DNA of 51,970 bases, taken from Chrysophaeum taylorii (taxonomy: Eukaryota; Sar; Pelagophyceae; Pelagomonadales; Pelagomonadaceae). The number at the start of each line of letters is the position of its first letter. The first letter of the stretch is position 1. The notes beneath the pieces were generated by a model. That model ran no database searches and was not told where the DNA came from. It worked only from the letters and a program-made list of their open reading frames with translations. Location: assembly GCA_029834535.1 (NCBI GenBank), contig JAQMWT010000530.1, forward strand, positions 1 to 51,970, given 5' to 3'. Position numbers and translations under genes: made by a program. Shown in pieces: positions 1 through 51,970 of the stretch.

Positions 1-123
1 GATCGACAACGATCGACTTCGGCGAATGATGGAGGAATCCATGCGGGCGCATGCTCGAGGGCACGGCCAACCTCTCCGAATGCTACGCGTGTTACGCCCG
101 ACGATGATGACGCTGTATCGGCA

Positions 124-931
124 GTGACCGACGATCAGCCACCGCGAAGTCGACCGGAGCCTACCCCGCACCATCATACTGACCCCGGTTCGGCGCGTCC
201 TCGTGACGAAGAAGAATTACTTCGTGTCAAGAAGGGAGCTGCTGGTATGACACGTATCACGCTTTCGAATCTCACGGGGCAAATTACAAGGACCGTGATG
301 AGGTGGACGCGTGGTGGATGCAATTGCGGCGTATGATGGAAGGCAAGATTGATAAACCCTCAATAGCGATGAATGTGATTGGAGGCGAGTATCAACTCGC
401 CCCTATGGAAGCTTATCGCAAGTGGGAGTTGAACGGCCGCTGATGTGGAAAAAGTACAAGGAAGGCACCATCACATTAAAAGAGTTGCGCCAGCATGATG
501 AGGACTCTCTGGATGCTATGCAAGAGGCGACGAAGCTTCCTTGTCCACCTCGGGCTACGGTTGAGGAGCTTACAAGTGAATGGTTCAATTTACGGCAAGG
601 AATTTGTCATTGAATAAGTATATCGCGCGATGGGTGCAGAAATTCGGCCAGTGGAGAGCAATGTCAGGTCGCGATACTGATCCGGCTGCGTTCCGTTCGC
701 ACTTATTGCTGGTCTCAATTCTGAGCGCTTGCGGACGAGCGTCGAACTTGCTCAGGCCTCACCGCATATGAAAGCATCTACTCACCCTCAACGATGTCAT
801 TCAATTGACCATCCAAATTTCCAAGATTCTGGAAGCCAACCCTACTGCCAACATCGAAGAGGCGATTAAGAAGGAGAAAGGAAAGGAGCACGCACCACGG
901 ATGAGGAGAGAAGCAGCAGCAGAGGCAGCAG
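124..931 (+). pseudogene. gypsy gag remnant, N-terminal part
   Basis: Short open stretches in all three frames (for instance 124-336, 422-613, 580-771) run up to the clear nucleocapsid part at 932. Pieces read as charged, tryptophan-containing, helical sequence typical of a gag capsid region, but no single frame spans it and no diagnostic motif is visible. I assign it to gag only from its position upstream of the Cys/His knuckle in the same orientation. It could equally include the element's 5' untranslated leader. Confidence 0.4.
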
Positions 932-1533
932 TTGCAGCCAGTCCAACGGGTTGGTTATGTTACTGACTCGGGAGTTGGAACCTGGCTACCACAGGGGATA
1001 GATAACCATACGCGTCAAGCAATTACGACGTGCCTCAGTTGCGGCCGGCATGGTAGTTTTAACCACGACAACGGTGTGTGTCCTGTGCCGGACAATCCCT
1101 CGAGGAAGAGGCGTGCTGCTCAGACGTTGACGACTGCGGGTTTTCCAGCAACGCCAGAGGGACAGGAGCAATACCGACGGACGCTTTTAGCTGCAGCAGG
1201 ACAGGCTTCAGTGACTCAGCTAGCGCCGCGCGTTGTGCAACAGCCGCAGGTGGTCTACACAGCAGCACAGGTGCCAGGTGCAGGTCAACAGCAGCTGGTT
1301 GCAGGCACTCAGCAGCGTTTGGTTGCAGGCTCTCAACAACAGGTGGTCCGAAGGCAGCCCGCAGTGCAGCGGACCGCTCAGACCTCGGTGCGCCTGGAGG
1401 ATCTGACTACGGCTCTCAACACGATGAACTTGATTCGTCAGGCACAGCAGACGGCTCCGCCGGGTAGAGGCGACAGTCTCAGAGAGCGAACCCTAGCCAG
1501 CACAATGATGGTGTCGCCGCTCAGTGGCTTGAA
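932..1533 (+). pseudogene. gypsy gag nucleocapsid region with Cys/His knuckle
   Basis: Open frame with a Cys/His cluster near residue 35: CLSC, a histidine eight residues after the second cysteine, then a cysteine five residues further on. This is a variant of the retroviral CCHC knuckle (usual spacing C-x2-C-x4-H-x4-C) with a longer middle spacer. It is followed by a basic stretch and then by a Gln/Val/Ala-rich tail full of QQ repeats, a low-complexity linker common at the end of algal and fungal gag proteins. The frame is good to about position 1480. The sensible continuation (HNDGVAAQWLEVLGED) is then in another frame, so there is a shift between about 1440 and 1500. RNA binding is inferred from the knuckle only. 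Confidence 0.6.
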
Positions 1534-3170
1534 GTGCTTGGCGAAGATCAGGATGACACTAAGCGAGCGGACTACTGCACTGTGCAGTATTCTGAGCTCA
1601 TGGAGGGCAACGTGTATGACGATGACGAGGTTGGGGGCGATGATGATAGCTTCTCTGCAGAAGGCTATTCCCCTGGTGACCCCATGGAACCTCCTTCCTT
1701 TTTGGTCATCACTGAAGATGCATGGGTGGAGGAGCAGGAGCAAAGTACCGAAGTGACTGGAGTTGCATCTAGAGTTCTTTCGGAAGACGAAGATAATCGT
1801 GACGAATTGGGGTATACGATTGTTCGTGTGGGACAAGATACCTTGGTTGCCATGGATATAGTGCCACCGAGGAACGACTGTGCCGAGCGTTATGTTGCTC
1901 ACCCTTCCATCTCTTCGGATTTCGAGAATTTCTGCCCTCAGACTGCGTTGAATATCACTCAGGATCCCGACCATCGTGAAAATAAAGCCGTAAGGTACGA
2001 TGGCACGAGATCCGCCTCTTTGACGTATGTGCCTGTGGCTATCTCTTCGCAAGATGGTTCGAAATATTCCATCATCGCTGCCGGTTTGGATGGCATGGCT
2101 GATTCCCCCTACATCGATCACCGCTTGTATCGCAAACTTGATCGTGACGGCAAAATCATCTATCGTCAGCCACTCCCTACTATTCGTACTCTAAATGGAT
2201 CAGGAGGTTCGGGAGCTGCTATTCGAGAATGGGTCATTCTCCGGATCTCCTTGGTGCCGACGACATCCATGCTGCTCATGTTCTTCGTTGGTCAAACGAA
2301 TGGGCAGTTACTATTAGGAGCACGAGAATTACGACTCTTGGGTACGATTTTGGATTATGCGACAGAGCTCATCTTTCGGCGTTCTGAAGTGACCATTGGA
2401 GTTCTCAAGAATCGGACTTCCGCCTCGCCACAAGACCAGCATGGAATTGTCCTTTACAATGATGCATTCGATGCGACTCCGCAGGTAGTGCAGATGTTCC
2501 CGACAGCTAAGCTTGCTGTGCAATACGGAAATATCCAAACTTGGACGCCAGTTGGTAAACCGTGGAGTTATGACAGTCTATTGCGTTCTATTCGTATCAG
2601 AGCGAATCACCATCACATTCCTCCCGGTGATCAGACTGCTGGAAAAGCTGAAGACCAACTTGAATGCCCTGCAGACGAGGAAGATATCATCCCTCATTTC
2701 GCGTACGTGACGAGTACTCGATTTCTTCTTCCAAACCAACCGTACTTCTTGGAGATGGAGTGCGATGTGCCGCTGGAAAAGAGTCACGTATTCCGACCTT
2801 ATCGGTCACTCCTCAAAGATCTCCGCCTTGTACCTGGTTCCTATTCATCGTATTGTGCTGATGAGCCCAACGAAGTTCATGTGGCTGTGGAGCACATTGG
2901 TGACGAACCCATTGGTATCGACCCCGAAGTCCCGGTGGTCGAAGGCGAGATCATGCCGCATGAAGGATGTGTCAACATGCAGCTAGAAGCCACTGATGAC
3001 GTGTGTCATGCCACTCTTACGGCTGCTGTTGACGACGATGAAGTCGAGGAGGATGTCTTGAGTGACAGACCTCCTCCTCAGCCACCTCCAGATGAAGAAG
3101 TGAAAAAAACACCAGAAATGGAGATGGAGGCGACTGTTAAGGAGCTGCTATCTAAGCACGCCTCCTTGGT
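1534..3170 (+). pseudogene. gypsy protease-like region
   Basis: A long open frame upstream of the methyltransferase. Near 2083-2127 it reads GLDGMADSPYIDHRLY. This sits where a retropepsin active site (D-S/T-G-A then hydrophobic) is expected, about 75 residues before an LLGARELRLL segment (about 2308) that matches the family's C-terminal ILGxDxL signature. The catalytic triplet is altered to D-G-M rather than DSG/DTG, so the enzyme may be dead, or this lineage may use a divergent site. The rest of the frame is acidic and proline-rich near 3050-3110 and leads without a stop into methyltransferase motif I. The protease identity rests on position and two motifs. Confidence 0.55.
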
Positions 3171-3179
3171 TTGGATACC

Positions 3180-4130
3180 CATCACCTACACCTTTGTCGT
3201 CGTCTACTTTGCTGGCGCTGGAGGATCAACGTTGGGTATCCGGCGATGCAATGAGCTATATGGCAGTTCATTTCGCATTGTCCTGGCTTTGGATGCTTGT
3301 CCTCAAGCCCGAGCCACCTTTGAACTCAATTTTCCGAAGATTCCCTATGTTTTGCATGAGTTGGGGAAATCTCATCGTCGTACATACGACTTGGTGTTGT
3401 CGTATTTACACTCAGATTTTGGAAGCACTCTTATTTTCACGCCAGTCCGCCGTGTATCTATGGATCGACTGCCAATTTGCACTACAGGGACGCACGCAAG
3501 GGCGCTACTATTACTTCTTGGGTCCTGCGTCATTTCCGCAACGCACCTTATGTGATTGGACGATGGACGCTCGAGCAGGAACCATCAGTGATCCCTTTTG
3601 TGCATCACCAATTTTATGTGCCGCGTATTGTTGATTTCTATAGTATCACGCCAGAGCTGCTGTGCTCGCGCACGCGCTACTTACTTGCAATGTTCGCTTG
3701 GAACTGCCGTTATTATCGCGTGTACCACCGAATTTACGGGACCGTTTTGGCCCAGCGTTGGGATTTACAGGTGGTCACCCGCTCATTATAGTGAACAGTT
3801 TCTCATCTACGCGCCCGGCTATCGGCCCTGCCTTCACGGTGACGCGCAATAAGCTCCGCTTAGGACCTCATTTCTCGAACACCCGTCCACTCACGTTGCA
3901 GATGCACCAGGAAATTATGACCGTTCCTGCTACGTGGCAATGGGGTGCGACAGTTTTCGAGACAGTAGCTATGAAGATGCTTGGCAGTATGGTGCCACCC
4001 GCGACTATGACGCGGATTGCGCTAGCAGTGCACAATTCGTTTGACCCTTCACTTCGAAATTTGGGTAAGTTGCGGAATATTGCGACGACTACGCTAGCCC
4101 AACCTGATCACCATATTCTACGGTTTTCAC
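3180..4130 (+). pseudogene. C5-cytosine DNA methyltransferase domain inside the gypsy polyprotein
   Basis: This segment lies between protease and RT and carries the ordered motifs of a DNA (cytosine-5) methyltransferase, which transfers a methyl group from S-adenosylmethionine to cytosine. Motif I (FAGAGG, 3208-3225) is followed by a motif II-like acidic residue in LALDACPQA. Motif IV ASPPC, with the catalytic cysteine at 3453-3455, is in a second frame. Motif VI appears as LEQEPSV (usual ENV altered), and motif VIII as SRTRYLL. A third frame then gives RPAIGPAFTV, RPLTLQMHQE and motif X LGSMVPP (ending about 4010). Two frameshifts (about 3360-3430 and 3690-3705) break it, so this copy is a pseudogene. 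All motifs are in the right order and spacing, which makes chance unlikely. Retrotransposon-borne DNMTs are known from dinoflagellates and the charophyte Klebsormidium. A role in methylating its own DNA copies would be inference. Confidence 0.85.
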
Positions 4131-4178
4131 CTTTTGCTGTAGAGTCGCGCATTCCAACGCTCGACCCTGCCACTCGAA

Positions 4179-6053
4179 GTGTATCATGGATTGCGCCCGA
4201 TGAACTCTATTCTCCTGCGAGTCCTGCACCATCAGCTGCTGCCACCACCACCCCGCCACCACCTTCGGTTACATCGCCTGGGACGGCTTCATCTTTGCAG
4301 GGGCACCGTCGCCACTGCTGTTATGCAGAGCAACCAAGTTGATAACCAGCCCTCCGCAACTGCTGAAGAAGAAGGCACCGCGAAAGAGCGACCAGCGTAT
4401 TTCAATACGTACGACGTTCCGTGGGCGGACGCGCCTCACGACGAACATGGTCAACCTTCACCGGTGATGCCTCCTCATTTAGCGGATCAGGAGAGCATGC
4501 AGGTCATCCCTCCGACCGTCGCGCAGGTCGAAGAGGTGATGACTGAATTGGGTATTACAGAGCATCCTGCTTTAGATGATGACGAGAAGCTGATGATGAA
4601 GCATTTAATCTCGTATTCGTGGGCATTTTTCGATGATGTGATGAGACCTGTTGATTCACCTGAAGTGACGCTCCGGTTCAAAGAAGAGAACCCGACTCCC
4701 GTCAAACTCTCGCCATATCGGTTGTCGAAAGAAAAGATTGAATGTTTGCGGATGCAGATTGAAGCATGGACCCGAGACGGAGTTATTCGTCCCGCGAATT
4801 CTCCATGGGGTTTCCCTATTTTGATGTTGCCTAAGAAAGGTGCTGAGCCTGGCACTTCCAATGCTTACAGAGCAGCTGTCGACCTACGGCGCCTCAATGC
4901 ATTGCTCAAGGATGATAGCTGGCCGAGTGTGAGCATGGCTGACGCGTTGATGTTTCTCATTGACAAGTTTTGTCGTTCCAGTTTGGATATTCGTTGGGGC
5001 TATCACAATTTACGATTGTCGCTGGATGCACAAGATGTGGTCACCTTCACTAGTCCTCTGGGAGCGTACAGCTACATGCGTCTACCTTTGGGAGTCAAAC
5101 CAGCCGGAAGTTTGTTTTGCAAGCAGTTGAACACCGACTTGTCGCAATGGCTATATCGTGATCTCGTGGCATATATCGACGATATTCTCGCCGGTCACGC
5201 AGATACAAAGAATCACTTGCAGTGCCTTGTGCAAGTTATTCCCCATCTCGCCTTGAAGGGGTACAGCGCCAAGATCAAGAAGATTCATTTTATGCAAGAA
5301 GTCATTGAGTTTTTGGGTCATCTATCTACCCCGAACGGACTTCTTCCATCACCAAGATCTTTAGAAGCCATCAGACACATGCCAATTCCTGGCACTTTGT
5401 CGGATGCTGACCCTAAAGTGCGATCTGTCCTTGGAATGGGGAGCTTTTGCCGGCGTTATGTGAGGAATTTTGCGAAAGTTGCAGAGCCATTAAGACAACT
5501 GACGTTGCCGGACGTGAAATTCAAGTGGACGAAAGAGTGTCAGGGAGCTTGGGATGCCATCATCGAGGCTATTGTCACGTCGAAGGGCGTCTACCATCCT
5601 GATTACTCGTTGCCTTTTTACATTCGAACTGATGCTTCCGCGCATGGGTTGGGTGCTTACCTATTTCAAAAAGTACCAGTCGTTGACGACGATGGAAGAG
5701 AAAGAATCGAAGAGAGAGTTATCGAGTACTGGAGTCGAACCGTGCCTAAGTCGATGAGGAAGTATGATCCTCGGCGCTTGGAACTCCTCGCAGTACTCTC
5801 TGCTCTCGAAAATTTCCGATTTTATATCGAAGGTCATCAGACGAAGTTAGAGACGGATCATCGTAATTTAACGTTTCTGCGGGATTCGAATCATACGTCT
5901 GGACAGTTAGCACGATGGGCTATGCGGCTTGCTGCGTTCGACCGGGAGCTCGGATACAAACCTGGAAGCTCCCCTGGCATGCGTATTCCGGATTGTCTGT
6001 CGCGCAACCCTATCGACAAATTGATCGAGAAAGATGAAGAAGGGAACCGATAA
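4179..6053 (+). CDS. gypsy reverse transcriptase and RNase H
   Basis: The best-preserved part of the element, open for over 600 codons. The meaningful part starts near 4320; the earlier residues are frame read-through. RT hallmarks in order: PYRLSKEKIE thumb-proximal helix, VDLRRLNALLKDD, SSLDIRWGYHNLRL (motif A aspartate), FTSPLGAYSYMRLPLGVKPA (motif B region), and the catalytic YIDD at 5172-5183, then FLGHLS and FCRRYVRNFAKVAEPL in the connection domain. RNase H follows with FYIRTDASAHGLGA, then LELLAVLSALENFRFYIEG, TDHRNLTFL and a closing DCLSRNP. All read as catalytically competent. Its job would be to copy element RNA into cDNA and degrade the RNA strand in virus-like particles. It can only be translated from a frame different from gag/protease in this copy. 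Confidence 0.9.
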   Translation: MYHGLRPMNSILLRVLHHQLLPPPPRHHLRLHRLGRLHLCRGTVATAVMQSNQVDNQPSATAEEEGTAKERPAYFNTYDVPWADAPHDEHGQPSPVMPPHLADQESMQVIPPTVAQVEEVMTELGITEHPALDDDEKLMMKHLISYSWAFFDDVMRPVDSPEVTLRFKEENPTPVKLSPYRLSKEKIECLRMQIEAWTRDGVIRPANSPWGFPILMLPKKGAEPGTSNAYRAAVDLRRLNALLKDDSWPSVSMADALMFLIDKFCRSSLDIRWGYHNLRLSLDAQDVVTFTSPLGAYSYMRLPLGVKPAGSLFCKQLNTDLSQWLYRDLVAYIDDILAGHADTKNHLQCLVQVIPHLALKGYSAKIKKIHFMQEVIEFLGHLSTPNGLLPSPRSLEAIRHMPIPGTLSDADPKVRSVLGMGSFCRRYVRNFAKVAEPLRQLTLPDVKFKWTKECQGAWDAIIEAIVTSKGVYHPDYSLPFYIRTDASAHGLGAYLFQKVPVVDDDGRERIEERVIEYWSRTVPKSMRKYDPRRLELLAVLSALENFRFYIEGHQTKLETDHRNLTFLRDSNHTSGQLARWAMRLAAFDRELGYKPGSSPGMRIPDCLSRNPIDKLIEKDEEGNR

Positions 6054-6064
6054 ATGAAGCTTTT

Positions 6065-6328
6065 TTGATTTTACAAGAAATCCCCACCGATGTCCCTGGC
6101 ACCGCTTGCTTCACCTTCTCTTCGGTGACGATGCCTATGCTGACGGACAGCGGACCCACCGCAACTATGGTAGCAGTTAGTACGCGACAGAACGTACAAC
6201 CGCCTCAATTCTCGTCTGAGCCAGTTGAATCCGTCGAACGTCTCCCTTTTTCGGATCAAGCGGAGGATGAGATCACTCTCGATGAGATAGCGAAAGAACA
6301 AGCTGACGGATTACTACTCGGACGTTGA
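6065..6328 (+). pseudogene. gypsy integrase N-terminal stub
   Basis: An 87-codon frame directly after RNase H. Its C-terminal residues ITLDEIAKEQADGLLLGR resemble the helix that opens gypsy integrases (pattern T-x-E-E-I-x-x-x-Q-x-x-D) just ahead of the HHCC zinc domain. The zinc domain and DDE core are absent: sequence after about 6330 belongs to something else. This copy therefore lost its integrase and 3' LTR, through a deletion or rearrangement joining it to the antisense fragment that follows. Confidence 0.5.
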
Positions 6329-6419
6329 GCGGATTTTTGTGCGTCTCAAGACAAAAAGCGAGCCCAGGAGACCACCCACAGTCTCCGAAAAGAGGCAGAA
6401 AGAAGGCCGGAGAGACCAA

Positions 6420-6968
6420 CCATATTCTCTGAGACCAACCATAGTCTCTGGCGAGGCAAAAGCTGTGCCGTGTAAGTCCGTCACCGGTCAAAATGCAAGT
6501 CGAACAGTAGCCGGCAAATTTTGCTGCTCGACGAGAAGTTTTGGTGTTCGAGATAGCCGTTGATACCCGAGAGAAACCGCACCATGGAAACTAGAGGAGA
6601 CTGACGTTTGTTCTGCGACAGCTTCTGCTGGAGAACGACGCTTAAGACCAGAAGACAAAGATCCGGACGGAGGTAGCTTCAAACGCCTACGACCAAACAT
6701 GGAGGGCTGTGAACCCTGTGTGACTGATTTTCGCCCGGATGAAATCGATGTCCTCGTCACAAACTTCGATCTCCACAGCAACAAAGTTCCTGCTGATGTA
6801 GCTGAACGAGTTTATCGTACCATTCGTGAGCGTGACCTTCGTCACCCTTGAAGTCGAGGACGACTTCATCTCAAGTAGGGGGCTCCTGTGGCAGTAACGC
6901 CCATTTCCCCCACTTGCCTGCCTGCCACCTGACTTACCCTGATTGTTGCCCTGGTATTGACCTTGCAT
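6420..6968 (-). pseudogene. possible gag/protease scrap of another LTR element
   Basis: Read on the minus strand from 6968 there is a Gln/Gly/Asn-rich stretch, then NGRYCHRSPLLEM and a hydrophobic segment with NGTINSFSYISRNFVAVEI, which loosely resembles the D-S-G-A-x-x-x-(F/Y)-I strand of a retropepsin with the active-site aspartate lost. The frame shifts around 6750. A run of nine G residues at 6966 abuts its start. The assignment is tentative because no catalytic motif survives; what is clear is that it is not a continuation of the plus-strand gypsy element. Confidence 0.25.
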
Positions 6969-7109
6969 TTATGGGGGGGGGGTCATCTCGACACCTTCAC
7001 CTGCGCTTCCACTGGACCCAATGTACCGGGCATTTGTATTGCTTTCTTGCTGTCTTCTTGATATTACCCTCTTTTTATTGTCCGATTTCGTGATGGCGTG
7101 AGGTATTAC

Positions 7110-7480
7110 TTTATTTATGTCCCTGATCGCCGACTGCGGTTGCGATGGAGGACGGTGCCTCATGAATCCTGAGCCTTGCGAGGGCATCCGCCCTCCCGGC
7201 GTAGGTTGGCACCTATTCGCCTCCCGGGCGGGCCGGTTGGCAGCCGGAACGTTCGCAGTGGGACGGGGTATGGCCGGGGGGCGAAGACGGAAGGTTATCG
7301 ACGAGTTGGTTGTCAGTCACATCGCGGTCTCCTCGTCGCATTGCGACAAGCTTGATGGTCACTTTCCGCCGACCGACCTTTCGGCGCTCCTCGTCTACAG
7401 GCCCGTGATTCCGGACTGGCTCCTGTCGGTCCGGCCTGGCTCCCATGCTCGGGAGAGGTCTGAAGTTAGTTAGTTAGTTA
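7110..7480 (+). mobile_element. SINE-like element, copy 1 (full length, (TTAG)n tail)
   Basis: The repeat starts at the conserved CCCTGATCGCCGAC (7121), runs about 345 bp and ends in AAG plus four TTAG units. It is bounded by a perfect 12-bp direct repeat, GTGAGGTATTAC, at 7098-7109 and 7481-7492: the target-site duplication. Eleven extra bases lie between the left duplication and the conserved start. Five further copies occur in this window with the same 3' end. The 77-90 codon ORFs inside it (both strands) are by-products of a GC-rich sequence. No convincing A and B boxes for RNA polymerase III are visible, so SINE here means short, non-coding, and with non-LTR-type ends. Confidence 0.85.
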
Positions 7481-7654
7481 GTGAGGTATTACGCTGATAT
7501 CGGGCGTGTGGTGGTTTCACTCGCGGTTCATGTAGGGAGAAGGGGTTGTTGAGGCCCCCGGTCCGGCCAGGAGGGGCGGGTATCTGAGAAAACAACTACA
7601 CTCCAACTGCCTTGAACTGCTTTACCAACTCAACAAGTGCGAACAATTTGTTCA

Positions 7655-7887
7655 CCGGAACGTTCGCAGTGGGACGGGGTATGGCCGGGGGGCGCAGACG
7701 GAAGGTTATCGACGAGTTGGTTGTCAGTCACATCGCGGTCTCCTCGTCGCATGGCGGCAAGCTTGATGATCACTCTCCGCCGACCCACCTTTCGGCGCCC
7801 CTCGTCTACAGGCCCGTGATTCCGGACTGGCTCCTGTCGGTCCGGCCTGGCTCCCATGCTCGGGAGAGGTCTGAAGTTAGTTAGTTA
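7655..7887 (+). mobile_element. SINE-like element, copy 2 (5'-truncated)
   Basis: The same family as copy 1, but beginning internally at CCGGAACGTTCGCAG, so about 130 bp of the 5' end is missing, while the 3' end and a short TTAG tail are retained. Differing 5' breakpoints with a fixed 3' end are the usual result of target-primed reverse transcription. I find no convincing target duplication. The 165 bp between copies 1 and 2 (7493-7654) has no recognisable gene. Confidence 0.8.
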
Positions 7888-7960
7888 TTTCATTCTTCGA
7901 ATCTACCAGTTTATACATGAGTTCTACTCTGGCTCCTTCTGCTCCTGCTCCTTCCAGAAT

Positions 7961-8848
7961 TTAGGGGGCCGTGTTGGTAGATTCCTGTTCCGGTACCTTC
8001 GGACTCTGTGTCCGGTACCATTTGCTTGTACCGGAACAAGCCATTACATACCCCATACCTGCTACAATCATGTTGCACTGACAAGTTGTACCAAAAATCA
8101 GCACCTCATTTTTGCCCCACTTTGGTTTTTTGGCCCAGGTCTTATTAGGGCCGGCGCGGCAGGGCTTTGGTAAAAAAAAAAAAGTTAGAAAAGGGAGGGG
8201 GGGGGGATTACGACGATTACCCTCTCGTTCCCGCTGACATTGCCAGATCGCAGCCTCGTCTCCAGCTCGTTTAGCTTCCCTGTGACTCTCGCGGCATACG
8301 GCGTGGCGCAGACGATCACTCTCGCGTTCGTCCTCGAGCGCGCGCATCGCGTCCTCGTCGCCGGCGTGCGCTTCTTCTAAACGTTTGTCGCGCCTTGCGA
8401 CGTGGCGCAGACGATCAACCTCGCGTTCGTCCTCGAGCGCGCGCATCGCGTCCTCGTCGCCGGCGTGCGCTTCTTCTAGACGGTCATCACGCCGCTCTGC
8501 AATTGCAATGCGCTTAGCCTCGCGTTGACGTTCAAGCAGCATCGCCGCATCCTCGTCGCCGGCGGCAAGAGCTTCACGACGAGCGGCCCGCAATCGCCCC
8601 ATCTTGTCGCGACGGACCGCACGTTCGCGCTCGAGACAGCGATCGTCTCGAATACGCCACAAGCGCTTCCGCGCATCAACAGCGCGCTTGTACACTTTCT
8701 CTTCGCCATTCCACTCCTGGGCAAGGACACTCGAGTACCAGTTCCTTTTCAAAGGAACTTGCGCCTCTTCCGTTTTCCCGCGTAAATCCGGCGGCGGGAA
8801 TCTCTCCGCGGAATGCACGAAATCCGGCCTTCCCCGCACCATGATCAA
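7961..8848 (-). CDS. hypothetical highly charged coiled-coil protein with 33-residue repeats
   Basis: The first two thirds of this minus-strand frame is strongly biased to Arg, Glu, Asp and Ala and contains a 33-residue unit (RLEEAHAGDEDAMRALEDER core) repeated almost exactly twice (DNA period 99 bp, about 8303-8500), with looser copies on either side. It would form a long charged helix. The last third runs through a C-run and an A/T-run and a hydrophobic stretch (LPFLTFFFLP) and is probably not translated as shown, so the true stop is uncertain. I do not recognise the family. It is flanked by repeats and could be a host gene fragment captured among transposons or part of an unidentified element. 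Confidence 0.4.
   Translation of the reverse strand: MIMVRGRPDFVHSAERFPPPDLRGKTEEAQVPLKRNWYSSVLAQEWNGEEKVYKRAVDARKRLWRIRDDRCLERERAVRRDKMGRLRAARREALAAGDEDAAMLLERQREAKRIAIAERRDDRLEEAHAGDEDAMRALEDEREVDRLRHVARRDKRLEEAHAGDEDAMRALEDERESDRLRHAVCRESHREAKRAGDEAAIWQCQREREGNRRNPPPLPFLTFFFLPKPCRAGPNKTWAKKPKWGKNEVLIFGTTCQCNMIVAGMGYVMACSGTSKWYRTQSPKVPEQESTNTAP
7986..8038. repeat. 11-bp inverted repeat around nested GGTACC sites
   Basis: TGTTCCGGTAC (7986-7996) and its exact complement GTACCGGAACA (8028-8038) bracket a further pair of GGTACC/CCGG motifs. It can fold into a short stem-loop. It may be the end of an unrecognised small element; nothing else supports that. Confidence 0.4.
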
Positions 8849-9049
8849 GAAGATGATGACGCGGCTTACCGCGAGAAAAAAACGGAAGACGCCCTAAGCA
8901 GTCTTGCGTCCTATAGGTAACTTCTCTTTCTAGCAAGACACTTACGGCTTATCTTTTTTCTTTATCTTCTTTCTTTCCTGGTTTGGAAGCAGTCTCGCGT
9001 CCTAATTTCTCTTTCTAGCGCGTAAAAAGAAAATACGGAAGAGTGACAG

Positions 9050-9076
9050 GACAGACAGACAGACAGACAGACAGAC
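9050..9076. repeat. (GACA)n microsatellite
   Basis: A run of about six to seven GACA units on the plus strand. It is the complement of the (TGTC)n tracts that flank LINE-B copies elsewhere in the window, but no LINE-B sequence adjoins it here. Upstream, 8897-8935 and 8990-9022 form an imperfect direct repeat (AGCAGTCT-CGTCCTA ... TTCTCTTTCTAGC). Confidence 0.7.
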
Positions 9077-9122
9077 GTGAAGCTCATTGAACTTCCCGTT
9101 TTTTGCGATCCGTTTAGTATGC

Positions 9123-9224
9123 AGTGTACTGATATACTGAGCTAGCGACGACGGTTTCGCGCACGCATTAATCACCCGAAGAGCTTTGGCAAACGCCCTC
9201 TCTTCGAGAGGGCTAGTTTTTCAA
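9123..9224 (+). repeat. dispersed repeat R1, copy a
   Basis: About 100 bp whose reverse complement recurs at 24998-25080, sharing TGTACTGATATA, GCGACGACGG, CGCGCACGCATTAATC, ACCCGAAGAG and TTTCAACCAAAGGA. This copy has about 30 extra bases (around CCCTCTCTTCGAGAGGG, itself a small hairpin). Both copies sit close to TGTC tracts. The type of element is unknown. Confidence 0.6.
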
Positions 9225-9251
9225 CCAAAGGATTAAGACTATCCTTATCCT

Positions 9252-9287
9252 TGATTGGGACTAGGTGAACTTACTGGCCTGCACTTG
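9252..9287 (+). mobile_element. Helitron-type 3' terminus, isolated
   Basis: Only the last 36 bp of the family seen at 12874-16839 and 28688-29647, ending in GGCCTGCACTTG followed by T. It confirms that CACTTG is a real shared terminus because the sequence after it differs from the other copies. Confidence 0.6.
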
Positions 9288-9576
9288 TCCTTACTACTAA
9301 TCGACAGATGTTTGTCTGTCTGTCTATGTTGGCGGACGTTTCCGGACGGTACGTTAAAAGTGTTTGATTCGACGCAGAGAAGACCAGAGGGGAAGGACCG
9401 GGGGAAGAGTCGCGGAGCCCAACGTTCGCGGTATTTTCAAACCAAAGTATAGGATGGTGATACATGCGACGACAAAGCCAAAGCCGAGCCAAACGTCCGA
9501 CGACCCAAAGTCGTAGGACACGACCAAGTCGAGGAGGTCGCCAAGTCGAACGCGGGGTGAGTCGACGGACGTAGTC

Positions 9577-9586
9577 TATTTATATA
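9577..9586 (+). promoter_or_regulatory. TATA-box-like sequence ahead of the tyrosine recombinase ORF
   Basis: TATTTATATA lies 16 bp before the ATG at 9603 in otherwise GC-rich sequence. If it acts as a TATA box, the normal 25-35 bp distance would place the start of transcription at or just inside the ORF start, implying a very short or absent leader. Confidence 0.4.
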
Positions 9587-9602
9587 CGCGGATCGACAAA
9601 AC

Positions 9603-12104
9603 ATGAGCGGCGCCGCGGTTCCCAGCGGAACCATCGGGAGCGCAGGAATGTCTGGAGACCTCGACCGAGCTCGAACGAACGCGATTCGGCACTTCAATGC
9701 TTTCGCCAACGGCAAAGGCGACCGGCCCCGGGGCCCCTTCAGCGATGTGGACGTTGCGGTCTTGGCGGCGCCCAGGGTTTGGGAACGCTTCGCCTTCTAT
9801 CTCGTCGAGGAAACGAGCCTCGGAACGACGAGCATCCTCGACATTTTGGGCATCGTCCTCCGGGCCGCCAAGACCAGGTTCGACGTTCGGGGAGCGGTGG
9901 CGGACGTCAAAGACTTCTTCATGTGTCTCAACTCGGATTCGCGCTCGGAATGGGCCGTCTGGTATCGTGGTATACGCCACAACATCCAGCGCATCAAGTC
10001 TCAACGCTCGATGGCGGCGGGCGAAGATGAGGACCACACGGCTCCAGCTATCTACCCTTGCCAAATTGACCGCATTGTCCGGGCCTACGCTCGGAAGGGC
10101 AGCCAGGAATCCGCCAAGCGCATCCACACGATCCACGGCCTCTGGATGGCAGGGGCTCGATCGAGCGAGCCCAGGTGGATGGCGCTAGGAAACGTGGGAC
10201 GCTTCGACGTCCAGTTCAACGCGTGGTTCATCACGGTGCCGCAGTCCAAGGTCTCGAAGACCAAGCTCACTGCCTGGATTGCGGGGAACGGGTGGGAACG
10301 CTGCATTCTTACGTCCTTTGCCGACAACATGGTCCTCAATCGCCTCGAAGTCCAGGAGGACGACGGCACTCGCTGGCTCTTCCCCGACCTCGTCAACACC
10401 GACAGCTCCGCGAAGAGGATCGGGCGATACGTCAAGGACCTGTTGCCGCATTCCTCAACGGCGGCCCGAGGCTCGCGTGCTCGCAGCTTCGAAGCCGTCG
10501 AAATTACTGGCGGCGACGACAAGCCTCCCGACAACGCCTCCGCGGCTAGCTTCCGCCACGGTGTCTGCGAGTATCTTGCCGGCTCGTTGGCCCTCGAGCA
10601 CTGCGTAATGGTGACGGGACACGAGCTTCGCTCTGTCTCAGCATTCTTCGAATACTTCCGGAAGTTGAACTGCCAAGTCATGCCGGGCGCAATCATCCTC
10701 GCGGGCTGGCGCAAGCCGGCTTGGGGCCAAATACCCCGCGGTCCCGTGCCGGCGTCCATCGACGTCATCCTCGCCCTCGGCGTTGACCCCGACAAGCTCG
10801 TCGATGTCATAAAAGCCGTGCTTCAGATCGACACCCAGTACCCCGAAGAATATCAACGCGACGGGAAGCTGTGGAGCCTCATCACGGCGGCCTTCGCCAG
10901 CATCGTCATGTACTACCCCGAGCGGCAGGACGGCAATTATTTCCTGTTCGTTAACCTTAAGCTTCGAGACGCCGTCAATCATATCTTTGGTACGCAGTAC
11001 GGCGCGCCCGACGCCGTCCTTCGCCAATGGAGCCGCAAAATTCGCTCTGCGTTCGACGAGGCCAACCTTCACCTCACAGGCCGCTGGATCTCAGGCGATG
11101 AGGATCGTGAGATGGCTCGCCAGCGCAACGAAAACCGCGAGCTCCACGGAAAGGTCGATCAACTCCACGGAAAGTTTGATCAGCTGCAGATGATGGTTGG
11201 ATGCCTGCTCGATAACTTTGGAGTCGCGCAGCCAGCCCAACCACCGCAACTGCAGCCAATCGAGCCACCGGAGCAGCCACTCCTGCCGCCTCCACCGGCG
11301 CTGCCGCCTCCAGCAGCGCACAACCCCGTCGCTCCGCTTCCACCACCGCCGCCGCCTCCCGCGATGGCATCGGCGTCGGTCCCGGCCTTGGCCCCGGCCC
11401 CTGTCGTGCCTCAGCCCGAGCGGATCGTGAATGCACCAATCCCCGCACCGGCGCCCACAGCCGTTGTCGTGCCCCCGCCCACGCCGGCGGCAGTCATGCC
11501 GCCTTTGGTCATGCAATCTCGAGGCCCTCTCCCACCCTCCGTCTTCCCGGCCTGCACTCACGCGACCGCTCCTCCAACAGCCAACAACATGCTCGTGCGT
11601 TCCAGCGCAGCACCCTCATTCGACCTCGACAAACTCAGTGGCGTCGCCGCCGTGGATGTCGTTGTCGGGTGGTTAGGACATAAATTGCCTCCCACCATGA
11701 CACGCCAGGACAAGAGACGCTGCGAGAATCTGCTCAAGTATGTCAGGTTTATGGGAACCGACGCCGAAATCAAGGGATTGGCATCGTCGAACATGGAAAT
11801 TGGCAAAAAGCGCGCACTTGCCACCAAACTCCTCGGCTTCGTACGCCGCTACCTTGCGATGTTGTACATGAAGCACAAGAACCCATCGGATCCGATGCCC
11901 AAGGCCTTCGAAGCGAAGGGCGGCATGAAGGCCAACTACATCGACGACCGAGTCAGTCAGATCTCCAAACTCCCCGGAATCTCCCGCCGGAATTTCCCAA
12001 TCTCAAGAGCAAACTTCCACAATTTCCGAAAGGAGATCGACGACACGTTCGACCCCGATTTCGCCCCCGCTGCCAAACGGCCGCGCATCGCGAGCAGCAA
12101 CTAA
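9603..12104 (+). CDS. tyrosine recombinase (Crypton-like integrase), intact 833-codon ORF
   Basis: An uninterrupted frame with a tyrosine-recombinase core. I place the catalytic residues at Arg186 (GARSSEP, box I), Lys216-219 (SKVSK beta-hairpin), Arg318 (SFRHG, box II; the usual HxxR histidine is absent), His340 (VTGHELRS) and the nucleophile Tyr351 (FFEYFRK). Such enzymes cut and rejoin DNA through a 3'-phosphotyrosine. After the core come a short coiled coil (about 500-540, NENRELHGKVDQLHGKFDQL), a Pro/Ala-rich linker (about 545-665), and a basic C-terminal domain (about 680-830) that could bind DNA, an arrangement reminiscent of Cryptons (recombinase plus C-terminal DNA-binding domain). 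No RT is attached, which argues against DIRS/Ngaro. The ATG is preceded by a TATA-like box. Absence of frameshifts in such a decayed neighbourhood suggests a recent arrival or selection. I did not find element ends, so a domesticated gene is the alternative. Confidence 0.75.
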   Translation: MSGAAVPSGTIGSAGMSGDLDRARTNAIRHFNAFANGKGDRPRGPFSDVDVAVLAAPRVWERFAFYLVEETSLGTTSILDILGIVLRAAKTRFDVRGAVADVKDFFMCLNSDSRSEWAVWYRGIRHNIQRIKSQRSMAAGEDEDHTAPAIYPCQIDRIVRAYARKGSQESAKRIHTIHGLWMAGARSSEPRWMALGNVGRFDVQFNAWFITVPQSKVSKTKLTAWIAGNGWERCILTSFADNMVLNRLEVQEDDGTRWLFPDLVNTDSSAKRIGRYVKDLLPHSSTAARGSRARSFEAVEITGGDDKPPDNASAASFRHGVCEYLAGSLALEHCVMVTGHELRSVSAFFEYFRKLNCQVMPGAIILAGWRKPAWGQIPRGPVPASIDVILALGVDPDKLVDVIKAVLQIDTQYPEEYQRDGKLWSLITAAFASIVMYYPERQDGNYFLFVNLKLRDAVNHIFGTQYGAPDAVLRQWSRKIRSAFDEANLHLTGRWISGDEDREMARQRNENRELHGKVDQLHGKFDQLQMMVGCLLDNFGVAQPAQPPQLQPIEPPEQPLLPPPPALPPPAAHNPVAPLPPPPPPPAMASASVPALAPAPVVPQPERIVNAPIPAPAPTAVVVPPPTPAAVMPPLVMQSRGPLPPSVFPACTHATAPPTANNMLVRSSAAPSFDLDKLSGVAAVDVVVGWLGHKLPPTMTRQDKRRCENLLKYVRFMGTDAEIKGLASSNMEIGKKRALATKLLGFVRRYLAMLYMKHKNPSDPMPKAFEAKGGMKANYIDDRVSQISKLPGISRRNFPISRANFHNFRKEIDDTFDPDFAPAAKRPRIASSN

Positions 12105-12299
12105 TCCGAACACCGCGAGCACGCCCTGGAACCGCCCCTAAGCCGCCGGCCGTCCGCGGCCGGGGGAACAAGCTGACATTAACAAGTAAGAAAAGCATCA
12201 CCCATCGGTTTGCAACCTCGGGCCGACCCCGTAGCCTCGTGCCAGAAGGCCGCGAAAGGGTCCTTCTACGCGGCGCGAGCCGCCGGTGTCGAAGAAGCG

Positions 12300-12840
12300 G
12301 CTTTAGCGGCGCGGAGGTGCCGAGACGCCGGAGGGCTCCACAAAAGCCGCCGGCGGCGCCGGAGAAGCCGCCACGGCGCTGGAGGGCGCCACTAAAGCCT
12401 TCGGCGCCGCCAAAGCCGCCGGGGCCTCCGGCGGCGGCGTCACCGGCGCCGCCAAAGCCGCTGGCGCCTTCGGCGCTTCGGCGCTTCGGGGCCTTCGGCG
12501 CTTCGGCGCCTTTTCGCCACCTTTTTCCGGCGCCGCCGGCGGCGCCGGAGAAGCCGCCGGCGGCGCCGGAGAAGCCGCCGGCGGCGCCGGAGAAGCCGCC
12601 ACGGCGCTGGAGGGCGCCACTAAAGCCTTCGGCGCCGCCAAAGCCGCCGGGGCCTCCGGCGGCGGCGTCACCGGCGCCGCCAAAGCCGCTGGCGCCTTCG
12701 GCGCTTCGGCGCTTCGGGGCCTTCGGCGCTTCGGCGCCTTTTCGCCACCTTTTCGGCGCCTTCGGCGCCTTCGGCGCCTTTTCGCCACCTTTTCGGCGCC
12801 TTCGGCGCCGGCGCCTCCGGCGCCGGTACATTTTTTCCGG
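12300..12840. repeat. very GC-rich repeat block with a 228-bp duplication
   Basis: Built from GGCGCC, GCCGCC and TTCGGCGC words. A segment of roughly 158 bp starting ACGGCGCTGGAGGG occurs at about 12373-12530 and again at 12601-12758 (period 228 bp), joined by several 21-bp units around GGCGCCGGAGAAGCCGCC. The repeated GGCGCC palindromes make it open in several frames, giving Pro/Ala-rich ORFs on both strands that I do not believe. It lies between the recombinase ORF and the first Helitron fragment and ends in a T-run at 12867. Confidence 0.8.
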
Positions 12841-12873
12841 CACGGGGGGTCCGGAAATGTTCGCTCTTTTTTT

Positions 12874-13894
12874 TTGTCCCCCGACTTAGGGTAATGATCA
12901 GGTAGGCCCGCGAGCCAGGCAGGCATTGAGCCTCCAAGCCGTCTACGGCGACCTCGCAGACTGTTTCCACGACCTGCGGCGGCTCTTTCAGCGCGCCATT
13001 CTCACGCCCCGTCGAAACGATGTTGTCGATGCTGACAACGCGCGCATGACCGCGGCCTTTTTTCCCCGAAGACGAGGCGTCGGAGTTCTTTCGGCTGACT
13101 AGGTTGGGTCGGAAGCCGACGCCTCGCTCTTTACAGTCGAGTTTTCAACTCCCTGACAACCAACGGCATGCTGACTTTGATCGCGAGCTTAAAGTCTTCG
13201 CAACCTCGACCCGTCGCACGGCCACTGCAACGGTACCAGATACATGATCGATCGTGTCGTGTCACCGAGGCTCCTCCAACCTGTATCCCTCAAGCCCCAC
13301 CGACGCCAAACGATCAACAAGAGCCAGGCCAGACGCCCCGCGAGGTCGGCGTCCTCTTGCCCAAGCCCGTCTTCTGCCACGTCCAGCTCTACGTGGCTCT
13401 CTGTCGATCGGCAACCCCGAGGATATGCTCTTCTGAGTCGACGACTCCACCCTACCCCACACGTGCTGCGCAATACCGATAAGCCCCCTCCCGGCGTCTA
13501 CACGCGCACTGTAGGTGAGCTTGCTGGGCCAGGTGAACTTACTGGGGTTTGAGATTGGGACTAGGTGAACTGAGTGACCTGTGAACTTACTGGGACCAGG
13601 TGAACTTACTGGGGGTTTTAGAGTAAACTCAAAGGTTAGCGGCGTGTGCGGATCAAAGCACCTTAGATTGGCGGAGGCGAGAGCGACGAGCTCGAAGGAG
13701 TGGGTGTAAGCTAGGTGAACTTACTGCCCAGGTGAACTTATATGAAACTTACTGGACCAGGTGAACTTACTGGGGTTAGAGATTTGGACTAGGTGAACTT
13801 ACTGACCAGGTGAACTTATATGAAACTTACTGGGATTAGGTGAACTTACTGGGGTTAGAGATTGGGACTAGGTGAACTTACTGGCCTGCACTTG
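12874..13894 (+). mobile_element. Helitron 3' fragment A (helicase C-terminus plus minisatellite)
   Basis: It starts at TGTCCCCCGACTTAGGG and ends in CACTTG. In its first 640 bp, spread over shifting frames, are blocks from the C-terminal end of a Helitron PIF1-type helicase: RRLFQRAILTPRR, VVDADNAR, SLTTNGM, then [13 protein letters not shown] and [12 protein letters not shown]. The last 380 bp is a degenerate minisatellite around GGTGAACTTACTGG. All four sizeable copies share both boundaries, so this is a defined mobile unit rather than random breakage. The Rep and most of the helicase are absent, and the frame is broken, so it is non-autonomous. Confidence 0.75.
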
Positions 13895-13900
13895 TTTGTC

Positions 13901-13940
13901 TTTAAATGTCGACTGCTAAGAGGGGGGTGTGTGTGGGGAA
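13901..13940 (-). mobile_element. LINE-B 3' end, 40-bp fragment
   Basis: Just the last 40 bp of LINE-B (begins TTTAAATGTCGACTGC on the plus strand), lying between Helitron fragments A and B. It is bounded by GTTTGTC at 13894-13900 and 13941-13947, a plausible target duplication. Removing it would place the two Helitron fragments directly head to tail. Confidence 0.7.
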
Positions 13941-14980
13941 GTTTGTCCCTCGATTTAGGGTAAGGATCAGGTAGGCCCGCGAGCCAGGCAGGCATTGATC
14001 CTCCAAGCCGTCTACGGCGACCTCGCAGACTGTTTCCACGACCCGCGGCGGCTCTTTCAGCGCGCCATTCTCACGCCCCGTCGAAACGATGTTGTCGATG
14101 CTGACAACGCGCGCATGACCGCGGCCTTTTTTTCCCGGAGACGAGGCGTCGGAGTTCTTTTCGGCCGACTAGGTTGGGTCGGAAGACGACGCCTCGCTCT
14201 TTACAGTCGAGTTTTCAACTCCCTGACAACCAACGGCATGCTGACTTTGATCGCGAGCTTAAAGTCTTCGCAACCTCGACCCGTCGCACGGCCACTGCAA
14301 CGGTACCAGATACATGATCGATCGTGTCGTTGTCACCGAGGCTCCTCCAACCTGTATCCCTTAAGGCCCGCCGACGCCAAACGATCACCAAGAGCCAGGG
14401 CCAGACGCCCCGCGAGGTCGGCGTCCTCTTGGCGAAGCCCGTCTTCTGCCACGTCCAGCTCTACGTGGCTCTCTGTCGATCGGCAACCCCGAGGATATCC
14501 TCTTCTTCGTCGACGACTCCACCCTACTCCACACGTGCTGCGCAATACCGATAAGCCCCCTCCCGGCGTCTACACGCGCACTATAGGTTAACTTACTGGG
14601 ACCAGGTGAACTTACTGGAACCAGGTGAACTTACTGGAACCAGGTGAACTAACTGGGGTTAGAGATTGGGACTAGGTAAACTTAGTGACCAGGTGAACTT
14701 ACTGAGACCAAGTGTGAACTTACTGGGGCTTTTAGAGTAAACTCAAAGCTTAGCGGCGTGTGCGGATCAAAGCAGCTTAGATTGGCGGGGGTGAGAGCGA
14801 CGAGCTCGAAGGAGAGTGGGGTGAGTGGGTGCGGGTTTACGCCGAACTTACTGGGGATAGAGGTTGGGTTTACGCCGAATTTACTGGGGTTAGAGATTGG
14901 GACTAGGTGAACTTAACGGGAACAGGTGAACTTGCTGGGGTTAGAGATTGGGACTAGGTGAACTTACTGGCCTGCACTTG
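13941..14980 (+). mobile_element. Helitron 3' fragment B
   Basis: The same unit as fragment A, over 95 percent alike by eye, from TTTGTCCCTCGATTTAGGG to CACTTG. The 198-codon frame 13995-14591 covers part of the helicase end but shifts near a T-run (about 14125), after which VGSEDDASLF and [12 protein letters not shown] blocks are seen in other frames in the sibling copies. The minisatellite portion runs from about 14585 to 14980 with units around GGTGAACTTACTGGGACCA. Confidence 0.75.
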
Positions 14981-14986
14981 TTTGTC

Positions 14987-15037
14987 TTTAAATGTCGACT
15001 GCTAAGAGGGGGGTGTGTGTGGGGAGCATGAAGGATG
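14987..15037 (-). mobile_element. LINE-B 3' end, 51-bp fragment
   Basis: Immediately follows the CACTTG end of Helitron fragment B plus TTTGTC. It contains the conserved GTCGACTGCTAAGAGG and ends at GAAGGATG. The next bases are GTTTGCAC, partly repeating GTTTGTC, so the target duplication is imperfect. Confidence 0.7.
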
Positions 15038-15046
15038 TTTGCACAA

Positions 15047-15528
15047 GGGGTATATATAGCCCCGGGCACTCGCACACACCAGGACCGGCATTCCCACCCT
15101 CGCCTTTTGGTTATGGGCCCTTAAAGCGCTCGAGGTGGTTCGCGCGTTCGAATCCGCCCCACCGGGGCGCCGCAAGGAGTGTGTGAGTGCCTTCGAAGCA
15201 GTTGCCGTCGCCAACTGCTGGAGCCCCATCGTCTAGCACGCACACTAGACCCCCCTCATCTGGGCGCTCGCACTTACCAGGACCGGATGTTCATCTCCGA
15301 CGCAGATGTTCATCTTAAGCAGAAGGCGTCGTCGTCTGCTGGGTCCCCACCGTCTCGCATACATGCTTGACTCGCCCCAGATGTTCAAGTTTCACTATGA
15401 TGGGGAAGCACAGGGGCATATATAGCCCCGGGCACTCGCACACACCAGGACCGGCATTCCTACCCTCACCTTTTGGGGGTATATATAGCCCCGGGCACTC
15501 GCACACACCAGGACCGGCATTCCTACCC
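15047..15528 (+). repeat. three copies of a TATATATAGCCCCGGG-containing unit
   Basis: A unit of about 60 bp (TATATATAGCCCCGGGC, then CACTCGCACACACC, AGGACCGGCATTCC) occurs at about 15047, 15413 and 15475, the last two in tandem. It looks like a duplicated TATA-type promoter fragment. Between copies one and two (15110-15410) are a tRNA T-arm-like TTCGAATCC and two related GCCCCATCGTCTAG-like segments, but no gene I can support. Confidence 0.6.
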
Positions 15529-15540
15529 CTGTGGTTTGTC

Positions 15541-15743
15541 TTTAAATGTCGACTGCTAAGAGGGGGGTGTGTGTGGGGAGCATGAAGGATGTGGGTGGGT
15601 TTGTGGGGTATGAGGGATGTGCCTGACGGGCGGAGATAAGTACGCGGGACCTAGTCGGGGTCATCGCCGAGGCGTGGGGCAGGCGAAGAGAGGACGGGCC
15701 CCGCCCGTAGGTCGTACGCATGCTGCCGCCGGACGTATGTGCG
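15541..15743 (-). mobile_element. LINE-B 3' fragment, 203 bp, with 13-bp target duplication
   Basis: Covers the LINE-B 3' untranslated region and the last codons of its ORF. It is flanked by CCTGTGGTTTGTC at 15528-15540 and again at 15744-15756, an exact 13-bp duplication. The 3' end of the element (minus strand) joins the target at its GACA. Confidence 0.85.
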
Positions 15744-15756
15744 CCTGTGGTTTGTC

Positions 15757-15856
15757 TTTAAATGTCGACTGCTAAGAGGGGGGTGTGTGTGGGGAGCATG
15801 AAGGATGTGGGTGGGTTTGTGGGGTATGAGGGATGTGCCTGACGGGCAGAGATAAG
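15757..15856 (-). mobile_element. LINE-B 3' fragment, 100 bp, in the same target site
   Basis: A second, shorter LINE-B fragment directly after the previous one, bounded by CCTGTGGTTTGTC at 15744-15756 and 15857-15869. The same 13-bp site was therefore used twice in the same orientation, each insertion 5'-truncated at a different point. The right-hand copy leads into Helitron fragment C. Confidence 0.85.
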
Positions 15857-15863
15857 CCTGTGG

Positions 15864-16839
15864 TTTGTCCCTCGATTTAGGGTAAGGATCAGGTAGGCCC
15901 GCGAGCCAGCCATTGATCCTCGAAGCCGTCTACGGCGACCTCGCAGACTATTTCCACGACCCGCGGCGGCTCTTTCAGCGCGCCATTCTCACGCCCCGTC
16001 GAAACGATGTTGTCGATGCTGACAACGCGCGCATGACCGCGGCCTTTTTTTCCCGGAGACGAGGCGTCGGAGTTCTTTTCGGCAGACTAGGTTGGGTCGG
16101 AAGACGACGCCTCGCTCTTTACAGTCGAGTTTTCGACTCCCTGACAACCAACGGCATGCTGACTTTGATCGCGAGCTTAAAGTCTTCGCAACCTCGACCC
16201 GTCGCACGGCCACTGCAACGGTACCAGATACATGATCGATCGTGTCGTGTCACCGAGGCTCCTCCAACCTGTATCCCTTAAGGCCCGCCGACGCCAAACG
16301 ATCAACAAGAGCCAGGGCCAGACGCCCCGCGAGGTCGGCGTCCTCTTGCCCAAGCCCGTCTTCTGTCACGTCCAGCTCTACGTGGCTCTCTGTCGATCGG
16401 CAACCCCGAGGATATGCTCTTCTGAGTCGACGACTCCACCCTACCCCACACGTGCTGCGCAATACCGATAAGCCCCCTCCCGGCGTCTACACGCGCACTG
16501 TAGGTGAACTTACTGAGACCAGGTGAACTTACTGGGGTTTGAGATTGGGACTAGGTAAACTGAGTGACCAGGTGAACTTACTGGGACCAGGTGAACTTAC
16601 TGGGGTTTTTAGAGTAAACTCAAGGGTTGGCGGCGCGTGCGGATCAAAGCAGCTTGGATTGGCGGGGTGAGAGCGACGAGCTCAAAGGAGTGGGCGTGAG
16701 CACGAGTGGGTTTACGCCGAACTTACTGGGGTTAGAGATTTGGACTAGGTGAACTTACTGACCAGGTGAACTTACTGGGACAAGGTGAACTTACTGGGGT
16801 TAGAGATTTGGACTAGGTGAACTTACTGGCCTGCACTTG
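15864..16839 (+). mobile_element. Helitron 3' fragment C
   Basis: Same boundaries as A and B (TTTGTCCCTCGATTTAGGG to CACTTG). Helicase blocks RAILTPRRNDVVDADNAR (15980s), [20 protein letters not shown] and [12 protein letters not shown] (16290-16410) are well preserved but lie in different frames. TINKSQGQT and LYVALSR are conserved PIF1/Helitron helicase motifs V and VI. The minisatellite is about 16500-16839. The Harbinger element begins 13 bp beyond its end. Confidence 0.75.
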
Positions 16840-17099
16840 TCCTATCTTATTAGACCCGCTCTCTACCGGATTACCAAAGTGAAAGTTGGCCGAATAGTAA
16901 GGGCAGATTATTTGGCCCACTTTATGTGTCGAACGACGGCGCGCTGATACGAGCGACTCCGAATCGGACAGCGGCGATCGCACGACAGAGATCGCCGAAG
17001 CGATAAAGCGTCGTCGAATCGCAGCGATCACCGCATTTGGTGGGTTTGACCGTGAGAAGCGCCCGGGGCCGACGGGGCCCAAGCTTTGTGCGTCACGTA

Positions 17100-17650
17100 A
17101 AGAGTGGCATCATCACGTGCGGACAGAGGGTCCACGAAAATTTCGACGGATGTATCGCGTGGAGGCCTAGCATTTCAACGAGTTGCTGGAGTTGGTGCGG
17201 AGGGAGATACAGACGCAAGACATCGAGAGAGCCGTGCGTTCTTCTGGGTCCGAGGTATGCTCCGAGGTCCGACTTGCGATGAGCATACGCTACCTTGCTG
17301 GGGGGAGCTACCTCGATATCTGCTCTAACTTTGGGGTGTCTCCGGCGGAGTTATATCGATCGATTTGGAGATGTGTTGAAGCCATCAACAACACGTTCCC
17401 TACAGACTTCCCGCTGGACGACGAGACGGAACTCGAGAAACTGGAGGCGGGCTGGGCTCGCAAGTCACGCCCCGCGGTCCTTCGAAGCGTGGTGGGTGCC
17501 ATCGACGGTTGCTGCATTTGGCTGGGGTAAAGCGTCGTCGAATCGCGGCGAAAGGTCCAGTCCCACCTCGTCAAGTCCTACCCTGCGCACTATGCTTGAG
17601 GCGCTCCTCCGCGAGGAGGGGCTTCTTTTGCGCCCTCGGCAGCGCTAAGT
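17100..17650 (+). pseudogene. Harbinger-type DDE transposase, truncated
   Basis: The open part (17183-17530) reads VRLAMSIRYLAGGSYLDIC, VSPAELYRSIWRCVEAINN and VVGAIDGC. These match the region just ahead of and including the first catalytic aspartate (GAIDGxH) of PIF/Harbinger transposases, which cut and paste the element at its TIRs. The frame extends upstream (FRRMYRVEA, HFNELLELV) but is stopped by a TAG at 17168-17170. A TAA comes just after the first aspartate (17528), and the downstream D and E are missing. It is therefore a dead gene with at least one nonsense codon and a 3' deletion or frameshift. Confidence 0.75.
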
Positions 17651-17755
17651 ATAACGATAGCACTCTTCATATCGGAGGAGGCCGCAGGTGGCAGGGGCGG
17701 GCCGGCCGCCAGGGGGCGGAGGAGGTTTTTTAGGTGACGAGGCGCGGAGGTGGAG

Positions 17756-18403
17756 TCAAGAAGGTAAGGAGGGAGTTAGTTGTAGGTTCCTGACGAGCTC
17801 GGGAACATCAGGATCGGCGGCATACAGGATATCGTCCACTGCTGGATCGTTCGATTTGCAGACCTTGGCCAGCTCCTCCCAGTGCAAGCTGGGCTCCTCG
17901 GCGTCAAGGTTTTGCCAAGATGGCGTTATGAACTGCAAAAGGTGGGCGTCTCGCGTCTGGACGAAGGACATGACCATCCGCGATCGGCAGGGATCCTTCG
18001 ACCAGTGATTCTTCGACGGCGACGGCGGCGAGCGAGCTTCACAAAGCAGGTTGCGCCAGCTCGGGGACACAGCCTCAGTTGCGGCCGCACACGCTGGGTC
18101 GACAGATGCAGCCGCTGACTCCGTGCCCTCCGGCTCCGACTCGGCCGAGTCACTCAGTGTGAAGAGCGTGGCACTCGTTTCCACCATCTCGAGCCAAACC
18201 ACGAGCGCGGACCAGTTCCAGGCCTTGCACCTGGGCTCCGGCACACTTTGCTCTGCCGCCCGGCGCTTGATCTCCGCCATGAGGTGTTTGTTTTCCGGCC
18301 GCGAAACCTTCGGGGTCCAGCTCTGCATCGTCATCGCAGCCCAGCCGGGTTTGATCTTCAGCGTCGCTGCCCGCCGCCGCGCTTCCTTCGTGGTCCTCGC
18401 CAT
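17756..18403 (-). CDS. Harbinger accessory protein, putative DNA-binding partner
   Basis: A 215-codon frame with its ATG close to the right TIR and its stop facing the transposase. The N-terminus is basic (ARTTKEARRRAATLKIK), followed by Trp-containing helical sequence (WTPKVSRPENKHLMAEIKRR; AWNWSALVVWLEM). The C-terminal half is acidic and low in structure. Autonomous Harbinger elements encode a second, Myb/SANT-like protein needed for nuclear import and DNA binding of the transposase. Position, size and Trp spacing fit, but I cannot see a clear three-helix SANT signature, so this is by analogy. The frame is intact. Confidence 0.5.
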   Translation of the reverse strand: MARTTKEARRRAATLKIKPGWAAMTMQSWTPKVSRPENKHLMAEIKRRAAEQSVPEPRCKAWNWSALVVWLEMVETSATLFTLSDSAESEPEGTESAAASVDPACAAATEAVSPSWRNLLCEARSPPSPSKNHWSKDPCRSRMVMSFVQTRDAHLLQFITPSWQNLDAEEPSLHWEELAKVCKSNDPAVDDILYAADPDVPELVRNLQLTPSLPS

Positions 18404-18661
18404 GGTCGGTATATTTGCTTAAGTTTTTTCATTTTGGCGCCCTCGAAAAACCCAAGTCAGGTCGGATTATTTGAAAATCCTCCAAATATCCCGCCCTGAT
18501 TATTTGGCCAATTTCATTATTTGGCCAACTTTATCCGGTAGAGAACGGGTCTTACTCACGGATTCCCCTGTAATCGCGCCCTTAAAAAAAAAGTCGACTA
18601 GGGTTTTTCGTAGGTTTCTAGCGAGGGCTATCACCAAGCCGCCGCGAAACAGCTGTGTGCC

Positions 18662-20396
18662 ATGAAGCTTGGAAGTCTCAAGGCGACCCCGTTCGACGAC
18701 CTTAGTGGGCGCGTGTTTTCGCAAGCCGACATCTTCGACGACGACGAATCCATCAGCGACGCCTTCGTGAGAGACGTAGGCCTCGACGAGGAGGAGAAAT
18801 CAGCGTTTTGGTCAGAGCTAAACAAAGAAAGGACGCGCCGCAAAATGTTTGAGCGCGCGCGTGCCAACCGAATCGAGCGTGAACTCGACGCCAAGTTCGG
18901 CATTTTCAAGGGCATCGCTCCCTGGGTTCAACTGGCGGCCAAAGTCAAACTCTACAGACCCTTACTCAACATGCAGTCTACAGTGAGTCTCTTGTTTTGG
19001 CGTGTGATGGCCTTGTCTCATGGCTTATCTCATGCCCTGTGATGAGTTTTGTTGTTTGTTGATGTCTAGCCATGCACGGCAGCGGGCTCATCGTGGGTAG
19101 CCGTATACTCACATAGCCGGGCTTAATAGCTTGGAATGGGCTAATCATGCCTTTCTGATGGGTCTTGATTATTCAGTGATGAATCATGATGGGTACTGAC
19201 GTCCAACCATGGCTGCCACGGCTCTCTTGTTGGCTAGCCCCATGCCTGGCATCAGCCAGTGCGGCTGGCTCACCAGTGCGGCTGGCTCACCATGGCGTGT
19301 ACATGGCTAGCTATGCTTGCTGTGCATTTTGTCGTGCCATAGTCATGCCCAGTCTCGTTCGTGCATGTGTGCTGTGCTGTTCCTGTGATGTCGATCAGTG
19401 TTCTCATGCCTCTGTGATGGCCCTAATGACCCTTTCTAGATCATCGTGCTCTTTCTCGCCTGGCGCGGCCGAATGGCTCCAGATAAAGTTTTCTTCCTCT
19501 TTTGTATTTTGTTCCAATTACATCCTTTCGTCGTTGTCCTTTTTCTTGCCGGGTTCTTTTGGCCCAAAAAGTACCCGAAAGAAGTCCACCTAGACGGCGG
19601 CCTAAGCGGCCTCTACGCGGGAGCCTTGCTTTGTCGCAAGTGCAAAGTAGTCGTCCATGACGCACCTCATCATCTCCCGGTTCGGCTCGGACAACTCCCG
19701 AAGTACGAAAGACTGCTACCCGTCAAAGCGACGTGGCTTCCAATAGGGACCCCCGAGGATCATTTCGCCTACAAGTTGTTCGCCTCGGAGCCTGTCACGG
19801 TGGTGCGACCAGGTCTCACCAGTTTGGACCCGTCGATCATCGCGCAAGCTAGAATAGTAGCATCCGATTATTTCCCGTACGTCGTCTCGCAACTCCCGGG
19901 CCGTGGAGAGTGCGGCCACACGTATCGCGCGGCGATGGTTCCTGTATCCGAGGCTAATTTAGACCCTGTGGACCGTGAGCTCGTCTCCGACGCTGACAAC
20001 TTTGCGGATTGGTGCTTCGATTTGTGCCACCAGCTTGACGGGTACCACTATTCGCCGGACCTCATTGCAAAACTTCGCGAGTTTATCCGAGACAACGGTG
20101 GGAGCGTCATGGAAGATGGTGAAACGACAACGGTCCAAACATTCGACTCGGACGTTCCCCCTTTGGAGGTTCGCTTTTGGGGTTCCCGGGACAAACTCAT
20201 CTTCACGGATAAGTGTTATGCCCTTGGCAATCGAAAGTTTGGCTACCTTACTAACCCCCATACCCTGCACGTGTCTACTGCCGAATCCTGCAACTCGGCC
20301 CAGGCCCTTATCCAAGGATGGAAAACAGCACACCTCAAAGCCGGCTTCACTAAACTCGACATGCTCTACAAGCACAGGGCCCTTTCCAATTACTAA
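18662..20396 (+). CDS. two-exon gene of unknown function (about 381 or 425 codons)
   Basis: Exon 1 is 18662-18982 and ends ACA before the donor GTGAGT. Two acceptors keep phase 0: TTTCTAG ending 19439 (exon 2 from 19440), or AAAAAG ending 19571 after a long pyrimidine tract (exon 2 from 19572). The second gives a shorter protein and removes an odd hydrophobic run (FFLFCILFQLHPFVVVLFL), so I prefer it. Stop TAA 20394-20396. Exon 1 encodes an acidic start and a charged helix rich in Arg/Glu. Exon 2 has CRKC followed by a His pair, WLPIGTPEDHF, LPGRGECGHTYRAAM and FADWCFDLCHQL; the Cys/His pairs could bind metal. I recognise no family. The intron holds a short tandem duplication (CAGTGCGGCTGGCTCAC twice, about 19258-19291). 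It lies between a Harbinger element and LINE-A and is the best candidate host gene here, though a transposon-derived gene is possible. Confidence 0.55.
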
Positions 20397-21114
20397 GATG
20401 TATACTATAATGGTTGTGCTTCTGAAGATAGGAGGCGGGACACAACAACTAGGAGTGCCTGGTTGAAATAGGTTTTTTTCAGGGTAGTTTTTTTCAGGGT
20501 TGTGCATTTGCTCAACCGTTAGCAGCATTGGCGGCGACGGCGGTCACGGCGGCCCTGCCTCTGAACCAGTCACATCTCTCTACCCCAAACACTCGTTCCG
20601 CCCTCTTCCCAACCTACGTGCACTGCGCTCATTTTGCCGCCCCCTCCGTATTACGCCTCTCTTGCGTCTCATCCCACCATGCGCTCCTCTGCGCACCTTT
20701 GCTGTCTCCTCCGTTCTCCGCCTCTCTTGCACCTCATCCTACCATGCGCTCTTTTTGTCGCTCTCACCACGCCTCTCACTGCGTGACCGCCTCTTCCGGC
20801 TTTCTCCCGTCTGCCTTGCTATTTTCCTTCTTGCGCCATCGCCTTCCTCTGCGGTTGTCTTTGGCCTTCTCTTCTTTTGTGTTTCTCTTCCTTTGTGCGA
20901 TCATCCATTATGGCTCTCTGAGCCTGGGAGTTGCTAGCCATGTGTGCGGCCGCCGTGATGCCGCCTTCGTTTCTTCTGGCTTTCTTGTTTACAGCTTTCA
21001 ATTGGCGCTGCGCAGCGCCCGTTTCGGCGCTGCCTGGGAATCGCGACGGATTTCTTTTTCTGATCCTTTCCTTCTTGCACTTTTCCGCGGCACGAACCTT
21101 GCTGGCCTCCACCC
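20397..21114. other. pyrimidine-rich spacer, possibly LINE-A 5' untranslated region
   Basis: No credible gene. The stretch 20600-20900 is C/T-rich and contains an imperfect 65-bp duplication (CGCCTCTCTTGC ... CTCATCC-ACCATGCGCTC at about 20654 and 20719). The overlapping ORFs (Ser/Leu/Phe-rich) are compositional. Because it leads straight into the endonuclease ORF it may include the LINE-A leader and promoter; that is inference. Confidence 0.4.
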
Positions 21115-23051
21115 ATGACCACCTACACCTTCCTGGGCAAAGCAATTCCCACTCGGCGACAGGGAGAGGCCACTGCGAGCGGCTATAGGGTGTGGCTCCA
21201 CAACGTAGATGCCCTTCCGACCGGAGCGCACTTCGAAGATGAGTTGATGGAATTTGTAAGCGCCGACGTCGATGTTATCCTGCTCGCTGATGTCCGGTGG
21301 ACTGATATCACGTGCCTGCGGATCCTAGAGATGCTACGCGCCCGTTGGAGTCATGAATTTTGGTGTAAGACTTGGACGAATACCGCCCATCAGGCGCCTC
21401 GCCACGGCATCTTCCTCGCGGTGCGGGCGCCATGGTCTCGCCGTGTTCTCGACGAGGCTACTGATCCGCGTCACTGGGCGCGGTATGGTGGCGTCGTGCT
21501 CAAGCGTGAGGGAGGCTCTTCGCTGGCCATCGTGGGTGTCTACGCGCCACCCCTGGGGAACAGCGCCGAACGCCAGTGGCAAGAGACACAACTCCGTGCC
21601 TTGAGTTCTGCATGTCGCACCTGGACGGTGTACGATGTCCTCCGCACCGACCTCGAGAAGACGACCGTGCACCTTGAAATTCTGGGTACGCCTGCTATAC
21701 TTGCGGGCAACTGGAACGTCACCTGGGACACTGGAGCTCGTGTTACTGACCTCGACGGCGACCCCAAGCGACACCACCTTGAGTGGATGCGCTGGTTCGG
21801 TGCGAGTACCGTTGACCCGTGGGTGAATTTGTATTACACCCGCGCTCACAAGCCAACCCCCACCCTCGGACGCCGCAATGCTTCCTATGATATGGACATT
21901 TTTGTGGGTCGCCGCAGCATTGTTGCGTCCACTCTCGTTCGTGCGAGTGTTCTAGCCGGACACTCAATTGGAGACCGACCGCCGTCCAACTCGGGACACT
22001 GGCCAATAGCCGTGGAGCTCAATCCGGAAAGTGTCCTTGGGGTCGATGAAGCTGCGCTCCGGACTCCTACCAAGGCACTTAATCCTACCGCCTTCGCCGT
22101 CCGAAATTCTGGGTACGCCTGCTATACTTGCGGGCGACTGGAACGTCACCTGGGACCCTGGAGCTCGTGTTACTGACCTCGACGGCGACCCCAAGCGACA
22201 CCACCTTGAGTGGATGCGCTGGTTCGGTGCGAGTACCGTTGACCCGTGGGTGAATTTGTATTACACCCGCGGTCACAAGCCAACCCCCACCCTCGGACGC
22301 CGCAATGCTAACTACGATATGGACTTTTTTCTGGCTCGCCGCAGCATTGTTGCGTCCACTCTCGTTCGTGCGAGTGTTCTAGCCGGACACTCAATTGGAG
22401 ACCGACCGCCGTCCAACTCGGGACACTGGCCAATAGCCGTGGAGCTCAATCCGGAAAGTGTTCTTGGGGTCGATGAAGCTGCGCTCCGGACTGCTACCAA
22501 GGCACTTAATCCTACCGCCTTCGCCGTCCGAAATTCTGGGTACGCCTGCTATACTTGCGGGCGACTGGAACGTCACCTGGGACCCTGGAGCTCGTGTTAC
22601 TGACCTCGACGGCGACCCCAAGCGACACCACCTTGAGTGGATGCGCTGGTTCGGTGCGAGTACCGTTGACCCGTGGGTGAATTTGTATTACACCCGCGGT
22701 CACAAGCCAACTCCCACCCTCGGACGCCGCAATGCTAACTACGATATGGACTTTTTTGTGGCTCGCCGCAGCATTGTTGCGTCCACTCTCGTTCGTGCGA
22801 GTGTTCTAGCCGGACACTCAATTGGAGACCGACCGCCGTCCAACTCGGGACACTGGCCAATAGCCGTGGAGCTCAATCTGGAAAGTGTCCTTGGGGTCGA
22901 TGAAGCTGCGCTCCGGACTCCTACCAAGGCACTTAATCCTACCGCCTTCGCCGTCCGGCTCAGTGACGACGTTTCTATGGATCTCTACAAGGATTTTGTA
23001 TCTCAGCGCTGGCTGGAAGCGAACCTCACGACGCGCCTCCGCACTCTCACC
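21115..23051 (+). pseudogene. LINE-A endonuclease domain (APE type), disrupted by tandem duplication
   Basis: It opens with MTTYTFLGKA and proceeds through VDVILLADVRW, HGIFLAVRAPW, VVLKREGGSSLAIVGVYAPP, LAGNWNVTWD (the GDxN metal/catalytic motif, here GNWN), NASYDMDIFV and SGHWPIAVEL (the SDHxP motif, here with Gly for Asp in all three repeats). Such enzymes nick one DNA strand to prime reverse transcription. The 427-bp duplication shifts the frame by one base per unit, giving the observed broken frames 21115-22176, 22031-22603 and 22458-23063. Only with one unit would the frame run on into LSDDVSMDLYKDF and the RT half. Confidence 0.8.
21677..22957 (+). repeat. three tandem copies of a 427-bp segment
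   Basis: AAATTCTGGGTACGCC recurs at 21677, 22104 and 22531, and the third unit ends at 22957. The units differ at only a handful of sites (for example GCTTCCTATGATATGG in the first versus GCTAACTACGATATGG in the other two). Period 427 is not a multiple of three. Units two and three resemble each other more than unit one. Confidence 0.95.
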
Positions 23052-23059
23052 GGCTCCAA

Positions 23060-23424
23060 TTAACTAACTAACTAACTGCAGACCTCTCCCGAGCATGGGA
23101 GCCAGGCCGGACCGACAGGTGCCAGTCCGGAATCACGGGCCTGTAGACGAGGAGCGCCGAAAGGTCGGTCGGCGGAGAGTGACCATCAAGCTTGTCGCCA
23201 TGCGACGAGGAGACCGCGATGTGACTGACAACCAACTCGTCGATAACCTTCCGTCTTCGCCCCCCGGCCATACCCCGTCCCACTGCGAACGTTCCGGCTG
23301 CCAACCGGCCCGCCCGGGAGGCGAATAGGTGCCAACCTACGCCGGGAGGGCGGATGCCCTCGCAAGGCTCAGGATTCATGAGGCACCGTCCTCCATCGCA
23401 ACCGCAGTCGGCGATCAGGGTAAG
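23060..23424 (-). mobile_element. SINE-like element, copy 3 (full length) inserted in LINE-A
   Basis: Reverse orientation; its (TTAG)n tail is at the left (TAACTAACTAACTAAC). It is flanked by GGCTCCAA at 23052-23059 and 23425-23432, an 8-bp target duplication. Removing the insert and one duplication restores the LINE frame (TGSN followed by DTAVLDVLYSD). Four extra bases lie between the right duplication and the conserved 5' start. Insertion postdates LINE-A. Confidence 0.9.
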
Positions 23425-23432
23425 GGCTCCAA

Positions 23433-24991
23433 CGACACTGCCGTTCTCGATGTCTTGTACTCGGATCTTGTGGGATGTATGACAGGCGCTGCTGCTGCTG
23501 TGGCGACTGAACGACGCCGGCGCTTTGCGTCCCACGTCAGCCTGCGAGCCCAAGATGCTACGACCGAGCTACGTCCTCGTCGACGTGCCCTACGTACCTT
23601 GCTGGTCGTGTCGGGTAAAGGGGGGCGTGGTCGTCGTGCTCGCGCGTTTGCGCGACTCGCACGCGAGGACGCCCTCACACTGAACTTCCTGGGCGTTGAC
23701 CTCTCAGAGGTGGGTGATCTCATGGATGCCTCATCGGTCCCTCTCAACGACGCGGATGTCGTCGCCCGTCAACGACGTGCGGACGCTCGTGCTCGGCTTG
23801 ATCAGCATCGCGCACATTGGCAACTTCAGCTCAATCACGTGGACCCCGAGTACCGCTCACGGCTCCACGCTGCCGAGCAGGAGCTTTTACTCGAGCGCGC
23901 CGAAAAGCGCGACGATGCCGATTGCGTTCGTGTTCGTGACCTGGTTCGTACCGTCTTGGCGCGAGGCCGAAAGGGCGACAAATACGCTTCGATTGTAACC
24001 CGTGACACCGACGAATTGCGGATCCACAGCGAACCAGCGGGTGTCGCACGCGTTTTGGTTCGCCGTTTCCACAGCTGGATGGGCGGAGCTTCACGGCGTT
24101 TCTGGTACCAGACCACAGCTCTAGATGACCCGGGCCCTCGTGGCCGACATCTACGCCGACAAATTGCGGCGTTTGGTACCAACATCGACCTTGCAGCTAC
24201 GGATATCCCGGCAAAGTTCGCCCATGTACTCGACCATTTGCGCCGCAAGCCAAATGCGGATGAATCGCACTACGCAAATGTCCTGGCTCCTCTCACACGA
24301 GAGGAGTGGGACCGTAACTGGTCTACGCGGCGTTCCGGCGAAACACCAGGCCTCTCTGGTGTCACGGTTGGCATGGTTAAAGGCCTTCATCCAGGGCAAC
24401 ACGACGACCTTTTGCGTCTACTCAATGCTGCTTGCGCGACGCGTCATATATTCCCGGAGCGGAAGGAGCGGGCTATTGCTCCAATCCCGAAGATCCCTGG
24501 CAATCTGAGCGTAGAGATGTCGCGTCCTATCACGCTGTTGGACACCATCATGAAGGCCTACTGGTCGGTGATCATCGGCCGCTTTGCACCTATCTGGGAA
24601 TATTGCAAATTTTTCGATGCCGGGCAATATGGTTCACGGGCTGGCAGTGACGTTCAGACGTCACTCGCCATCGCTGTGTCATTGTCTGAATTGGCCTATG
24701 CGGACCATGTGCCCTTGCTTGCAGTTGCCCAAAACATTTCGAAGGCCTACGATAGTGTTCCTGTTTGGTTAGGCAAGGAGATGGCCTTACGTCGCTTTGG
24801 ATTACCCGACTTTTTTATCGACTACTAACTACTACCTACAACAGGATATTGGTAATCGGGCACAGGTGGTCGCAGCGTACGGCACGTCAACATCCCTCTT
24901 GGGGGACGACGAGGGATCCTTCTCCTTTGCCCGCGATACTGCCCAAGGTGCGTCCGAATCACCTAGTATCTGGTTGGCATTTTATTCTTAG
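23433..24991 (+). pseudogene. LINE-A reverse transcriptase, 3'-truncated
   Basis: It continues the LINE-A frame after the SINE. A long Arg-rich linker is followed by the RT fingers: GLSGVTVGMVKGL, RHIFPERKERAIAPIPK, SRPITLLDTIMKAYWSVI, GQYGSRAGSDVQTSLA. Motif A reads AVAQNISKAYDSVP, where the essential first aspartate of DxxxAFD is Asn, predicting no catalysis. A small duplication (ACTACTAACTACTACC, about 24823-24838) shifts the frame, after which the motif B-like AQGASESPSIWLAFYS is readable to 24991. The YxDD motif, thumb and everything beyond are absent. Confidence 0.8.
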
Positions 24992-24997
24992 AGATAT

Positions 24998-25080
24998 AAA
25001 ATTGTCCTTTGGTTGAAAAGCAGGCTCTTCGGGTGATTAATGCGTGCGCGACACCGTCGTCGCCAGATCAATATATCAGT
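24998..25080 (-). repeat. dispersed repeat R1, copy b
   Basis: Inverted relative to copy a at 9123-9224 and slightly shorter. It abuts the broken end of LINE-A on one side and the (TGTC)n array on the other, so it may mark the rearrangement that removed the LINE-A 3' end. Confidence 0.6.
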
Positions 25081-25105
25081 ACATCTTAACTACTAATTGG
25101 CGTCC

Positions 25106-25756
<651 letters not shown>

Positions 25757-28571
25757 TTTAAATGGCGACTGCTAAGAGGGGGGTGTGTGTGGGGGGCAAA
25801 AAGGATGTGGGTGGGTTTGTGGGGTTGGAGGGATGAGCCTGACGGGCGGAGATAAGTACGCGGGACCTAGTCGGGGTCATCGCCGAGTCGTGGGGCAGGC
25901 GAAGAGAGGACGGGCCCCGCCCGTAGGTCGTACGCATGCTGCCGCCGGACGTATGTGCGACGAAGGGTGACGTCCTGCTGGGATCGGGCGGCCTGGGTGA
26001 GGTTCCCCGAGGCGGCGACATGGGCGAGGGCGGTGAGGGCACAGCGAGCCCGGCCTAATGCGTTGGCGATCCCCCACTCACGGTAGATGCGGCGAGTTTG
26101 GGCCGCCTTTGCCTCTGTGAAGTTGGCGCAGCCGCTTGTCACCCAGGTTCGCGCAGCGATGCGCTCTGCGCATGTTTGGGCGAGAGCGTGGCACGCCGCG
26201 CTGGCCTCACCGAAGGCACCAAAGACGAGGCCGGCGACGGTGCCGTAGCTACGTAGCCGCTGTTCGACAGGGCCCAAGAAGCCAGGCGGTGGTGCTGTAC
26301 CCGGCTGGGGGATGATGGCGTCGATGCCGCGGGCGTGAGCGAGGTATTCGGAGTGGACTTGCGCTGCGCGCCGATCGACAGGCGACGGGTGGGAGGGATG
26401 GAGGGCGTGGGCGGTGTATAACGAACCCCAAGCGAGGGTTTTGATGTCGTAGAGTTGCTCCTTGTTGTCGAGCGTGGTGAGGATGTCTGAGACGACTTGG
26501 CGTCGGGCGAGATTGCCTCGGTACCGGCCGTAGAGGCGCGTGCGAATGGTAGGGGCGACGACGTCAGCAAAGAAGCCGAAACCTCGGACAGGGCTGGGAT
26601 GCCGGCCTCTTTGACGCTGCAGAGGACGCACTCGAGCTGGCCGTCATGCCAGGTGGTCCGCGCTCCTCCGCGGTTGACAAGGTTGGCCTGCGTGAGAAGC
26701 ACCTTGCCGTGAGCGTCGAGAACGACGTCAGTGCCCAGAATGCGAGTGCCCACGAGGCCCGAACAAGCTGGAGAGGGGTAGCCAAAGTACTGGGCACACA
26801 TCTCAGCCCAGCAGCGGTTGGGGATTTGAAGGGCGGAGCTGGGCCACGAGCTGATGAACGTGGTCGAGAAGCGATCCCATGAGGACGCCGCTACTCGAAG
26901 TGCATCGGTGATGGGAAGGGTGGCCGCAAGGCGCTGGAGTGCAGTGGCCCGAGCTGTCTCGCGCTGGGAGGTTAGAGCACGCTGGAGTTGGGGTATGAGC
27001 ACGGGTGTCGAGATGGTGGGGTCGACGAGGACGCCCATGGAGACGAATTCGTGGGAGAGAGGACCGTCGACGAGATGAACGTTGGCGGGGTCGCCGGAAC
27101 CAGCGCCGCCGTGGGAAGCCAGCGTGGTACGGAGATCAACCCGAAGTCCGTCCCACGCAGTCTCGAGTGCTCGCCCCAGGCGGCAACCGGATGCGAGGAG
27201 GTGGTGCCAACGGTGCAGCTCGTTACCTGTGCGAAAAGAAGTGGCACCCAGGACCGAGGCGAGGCGGGGGAGGTAGCCAGGGACCTCCACGGCACCCGTA
27301 GGATCGCGAAGGTCGACGAGGTGTGGGAGGGCCTGGGCCGCCGTGCCAACAAAGGCGGCGGGGCTGAGGTCGGCGCAGGAGCGAATGCCGCCACCCCCAC
27401 TTCGAGCAGGAAGACGGAGGCGTTGGAGGACGATGCCGGTGGAGTCAAAAACCTGACGCGGCTCTGCGCCAAGCGCTGTGGCGACGAAGCTGAGGACGGC
27501 AACGTCGAAGCGGCGGAGCGCGCTCAAGGCATTGGCGGGGTAGCAGTGTTGCGCGAGGTAGTCCATGCGCGGGGCGATGCAGTAGCGGCCCAACGAGTAC
27601 ATACAGTGGAGGGAGACGTTCTGGAGCTTGGTGCGAATGGTGCTCATGGAGCTCACCTGAGCGTCAACCTCGCGTTGCAAGGTAGCTTCGACATAGGCAT
27701 CTCCGGCGTGTCCGGGGGAGCCGATGGGCACACCGTAGATTACGAGGCCGTCGGCGACAACGGGGATACCAGCAAGAGTACGCGTGCCGTCACGCGCAAC
27801 TAGGACGTGGTCGTGAACATTGGGGTGATCGAGAAGACCCATGCCAAGTGCCGGACAGAACGCCACGCACTTCTCGAGGCGGAGCTCCTCGCCGCTAGCT
27901 TGGATGTCGCGGGCGTACTGCAGGAGGGCGTCGACAACCTCACGAGGGGAACCAGAGATGACGCCGTCGTCCATGCCAAATCGTGCGTAGCCGGCACATG
28001 AACGTAAGCGGGTGTCAAGGGCCTGTGCGGCGTCATGCGTTGCCAGACAGTACGCCGGTGGATAGGTGGGGTCGCCTTGCTGGCCGCCTTATTGAGAGTC
28101 GAAGGGGGCGCGATCGAGGCCGGTGGGGCCATGGAGGGCCACCCAGGATGCCGGCCGTAATTGCTTGAACATAAAGTGGCCAAAGGCACGCAGCTTAGCG
28201 TTGGCGTGGTTTGCGAGTTTGTCCACGACGGTTTGCGAGTTTGTCCACGACGGTCCGGCGTTTGAGCTCGTTGAAGGCGTTGCGTTTGTCCAGCTTGATG
28301 ACGACCTGGTCGGGGTACTGCTCCGCGTGGGTGCGGACGCCAAAGACGAGGCGCGAGGGGCCACCCTTGACCCCGACGGCAATGTTGATCGGGTGCAGTG
28401 CCTCGGAGATCTCGGAGTGGAGGCTACGCACAAGGCACCGCCCAGTGGCACGGCGGCGGACGGTGCCAATGCCGATAGGTCGAACGTCAGGTGCTTGGTT
28501 AGCGTCAGCGGCGCGTCGTTTCACCAACGGAATGAGGGTTACCGTGGTGGTGATGAAGTCTTCTTCTTCTT
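25757..28571 (-). mobile_element. LINE-B, 2.8-kb copy with reverse transcriptase (5'-truncated)
   Basis: Minus-strand element whose 3' end (TTTAAATGGCGACT on the plus strand) abuts TGTCTGTC, like the short fragments. It contains a non-LTR-type RT and its C-terminal extension, then about 110 bp of 3' untranslated sequence. The 5' side stops at 28571 within the RT fingers, so upstream domains (and any endonuclease) are unknown. All fragments at 13901-15856, 25106-25756 and 28601-28646 match its last 40-200 bp. Confidence 0.85.
25869..28527 (-). pseudogene. LINE-B reverse transcriptase and C-terminal region
   Basis: Reading down the minus strand: RPIGIGTVRRRATGRCL, SRLVFGVRTHAEQ, then motif A VVIKLDKRNAFNELKRRTV with its aspartate. 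After a shift comes GGQQGDPTYPPAY (motif B), then RFGMDDGVISG (motif C; the residue before MDD is Gly, not Tyr/Phe) and QREVDAQ. The C-terminal region has CVLC in a zinc-like segment and SYGTVAGLVFGAFGEASAACHALAQ, a signature seen downstream of this RT type in algal and protist genomes. Damage: a 22-bp direct duplication (about 28212-28255) shifts the frame, a TAA precedes GGQQGD, and another shift lies near 26600. The RT class with KLDxRNAFNxxxR is distinct from LINE-A. Confidence 0.8.
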
Positions 28572-28600
28572 AACCACTAATCGACAGATGTTTGTCTGTC

Positions 28601-28646
28601 TTGAAATGTCGACTCCTAAGAGGGGGGTGTGCGTGGGGAGCATGAT
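28601..28646 (-). mobile_element. LINE-B 3' fragment, 46 bp
   Basis: Starts TTGAAATGTCGACTCC, sits between TTTGTCTGTC and a further TGTC run, and immediately precedes Helitron fragment D. It resembles the other short fragments, with a few substitutions. Confidence 0.7.
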
Positions 28647-28649
28647 GTT

Positions 28650-28683
<34 letters not shown>

Positions 28684-28687
28684 CCTG

Positions 28688-29647
28688 TTTGTCCCCCGAT
28701 TTAGGGTAAGGATCATGTAGGCCCACGAGCCACACATTGATCCTCCAAGCCGTCTACGGCGACCTCGCAGACTATTTCCACGACCCGCGGCGGCTCTTTC
28801 AGCGCGCCATTCTCACGCCCCGTCGAAACGATGTTGTCGATGCTGACAACGCGCGCATGACCGCGGCCTTTTTTTTTCCCGGAGACGAGGCGTCGGAGTT
28901 CTTTTCGGCTGACTAGGCTGGGTCGGAAGACGACGCCTCGCTCTTTACAGTAGAGTTTTCAACTCCCTGACAACCAACGGCATGCTGACTTTGATCGCGA
29001 GCTTAAAGTCTTCGCAACCTCGACCCGTCGCACGGCCACTGCAACGGTACCAGATACATGATCGATCGTGTCGTTGTCACCGAGGCTCCTCCAACCTGTA
29101 TCCCTTAAGGCCCGCCTACGCCAAACGATCAACAAGAGCCAGGGCCAGACGCCCCGCGAGGTCGGCGTCCTCTTTCCCAAGCCCGTCTTCTGCCACGTCC
29201 AGCTCTACGTGGCTCTCTGTCGATCGGCATCCCCGAGGATATGCTCATCTGGGTCGACGACTCCACCCTACCCCACACGTGCTGCGCAATACCGATAAGC
29301 CCCCTCCCGGCGTCTACACGCGCACTGTAAGTGAACTTACTGGGACCACGTGAACTTACTGGGGTTTGAGATTGGGACTAGGTGAACTGAGTGACCAGGT
29401 GAAACTGGGACCAGGTGAACATACTGGGGTTTTTAGAGTAAAGGGTTTTTAGAGTAAACTCAAAGGTTGGCGGCGCGTGCGGATCAAAGCAGCTTAGATT
29501 GGCGGAGGCGAGAGCGACGAGCTCAAAGGAGTTGGTGTGAGCTAGGTGAACTTACTGACCAGGTGAACTTATATGAAACTTACTGGGACCAGGTGAACTT
29601 ACTGGGGTTAGAGATTGGGACTAGGTGAACTTACTGGCCTGCACTTG
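28688..29647 (+). mobile_element. Helitron 3' fragment D
   Basis: A fourth copy with the same boundaries, starting in TTTGTCCCCCGATTTAGGG directly after a TGTC run and ending CACTTG. The helicase blocks are present but frame-shifted by an extended T-run (28868). The minisatellite runs from 29331 to 29647, with one unit of the AGAGTAAA segment duplicated (about 29432-29460). After the terminus lies a copia gag scrap. Confidence 0.75.
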
Positions 29648-29659
29648 TTAGATACCCGA

Positions 29660-29955
29660 TTCCCTAGATCAATAGTGTATGATTCTTCTCTAACTAATAT
29701 ATCCTTTACAGGTCTCTCTAATACCGACTGGATCGAACACTGCGAAACTTATGCTGGTTTCTTGTACACATTTTTAAATCTGGAATCACAAGACAAACCA
29801 GCACTCGCTTTGTGGCCTCAATTAAAGAAGATATATGCACTTACTGCACATCCTAATAAACTACGTGCAGTAATGCTTTTAGCTTACCATTACTATGAGA
29901 CAGTGTCTTGTACAGATGTTACTGAGCTTAAATCTCAGTTTAATCGAATGTCTTT
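29660..29955 (+). pseudogene. copia gag fragment related to copia-B gag
   Basis: Reads TDWIEHCETYAGFLYTFLNL and KPALALWPQLKKIYAL, then NKLRAVMLLAYHYYETV and TDVTELKSQFN. This aligns residue for residue with copia-B gag around 33670-33900 (DWHTYQNTYATFLHTYFNLE, KPALAAWPAI, NKARAIMLIAFNHYESV, TDVSYLKQQFN), at roughly half identity. It is therefore a different family of the same lineage, cut by Helitron D on the left and by the copia-C 3' end on the right. Confidence 0.75.
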
Positions 29956-30272
29956 GAGAGATTTGACCCTCTCCGGGTACATGGTAGAGACTGCGTGCAG
30001 TCTTAGGCGTGTACAGACCATTTCGCTTGCCACATGCTACTACACAAGGTAGGGATTTAAGCCCTAACTCCTTAAGGACATTAGGTCCCATAGAAGCGTT
30101 TACACTGACAACGAGGAACGAAGCCTCTGTTAATTAAACAGACAACCCCGTACCTGACCGTACGCACCTGGAGGCCTACTCCATGTTGGAAAAGAGCTTC
30201 AGACTGGGTTCTTCATAGTCATGAAATATAATTGCGGAAGGGTAAGGAAGGAAGGAAAGAGGGAAAGCCGTA

Positions 30273-31345
30273 TTACTGAGAGAAAACCCTCGTGTAGAGA
30301 TAGGTGTGAAATGTTCCAGTGTCGCACACATAATAGTGTAGCTCGCTGGACCCCCTCAACGTGTGGAAACGGTTTATGCATTTCAGACGTTCTTGCGGCG
30401 GAACTTGTGCAATATACATGAAAACAGTGGACAATGGAACAAACAACAACAGAACAGGACAAATTAATTCTGATGTCGAGCGTGTTGTGATGTTACGCAA
30501 AGAAGCTGCATCAGCATCCACAACATCAGATGTGTGGTCCAATCCATCTTCGCTATTATCGTCAGCATCCACAACATCAGATGTGTGGTCCAATCCATCT
30601 TCGCTATTATCGTCCAGTTCCTTTAACTCGGGAGAAGACGAATTATGATCATCAGAGGGTAGGTCGTTAGTAGTGTTGGTATTGTGCGTAGTCATTGCAT
30701 CACTCAAGGTGACCAAGGGTGATATGACAGACGAAAGGAAAGACATAGCAGCATCGGGTGTAAGAGCGTGTAAATCCAATGCAGGAATAACACGATCATT
30801 TGCATCAGACATAGCTGTGTGGAGGTGATGAGCTGCTGCGTCGATTTGAACTTGCTTTGCCTCAGTATACGTATCTGGAGGGAGCTGTCCAATAGATGAG
30901 ATAAGCGACCGAGAAATGATATGGACAAATACAGCAGAGGACAGGATTATGGTGTCTGATGCATCTGAAGACTTGACAAGATGTTGTCTAACAGAGACAC
31001 ATGCTTGATGTTCTCGATCACCTGAGTGTTTAAATTTTCGTAAGTCTCTTGCATCTGTGTGAGAGATGTTAGTGCAAGCGATAGTTGTTGATCTCGCGCC
31101 ATCAATTGCTGTTCGGTATTAGTGAGACGTAAGGATAAAGACCGAACCTCTTCTTTTAATTGGTGTAAAGATTCAGCCATATTGTCGTTAGCTTTATCTG
31201 GCGTGGGTTCAGCAGGTGGATTGTCGATCGGCGCTGGTGAAACATCTTCAGAAGAAGTATCATCTGAAAAGACATCAATTATGTCCGAAGGGTAGAGTGG
31301 CGTCGGCTCGCAGCATCTTTGTTTTTAGTGGGATTCATCATGAGA
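30273..31345 (-). pseudogene. copia-C ORF3, copy 3, internally deleted
   Basis: It begins MNPTKNKDAASRRHSTL like the other copies, then jumps (about 31293) into the C-terminal third: SDIIDVFSDDTSSEDVS, the coiled coil (LHQLKEEVRSLSLRLTNTE), and the conserved SDANDRVIPALDLHALTPDA. The junction puts the two parts in different frames. A 51-bp direct duplication near 30499-30610 repeats the acidic segment DNSEDGLDHTSDVVDAD. The frame reads on past the usual stop into the 3' terminal region. Shorter non-autonomous derivatives of this kind are common in LTR families. Confidence 0.7.
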
Positions 31346-31454
31346 GGAATCTCCACATCACATCTTTTGTAGCATTTCACATTTTAGCAAGCCAGTATCC
31401 CTTTGCATAGCAGGGTTAGTTTAAAGTCATTTCGGACATAATGGAGGGTAATGA

Positions 31455-31800
31455 TTAACTATCTTGTTGAGCAATGGGTTGTTGTAAGCCGAGTAACGCG
31501 CGAAATCTGCTGAAGAGTGGAGCTCCAAAGGGTTTGGTAAATCCGTCGGCGATATTGTGGGTACCGGAAACATGATGTAGGCGCATTCGTTTTAACTGTA
31601 CGTAGTCGCGTATACGGAACCAGCGTGTGCTGATAGCTTTAGCCTTAGTCGCGATGTCGGGGTTATTTGATAGATGAATAGCAGAGGCCGAATCTCCAAG
31701 TATAGGACAGTTACGTATGAACGACATGCCCGATGGGAGGGGATTGTCGTGAGCACCATAATCTAGTAGCAGGTCTTTCCCGGAAGGTTGGCGGAGATAG
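31455..31800 (-). pseudogene. copia-C RNase H C-terminus, copy 3
   Basis: Contains LRQPSGKDLLLDYGAHDNP, CPILGDSASAIHLSNNPD and TRWFRIRDYVQLKRMRL, then VSGTHNIADGFTKPF, the hallmark end of copia RNase H (substrate-binding and the final His/Asp block). It ends LGLQQPIAQQDS. The upstream part is lost at about 31800, beyond which 31800-31950 is pyrimidine-rich with no gene. Confidence 0.8.
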
Positions 31801-31950
31801 TGCAGAGAAATCTGCTGCCTCTTACCCTTATCCGCCCGTTGAGAGCGTGATCTCTTCCTTACCCTTCTTCTTCCTTTCTACACAATCAAATAGTCCTCTG
31901 ATTTGTGCCTACGCTCATCATCATGGTCTAGCGCGGCCCGAGGTATGTAG

Positions 31951-32067
31951 CTAACTAACTAAACTAACTTCAGACCTCTCCCGAGCATGGGAGCCAGGCC
32001 GGACCGACAGGTGCCAGTCCGGAATCACGGGCCTGTAGACGAGGAGCGCCGAAAGGTCGGTCGGCGG
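31951..32067 (-). mobile_element. SINE-like element, copy 4 (3' third only)
   Basis: Reverse orientation, tail TTAGTTTAGTTAGTTAG at the left, broken at 32067 after CGGTCGGCGG. The adjoining AGCTGGAAG (32069-32077) is the complement of CTTCCAGCT found after the tail of copy 5, which indicates that this and copy 5 are recombinant halves of two original SINEs. Confidence 0.8.
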
Positions 32068-32068
32068 G

Positions 32069-32178
32069 AGCTGGAAGCGGTGCCCCTCATTAAGAAACTC
32101 AACTACAGGAGCTTTCAGCTTCAATATATCCGCACCTGTGATCTCCTTAGGTGCGACTCGTGCTGCGTGTTCTGCCAT
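32069..32178 (-). pseudogene. copia-B gag N-terminus, inverted
   Basis: From an ATG at 32178 the minus strand reads MAEHAARVAP, ITGADILKLKAPVVEFLNEG and HRFQL, stopping at the SINE. The plus-strand gag after SINE copy 5 resumes FQLQNRKVSLQIKHIKHLL. The two pieces join in frame at FQL, so they are one gene whose 5' end has been flipped. Confidence 0.75.
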
Positions 32179-32862
32179 TGCAGTTGACGGGGAATCTGTG
32201 GGTTCAGTCACGCAGTTGACACTGTCTAGACATTCTAAGGGGGTCTGTCTATCGGTGTCTATGTACACTCATCGATTTTTCGATGGAAAATGTGTCTATA
32301 TGACGACTGTGCAAGCTGTGAGTCCAGAGTAGTGTCGCTAAGCGTAGTCACTCAGGCAGCTGGTTAGTTTTGGTGCTCTCAAGGAGCTTGTTAAGCATTG
32401 CCATGTAATGTACGAGTGGACGTACCCAAAATATTCCATAACATGTGTGCAAGAGTACAGGTTAGCCAATTACACACACATCAACATTAACATGACAATA
32501 CGATGCTATGAACAGGTGCACACAAGGTTGCACGATCACGTGTGCAAAAAGATATTATATACAGCCCAATGGTAATGGCGATATATTGACAAGCGTGTCA
32601 CATGTCGAGGCTAGGTCGGCGCGGTAACGACCCAATACCCATAGGTTACGTGCATGTTGACACATGGTTTCTCAGGGACCCGCCTGGGCCCATAACCTGC
32701 AGAGCATTTAGCAAGCAGTGGTAAGTCACCTGGGAAACCATCCCGTCTCATCGTGAACGTCTGGAAAGGCTAATTCGGGGAATGAAGGTTATGTTCCCTA
32801 TATCCTCAGAACACGACAGGCGGCATCTAGAACTACACGAGAAAGGTTAAGTGTATAACTAA
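32179..32862 (-). other. inverted copia-B leader or LTR region
   Basis: No ORF of interest. Read on the minus strand toward gag it contains a GTATATAATA TATA-like box (about 32560) and lies where the 5' LTR and leader of copia-B should be. I could not match it to the presumed 3' LTR that starts at 40844, so the assignment is by position only. Confidence 0.35.
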
Positions 32863-33225
32863 CCCTGATCGCCGACCGCATGGTTGCGATGGAGGACGGT
32901 GCCTCATGAATCCTGAGCCTTGCGAGGGCATCCGCCCTCCCGGCGTAGGTTGGCACCTATTCGCCTCTCGGGCGGGCCGGTTGGCAGCCGGAACGTTCGC
33001 AGTGGGACGGGGTATGGCCGGGGGGCGCAGACGGAAGGTTATCGACGAGTTGGTTGTCAGTCACATCGCGGTCTCCTCGTCGCATGGCGACAAGCTTGAT
33101 GATCACTCTCCGCCGACCGACCTTTCGGCGCCCCTCGTCTACAGGCCCGTGATTCCGGACTGGCACCTGTCGGTCCGGCCTGGCTCCCATGCTCGGGAGA
33201 GGTCTGAAGTTAGTTAGTTAGTTAG
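32863..33225 (+). mobile_element. SINE-like element, copy 5 (full length, recombinant)
   Basis: Starts CCCTGATCGCCGACC and ends in four TTAG units at 33225, followed by CTTCCAGCT (33226-33234). Its 5' flank does not carry a matching duplication, but the far side of truncated copy 4 does, consistent with inversion by recombination between two SINEs. Confidence 0.85.
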
Positions 33226-33226
33226 C

Positions 33227-35194
33227 TTCCAGCTTCAGAACCGCAAGGTATCCTTGCAAATCAAGCATATCAAGCACTTACTACGGTCCAGTCATGCCGA
33301 TGCTTTCCTCGAGTGCGACTCGTATGAAGCATATACTCGGTCATGCAAGGACTACGAAATCCTCCGGTATCAAATTCTCGATCGCGTTTTCCTGGAATGG
33401 AAGACCGATAGGGCTGCTGATCTCCGTTTAGCTGTTGGTGAGTTATCCCCTGAATATCAGGAATGGCATTTCACCAACGAAGCTTTCCCCCACTTACCTG
33501 ATGCAGAAGTAGCTCAGCTAACTACCGTCTGTTACGACTATGAAGTCAAGGCATTACGTCCTGAAATCAACGCTCGTTTCTTAGAAGAGGAACGAATCTT
33601 AAATCGCGCGCACCCGAAGGCACTAGCTTTTGACACTCGTGTTCGTGCCCTGGTTACCATGTTTTCGTTAACTGCAGCTGACTGGCACACTTACCAGAAC
33701 ACGTACGCTACATTCTTGCATACTTACTTCAATCTTGAAAGTGTTGGAAAACCGGCACTTGCGGCCTGGCCCGCCATCAATGAGATATACAACAAAAGCT
33801 ATTTACCCAACAAGGCTCGAGCTATTATGCTCATCGCCTTTAATCACTACGAGTCTGTTACGACCACTGATGTGTCTTATTTGAAACAGCAATTTAACTC
33901 TGCTGTTTATAATCCTAACTGGTATGTCCATGTATTTATCGAAGCTGTCCTAGCATTTAGGCAAATCTCTTACCAACTTAACCAGGAAGAGACTGACCTT
34001 CAATTCGACTTTGGCACTCTTTGCAGGAAAATCTATGAAGAGATACATCGGCATTATGCCGATAATACCAGCAACAACCGCTACGATCGTGGTTGGGTAG
34101 ATTGGTGTTATATGTACGAAACCCGATCTTCATCTCGACCTGTACCAGAAGCTGAACGATTGTGTCACCCTACCAACCCAAGCTACATTTTAGAATACGC
34201 ATTAGACCTTTACAATGTCGTATCAAATGGGTCGAACAAAAGACGCTTAGAACGCCCTGTTTCTTGGCAACCCTATGTCGAAGGTTTATCATCTCAACCA
34301 AAGCCAAAGTTACTCCTTACACATACTTTGGACTCATCGGACAAAAGTCTGACTCAAACTGCTAACACACTCGCCTTCATCACTTCGTCCCAACCTGGTA
34401 CATCTTCCACGTTTAATGCTAGACGCTTGCGTAACTCTAATGATGCTCGCCAGCCTTTCTCTCGCAGCGATTTATCGTATTATCGTCCTGGTGATTCTTA
34501 CGTCACCAAGAAAACTGCCGGAAAGTCCCATGACCGTCCAATTTACCCCTGCACTTTTGACAGGTCCTCTCGGTCTATCATGAAATTATTAGATCGAACA
34601 AACCACACCTTAAACACCCTGCGAGAACAGTGTAGCGAACTCACGAAGCATGTGACAGATAATGATACCACGGCTCAGCTACAACATAATATCAACAAGT
34701 TATTTGAGACTTTGCTACAATCAGCCGATATCCTGTCAACGACATCTACTGAGGACAACAGTAGTTTACTTCGTCTAAACGAACAGCTCATGTTTGCAGA
34801 AGACATCATTTATGATGTAGACGTTCATCTATCCTCGACCGAAAAGTCGTTAAGCTACGTGGAGCCACAACACCATACTGTCGTAACTGCTCCCACCCCA
34901 ACAACAACTCCTCCTACTACAAACACACAGGGTAATCCTTCCAATACTGTGTCTAACCTCTTTACCGCTTCCGCCATCTCGGCTTTACCACCAGCATTAT
35001 TGTCCTCGCTATCTTCACAGGTCCAATCTGCCCTCAACCTACCGTCACAAGCCGAAACCAAAAGGGATGCCGATCACACCTCTCTATCGTCACTTGACGA
35101 AAAGCACGGCATGGCTGATGAGGCTGACGAGCCATCACCACCGTGTTCAACGATCGAGCTGAGCCAAAGCTCAGCGCTGTCACGAGCCGCATAG
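33227..35194 (+). pseudogene. copia-B gag, main part
   Basis: An open frame of about 656 codons with no internal stop, lacking its first 37 or so residues (see 32069-32178). The N-terminal half is a helical capsid-like domain (SCKDYEILRYQILDRVFLEW, DWHTYQNTYATFLHTYFNLE, KPALAAWPAI, KARAIMLIAFNHYESVTTTD). The middle is Ser/Thr-rich, followed by a coiled-coil region (LLDRTNHTLNTLREQ ... LTKHV; LLRLNEQLMFAEDIIYDV), a Thr/Pro linker and an acidic end. I see no CCHC knuckle, which some copia gags also lack. The related fragment at 29660 supports its identity. Gag would form the virus-like particle. Confidence 0.75.
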
Positions 35195-37560
35195 ACAAAG
35201 ATGTACGTATACCCATACACTATGTCGCAGCTAATTTGCCCGCTCTCCCTCGTATCACTTACAACATCGCGCGCGACAAGCGGCTGGAACTTCGCTCCCT
35301 TGCATTTCCCCTCAAGCGATACCATGAAAACAGGGACCTACTTGCATACTACAATTACCTACTCCAACCAGTTTTACCAGATCGGCCGTGGATTCGCCCT
35401 TTGGTTCTCAATCTTCGGAAACAGAACAAATTTGTTCAGCGAAATACGCAGCCATTAAGTTGACTACTTTCACGGCCAGTTTTTCTCTCACAAGAGTCCA
35501 ATCTCCGCAAACCCTCTGTCATGTTACTTTGTTCTGGTTTGTCAACTCCGGCGTTCCTGTCTCAAGCCACTAATGACTTAGGCTTAAATATCAATGTAAA
35601 AGTTGTTGTTGAGTCTGATGATACGCTTGTTCGTATGTTACGCCACCGTTTTCCTACTGTACTATTATTTGAATCTCTCCCCGCCTTTATTAACCATCTT
35701 CACCTAATCTCACCAGAGGAAAGGCGCACATTCTATTGAGATATAATTGAGATCACTCCTCCCTGCACAAACAGGAATTTACTAAAACAACAAAAGTCAG
35801 AAGACTTACACAGCCTGCTGGACAATTCTCTGTTCGACAGCATGCTGTCTGTCATCAAACTACTCCAGCCCTTGGTACTACTGGCTGAGATGGCGCCTCC
35901 GCATAAGTACTGTCACCAAGACCACATCATAGTGGCCAACCTTATCTATGCTACTCTTGATTACTGTGTCGATGTTGTTGATAGGTTCCCGACCTACCTA
36001 TGTGGCGACTACCAATCTAGAGAAAGGTGGATATGCGTCGCACGCAGATATTCTACTGGACCAATTAAACTATCATCGTGGCCCATCCTCCATCCACGCC
36101 CCTTCCTAAAGATCGTGGATGATCTACAAGCTATTCCCAAGCGCCTTTGGCTACCTAACCACATATCCAAAGACTGGATCCGGGTGTTCCCCGATCCTCC
36201 ATACATATCCATTCCTAAAACGTTTGCACCTTACTCTCGCACAGGTTCTGCTCAGCTTACTATGGCTGACCTTGAATCCCTCAATATGTTACTACTTCGC
36301 CTTCACTCACAACAGGCTCACGAGCAACGTACTCACTCTGTTCAACCCGAGTGTACTTACCATCAGTTGTGCTTTAAACGCTCCTCTATGGAGCCATTAC
36401 CCAATGCAACACATCCTATACACGTCAAGATTTTTACAATCCTCTATAACGTGTTTGCAAGCTTACACTAACTCACCCACTCCTGTGTCCTATTACATAA
36501 CCGTTTTCGAAACTAACCAACCGTCACACAGGTTATTACTTACAACCTCATCAACATCACACAACTCCTACTTCTTAACTGGTGGCCACCATTCCGACGG
36601 CAACCTCACCATAGAGAACGCCACCACACAAAAACTCCACTCCCATCAACGCCTTTGGGAGCACGTATACGTTCACTGCTTCCGACATCCCCGGCGACCG
36701 GGACAGGTCCATATATCTGGAGCCGTTTATGGGTTACTTGTGGATAGTCCAAGCCCTTCCCCAAGTTGGCTCCGCTACCACCTATGGCACCGCCATACAA
36801 AACCTCGTGTCCAGATGCGCTCTCGTGATGCCTGGCTGCCTTACCTACAAGGCCACCGACAACTCTTTCGATTACAAGGATTCTCTTTTTGCTCTGGAAG
36901 ATCATCACCTATCTCATAGTCGCTATATAGGGTACCTTCGTGGAAGTGACCGCAAGCTCGGCTCTAAAATCCACTCAATGCTTGCTCCATTGCCAACCGT
37001 CCGAGGGTATGCCAATATTATTTTACTCGACCCTCGCAACGGGAAATTACGCTACCCCGCTCGACCGGAGCTGATTCGTGCTAACAACCACACCAAACAA
37101 CAGGAGTCTTTCCTCTCGTCTCTACGCCATGACCTTTGCTGTGACATGCTCAGCAATGCTCTGCCTGCCGGTACGTACAGTACTCTGTACATTCACCTTT
37201 CGCTCATCGTCGCCGATATTAAATCCCTTATGTTGAACCCTACCTTCCAACATACTGCTGCCGTGACGAAGAAATCCTATGTATCCAATTTCATGACCGT
37301 TGACCAAGCCTCCACCACGTGCAGCACAGATACCTTGTCTCTGGCACAATCTTTGATGATGTCTATTTCCAGCAACTGCTTGACCGAAATGTCGTTAAAC
37401 TATATGTCGTCGTCCTACGAAGATACTCTCGCTACTCGTGATAATGAGGATGCACCTCCAAGTGACCCTGCTGTGCACCAGGATGACGACGCACCGCCTT
37501 CCACTGCCTTAGACACCGAACTCAAGTTCGATGTTCGGCGCAAACGGCACATTCCCGCTC
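35195..37560 (+). pseudogene. copia-B pol, region between gag and integrase (degenerate)
   Basis: Several overlapping frames cover this stretch without a dominant one until about 36729, after which a frame runs 330 codons into the integrase zinc finger (GYLWIVQALPQVGSATTYGT, HHLSHSRYIGYLRGSDRKL, PTVRGYANIILLDPRNGKLR). A copia protease (WIxDSGA) is expected here, but I find none. It may be too decayed, or this lineage may have an unusual protease. In-frame stops and shifts occur at about 35200, 35460, 35740 and 36470-36700. Confidence 0.45.
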
Positions 37561-38610
37561 ATCCAATTCCTCGCAAGTCCCTCGCACACGGATCCACCGA
37601 ATATCTCAATGCCAAAGAACGTGCTAATCGCCTTCACCGGGTGCATCACTGCCCCGACAACGTCGCTGCCAAGGCCCCAACGTACTTGCTCGCCCTGGAT
37701 TCTCTGCTTCTGACATACCATATCGCGACTTGTGCACCGACTGCATCGCACACAACAAGCGCCACCCGCACAAGCATTTCAATGCGACCAAGCCCTCTTT
37801 TGAGCAAACCCATAAAGCCGGTGAAGTCTGGGCGTGCGACGGCGGCTATGTGACCATCCCATCCGAATGGGGAGGCTTCACACATATCATCGTCTTCAAG
37901 GAACTCATTTCGAAATTTCTCTTGGTGTACTTTACACGCACCACCAACGCCACGGAGTTCACTCAAGCTCTGGATTTTGTGTATGACTTCTGTCGTACAC
38001 AACTCAATGTGCACATGCGCACCCTCTACTCCGATGCATTCAAGCCTTACTTTAGCCAGCACATTACCTCCCCGTACCGCGTCGATAAGGGCATTCAACT
38101 CATTGCCTTCCCGCCGTACATGCACCACTTTAACTTTGAAGTTGAGTCTGCCATCGGTTTCATCGCCTCCGCCTCCTCAACTCGCCTTCGTTCTCTCCTT
38201 AATGCTCACTATCGTGGCGCCAAGATCGTGGAACCCGCTATCATGTTCCCATGGGCGGTGATACACACCGTTCAAAGCTATAACCTTCTCCCGAACGCCA
38301 CGCTCGAGCGCATTCATCATGCTATTCTGAGTCCGCAACAGCTACTCTACAACCAACTCAGCACTCCCCAACACGATATGCTCAAGATTTTTGGCGCTGA
38401 ATGTTACCTCCTATTGGAGCCCCATGAACACCACAAGTGGGGACCGTGCCGCCGCAAATATCTGTATCTCTGTTGCGCCAACGCACAAAACCCGCTCGTC
38501 TCCCCACGCGTCGACCATCTCGCTGACGTCGTCCTCAACCCTGAAAACGGACAGATTCGTGTTTCGTCCAAGCTGCAATTCCTCTACATGCTTCAGCATC
38601 CTACTCCTGA
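37561..38610 (+). pseudogene. copia-B integrase
   Basis: Zinc-binding HHCC: LHRVHH near 37635 and CTDC at 37733-37744, in two frames separated by a one-base shift near 37695. The catalytic core has the three acidic residues: Asp in VWACDGGYV (about 37826), Asp in TLYSDAFKPYF (about 38031) and Glu in FEVESAIGFI (about 38138), equivalent to D,D-35,E. After it come WAVIHTVQSYNLLPNATLERIHH and the GAECYLLLEPHEHHKWGP segment typical of copia (FG..ayv..p...r.Kl.p). Integrase inserts the cDNA. Lying before RT, it places the element in copia. A Pro/Ser-rich linker (about 38600-38830) follows. Confidence 0.85.
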
Positions 38611-39599
38611 TCCTGAACTTGCTCCTACGCCTCACGCACCTCCCGCGCCTTTTTCGCTCACACCCCACGCCACTATCCAAGACCATGTCATTCAGAGGGG
38701 GGCAAGGACTCCTCATCCTCAGAGGGGGCACTCCCCACTTCCTTCAGCTCCTCCTTCTTCGTCCCCTACTCCGGCCTCTTCTCCATCTTCTGACGTTACC
38801 GCCGACGAATCTGGCTCTATGTCACCGCCGCCCTTGCTTCCTTCTTACAAAGACCTTTTCGCACAAGATGACCTCATTCTTGTCCCAGGTTCCAAACAAC
38901 CGAACACTCGCAAGGTCACTTCTATGAAAACTATCCGATCCCGGTTACAAGCGTCTACTATTGGTGCTTACAAAGCCGCTGGTGGCAAGCTCGCCGATTT
39001 CCGCTGGGATCTTCGCCACCACTTTCTTACGTTCAAGTCCCCCGCCCTCTCCGCCCTTCATCTCAGTGGTGGTATCCTCTGGTCTGCTATCTGCTCGGAG
39101 GGGGAACATGCGTTGTTAGCTCGTCTTCTTCTCCCGTTGCGTACTGACTTACTTGCCCGCTACCCGCACGTCGATGGTTACTTCGCCCACGCCAAGTGCG
39201 CATCCAGCATCCCAGCTGCAGCCTTTTTAACTGCTGATGGTTCACCTGCGTGCCCTATTCCTCAGCCCCTTTTATCTGCGTTCACTGAACACGCTGCTGC
39301 CTTCGGCACGTCTTCCTTACAATATGCACTTACGTACCCTGCGCCGACCAGCTTTATTGATCACAACTCATCCGAGTTTGGCGCTACTTCTGCATCTCTG
39401 GCTGACTTGGAAGAATACCTTCTGGTCTCTACAGAGTTTATCACCCAGGTCTTACATACCGACCCTACTATCCATATTCAACTGGAATCTGCTTCTCCTA
39501 CTCCTACTGACGCTGTTTCCGCTTATCCCGAAGTTGCGCACACTGCCTCGACCGCAACGTCGCTAAACCATAATTCACCAGCCACTGTTGGTCCTGACG

Positions 39600-40402
39600 A
39601 ATATAAGGTCCAAGGAGCGGACGTTTCCATTGACGAATATAAACTTAAGTGCCTCCACGGTTTGTCGCCTGAAAACAGGCACGCCTACCTCAAGGCCATC
39701 GCCAAGGAACTCCACGACATTATCCGCTTTGGCTGCTTCAAACTTTCCTTACCCGACGGTGTCTCTCGTCCTATTGACAGCAAGATGGTGCTGAAGATTA
39801 AAACAGACTCTGCAGGCAAATACGTTAAGCACAAGGCTCGCCTCGTACTACGTGGCTTCCTAGCATCTCTTGGCGCCGATTTCTTTGGTACCTTCAGCCC
39901 CATGGCCACTATGACCGCAATCCGGGTACTACTAGCTATTGCAGCATACAAGCAATTGCCTGTTTACCATGCAGACGTCCCGAACGCCTTCGTTCAGTCT
40001 GACATCGATGCCAATGTCTATGTTCAATTACCAGAGGGCATCAAGCTTATCGACCCCGATGATGCTAAGTACAAGGGCCGACGTCTACCGAAACTGCTGA
40101 AGTCACTTTATGGACTTAGGCAATCACCATCCCTTTGGAACAAAGAGATAGACGGCTTCTTCCGTAGCCTTGGTTACAAACGCCTGCATTCGGACTCTTG
40201 CCTATATGCTCGAGTATCCGCAACAGAATTACAGGATACCCTCCACAAACGGTATGCTGTAGAGCAGTTTGATTTTGCCCATACTCTCCTAGGCATGCGT
40301 GTGTGTCGCACATCTGACGGCTCCATTTCTCTGGATGTGCAAGCCAAGCTGGATGACCTCTTCGCTGATCACCCAGTCTTGCAGCAACTACTAACTAACT
40401 AA
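39600..40402 (+). pseudogene. copia-B reverse transcriptase, missing the YVDD block
   Basis: Continues the integrase frame. RT hallmarks: KAIAKELHDIIRFGCFKLSL, KIKTDSAGKYVKHKARLVLR, FFGTFSPMATMTAIRVLLAI and YHADVPNAFVQSDIDANVYV (motif A), then KLLKSLYGLRQSPSLWNKEI and DSCLYARVSATELQ. After CLYARVSA the usual 15-25 residues ending in YVDD are absent and the sequence jumps to LQDTLHKRYAVEQFDFAHTLLGMRV, which normally follows it. An in-frame internal deletion has removed the catalytic loop. The rest of RT and RNase H is lost at a SINE insertion at 40392. Confidence 0.8.
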
Positions 40403-40723
40403 CTTCAGACCTCTCCCGAGCATGGGAGCCAGGCCGGACCGACAGGAGCCAGTCCGGAATCACGGGCCTGTAGACGAGGAGCGCCGAAAGGTCGGTCGGC
40501 GGAGAGTGACCATCAAGCTTGTCGCCATGCGACGAGGAGACCGCGATGTGACTGACAACCAACTCGTCGATAACCTTCCGTCTGCGCCCCCCGGCCATAC
40601 CCCGTCCCACTGCGAACGTTCCGGCTGCCAACCGGCCCGCCCGGGAGGCGAATAGGTGCCAACCTACGCCGGGAGGGCGGATGCCCTCGCAAGACTCAGG
40701 ATTCATGAGGCACCGTCCTCCAT
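40392..40723 (-). mobile_element. SINE-like element, copy 6 (slightly 5'-truncated)
   Basis: Reverse orientation, tail at the left, broken at the right in CACCGTCCTCCAT, about 20 bp short of the full 5' end. CTACTA occurs on both sides (40387-40392 and about 40729-40734), a possible short target duplication. It interrupts the copia-B RT. Confidence 0.8.
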
Positions 40724-40826
40724 TGGGCCTACTATTAATTGTCCGAGAAACCTACATTTGGGATTTTACAGCATTGTAGGCTGAACGTCAATTTAGCCAA
40801 ACGCGGCATATATTGTTAGATTTAGG

Positions 40827-43800
40827 CGGAGGTTTGGGGGGAGTGTTAGGGGATACTGTGAATGACGTCATCCATCCTCGGACCCTATGCACTCACGACG
40901 GCACGTTCACCGCCCCTCTCGGTTTAGACCACCAACATGGCGCCATCCTCATGGTACACTCACAGTGAACTGAGATGCACGCTCGCTTGTTGCACAGTAC
41001 GATGCCCGAACATCTATTGTTTCAGGTTCAACACAACACAGCTTTCCCAGTCATCGCTTACGCGCCCCCATCCGCCCGCCGCCCGGTTCTGCGCTCGTTC
41101 CGCAACCACGGTCTCTCCACCTCACCGGCAATTCGAACATTTCACCAAGTTCAAATTACGAGGGCGCATTCGTTTTCCACCGCCGACAAGATCTGTTTCG
41201 ACTCATGTCAGCCACGCTATATATGGGTACTCTGGCTACATCGGAACTCACTTCAAGGCACGTACTGAAGTCTCTCTTCCTAAGGACCTCCGTCACACGA
41301 CAAGACCTGATGAGCACTCGTCGTTCCTCCCCGCTTCGACGCGACTCCCGACGATTCAATTCCCGACGATTTGTGATGACACTAAGTTTCGTCATCAATG
41401 CAATTCTGAGCCTCCCACGCTCTTCCGTCAGCCTCTTGCAGGTCACACCTCTCAAGTTTCAGCTCACTCGATTTCACCCTGTGTGCTGCCATATGCAAAT
41501 GAAGTTCTGTCATGCCTACGCCACATGTCGCAGTTATCGCCAAACTCGCGCAACAAATGCCCGCCACTAAATGACAGCCGCACGCAGAGTCCTTTGCTCG
41601 CCTCTTCTAACGTCCCTCCCAGAACTATGCTTGACGTTGAAGATCAGCACCTCTATGGTTCGGTTATAGCACGACTTCACGCGACATCCTCGCCCAGTTC
41701 TGTTCACGTTTCGCATCTGTCGACATTACCGCCAGAAGTCCACTTCGGACACAGCTCGGATTGCACTCGCATATGATAATATCTCTTATGACGCACCCGG
41801 CTCGCTCCTCTCCGTTCACACTGCAGGTTCCATCTTGCAGAACTCTGAGCCCAACAGCTGCCAGTGCGATTCGCACCCAGTCGACATTTCCCGTAGCACC
41901 CGCGAGGATAACCCCCAATCTCCACAGGTTGGACACGCGCTCTCCTCTCAGCATTCAACCGACTGTCGCTGCCGCACACCGCATGCCCCACCCGGTTGTG
42001 ATACGAATAAAGGGAAGTCAATTGCCATGCCTATATATTCCTTTATTCCCGCACACTCGCTGCCAGCCACAGTCTTGCATGACTCACTATTTTCGGACAG
42101 TCTTCACACTATGGCCATTGTCTCACATCAGATTCACTCTTCGGACACCTCGCGTCCAAAACTTCCCTGTCTCTTGAAAACCCAACTCCCTCCACGTTGT
42201 ATACTGAGCAGCTCTCGCATATCGATATCACCCTTCTATCGAATGTCTCAACTTTCAGTCACTGCACAATTCACCAGGGATGCACCACGCTCACTCGCAT
42301 TTGTACATCAAGGGATGTTTGATTCTGGTGAAAACGACTCCGGACGTTAAATGAATTCTGGATCAGTTGATTGTCACGACTCAGGATTACTTTGCCGAAC
42401 TCCACACGACCATACAGTCGAACGCACAGGATGCGACTCCGACCATACCTTCGAAGTCAGCTCTCCCCCAGGGAAGGACAATGTCTTCGCACAGTCCATC
42501 GACTTCAGGTATTTACCCCTTTTGACTGGCTCTTCTGCAGAGGTCACACGTCTGCATCCACCATCATAACCACCATACGCGACACACTCGCAAACTTTCG
42601 TCTCAGTCCAATCATCTTTTGATGACAGCAAATGGCAACCTCCACCAGGCCACAATCCCAGGTCTACAGCCAAGATTCAAGATTCCCAACAAGACTCAAA
42701 TCCCCGAAATTCATTTCTATAATTCTTTATCCCTTATTGGCCACCCCCAGACGACTTTATCCCGATATCAACATCACACGATGATTATTCGCATGTTCTT
42801 TTATAGGCTCATATTTTAGCTTCAGCTGTCCCACGCTACACTCAGCACGACAGCTTCGACACGTATGTGACAGACAATCCTGGTTCTTACATCTTCCAGG
42901 AACAGCTCCGCGCTACTCGCTATCGCAACGCCGATTACCTTACCATGTCGAAACCGATTTGGTTAAATGGTCATATCTCTTCATGGGATAACGCTGCCGC
43001 TCAGTCACATCGTCACATGTTTACAGCACGTCTCTAGTCGCCATATAATATTTCTCTCATGATCGTAATCACAGTTCATTTGTCGACATACCGTTTGGTC
43101 ACTGCCCATATTATGATCCATGCCATCGCTACCCATCAGACCACTCATTCTATTACGAGCATACATCAGCCGCGTGCGATTTACCCAGCCGCACGCACAG
43201 TCATCCTATATCATGGAACACCCACGACTTAATCCGTGCAACTCTCGTATTCGACGATGACACTAGTACACTCGCTTTTTTCTATACACATCACCATTCT
43301 TCTGCCTCCATTGCACTTAACATCCTCTTCACGATGTTGTCATTACAATCCTTCTTTCATCAGCCACTGAACAAGATGATGATCTCATCTCTAGTACTGT
43401 ATTCGCCATATTTCACGCTTAGCCCATTTGGCATCTTCTTTCACGTTTCCCCTTCTTTACGATCGATGCTTTTCCTTTTTCAGCTTATTCGCCTCCTCCT
43501 CTTGCATTCTCCTTTTTACTTTGTTTTCCCTTTCAGCCTGTTCCACGTTCTACTTTGCGCTCTTTCTCCTTTCTCACTTACACTCCCCTGCTACTCCGCT
43601 CTACTCTATCTCTCTCGTGCACTTCGCACACTTCTCATCACACGCCTCCTCACAACTCAACTTCTATTTGTCTTTGGCCAGACATTTGTTTTGTTTGTCC
43701 AGATTTTCGCTCTTCCCGAGTTCAATCTGCGAGGGCGTAGAGATAGAAAATTTCATTTAGGGTTAGTACCCCCCCCCTCTATCACTCACACACCCAATAA

Positions 43801-43950
43801 CCAATAAAATCGCTGTGTCGAACACCGTGCTGCTCTTTGTGTCGTTAGAGACAGGGCGTTAGGGCAGCACTACCACTGCCATCATTCTCTACCAGGAGCA
43901 CAGTGGTTTTTTTCTGTCTCTAGTCATCACCGACGTAATCCTAAACCCGG
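40827..43950 (+). other. copia-B polypurine tract and presumed 3' LTR; otherwise undefined
   Basis: GCGGAGGTTTGGGGGGAG (40827-40843) looks like a polypurine tract, and TGTTAGGGGATACTGTG at 40844 fits a copia LTR start. Where the LTR ends I cannot tell. An AATAAA occurs at 43803. The intervening 3 kb is pyrimidine-rich with long but unconvincing ORFs (40937-41776, 43334-43807). One stretch near 42860-43035 (VTDNPGSYIFQEQLRATRYR in one frame) looks like decayed coding sequence. Either the LTR is very long or other remnants follow it. Confidence 0.4.
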
Positions 43951-43962
43951 TGTGAGAGAGAT

Positions 43963-44060
43963 ATTTATCTGAAATCAGAATAGTATTCGTCAGAGAGAAT
44001 TGTCTGAAATCTGAGTAGTATCTGACAGATACTACTCTGAGACTCAGATTTCAGATAAAT
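43963..44060. repeat. nested inverted repeat (cruciform-prone) next to the copia-C copy 2 terminus
   Basis: ATTTATCTGAAATC (43963-43976) pairs with GATTTCAGATAAAT (44047-44060). Inside lie TCTGAAATCT (44003-44012) and AGATTTCAGA (44046-44055). At the centre is a perfect 12-bp-arm palindrome around one base, GAGTAGTATCTG-A-CAGATACTACTC (44013-44037). It ends 10 bp before the copia-C terminus at 44071. Confidence 0.85.
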
Positions 44061-44611
44061 CTCTCTGACATGGAGAGATTTGACCATCTCCGGGTACATG
44101 GTAGAGACTGCGTGCAGTCTTAGGCGTGTACAGACCATTCCGCTTGTCACATGCGACTACACAAGGTAGGGATTTAGGCCCTAACTCCTTAAGGACACTA
44201 GGTCCCATATAAGCGTTCACACTGGCAAGGAGGAACGAAGCCTCTGTTAATCAAACAGAAAGCACCGTACCTGACGGTACGCACATGGAGGCCTACTCCA
44301 TGTTGGAAGAGAGCTTCAGACTGTATTCTTCATAGTCATGAATAAGTAATTGTGGAAGGGTAAGGAAGGAAAGAGGGAAAGCCGTATTGCGGAGAGAAAA
44401 CCCTATAGTGGAGATAGGTGTGAAAGGAGTGAGGTGTTCCAGTGTCGTACACATAATAGTGTAGCGCTCTGGACCCCCTCAACGTGTGAAATAATTTGTT
44501 TATGCATTTCAGACGTTCTTGAGTGTGGAACTTGTGTATGATACATGAGAGCAGCGAATAGATTAAACAAACAACAATAATACAAAGGAAGAAGTAACAT
44601 AACAATTAAGT

Positions 44612-46606
44612 TTAGGAGGATGAAGTTGGACGTGTTGTGACATTGCGTAGAGAAGCGGCATCCACAACATCAGATGTGTGGTCCAACTCATCATCACTAT
44701 TGTCTTCCAGTTCTTTTAATTCTGGAGAGGAAGAATCATGATCTTCGGGTTGGTCGTTAGAAGTATTGTTTGTAGTGATAGCACCACTGAGGGCGACCAG
44801 GGGTGCCATGACAGAAGATAGATAGGACATAGCTGCGTCCGGTGTTAAAGTATGCAAGTCTGCTGCAGGAATAACATGATCCTGTGCATCAGACATAGCG
44901 GTATATAAGTTATTAGCTGTATCGTCAATTAGGGTTTGCTGTGCCTCTTCATAAGTATTTGGAGGAAACTGTCAAATAGACGAAAGGAGCGATCTCGAGA
45001 TTATGTGAACAAAGACAGCAAGGGTGCGCATCATAGTATCTTGGTGCATTTGGTAGCTTGATAGTATATTATATAAGAGCGCAACATGTTTGATGTTCTC
45101 GGTTACTTGGGCATTTAGAGTGGCATTAGCTTCTTGTAGCTGAGTTATATTCTTCAAGGCATCAGATAGTTGTTGGTCTCGTTCCATCAATTGCTGATCA
45201 CTTTTAGTGATACGTGAAGATAGAGATTGAACTTCTTCTTTTAATTGGCGCAAAGACTCAACTACATTATCGTTAAGTTCGTCTGGCGTGGGTTCAACTG
45301 GTGCAGTTTCGACTGGTGCAGGTTTTTTATCCTCAGACAATTTAGTGTCTGAAAATGCGTCTATTATGGCGGAAGGATAACCAACCTGGATTAGTACGTT
45401 TTGGACGGCGGTCTGATGCTCGGGTGATAGTTGAAGAAAGTAATCCAACATAGGCGGTAACATCTCGTGAGAAGTGTCATTAAACTGGCGAAAGACATCA
45501 TTGACGAAACTTTCAATGAACACATCAAGTAGCTCATCAGGATTGGTCACGACACAGACTTTTTCTTCGACAGACTGTAGTAATGACCAAGACAATACAG
45601 GAATCTCGAGATTGACATTCGAGATATAAGGCAGCTGTAGCAAGAGGGGTGCGTTATCGTTAGGATTCACAATAATTTTAGAAACACTCAGATTATGGGC
45701 TGCCATACATTTCATGAGCGCCTCTTTAAGCAGCTTGTTGATTGCAATGGACTTCCCAAAACGGAGATTGATGGCTCTCATGTGTGCAGCTGGATCATTA
45801 CAGCAAGAAAGATGAAACGACGGAAGACTGTTCCTAATTAACGCTGTCCCGTGCTGTGACAGATTACACATGACACAGATCAAAATGAAAAATGGACGCG
45901 GTACGTCAAAACAATGCGAAGCATGTTGATCCGACGCAAGATGGTCCTCGATGATTTTAATGATTTTGTCCGTTTTAATTTCATCTTCGGTGCAAATGGC
46001 GAGTACAAGGGGCGTACCCGGCGTATCGGTTTTATTGTAACATTTCGTACACATTATGTGTACTTTGACAACGCCTTTAATGGGTGGGTATCGATGCAAT
46101 CGAATACCCTCGTTCGCCGGTATGTTAGGAGCATTACGTATGCGCTTCGCCTTTAGACACAACAGAGAGCCCAGGAAGTGGAGGTTGTCAACGCAGTTAT
46201 TTTGTTGTGCCTCCGCAAGTAATTGTTGGATGGATTGATGCCAACATTGAGGATTCTTAGGTGACGGTAGCAAAAAATTAGGTGGCTGGGTGCCAAGCGA
46301 GAGAACGTTCCCAGACATCATCGCCATAGCATCGAATTTACAATGCTTTAGAAGAAAGTATTCTGTGTTTGCAACATGAGATTTAGTATGGTGCTGTGTT
46401 GTTTGTGACTTGGGAGTCACTGGCGAGGACTGATTTCCGTGTGCAACGGAAAGATACGTTTGATGTTTCCGATTAGGAGAACCAGTAGGAGCAATTCCTG
46501 GGTTTAGAGCATTAAACGGAGAAGATAATGATGATATGCCGCCACGTCCACGGTTCAATACAGAGTAACGTCGGCTCGCAGCATCCTTGTTCTTGGCAGG
46601 ATTCAT
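44612..46606 (-). pseudogene. copia-C ORF3, copy 2: extra ORF downstream of pol (one nonsense codon)
   Basis: The best copy, 664 codons if a single TGA (44972-44974) is read through; copies 1 and 3 have GGA (Gly) there. The N-terminus is basic (KDAASRRYSVLNRGRGG). The middle has PPIKGVVKVHIMCTKCYNKT and CFDVPRPFFILICVMCNLS, two CxxC pairs that could bind zinc. About 460-520 is a coiled coil (LRQLKEEVQSLSSRITKSDQ, LMERDQQLSDALKNITQLQE). The C-terminus is acidic (SPELKELEDNSDDELDHTSD). It does not resemble gag, envelope or known domains I can name; no signal peptide or membrane helix is evident, which argues against an envelope. Conservation among diverged copies implies it was once functional in the element's life cycle. 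Confidence 0.75.
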
Positions 46607-46716
46607 TTTATAGAAGTCCTCACATTGCGCATTTCATTTCACATTTTGGCGAGCCACGATGCCGTTTTCCATGAGGGTTAGTTTAACGTCATTTCGGACA
46701 TAGTGAAGGGTAAGGA

Positions 46717-47349
46717 TTAAGCATCTTGCTGAGCTATGGGTTGTTGTAAACCAAGTAACGTGCGGAATCTAGTGAAAAGCGGAGCACCAAAGGGTTTAGT
46801 GCATCCATCAGCGATATTCGGAGTGCCGGTAACATGATGTAAGTGTGTGCGTTTTCGATGTACGTAATCACGAATACGAAACCAGCGTGTGGTAATAGCT
46901 TTGGCTTTAGTCGCACTGTCAGGATTGTTTGATAGATGGATAGCAGAAGCAGAATCCCCAAGTATAGGGCTGTTACGCATGAATTACATGTCTGATGGGC
47001 TGATGGGAGAGGATTGTCATGGGCATCATAATCTAATAACAAATCTTTCCCTGGAGGTTGGCGAAGATAGTATTGTGGGTTTATAGCGAATGCCATTTCC
47101 GTTAACAATTTGCGCAACCAGACCACATCATCAGCGCACATATTAAGGGCGATGAGTTCACTCTCATGCGTGGAAGTAGCTGTGATAGGCTGTAGTTTGG
47201 ACTTCCAGGTGATGAGAGAACCGAACAAAAAGATGTCATAGCCAGTTGTAGATTTGTGGTCTTGTTCATAAGAGGGTGCGTTATCAGCATCGACGAACGC
47301 AACCAGTGGATCAAAGTTACCTGAATTTACTTGTTCTTTAGTGTAATCC
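46717..47349 (-). pseudogene. copia-C RNase H, copy 2
   Basis: DYTKEQVNSGNFDPLVAFVD, ADNAPSYEQDHKSTTGYDIF, FGSLITWKSKLQPITATSTH and ESELIALNMCADDVVWLRKL are classic copia RNase H (catalytic D and E present). They are followed, after a shift caused by a small TGATGGGC duplication near 46990, by SPILGDSASAIHLSNNPD and VTGTPNIADGCTKPF. This copy ends LGLQQPIAQQDA. Confidence 0.85.
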
Positions 47350-47861
47350 TGGAGAGATTTGACCCTCTCCGGGTACATGGTAGAGGCTGCGTGCAGTCTT
47401 AGGCGTGTACAGACCATTCCGCTTGTCACATGCTACTACACAAGGTAGGGATTTAAGCCCTAACTCCGCAAGGACATTAGGTCCCATAGAAGCGTTTACA
47501 CTGACAACGAGAAACGAAGCCTCTGTTAATTAAACAGAAAGCCCCGTACCTGACGGTACGCACCTGGAGGCCTACTCCATGTTGGAAAAGAACTTCAGAC
47601 TGGGCTCTTCATAGTCATGAAAAGTATAATTGCGGAAGGGTAAGGAAGGAAGGAGGGAAAGCCGTATTACGGAGAGAAAACCCTCTTGTAGAGATAGGTG
47701 TGAAATGTTCCAGTGTCGCACACATAATAGTGTAGCTCTCTGGACCCCCTCAACGTGTGAAAACGGTTTATGCATTTCAGACGTTCTTGAAGCGGAACTT
47801 GTGCAATATACATGAGAACAATGAACAATGGAACAAACAACAACAGAACAGGACAAATTAA

Positions 47862-49870
47862 TTATGACGTCGAGCGTGTTGTGATGTTGCGCAAAGAAGC
47901 AGTATCGGTATCCACAACATCAGATGTGTGGTCCAATTCATCCTCGCTATTATCATCCAGTTCCTTTAACTCTGGATAAGACGAATTATGGTCATCGGAG
48001 GATAGGTCGTTAGCAGTGTTGGTGTTGTGCGTAGTCATTGCATCACTCAAGGTTACCAAGGGTGACATAACAGACGAAAGGAAGGACATAGCAGCATCTG
48101 GTGTAAGAGCGTGTACATCCAATGCAGGAATAACACTATCATGTGCATCAGACATAGCTGTGTGGAGGTTGTGAGCTGCTTCGTCGATTAGAACTCGCTG
48201 TGCCTCATTATACGTGTCTGGAGAGAACGGTCCAATATACGAGATAAGCGACCGATAAATGATATGGACAAATACAGCAGAGGTCGGGATTATGGTGCTC
48301 TGATGCATTTGAAGACTTGACAAGATGTTATCTAACAAAGAAACATGTTTGATGTTCTCAGTCACTTGAGTATTGAGAGTTTCGTAGGCCTCTTGCATCT
48401 GTGTGAGAGAAGTTAGTGCAAGCGATAGTTGGTGTTCTCGTGCCATCAATTGCTGTTCGGTGTTAGTGAGACGTAAGGATAAATACCGAATCTCTTATTT
48501 TAATTGGTGTAAAGATTCAGCCATATTGTCGTTAGCCTTATCTGGCGTGGGCTCAGCGGGTGGATTATCGATCGGCACTGGTGACACATCCTCAGAAGAG
48601 GTATTATCAGAGAAGGTATCAATTATATGGGATGGATAGCCAACTTTGACTAACACGTTTTATAATGCTAATTGTTGATCAGGTGGAAGTTGGCGAAAGT
48701 AGTGAAGCATTGGCGGTACCGTCTCCGAAGAAGTTGCGTCGAGTTGATGAGAAACATCGTTAACAAAGCGTTCGATGACCACATTAAGTAACTCCTCAGG
48801 ATTGGTAACTACGCAGGTTTTATCTTCAACGGACTGTAACAAAGACCAGGCTGCTACAAAGATCTCAAGATTTACACTCGAAATGAAGGGCAGCTGAAGT
48901 AAAAGCGGGGCGTGAGCGTCAGGGTTGACGAGAATTTTAGAAGCATCAACGTTAAGGGATGTTGCAGTCTGCATGAGCGCCTCTTTGAGCAGCTTGTTAA
49001 TAGCAATGGACTTTCCAAGGCGGAGGATTATAGCTCTTATGTGGGCATCTGGATCATTATAACAAGAGAGTTGGAAGGGCTGCTGGTTATTGCGAATTAA
49101 CGCTATCCCGTGATTCGACAAGTTGCACATCACACAAATCAACAGAAAGAAAGGGCGCGGCACATCGAAGCAGTGCGATGCATGTTGCTCAGACGCGAGA
49201 TGATCCTCAATAATTTGGCGTATCCTGTCAGTTTTAAGCTCATCTTCCGTACATATGATGAGCACAAGGGGTGTACCCGGCATATCGGTTTTATTATAAC
49301 ATTTTGTACACGCCACATGTACTTTGACAACCCCTTTAATGGGTGGAAAGCGGTGAAAGCGAATACCTTCATTAGGTGATATAGCGGGGGCATTCCGAAT
49401 GCGCTTTGCTTTGACGCACAGCAATGAACTAAGATATTGGACGTTATCCACAAACTCTGTCTGTTGTGCTTCGGTAAGCAGCTGCTGCAAAGACTTAAGC
49501 CAACACGGAGGATCCTTATGCTGAGGGATGAGAAAATTCGGCGGGGACGCACCAAGAGCAGAGATATTCCCTGACATCATCGCAAGTGCGTCAAATTTGC
49601 AATGTTTGAGCAGGAAATACTCAGACTTTGATGTTTGCGATTTAGACAGTTGTTGGACAGTTGCCTTGGGCGCCTTAGGCGTAACTGGCGTAGATTGATG
49701 TCCTTGAGCCACCGACAAATAGGTTTGATGCTTCCGATTAGGGGAACTAGTCGGAGCAACGCTTGGAGTTAGAGCATTAAAAGGTGGGGACAGTGACGAC
49801 ACACCACCACGGCCACGGTTCAGGGTAGAATGGCGCCGGCTCGCAGCATCTTTGTTTTAGTGGGATTCAT
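47862..49870 (-). pseudogene. copia-C ORF3, copy 1
   Basis: The same protein as copy 2 throughout (SSPNRKHQTYLSVAQGHQST, HFPPIKGVVKVHVACTKCYN-type zinc-like centre, CVMCNLSNHG, coiled coil, SDAHDSVIPALDVHALTPDA, acidic end). It is inactivated differently: one A is missing from a run near 49856, shifting the frame after MNPTK; a TAA at 48660 replaces Gln; and a TAA near 48497 replaces Glu in the coiled coil. In the parts that align, substitutions are numerous but conservative, as expected if the ORF was selected before these late knock-outs. Confidence 0.75.
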
Positions 49871-49986
49871 CTTAAAAGGAATCTCCACATCGCATCTTTC
49901 ATTACATTTCACATTTTAACAAGCCAGTATCCCTTTGCATAGCAGGGTTCGTTTAAAGTCAGTTCGGACATAATGGAGGGTAATGA

Positions 49987-51009
49987 TTAACCATCTTGTT
50001 GAGCTATGGGTTGTTGTAAGCCGAGCAACGTGCGAAATCTGCTGAAGAGTGGAGCTCTAAAGGGTTTGGTAAATCCATCGGCGATATTATGGGTACCGGA
50101 AACATGATATAGACGAATACGTTTTAACTGCACGTAGTCGCGAATACGGAACCAGCGTGTGCTAATAGCTTTGGCCTTAGTCGCACTGTCGGGATTATTA
50201 TATAAATGAATAGCAGAGGCAGAGTCTCCAAGTATAGGACTGTTACGTATGAACGACATGTCCGATGGGAGAGGATTGTCGTGAGCATCATAATGTAGTA
50301 GCAAGTCTTTCCCCGAAGGTTGGCGGAGATAGAAGTGAGGATTTATAGCGAATGCCGTTTCCGTTGCCAATTTGCGTAACCAGACCACATCATCGGCACA
50401 CATATTAAGGGCGATAAGTTCACTCTCATGCGTAGAAGTAACTGTAATAGGTTGCAACTTAGACTTCCAAGTGATAAGAGAACCAAACAAAAAGATAGCG
50501 TAACCGGTTGTAGACTTGCGGTCTTGTTCATAAGAGGGTGCATTGTCGGCATCAACGAACGCGACCAATGGATCAAAATTACCTGAATTAACTTGCTCTT
50601 TAGTGTAATCCAACATGGTGGCCATGTCAGTACGATTACCGATAAGAAGTCGAAGATGGTCCATTAGAGCGGAAGAGCCAGAGTAGTACCAGAAACGAAG
50701 ATTACGATTTTCGGGCTTGCGCAAGTAGCTGCGCGTTCCTGTTAGTACTTGAACATGTAGAAATGCTGGATTATGCATTCCTCGAGAGCAACGACTAAGA
50801 CTTTGTGATAGATCGGGGCGACGGGCCAATTGGACAAACGTGAGCTTGCCGAGTAGAGTGGAGCAGGTGTGGAGGATGAAGGTGTCCATATCAGAAGATG
50901 GCTCTCCAGTTTTACGTGGTTTGATGGTGGTAAATCGGTGTGGAGGTGGGACGTTAACTGCATTTTGGTTAAAATGGGGTAGGTGGGCTCTTCGAAACGA
51001 TGCATCCAA
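49987..51009 (-). CDS. copia-C RT C-terminus and RNase H, copy 1
   Basis: Open for 340 codons: DTFILHTCSTLLGKLTFVQL and ARRPDLSQSLSRCSRGMHNP (RT thumb/connection, copia LxYLxxxTRPDI-like), then DPLVAFVDADNAPSYEQDRK and STTGYAIFLFGSLITWKSKL (RNase H catalytic Asp), STHESELIALNMCADDVVWL (Glu and Asp), ILGDSASAIHLYNNPDSATK and VSGTHNIADGFTKPF. It ends LGLQQPIAQQDG with TAA; ORF3 starts about 115 bp further on. The frame is intact, so RNase H would be functional if expressed. Confidence 0.85.
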   Translation of the reverse strand: MDASFRRAHLPHFNQNAVNVPPPHRFTTIKPRKTGEPSSDMDTFILHTCSTLLGKLTFVQLARRPDLSQSLSRCSRGMHNPAFLHVQVLTGTRSYLRKPENRNLRFWYYSGSSALMDHLRLLIGNRTDMATMLDYTKEQVNSGNFDPLVAFVDADNAPSYEQDRKSTTGYAIFLFGSLITWKSKLQPITVTSTHESELIALNMCADDVVWLRKLATETAFAINPHFYLRQPSGKDLLLHYDAHDNPLPSDMSFIRNSPILGDSASAIHLYNNPDSATKAKAISTRWFRIRDYVQLKRIRLYHVSGTHNIADGFTKPFRAPLFSRFRTLLGLQQPIAQQDG

Positions 51010-51099
51010 GTCTTAGCCTGGAAAGTCACCAGTGATATAGGGCCATCCGTTTACCGTTATGCGCATGCCTGGAAAAGAGAGTATGGACTTCCTCGAAGG

Positions 51100-51785
51100 T
51101 GTCGACCGAAGGAGTTAGTTCCTTTTTTCAGGCCTGCTGGAACTCACGACGTAGCAGTTCCGAAGTGCCTAGTAATGACGGACATTGTCTACTGAGAGCC
51201 GGCGGCAAATTAGAAATGTGGCGTCAGCTTGGACTTTAGGGAAATGCAGGTGTCTGTTCGAATCGGGTATAGCATAATGAATCAAAAGAAGCCGCTTATG
51301 TTTTGATTCCAAAGGGCAGGGCTCTGACGTGGATCCATAGCGAGATTTAAGTAGTTTTGGGAGACGGCGGCCTTGATATTTAGTAACCCCCCTTCGGGAT
51401 CGAGAAGGTAAACTGAGCCTGTGGCAAGTATTACATAGACATGAGAATCGATGGGAGCTTGAACAAAAGCGTTAGGTACGTTCGACATGGTCGAGCGGTA
51501 AAAGTCGCATATGAGCTGCTAGCGCCAGAACGCATACGGATGCCAGTAAGCTGTGCCATAGGGGAGTGTGTTGAAATAATATCGGTGCCCAAAGAGGCAA
51601 AGAAGCCTCTTTGGACCAAGCGTGCTTTGTGCTTAATGTACTGACCAGCAGCGTTGGTTTTTATACGTAGGATGAGGCGGGTGTCAATGGGTTTTGAGTT
51701 GACCATTGGCAGTGCTAGTTTAAAACGCCGCGAATCTAACAATATCGAAAATCTCCTTAGAGATGGCAGCGACATTAAGCTGTTT
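51100..51785 (-). pseudogene. copia-C reverse transcriptase, copy 1 (N-terminal and motif A part)
   Basis: Frames at 51775-51431 and 51488-51282 give KPIDTRLILRIKTNAAGQYI, KHKARLVQRGFFASLGTD, STHSPMAQLTGIRM, YLTLLFKLP or NAFVQAPIDSHVYVILATGS (motif A region) and DPRQSPALWNQNISGFF. Shifts near 51480 and below 51280 break it. Where YVDD should be (about 51185) a frame reads LSVDNV, suggesting a mutated active site. The 185 bp to the right edge contain nothing I can assign beyond this pol. Confidence 0.65.
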
Positions 51786-51970
51786 GGTTGGTTTTTTTTT
51801 TCAACGATTCAGCGTCGGAGAGACCTTTGAGGCAGTCAACAATATTCATACAATTTTTTTGTTATATTTTGGCCTTGAATCTTGTATTTCGGCTTCCGCC
51901 CCCCCCGAACCAATCCGTGCTGGGGGCTATGAGTCTGTCCGTCAGATGAGCAATCGCGTAAAAAAGAGCG

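Follow-up and report, generated by a model that had tools for sequence, protein, structure and literature searches.

Retrotransposons that carry a C5-cytosine DNA methyltransferase (MTase) have been described under the names SymbioLINE-Dnmt, SymbioDIRS-Dnmt3, and KnitGypsy-Dnmt3, and purifying selection has been found on their MTases (PMC5890265). Retrotransposon DNMTs produce CG methylation in yeast, although the SymbioLINE enzyme that was tested did not (PMC5890265). The sequence-only reading of the locus presented here named dinoflagellates and Klebsormidium as hosts of such elements, as does PMC5890265. DNMT3 is assigned to elements of the "LTR Copia and DIRS" kinds in PMC12344493, with reference to PMC5890265, which itself has Gypsy. 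Antiviral roles have been proposed for accessory domains (PMC6338049). Among the matches listed in a search of open-licence literature (titles and abstract starts), none described elements of this sort from another group of algae.

The window, by which we mean the whole stretch of 51,970 nucleotides analyzed here, corresponds to contig C530, in a genome assembly of 697 contigs totaling 70.8 Mb, and its left edge falls inside a Ty3/gypsy element. The element body (1..6311, plus strand) is collinear with positions 424-6759 of an open relative, L042 (blastn, 97.7%), and its 5′ part lies beyond the contig. An open frame at 1468..3555 (plus strand) spans the end of gag, a retropepsin-like protease region, and the first piece of an MTase; the protease was recognized by eye, without a Pfam match. 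Reverse transcriptase (RT), with the YIDD motif, and RNase H follow at 4143..6053 (plus strand; Pfam RVT_1, 1.3e-13; RT_RNaseH, 6.1e-26). The stretch at 6312..6632 (plus strand) is unmatched in a fuller copy, L039, which has ~1.4 kb there that includes most of its integrase frame; the window copy thus lacks most of its integrase. After a purine-rich tract comes the 3′ LTR (TGTGGCAG...CTACA; 6887..7600, plus strand), which a nested insertion interrupts at ~7110-7480.

The sequence-only reading had called this a gypsy element, and three lines of evidence bear it out. An RT profile built from four copies is nearest to the Ty3-G Gag-Pol chain 7q5b (E 1.5e-51), the order MTase-RT-RNase H-integrase is kept in the open copies L041 and L062, and direct terminal repeats were located at two gypsy copies. 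The elements thus have the protease-RT-RNase H-integrase order, Ty3-like RT, and LTRs of the Ty3/gypsy class, with the protease identified by eye only.

Several further features of the window were recorded. The repeat nested in the 3′ LTR (7110-7480) has a short duplication, GTGAGGTATTAC, on its flanks; a 236-base part of it (7244-7479) reappears at 7655-7890 with 97% identity, and a stretch resembling it at the protein level lies near 23068-23568 on the minus strand. An 847-aa open frame at 9561-12104 looks slightly tyrosine-recombinase-like by eye and has no Pfam match at E 0.01. At 21064-23063, three consecutive frames that overlap one another repeat near-identical protein stretches, which include LGTPAILAG and HKPTPTLGRR, in the manner of a tandem duplication; the first of these frames has no Pfam match at E 0.01. 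A tandem repeat (TDRQ, minus strand) occupies 25086-25538.

We find a predicted C5-MTase domain at window positions 3172-4060, between protease and RT, in a tblastn search of the window with the 297-residue domain of L042. It is divided among three frames. Piece 1 (3172..3420, plus strand; L042 residues 1-83, 98.8%) contains FAGAGG and LALD, which we take to be motif I and the motif II region. Piece 2, in another frame (3417..3683, plus strand; residues 83-171, 98.9%), contains ASPPC, EQEPSV, and SRTR, presumably motifs IV, VI, and VIII. Piece 3, in the third frame (3677..4060, plus strand; residues 170-297, 97.7%), contains the presumed motif IX region and LGSMVPP, which we regard as motif X. 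Every motif named from the sequence alone was found, in the order and place proposed, and the split over three frames matches the earlier description of the copy as frameshifted twice. With two frameshifts inside the MTase domain and most of the integrase gone, the window copy is dead and is itself functionless. Its pieces alone fall below the cut-off of the Pfam DNA_methylase profile PF00145 (E 0.041 for profile positions 7-46 and 0.0062 for 260-321, in the correct order), and the frame at 3104-3634 has no match to this profile.

Open relatives elsewhere in the genome provide the profile and motif support for a putative C5-MTase. The PF00145 cut-off of 22 bits was passed by six of the seven gypsy proteins tested (L039, L040, L041, L042, L059, and L061). 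Scores were 28.4-31.5 bits for L039-L042 (E 1.6e-7 to 1.4e-6), 26.7 for the L059 domain alone, and 23.5 for L061, while the whole L062 frame, at 19.4, stayed under the cut-off. PHROG 116, "DNA methyltransferase," matched L042 (E 6.2e-10) and L040 (E 7.2e-12). The predicted MTase resemblance is beyond chance, because L039-L042 exceed the PF00145 cut-off and PHROG 116 matches as well. L041 and L062 (on contig C5) are single frames of at least 1965 and at least 1999 aa, respectively, each encoding MTase, RT, RNase H, and integrase; in L040 and L042, MTase and RT share one open frame. The gypsy copies at C5:546568-546906 (L062) and C5:522507-522845 each lie in one uninterrupted frame, 3063 aa long in the first and 3067 aa in the second.

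The search for intact gypsy copies that the sequence-only reading had proposed was productive. The domain was complete, without a stop or large gap, in 11 of the 29 loci read (L010-L038; L011 was excluded from this count for a large internal gap in its match), and L041 and L062 are open through the integrase. Copy numbers are rough, with candidates partly scored, single loci giving several stretches, and some contigs resembling allelic duplicates: 78 stretches matched the window's 695-aa frame, with scores for 64 of its 1106 candidates, and 132 matched a sister-subfamily MTase, with scores for 132 of 1012. Counted by hand, 21 of the latter contain a stop. Apart from the window's own, the five best matches to the 695-aa frame were 95-98% identical, and a sister group that includes C225, C384, and C311 was 62-65% identical. 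Contigs C10 and C297 share features at nearly the same coordinates, as do C25 and C521, and each pair is probably allelic. When MTase-free gypsy elements were sought in this genome among four loci taken from an RNase H search list (C388, C444, C619, and C5), none was found; all four bear a diverged form of the MTase, and three belong to one subfamily. Identity to the L042 MTase was 43% (C388), 40% (C444), and 42% (C619). Family members thus carry the same domain between protease and RT, and the Ty3/gypsy lineage has in its Pol, at this position, a compact (~290-residue) domain predicted to be a C5-MTase.

In a six-row alignment of the gypsy MTase, with subfamilies ~40-43% identical, residues F13, G15, G17, S19, D41, S92-P93-P94-C95, E135-Q136-E137, R167, R169, and V275-P276 are invariant; we assume that 13-19 correspond to motif I, 92-95 to IV, 135-137 to VI, 167 and 169 to VIII, and 275-276 to X. 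Motifs I, IV (PC), VIII (RxR), and X of C5-MTases are present, and motif VI reads EQE instead of ENV. One A copy, L014, has SPSC as motif IV.

Estimates of dN/dS (Nei-Gojobori) for the MTase were 0.056-0.058 between subfamilies A1 and A2, 0.048-0.061 between A3 and A4, and 0.054-0.083 for nine A copies against L040; these ratios are approximate, as subfamily dS is high (1.3-2.5) and saturated for A1-A3. For comparison, RT gave 0.026-0.054 (RT limits differ between the two scripts used; a partial A3-A4 RT gave 0.038), RNase H 0.024-0.025, gag/protease 0.18, and the linker 0.18-0.39, a value that is lifted by the smaller dS of the linker (0.56-0.87). If dN is considered by itself, the MTase, at 0.09-0.12, is intermediate, above RT (0.06-0.07) and below the linker (0.16-0.23). 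The MTase diverges faster than RT (43% versus 61% identity between A1 and A3); between A2 and A3, identity was 73% for RNase H and 43% for integrase. Recent copies show higher dN/dS (0.07-0.73 within A1, 0.25 for one A3 pair, and 0.32 for one A2 pair). Because dN/dS is 0.05-0.08 between diverged subfamilies, the gypsy MTase was under strong purifying selection while the lineage split.

Beyond what the sequence-only reading had covered, we find further gypsy subfamilies and a Ty1/copia family with a second MTase. A genome search with PF00145 returned 57 matches (123 of 474 candidates scored). Two are host genes, and of the other 55, eight were read (L003-L008, L043, and L044). L043 is Ty1/copia by Pfam: a single 1952-aa frame holds the MTase at 349-475 (32.1 bits, above the cut-off), rve at 1016-1110 (E 0.0061, under the Pfam cut-off), and RVT_2 at 1686-1933 (E 1.6e-38). 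Integrase precedes RT in this frame, and the terminal repeats are 89% identical over 167 bases, so that L043 has both the domain order and the LTRs of its class. The C4 copy (L003 and L058) has an RVT_2-like stretch by eye, and the remaining members were assigned by similarity of the MTase region. The copia MTase conserves PC and ENV (one copy has ENA, with the Val lost), and its motif I is degenerate. Of 28 pairs compared, 24 gave a dN/dS of 0.09-0.20 for this MTase and four gave 0.205-0.464. A genome search with the copia MTase gave 135 matching stretches (125 of 647 candidates scored). Related copies in this genome number in the hundreds and belong to two distinct types of retrotransposon; many encode an MTase that looks intact and has been kept by selection. 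For the window's own copia element (at ~33-40 kb), Pfam, which also misses weak matches, gave no MTase hit in the frames searched.

Profile-profile comparison detected no similarity between the gypsy and copia MTases (probability 0.5% and 0.1%), and two separate captures are therefore likely. A single capture common to both was set aside on this ground, which is weak evidence given the shallow alignments.

The host itself encodes a DNMT2 (PDB chain 1g55, E 3.9e-39) and a DNMT5-like protein of 2086 aa that combines a DNMT domain with an SNF2 domain; two family searches, in which candidates were partly scored and exons can be missed, found no further non-transposon DNMT in the genome. DNMT5a has been reported from pelagophytes, haptophytes, and diatoms, among others (PMC9998398). 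The genome also has 84 light-harvesting complex (LHC) matches; a single one was compared with PDB, and it was similar to antenna proteins of the red lineage. Together with DNMT5, this points to an algal host that does not fit Klebsormidium and that, with a genome of 70.8 Mb, is hardly a dinoflagellate, which bears on the instance in another lineage that the sequence-only reading had considered.

We looked for a footprint of methylation in CpG content. CpG observed/expected was 1.00-1.07 in the MTase elements (gypsy, 1.03-1.07) versus 1.26-1.45 in five host loci; the window's copia, with no MTase detected, gave 0.97, so the MTase elements are not lower. The lower CpG of elements relative to host loci is a weak sign of methylation, and the window's copia speaks against it. 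The CpG transition excess between copies was 1.23 in the first 14 gypsy A copies, 1.30 in 8 copia copies, and 1.0 in 3 A3 copies, with corresponding transversion ratios of 1.16, 1.03, and 0.94, respectively. As the transition excess is just 1.0- to 1.3-fold, there is no clear scar from long-lasting CpG methylation. CpG depletion was therefore not retained as a clear footprint.

The window holds a decayed gypsy copy from a selected, MTase-bearing lineage, and we consider it reasonably probable that the enzyme of this lineage methylates DNA of the element itself, along the lines suggested from the sequence alone. The MTase would be synthesized and packaged alongside RT and integrase, and would then act on the new double-stranded cDNA, or on the site of insertion, such that fresh copies would already bear methylation on entering the genome. 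DNMT5, a maintenance-type enzyme elsewhere and the sole other DNMT with a likely DNA substrate found in this host, could then maintain the mark.

Three observations speak against methylation of cDNA, namely the slight CpG decay, the EQE of gypsy motif VI, and the degenerate motif I of copia. The same observations favor the main alternative, an unlikely one in our judgment, in which the C5-MTase fold has been kept but acts on RNA, either the genomic RNA of the element or the tRNA that primes it, or serves as a nucleic-acid-binding module. RNA methylation was likewise raised for SymbioLINE, which left yeast DNA unmethylated (de Mendoza 2018, PMC5890265). Against this alternative, the catalytic Cys, the Glu, and RxR are invariant across 40-43% identity, and the matched profiles are those of DNA MTases, although DNMT2-type enzymes have the same fold. 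It is less probable still that the MTase mainly targets the genome of the host as a whole, where it would silence rivals or alter chromatin: the 78, 132, and 135 matching stretches stand against just two non-transposon DNMT genes found, but a position inside Pol suggests packaging with RT. A chance resemblance or functionless passenger fragment, to which the frameshifted, sub-threshold window copy might point, is very improbable, since open copies exceed the cut-off, three libraries concur, and selection has been purifying; a chance match is ruled out by the open copies and selection.

DNA methylation is usually a weapon of the host against transposons. It is therefore a paradox that some elements encode a methyltransferase themselves and conserve it. 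We raise, quite tentatively, the reading that two LTR superfamilies each captured a C5-MTase and retained it under selection, and that together these enzymes may supply the sole de novo cytosine methylation in this genome, the parasite writing the mark and DNMT5 copying it. The genome would add a further host beyond the dinoflagellates and Klebsormidium of PMC5890265, in which such elements come from two LTR superfamilies and a DNMT of maintenance type is present. In such a host, the seeding of the host methylome by transposons would become directly testable.

Protein searches for relatives outside this genome, over 1356 candidates, 2675 candidates, and the 8000 with the most words in common, found none. 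Scans likewise found no relatives on viral contigs (gypsy MTase, copia MTase, and gypsy RT) or in prokaryotes (copia MTase). All of these depend on short shared words and can miss distant relatives. Phage matches were partial (best E 7e-7 for copia and 6e-4 for gypsy), and the best PDB profile matches of the copia MTase were prokaryotic MTases (E 0.0053). No DNMT3 chain was retrieved by either MTase at E ≤ 10 in these PDB profile searches, for which the host DNMT2 match to 1g55 served as positive control.

Among described systems, KnitGypsy-Dnmt3 of Klebsormidium nitens is similar in being an LTR Gypsy element with a C5-MTase inside the Pol polyprotein under purifying selection (PMC5890265). 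Its repeats are DIRS-like and its domain is Dnmt3-related (PMC5890265), whereas the elements described here have direct terminal repeats at two copies, and their MTase was not placed near DNMT3 by any PDB search. DIRS elements with Dam-like N6-adenine MTases also carry an MTase as a retroelement accessory domain, but that enzyme is structurally unrelated to the C5-MTase (PMC5890265). SymbioDIRS-Dnmt3 and SymbioLINE-Dnmt of Symbiodinium are DIRS and LINE elements, whereas those found here are Ty3/gypsy and Ty1/copia. Nevertheless, hundreds of retrotransposon copies with C5-MTases, from more than one capture, in a host that encodes DNMT5 and DNMT2 are described for Symbiodinium (PMC5890265), and the genome studied here is similar in these respects, with a second capture likely.
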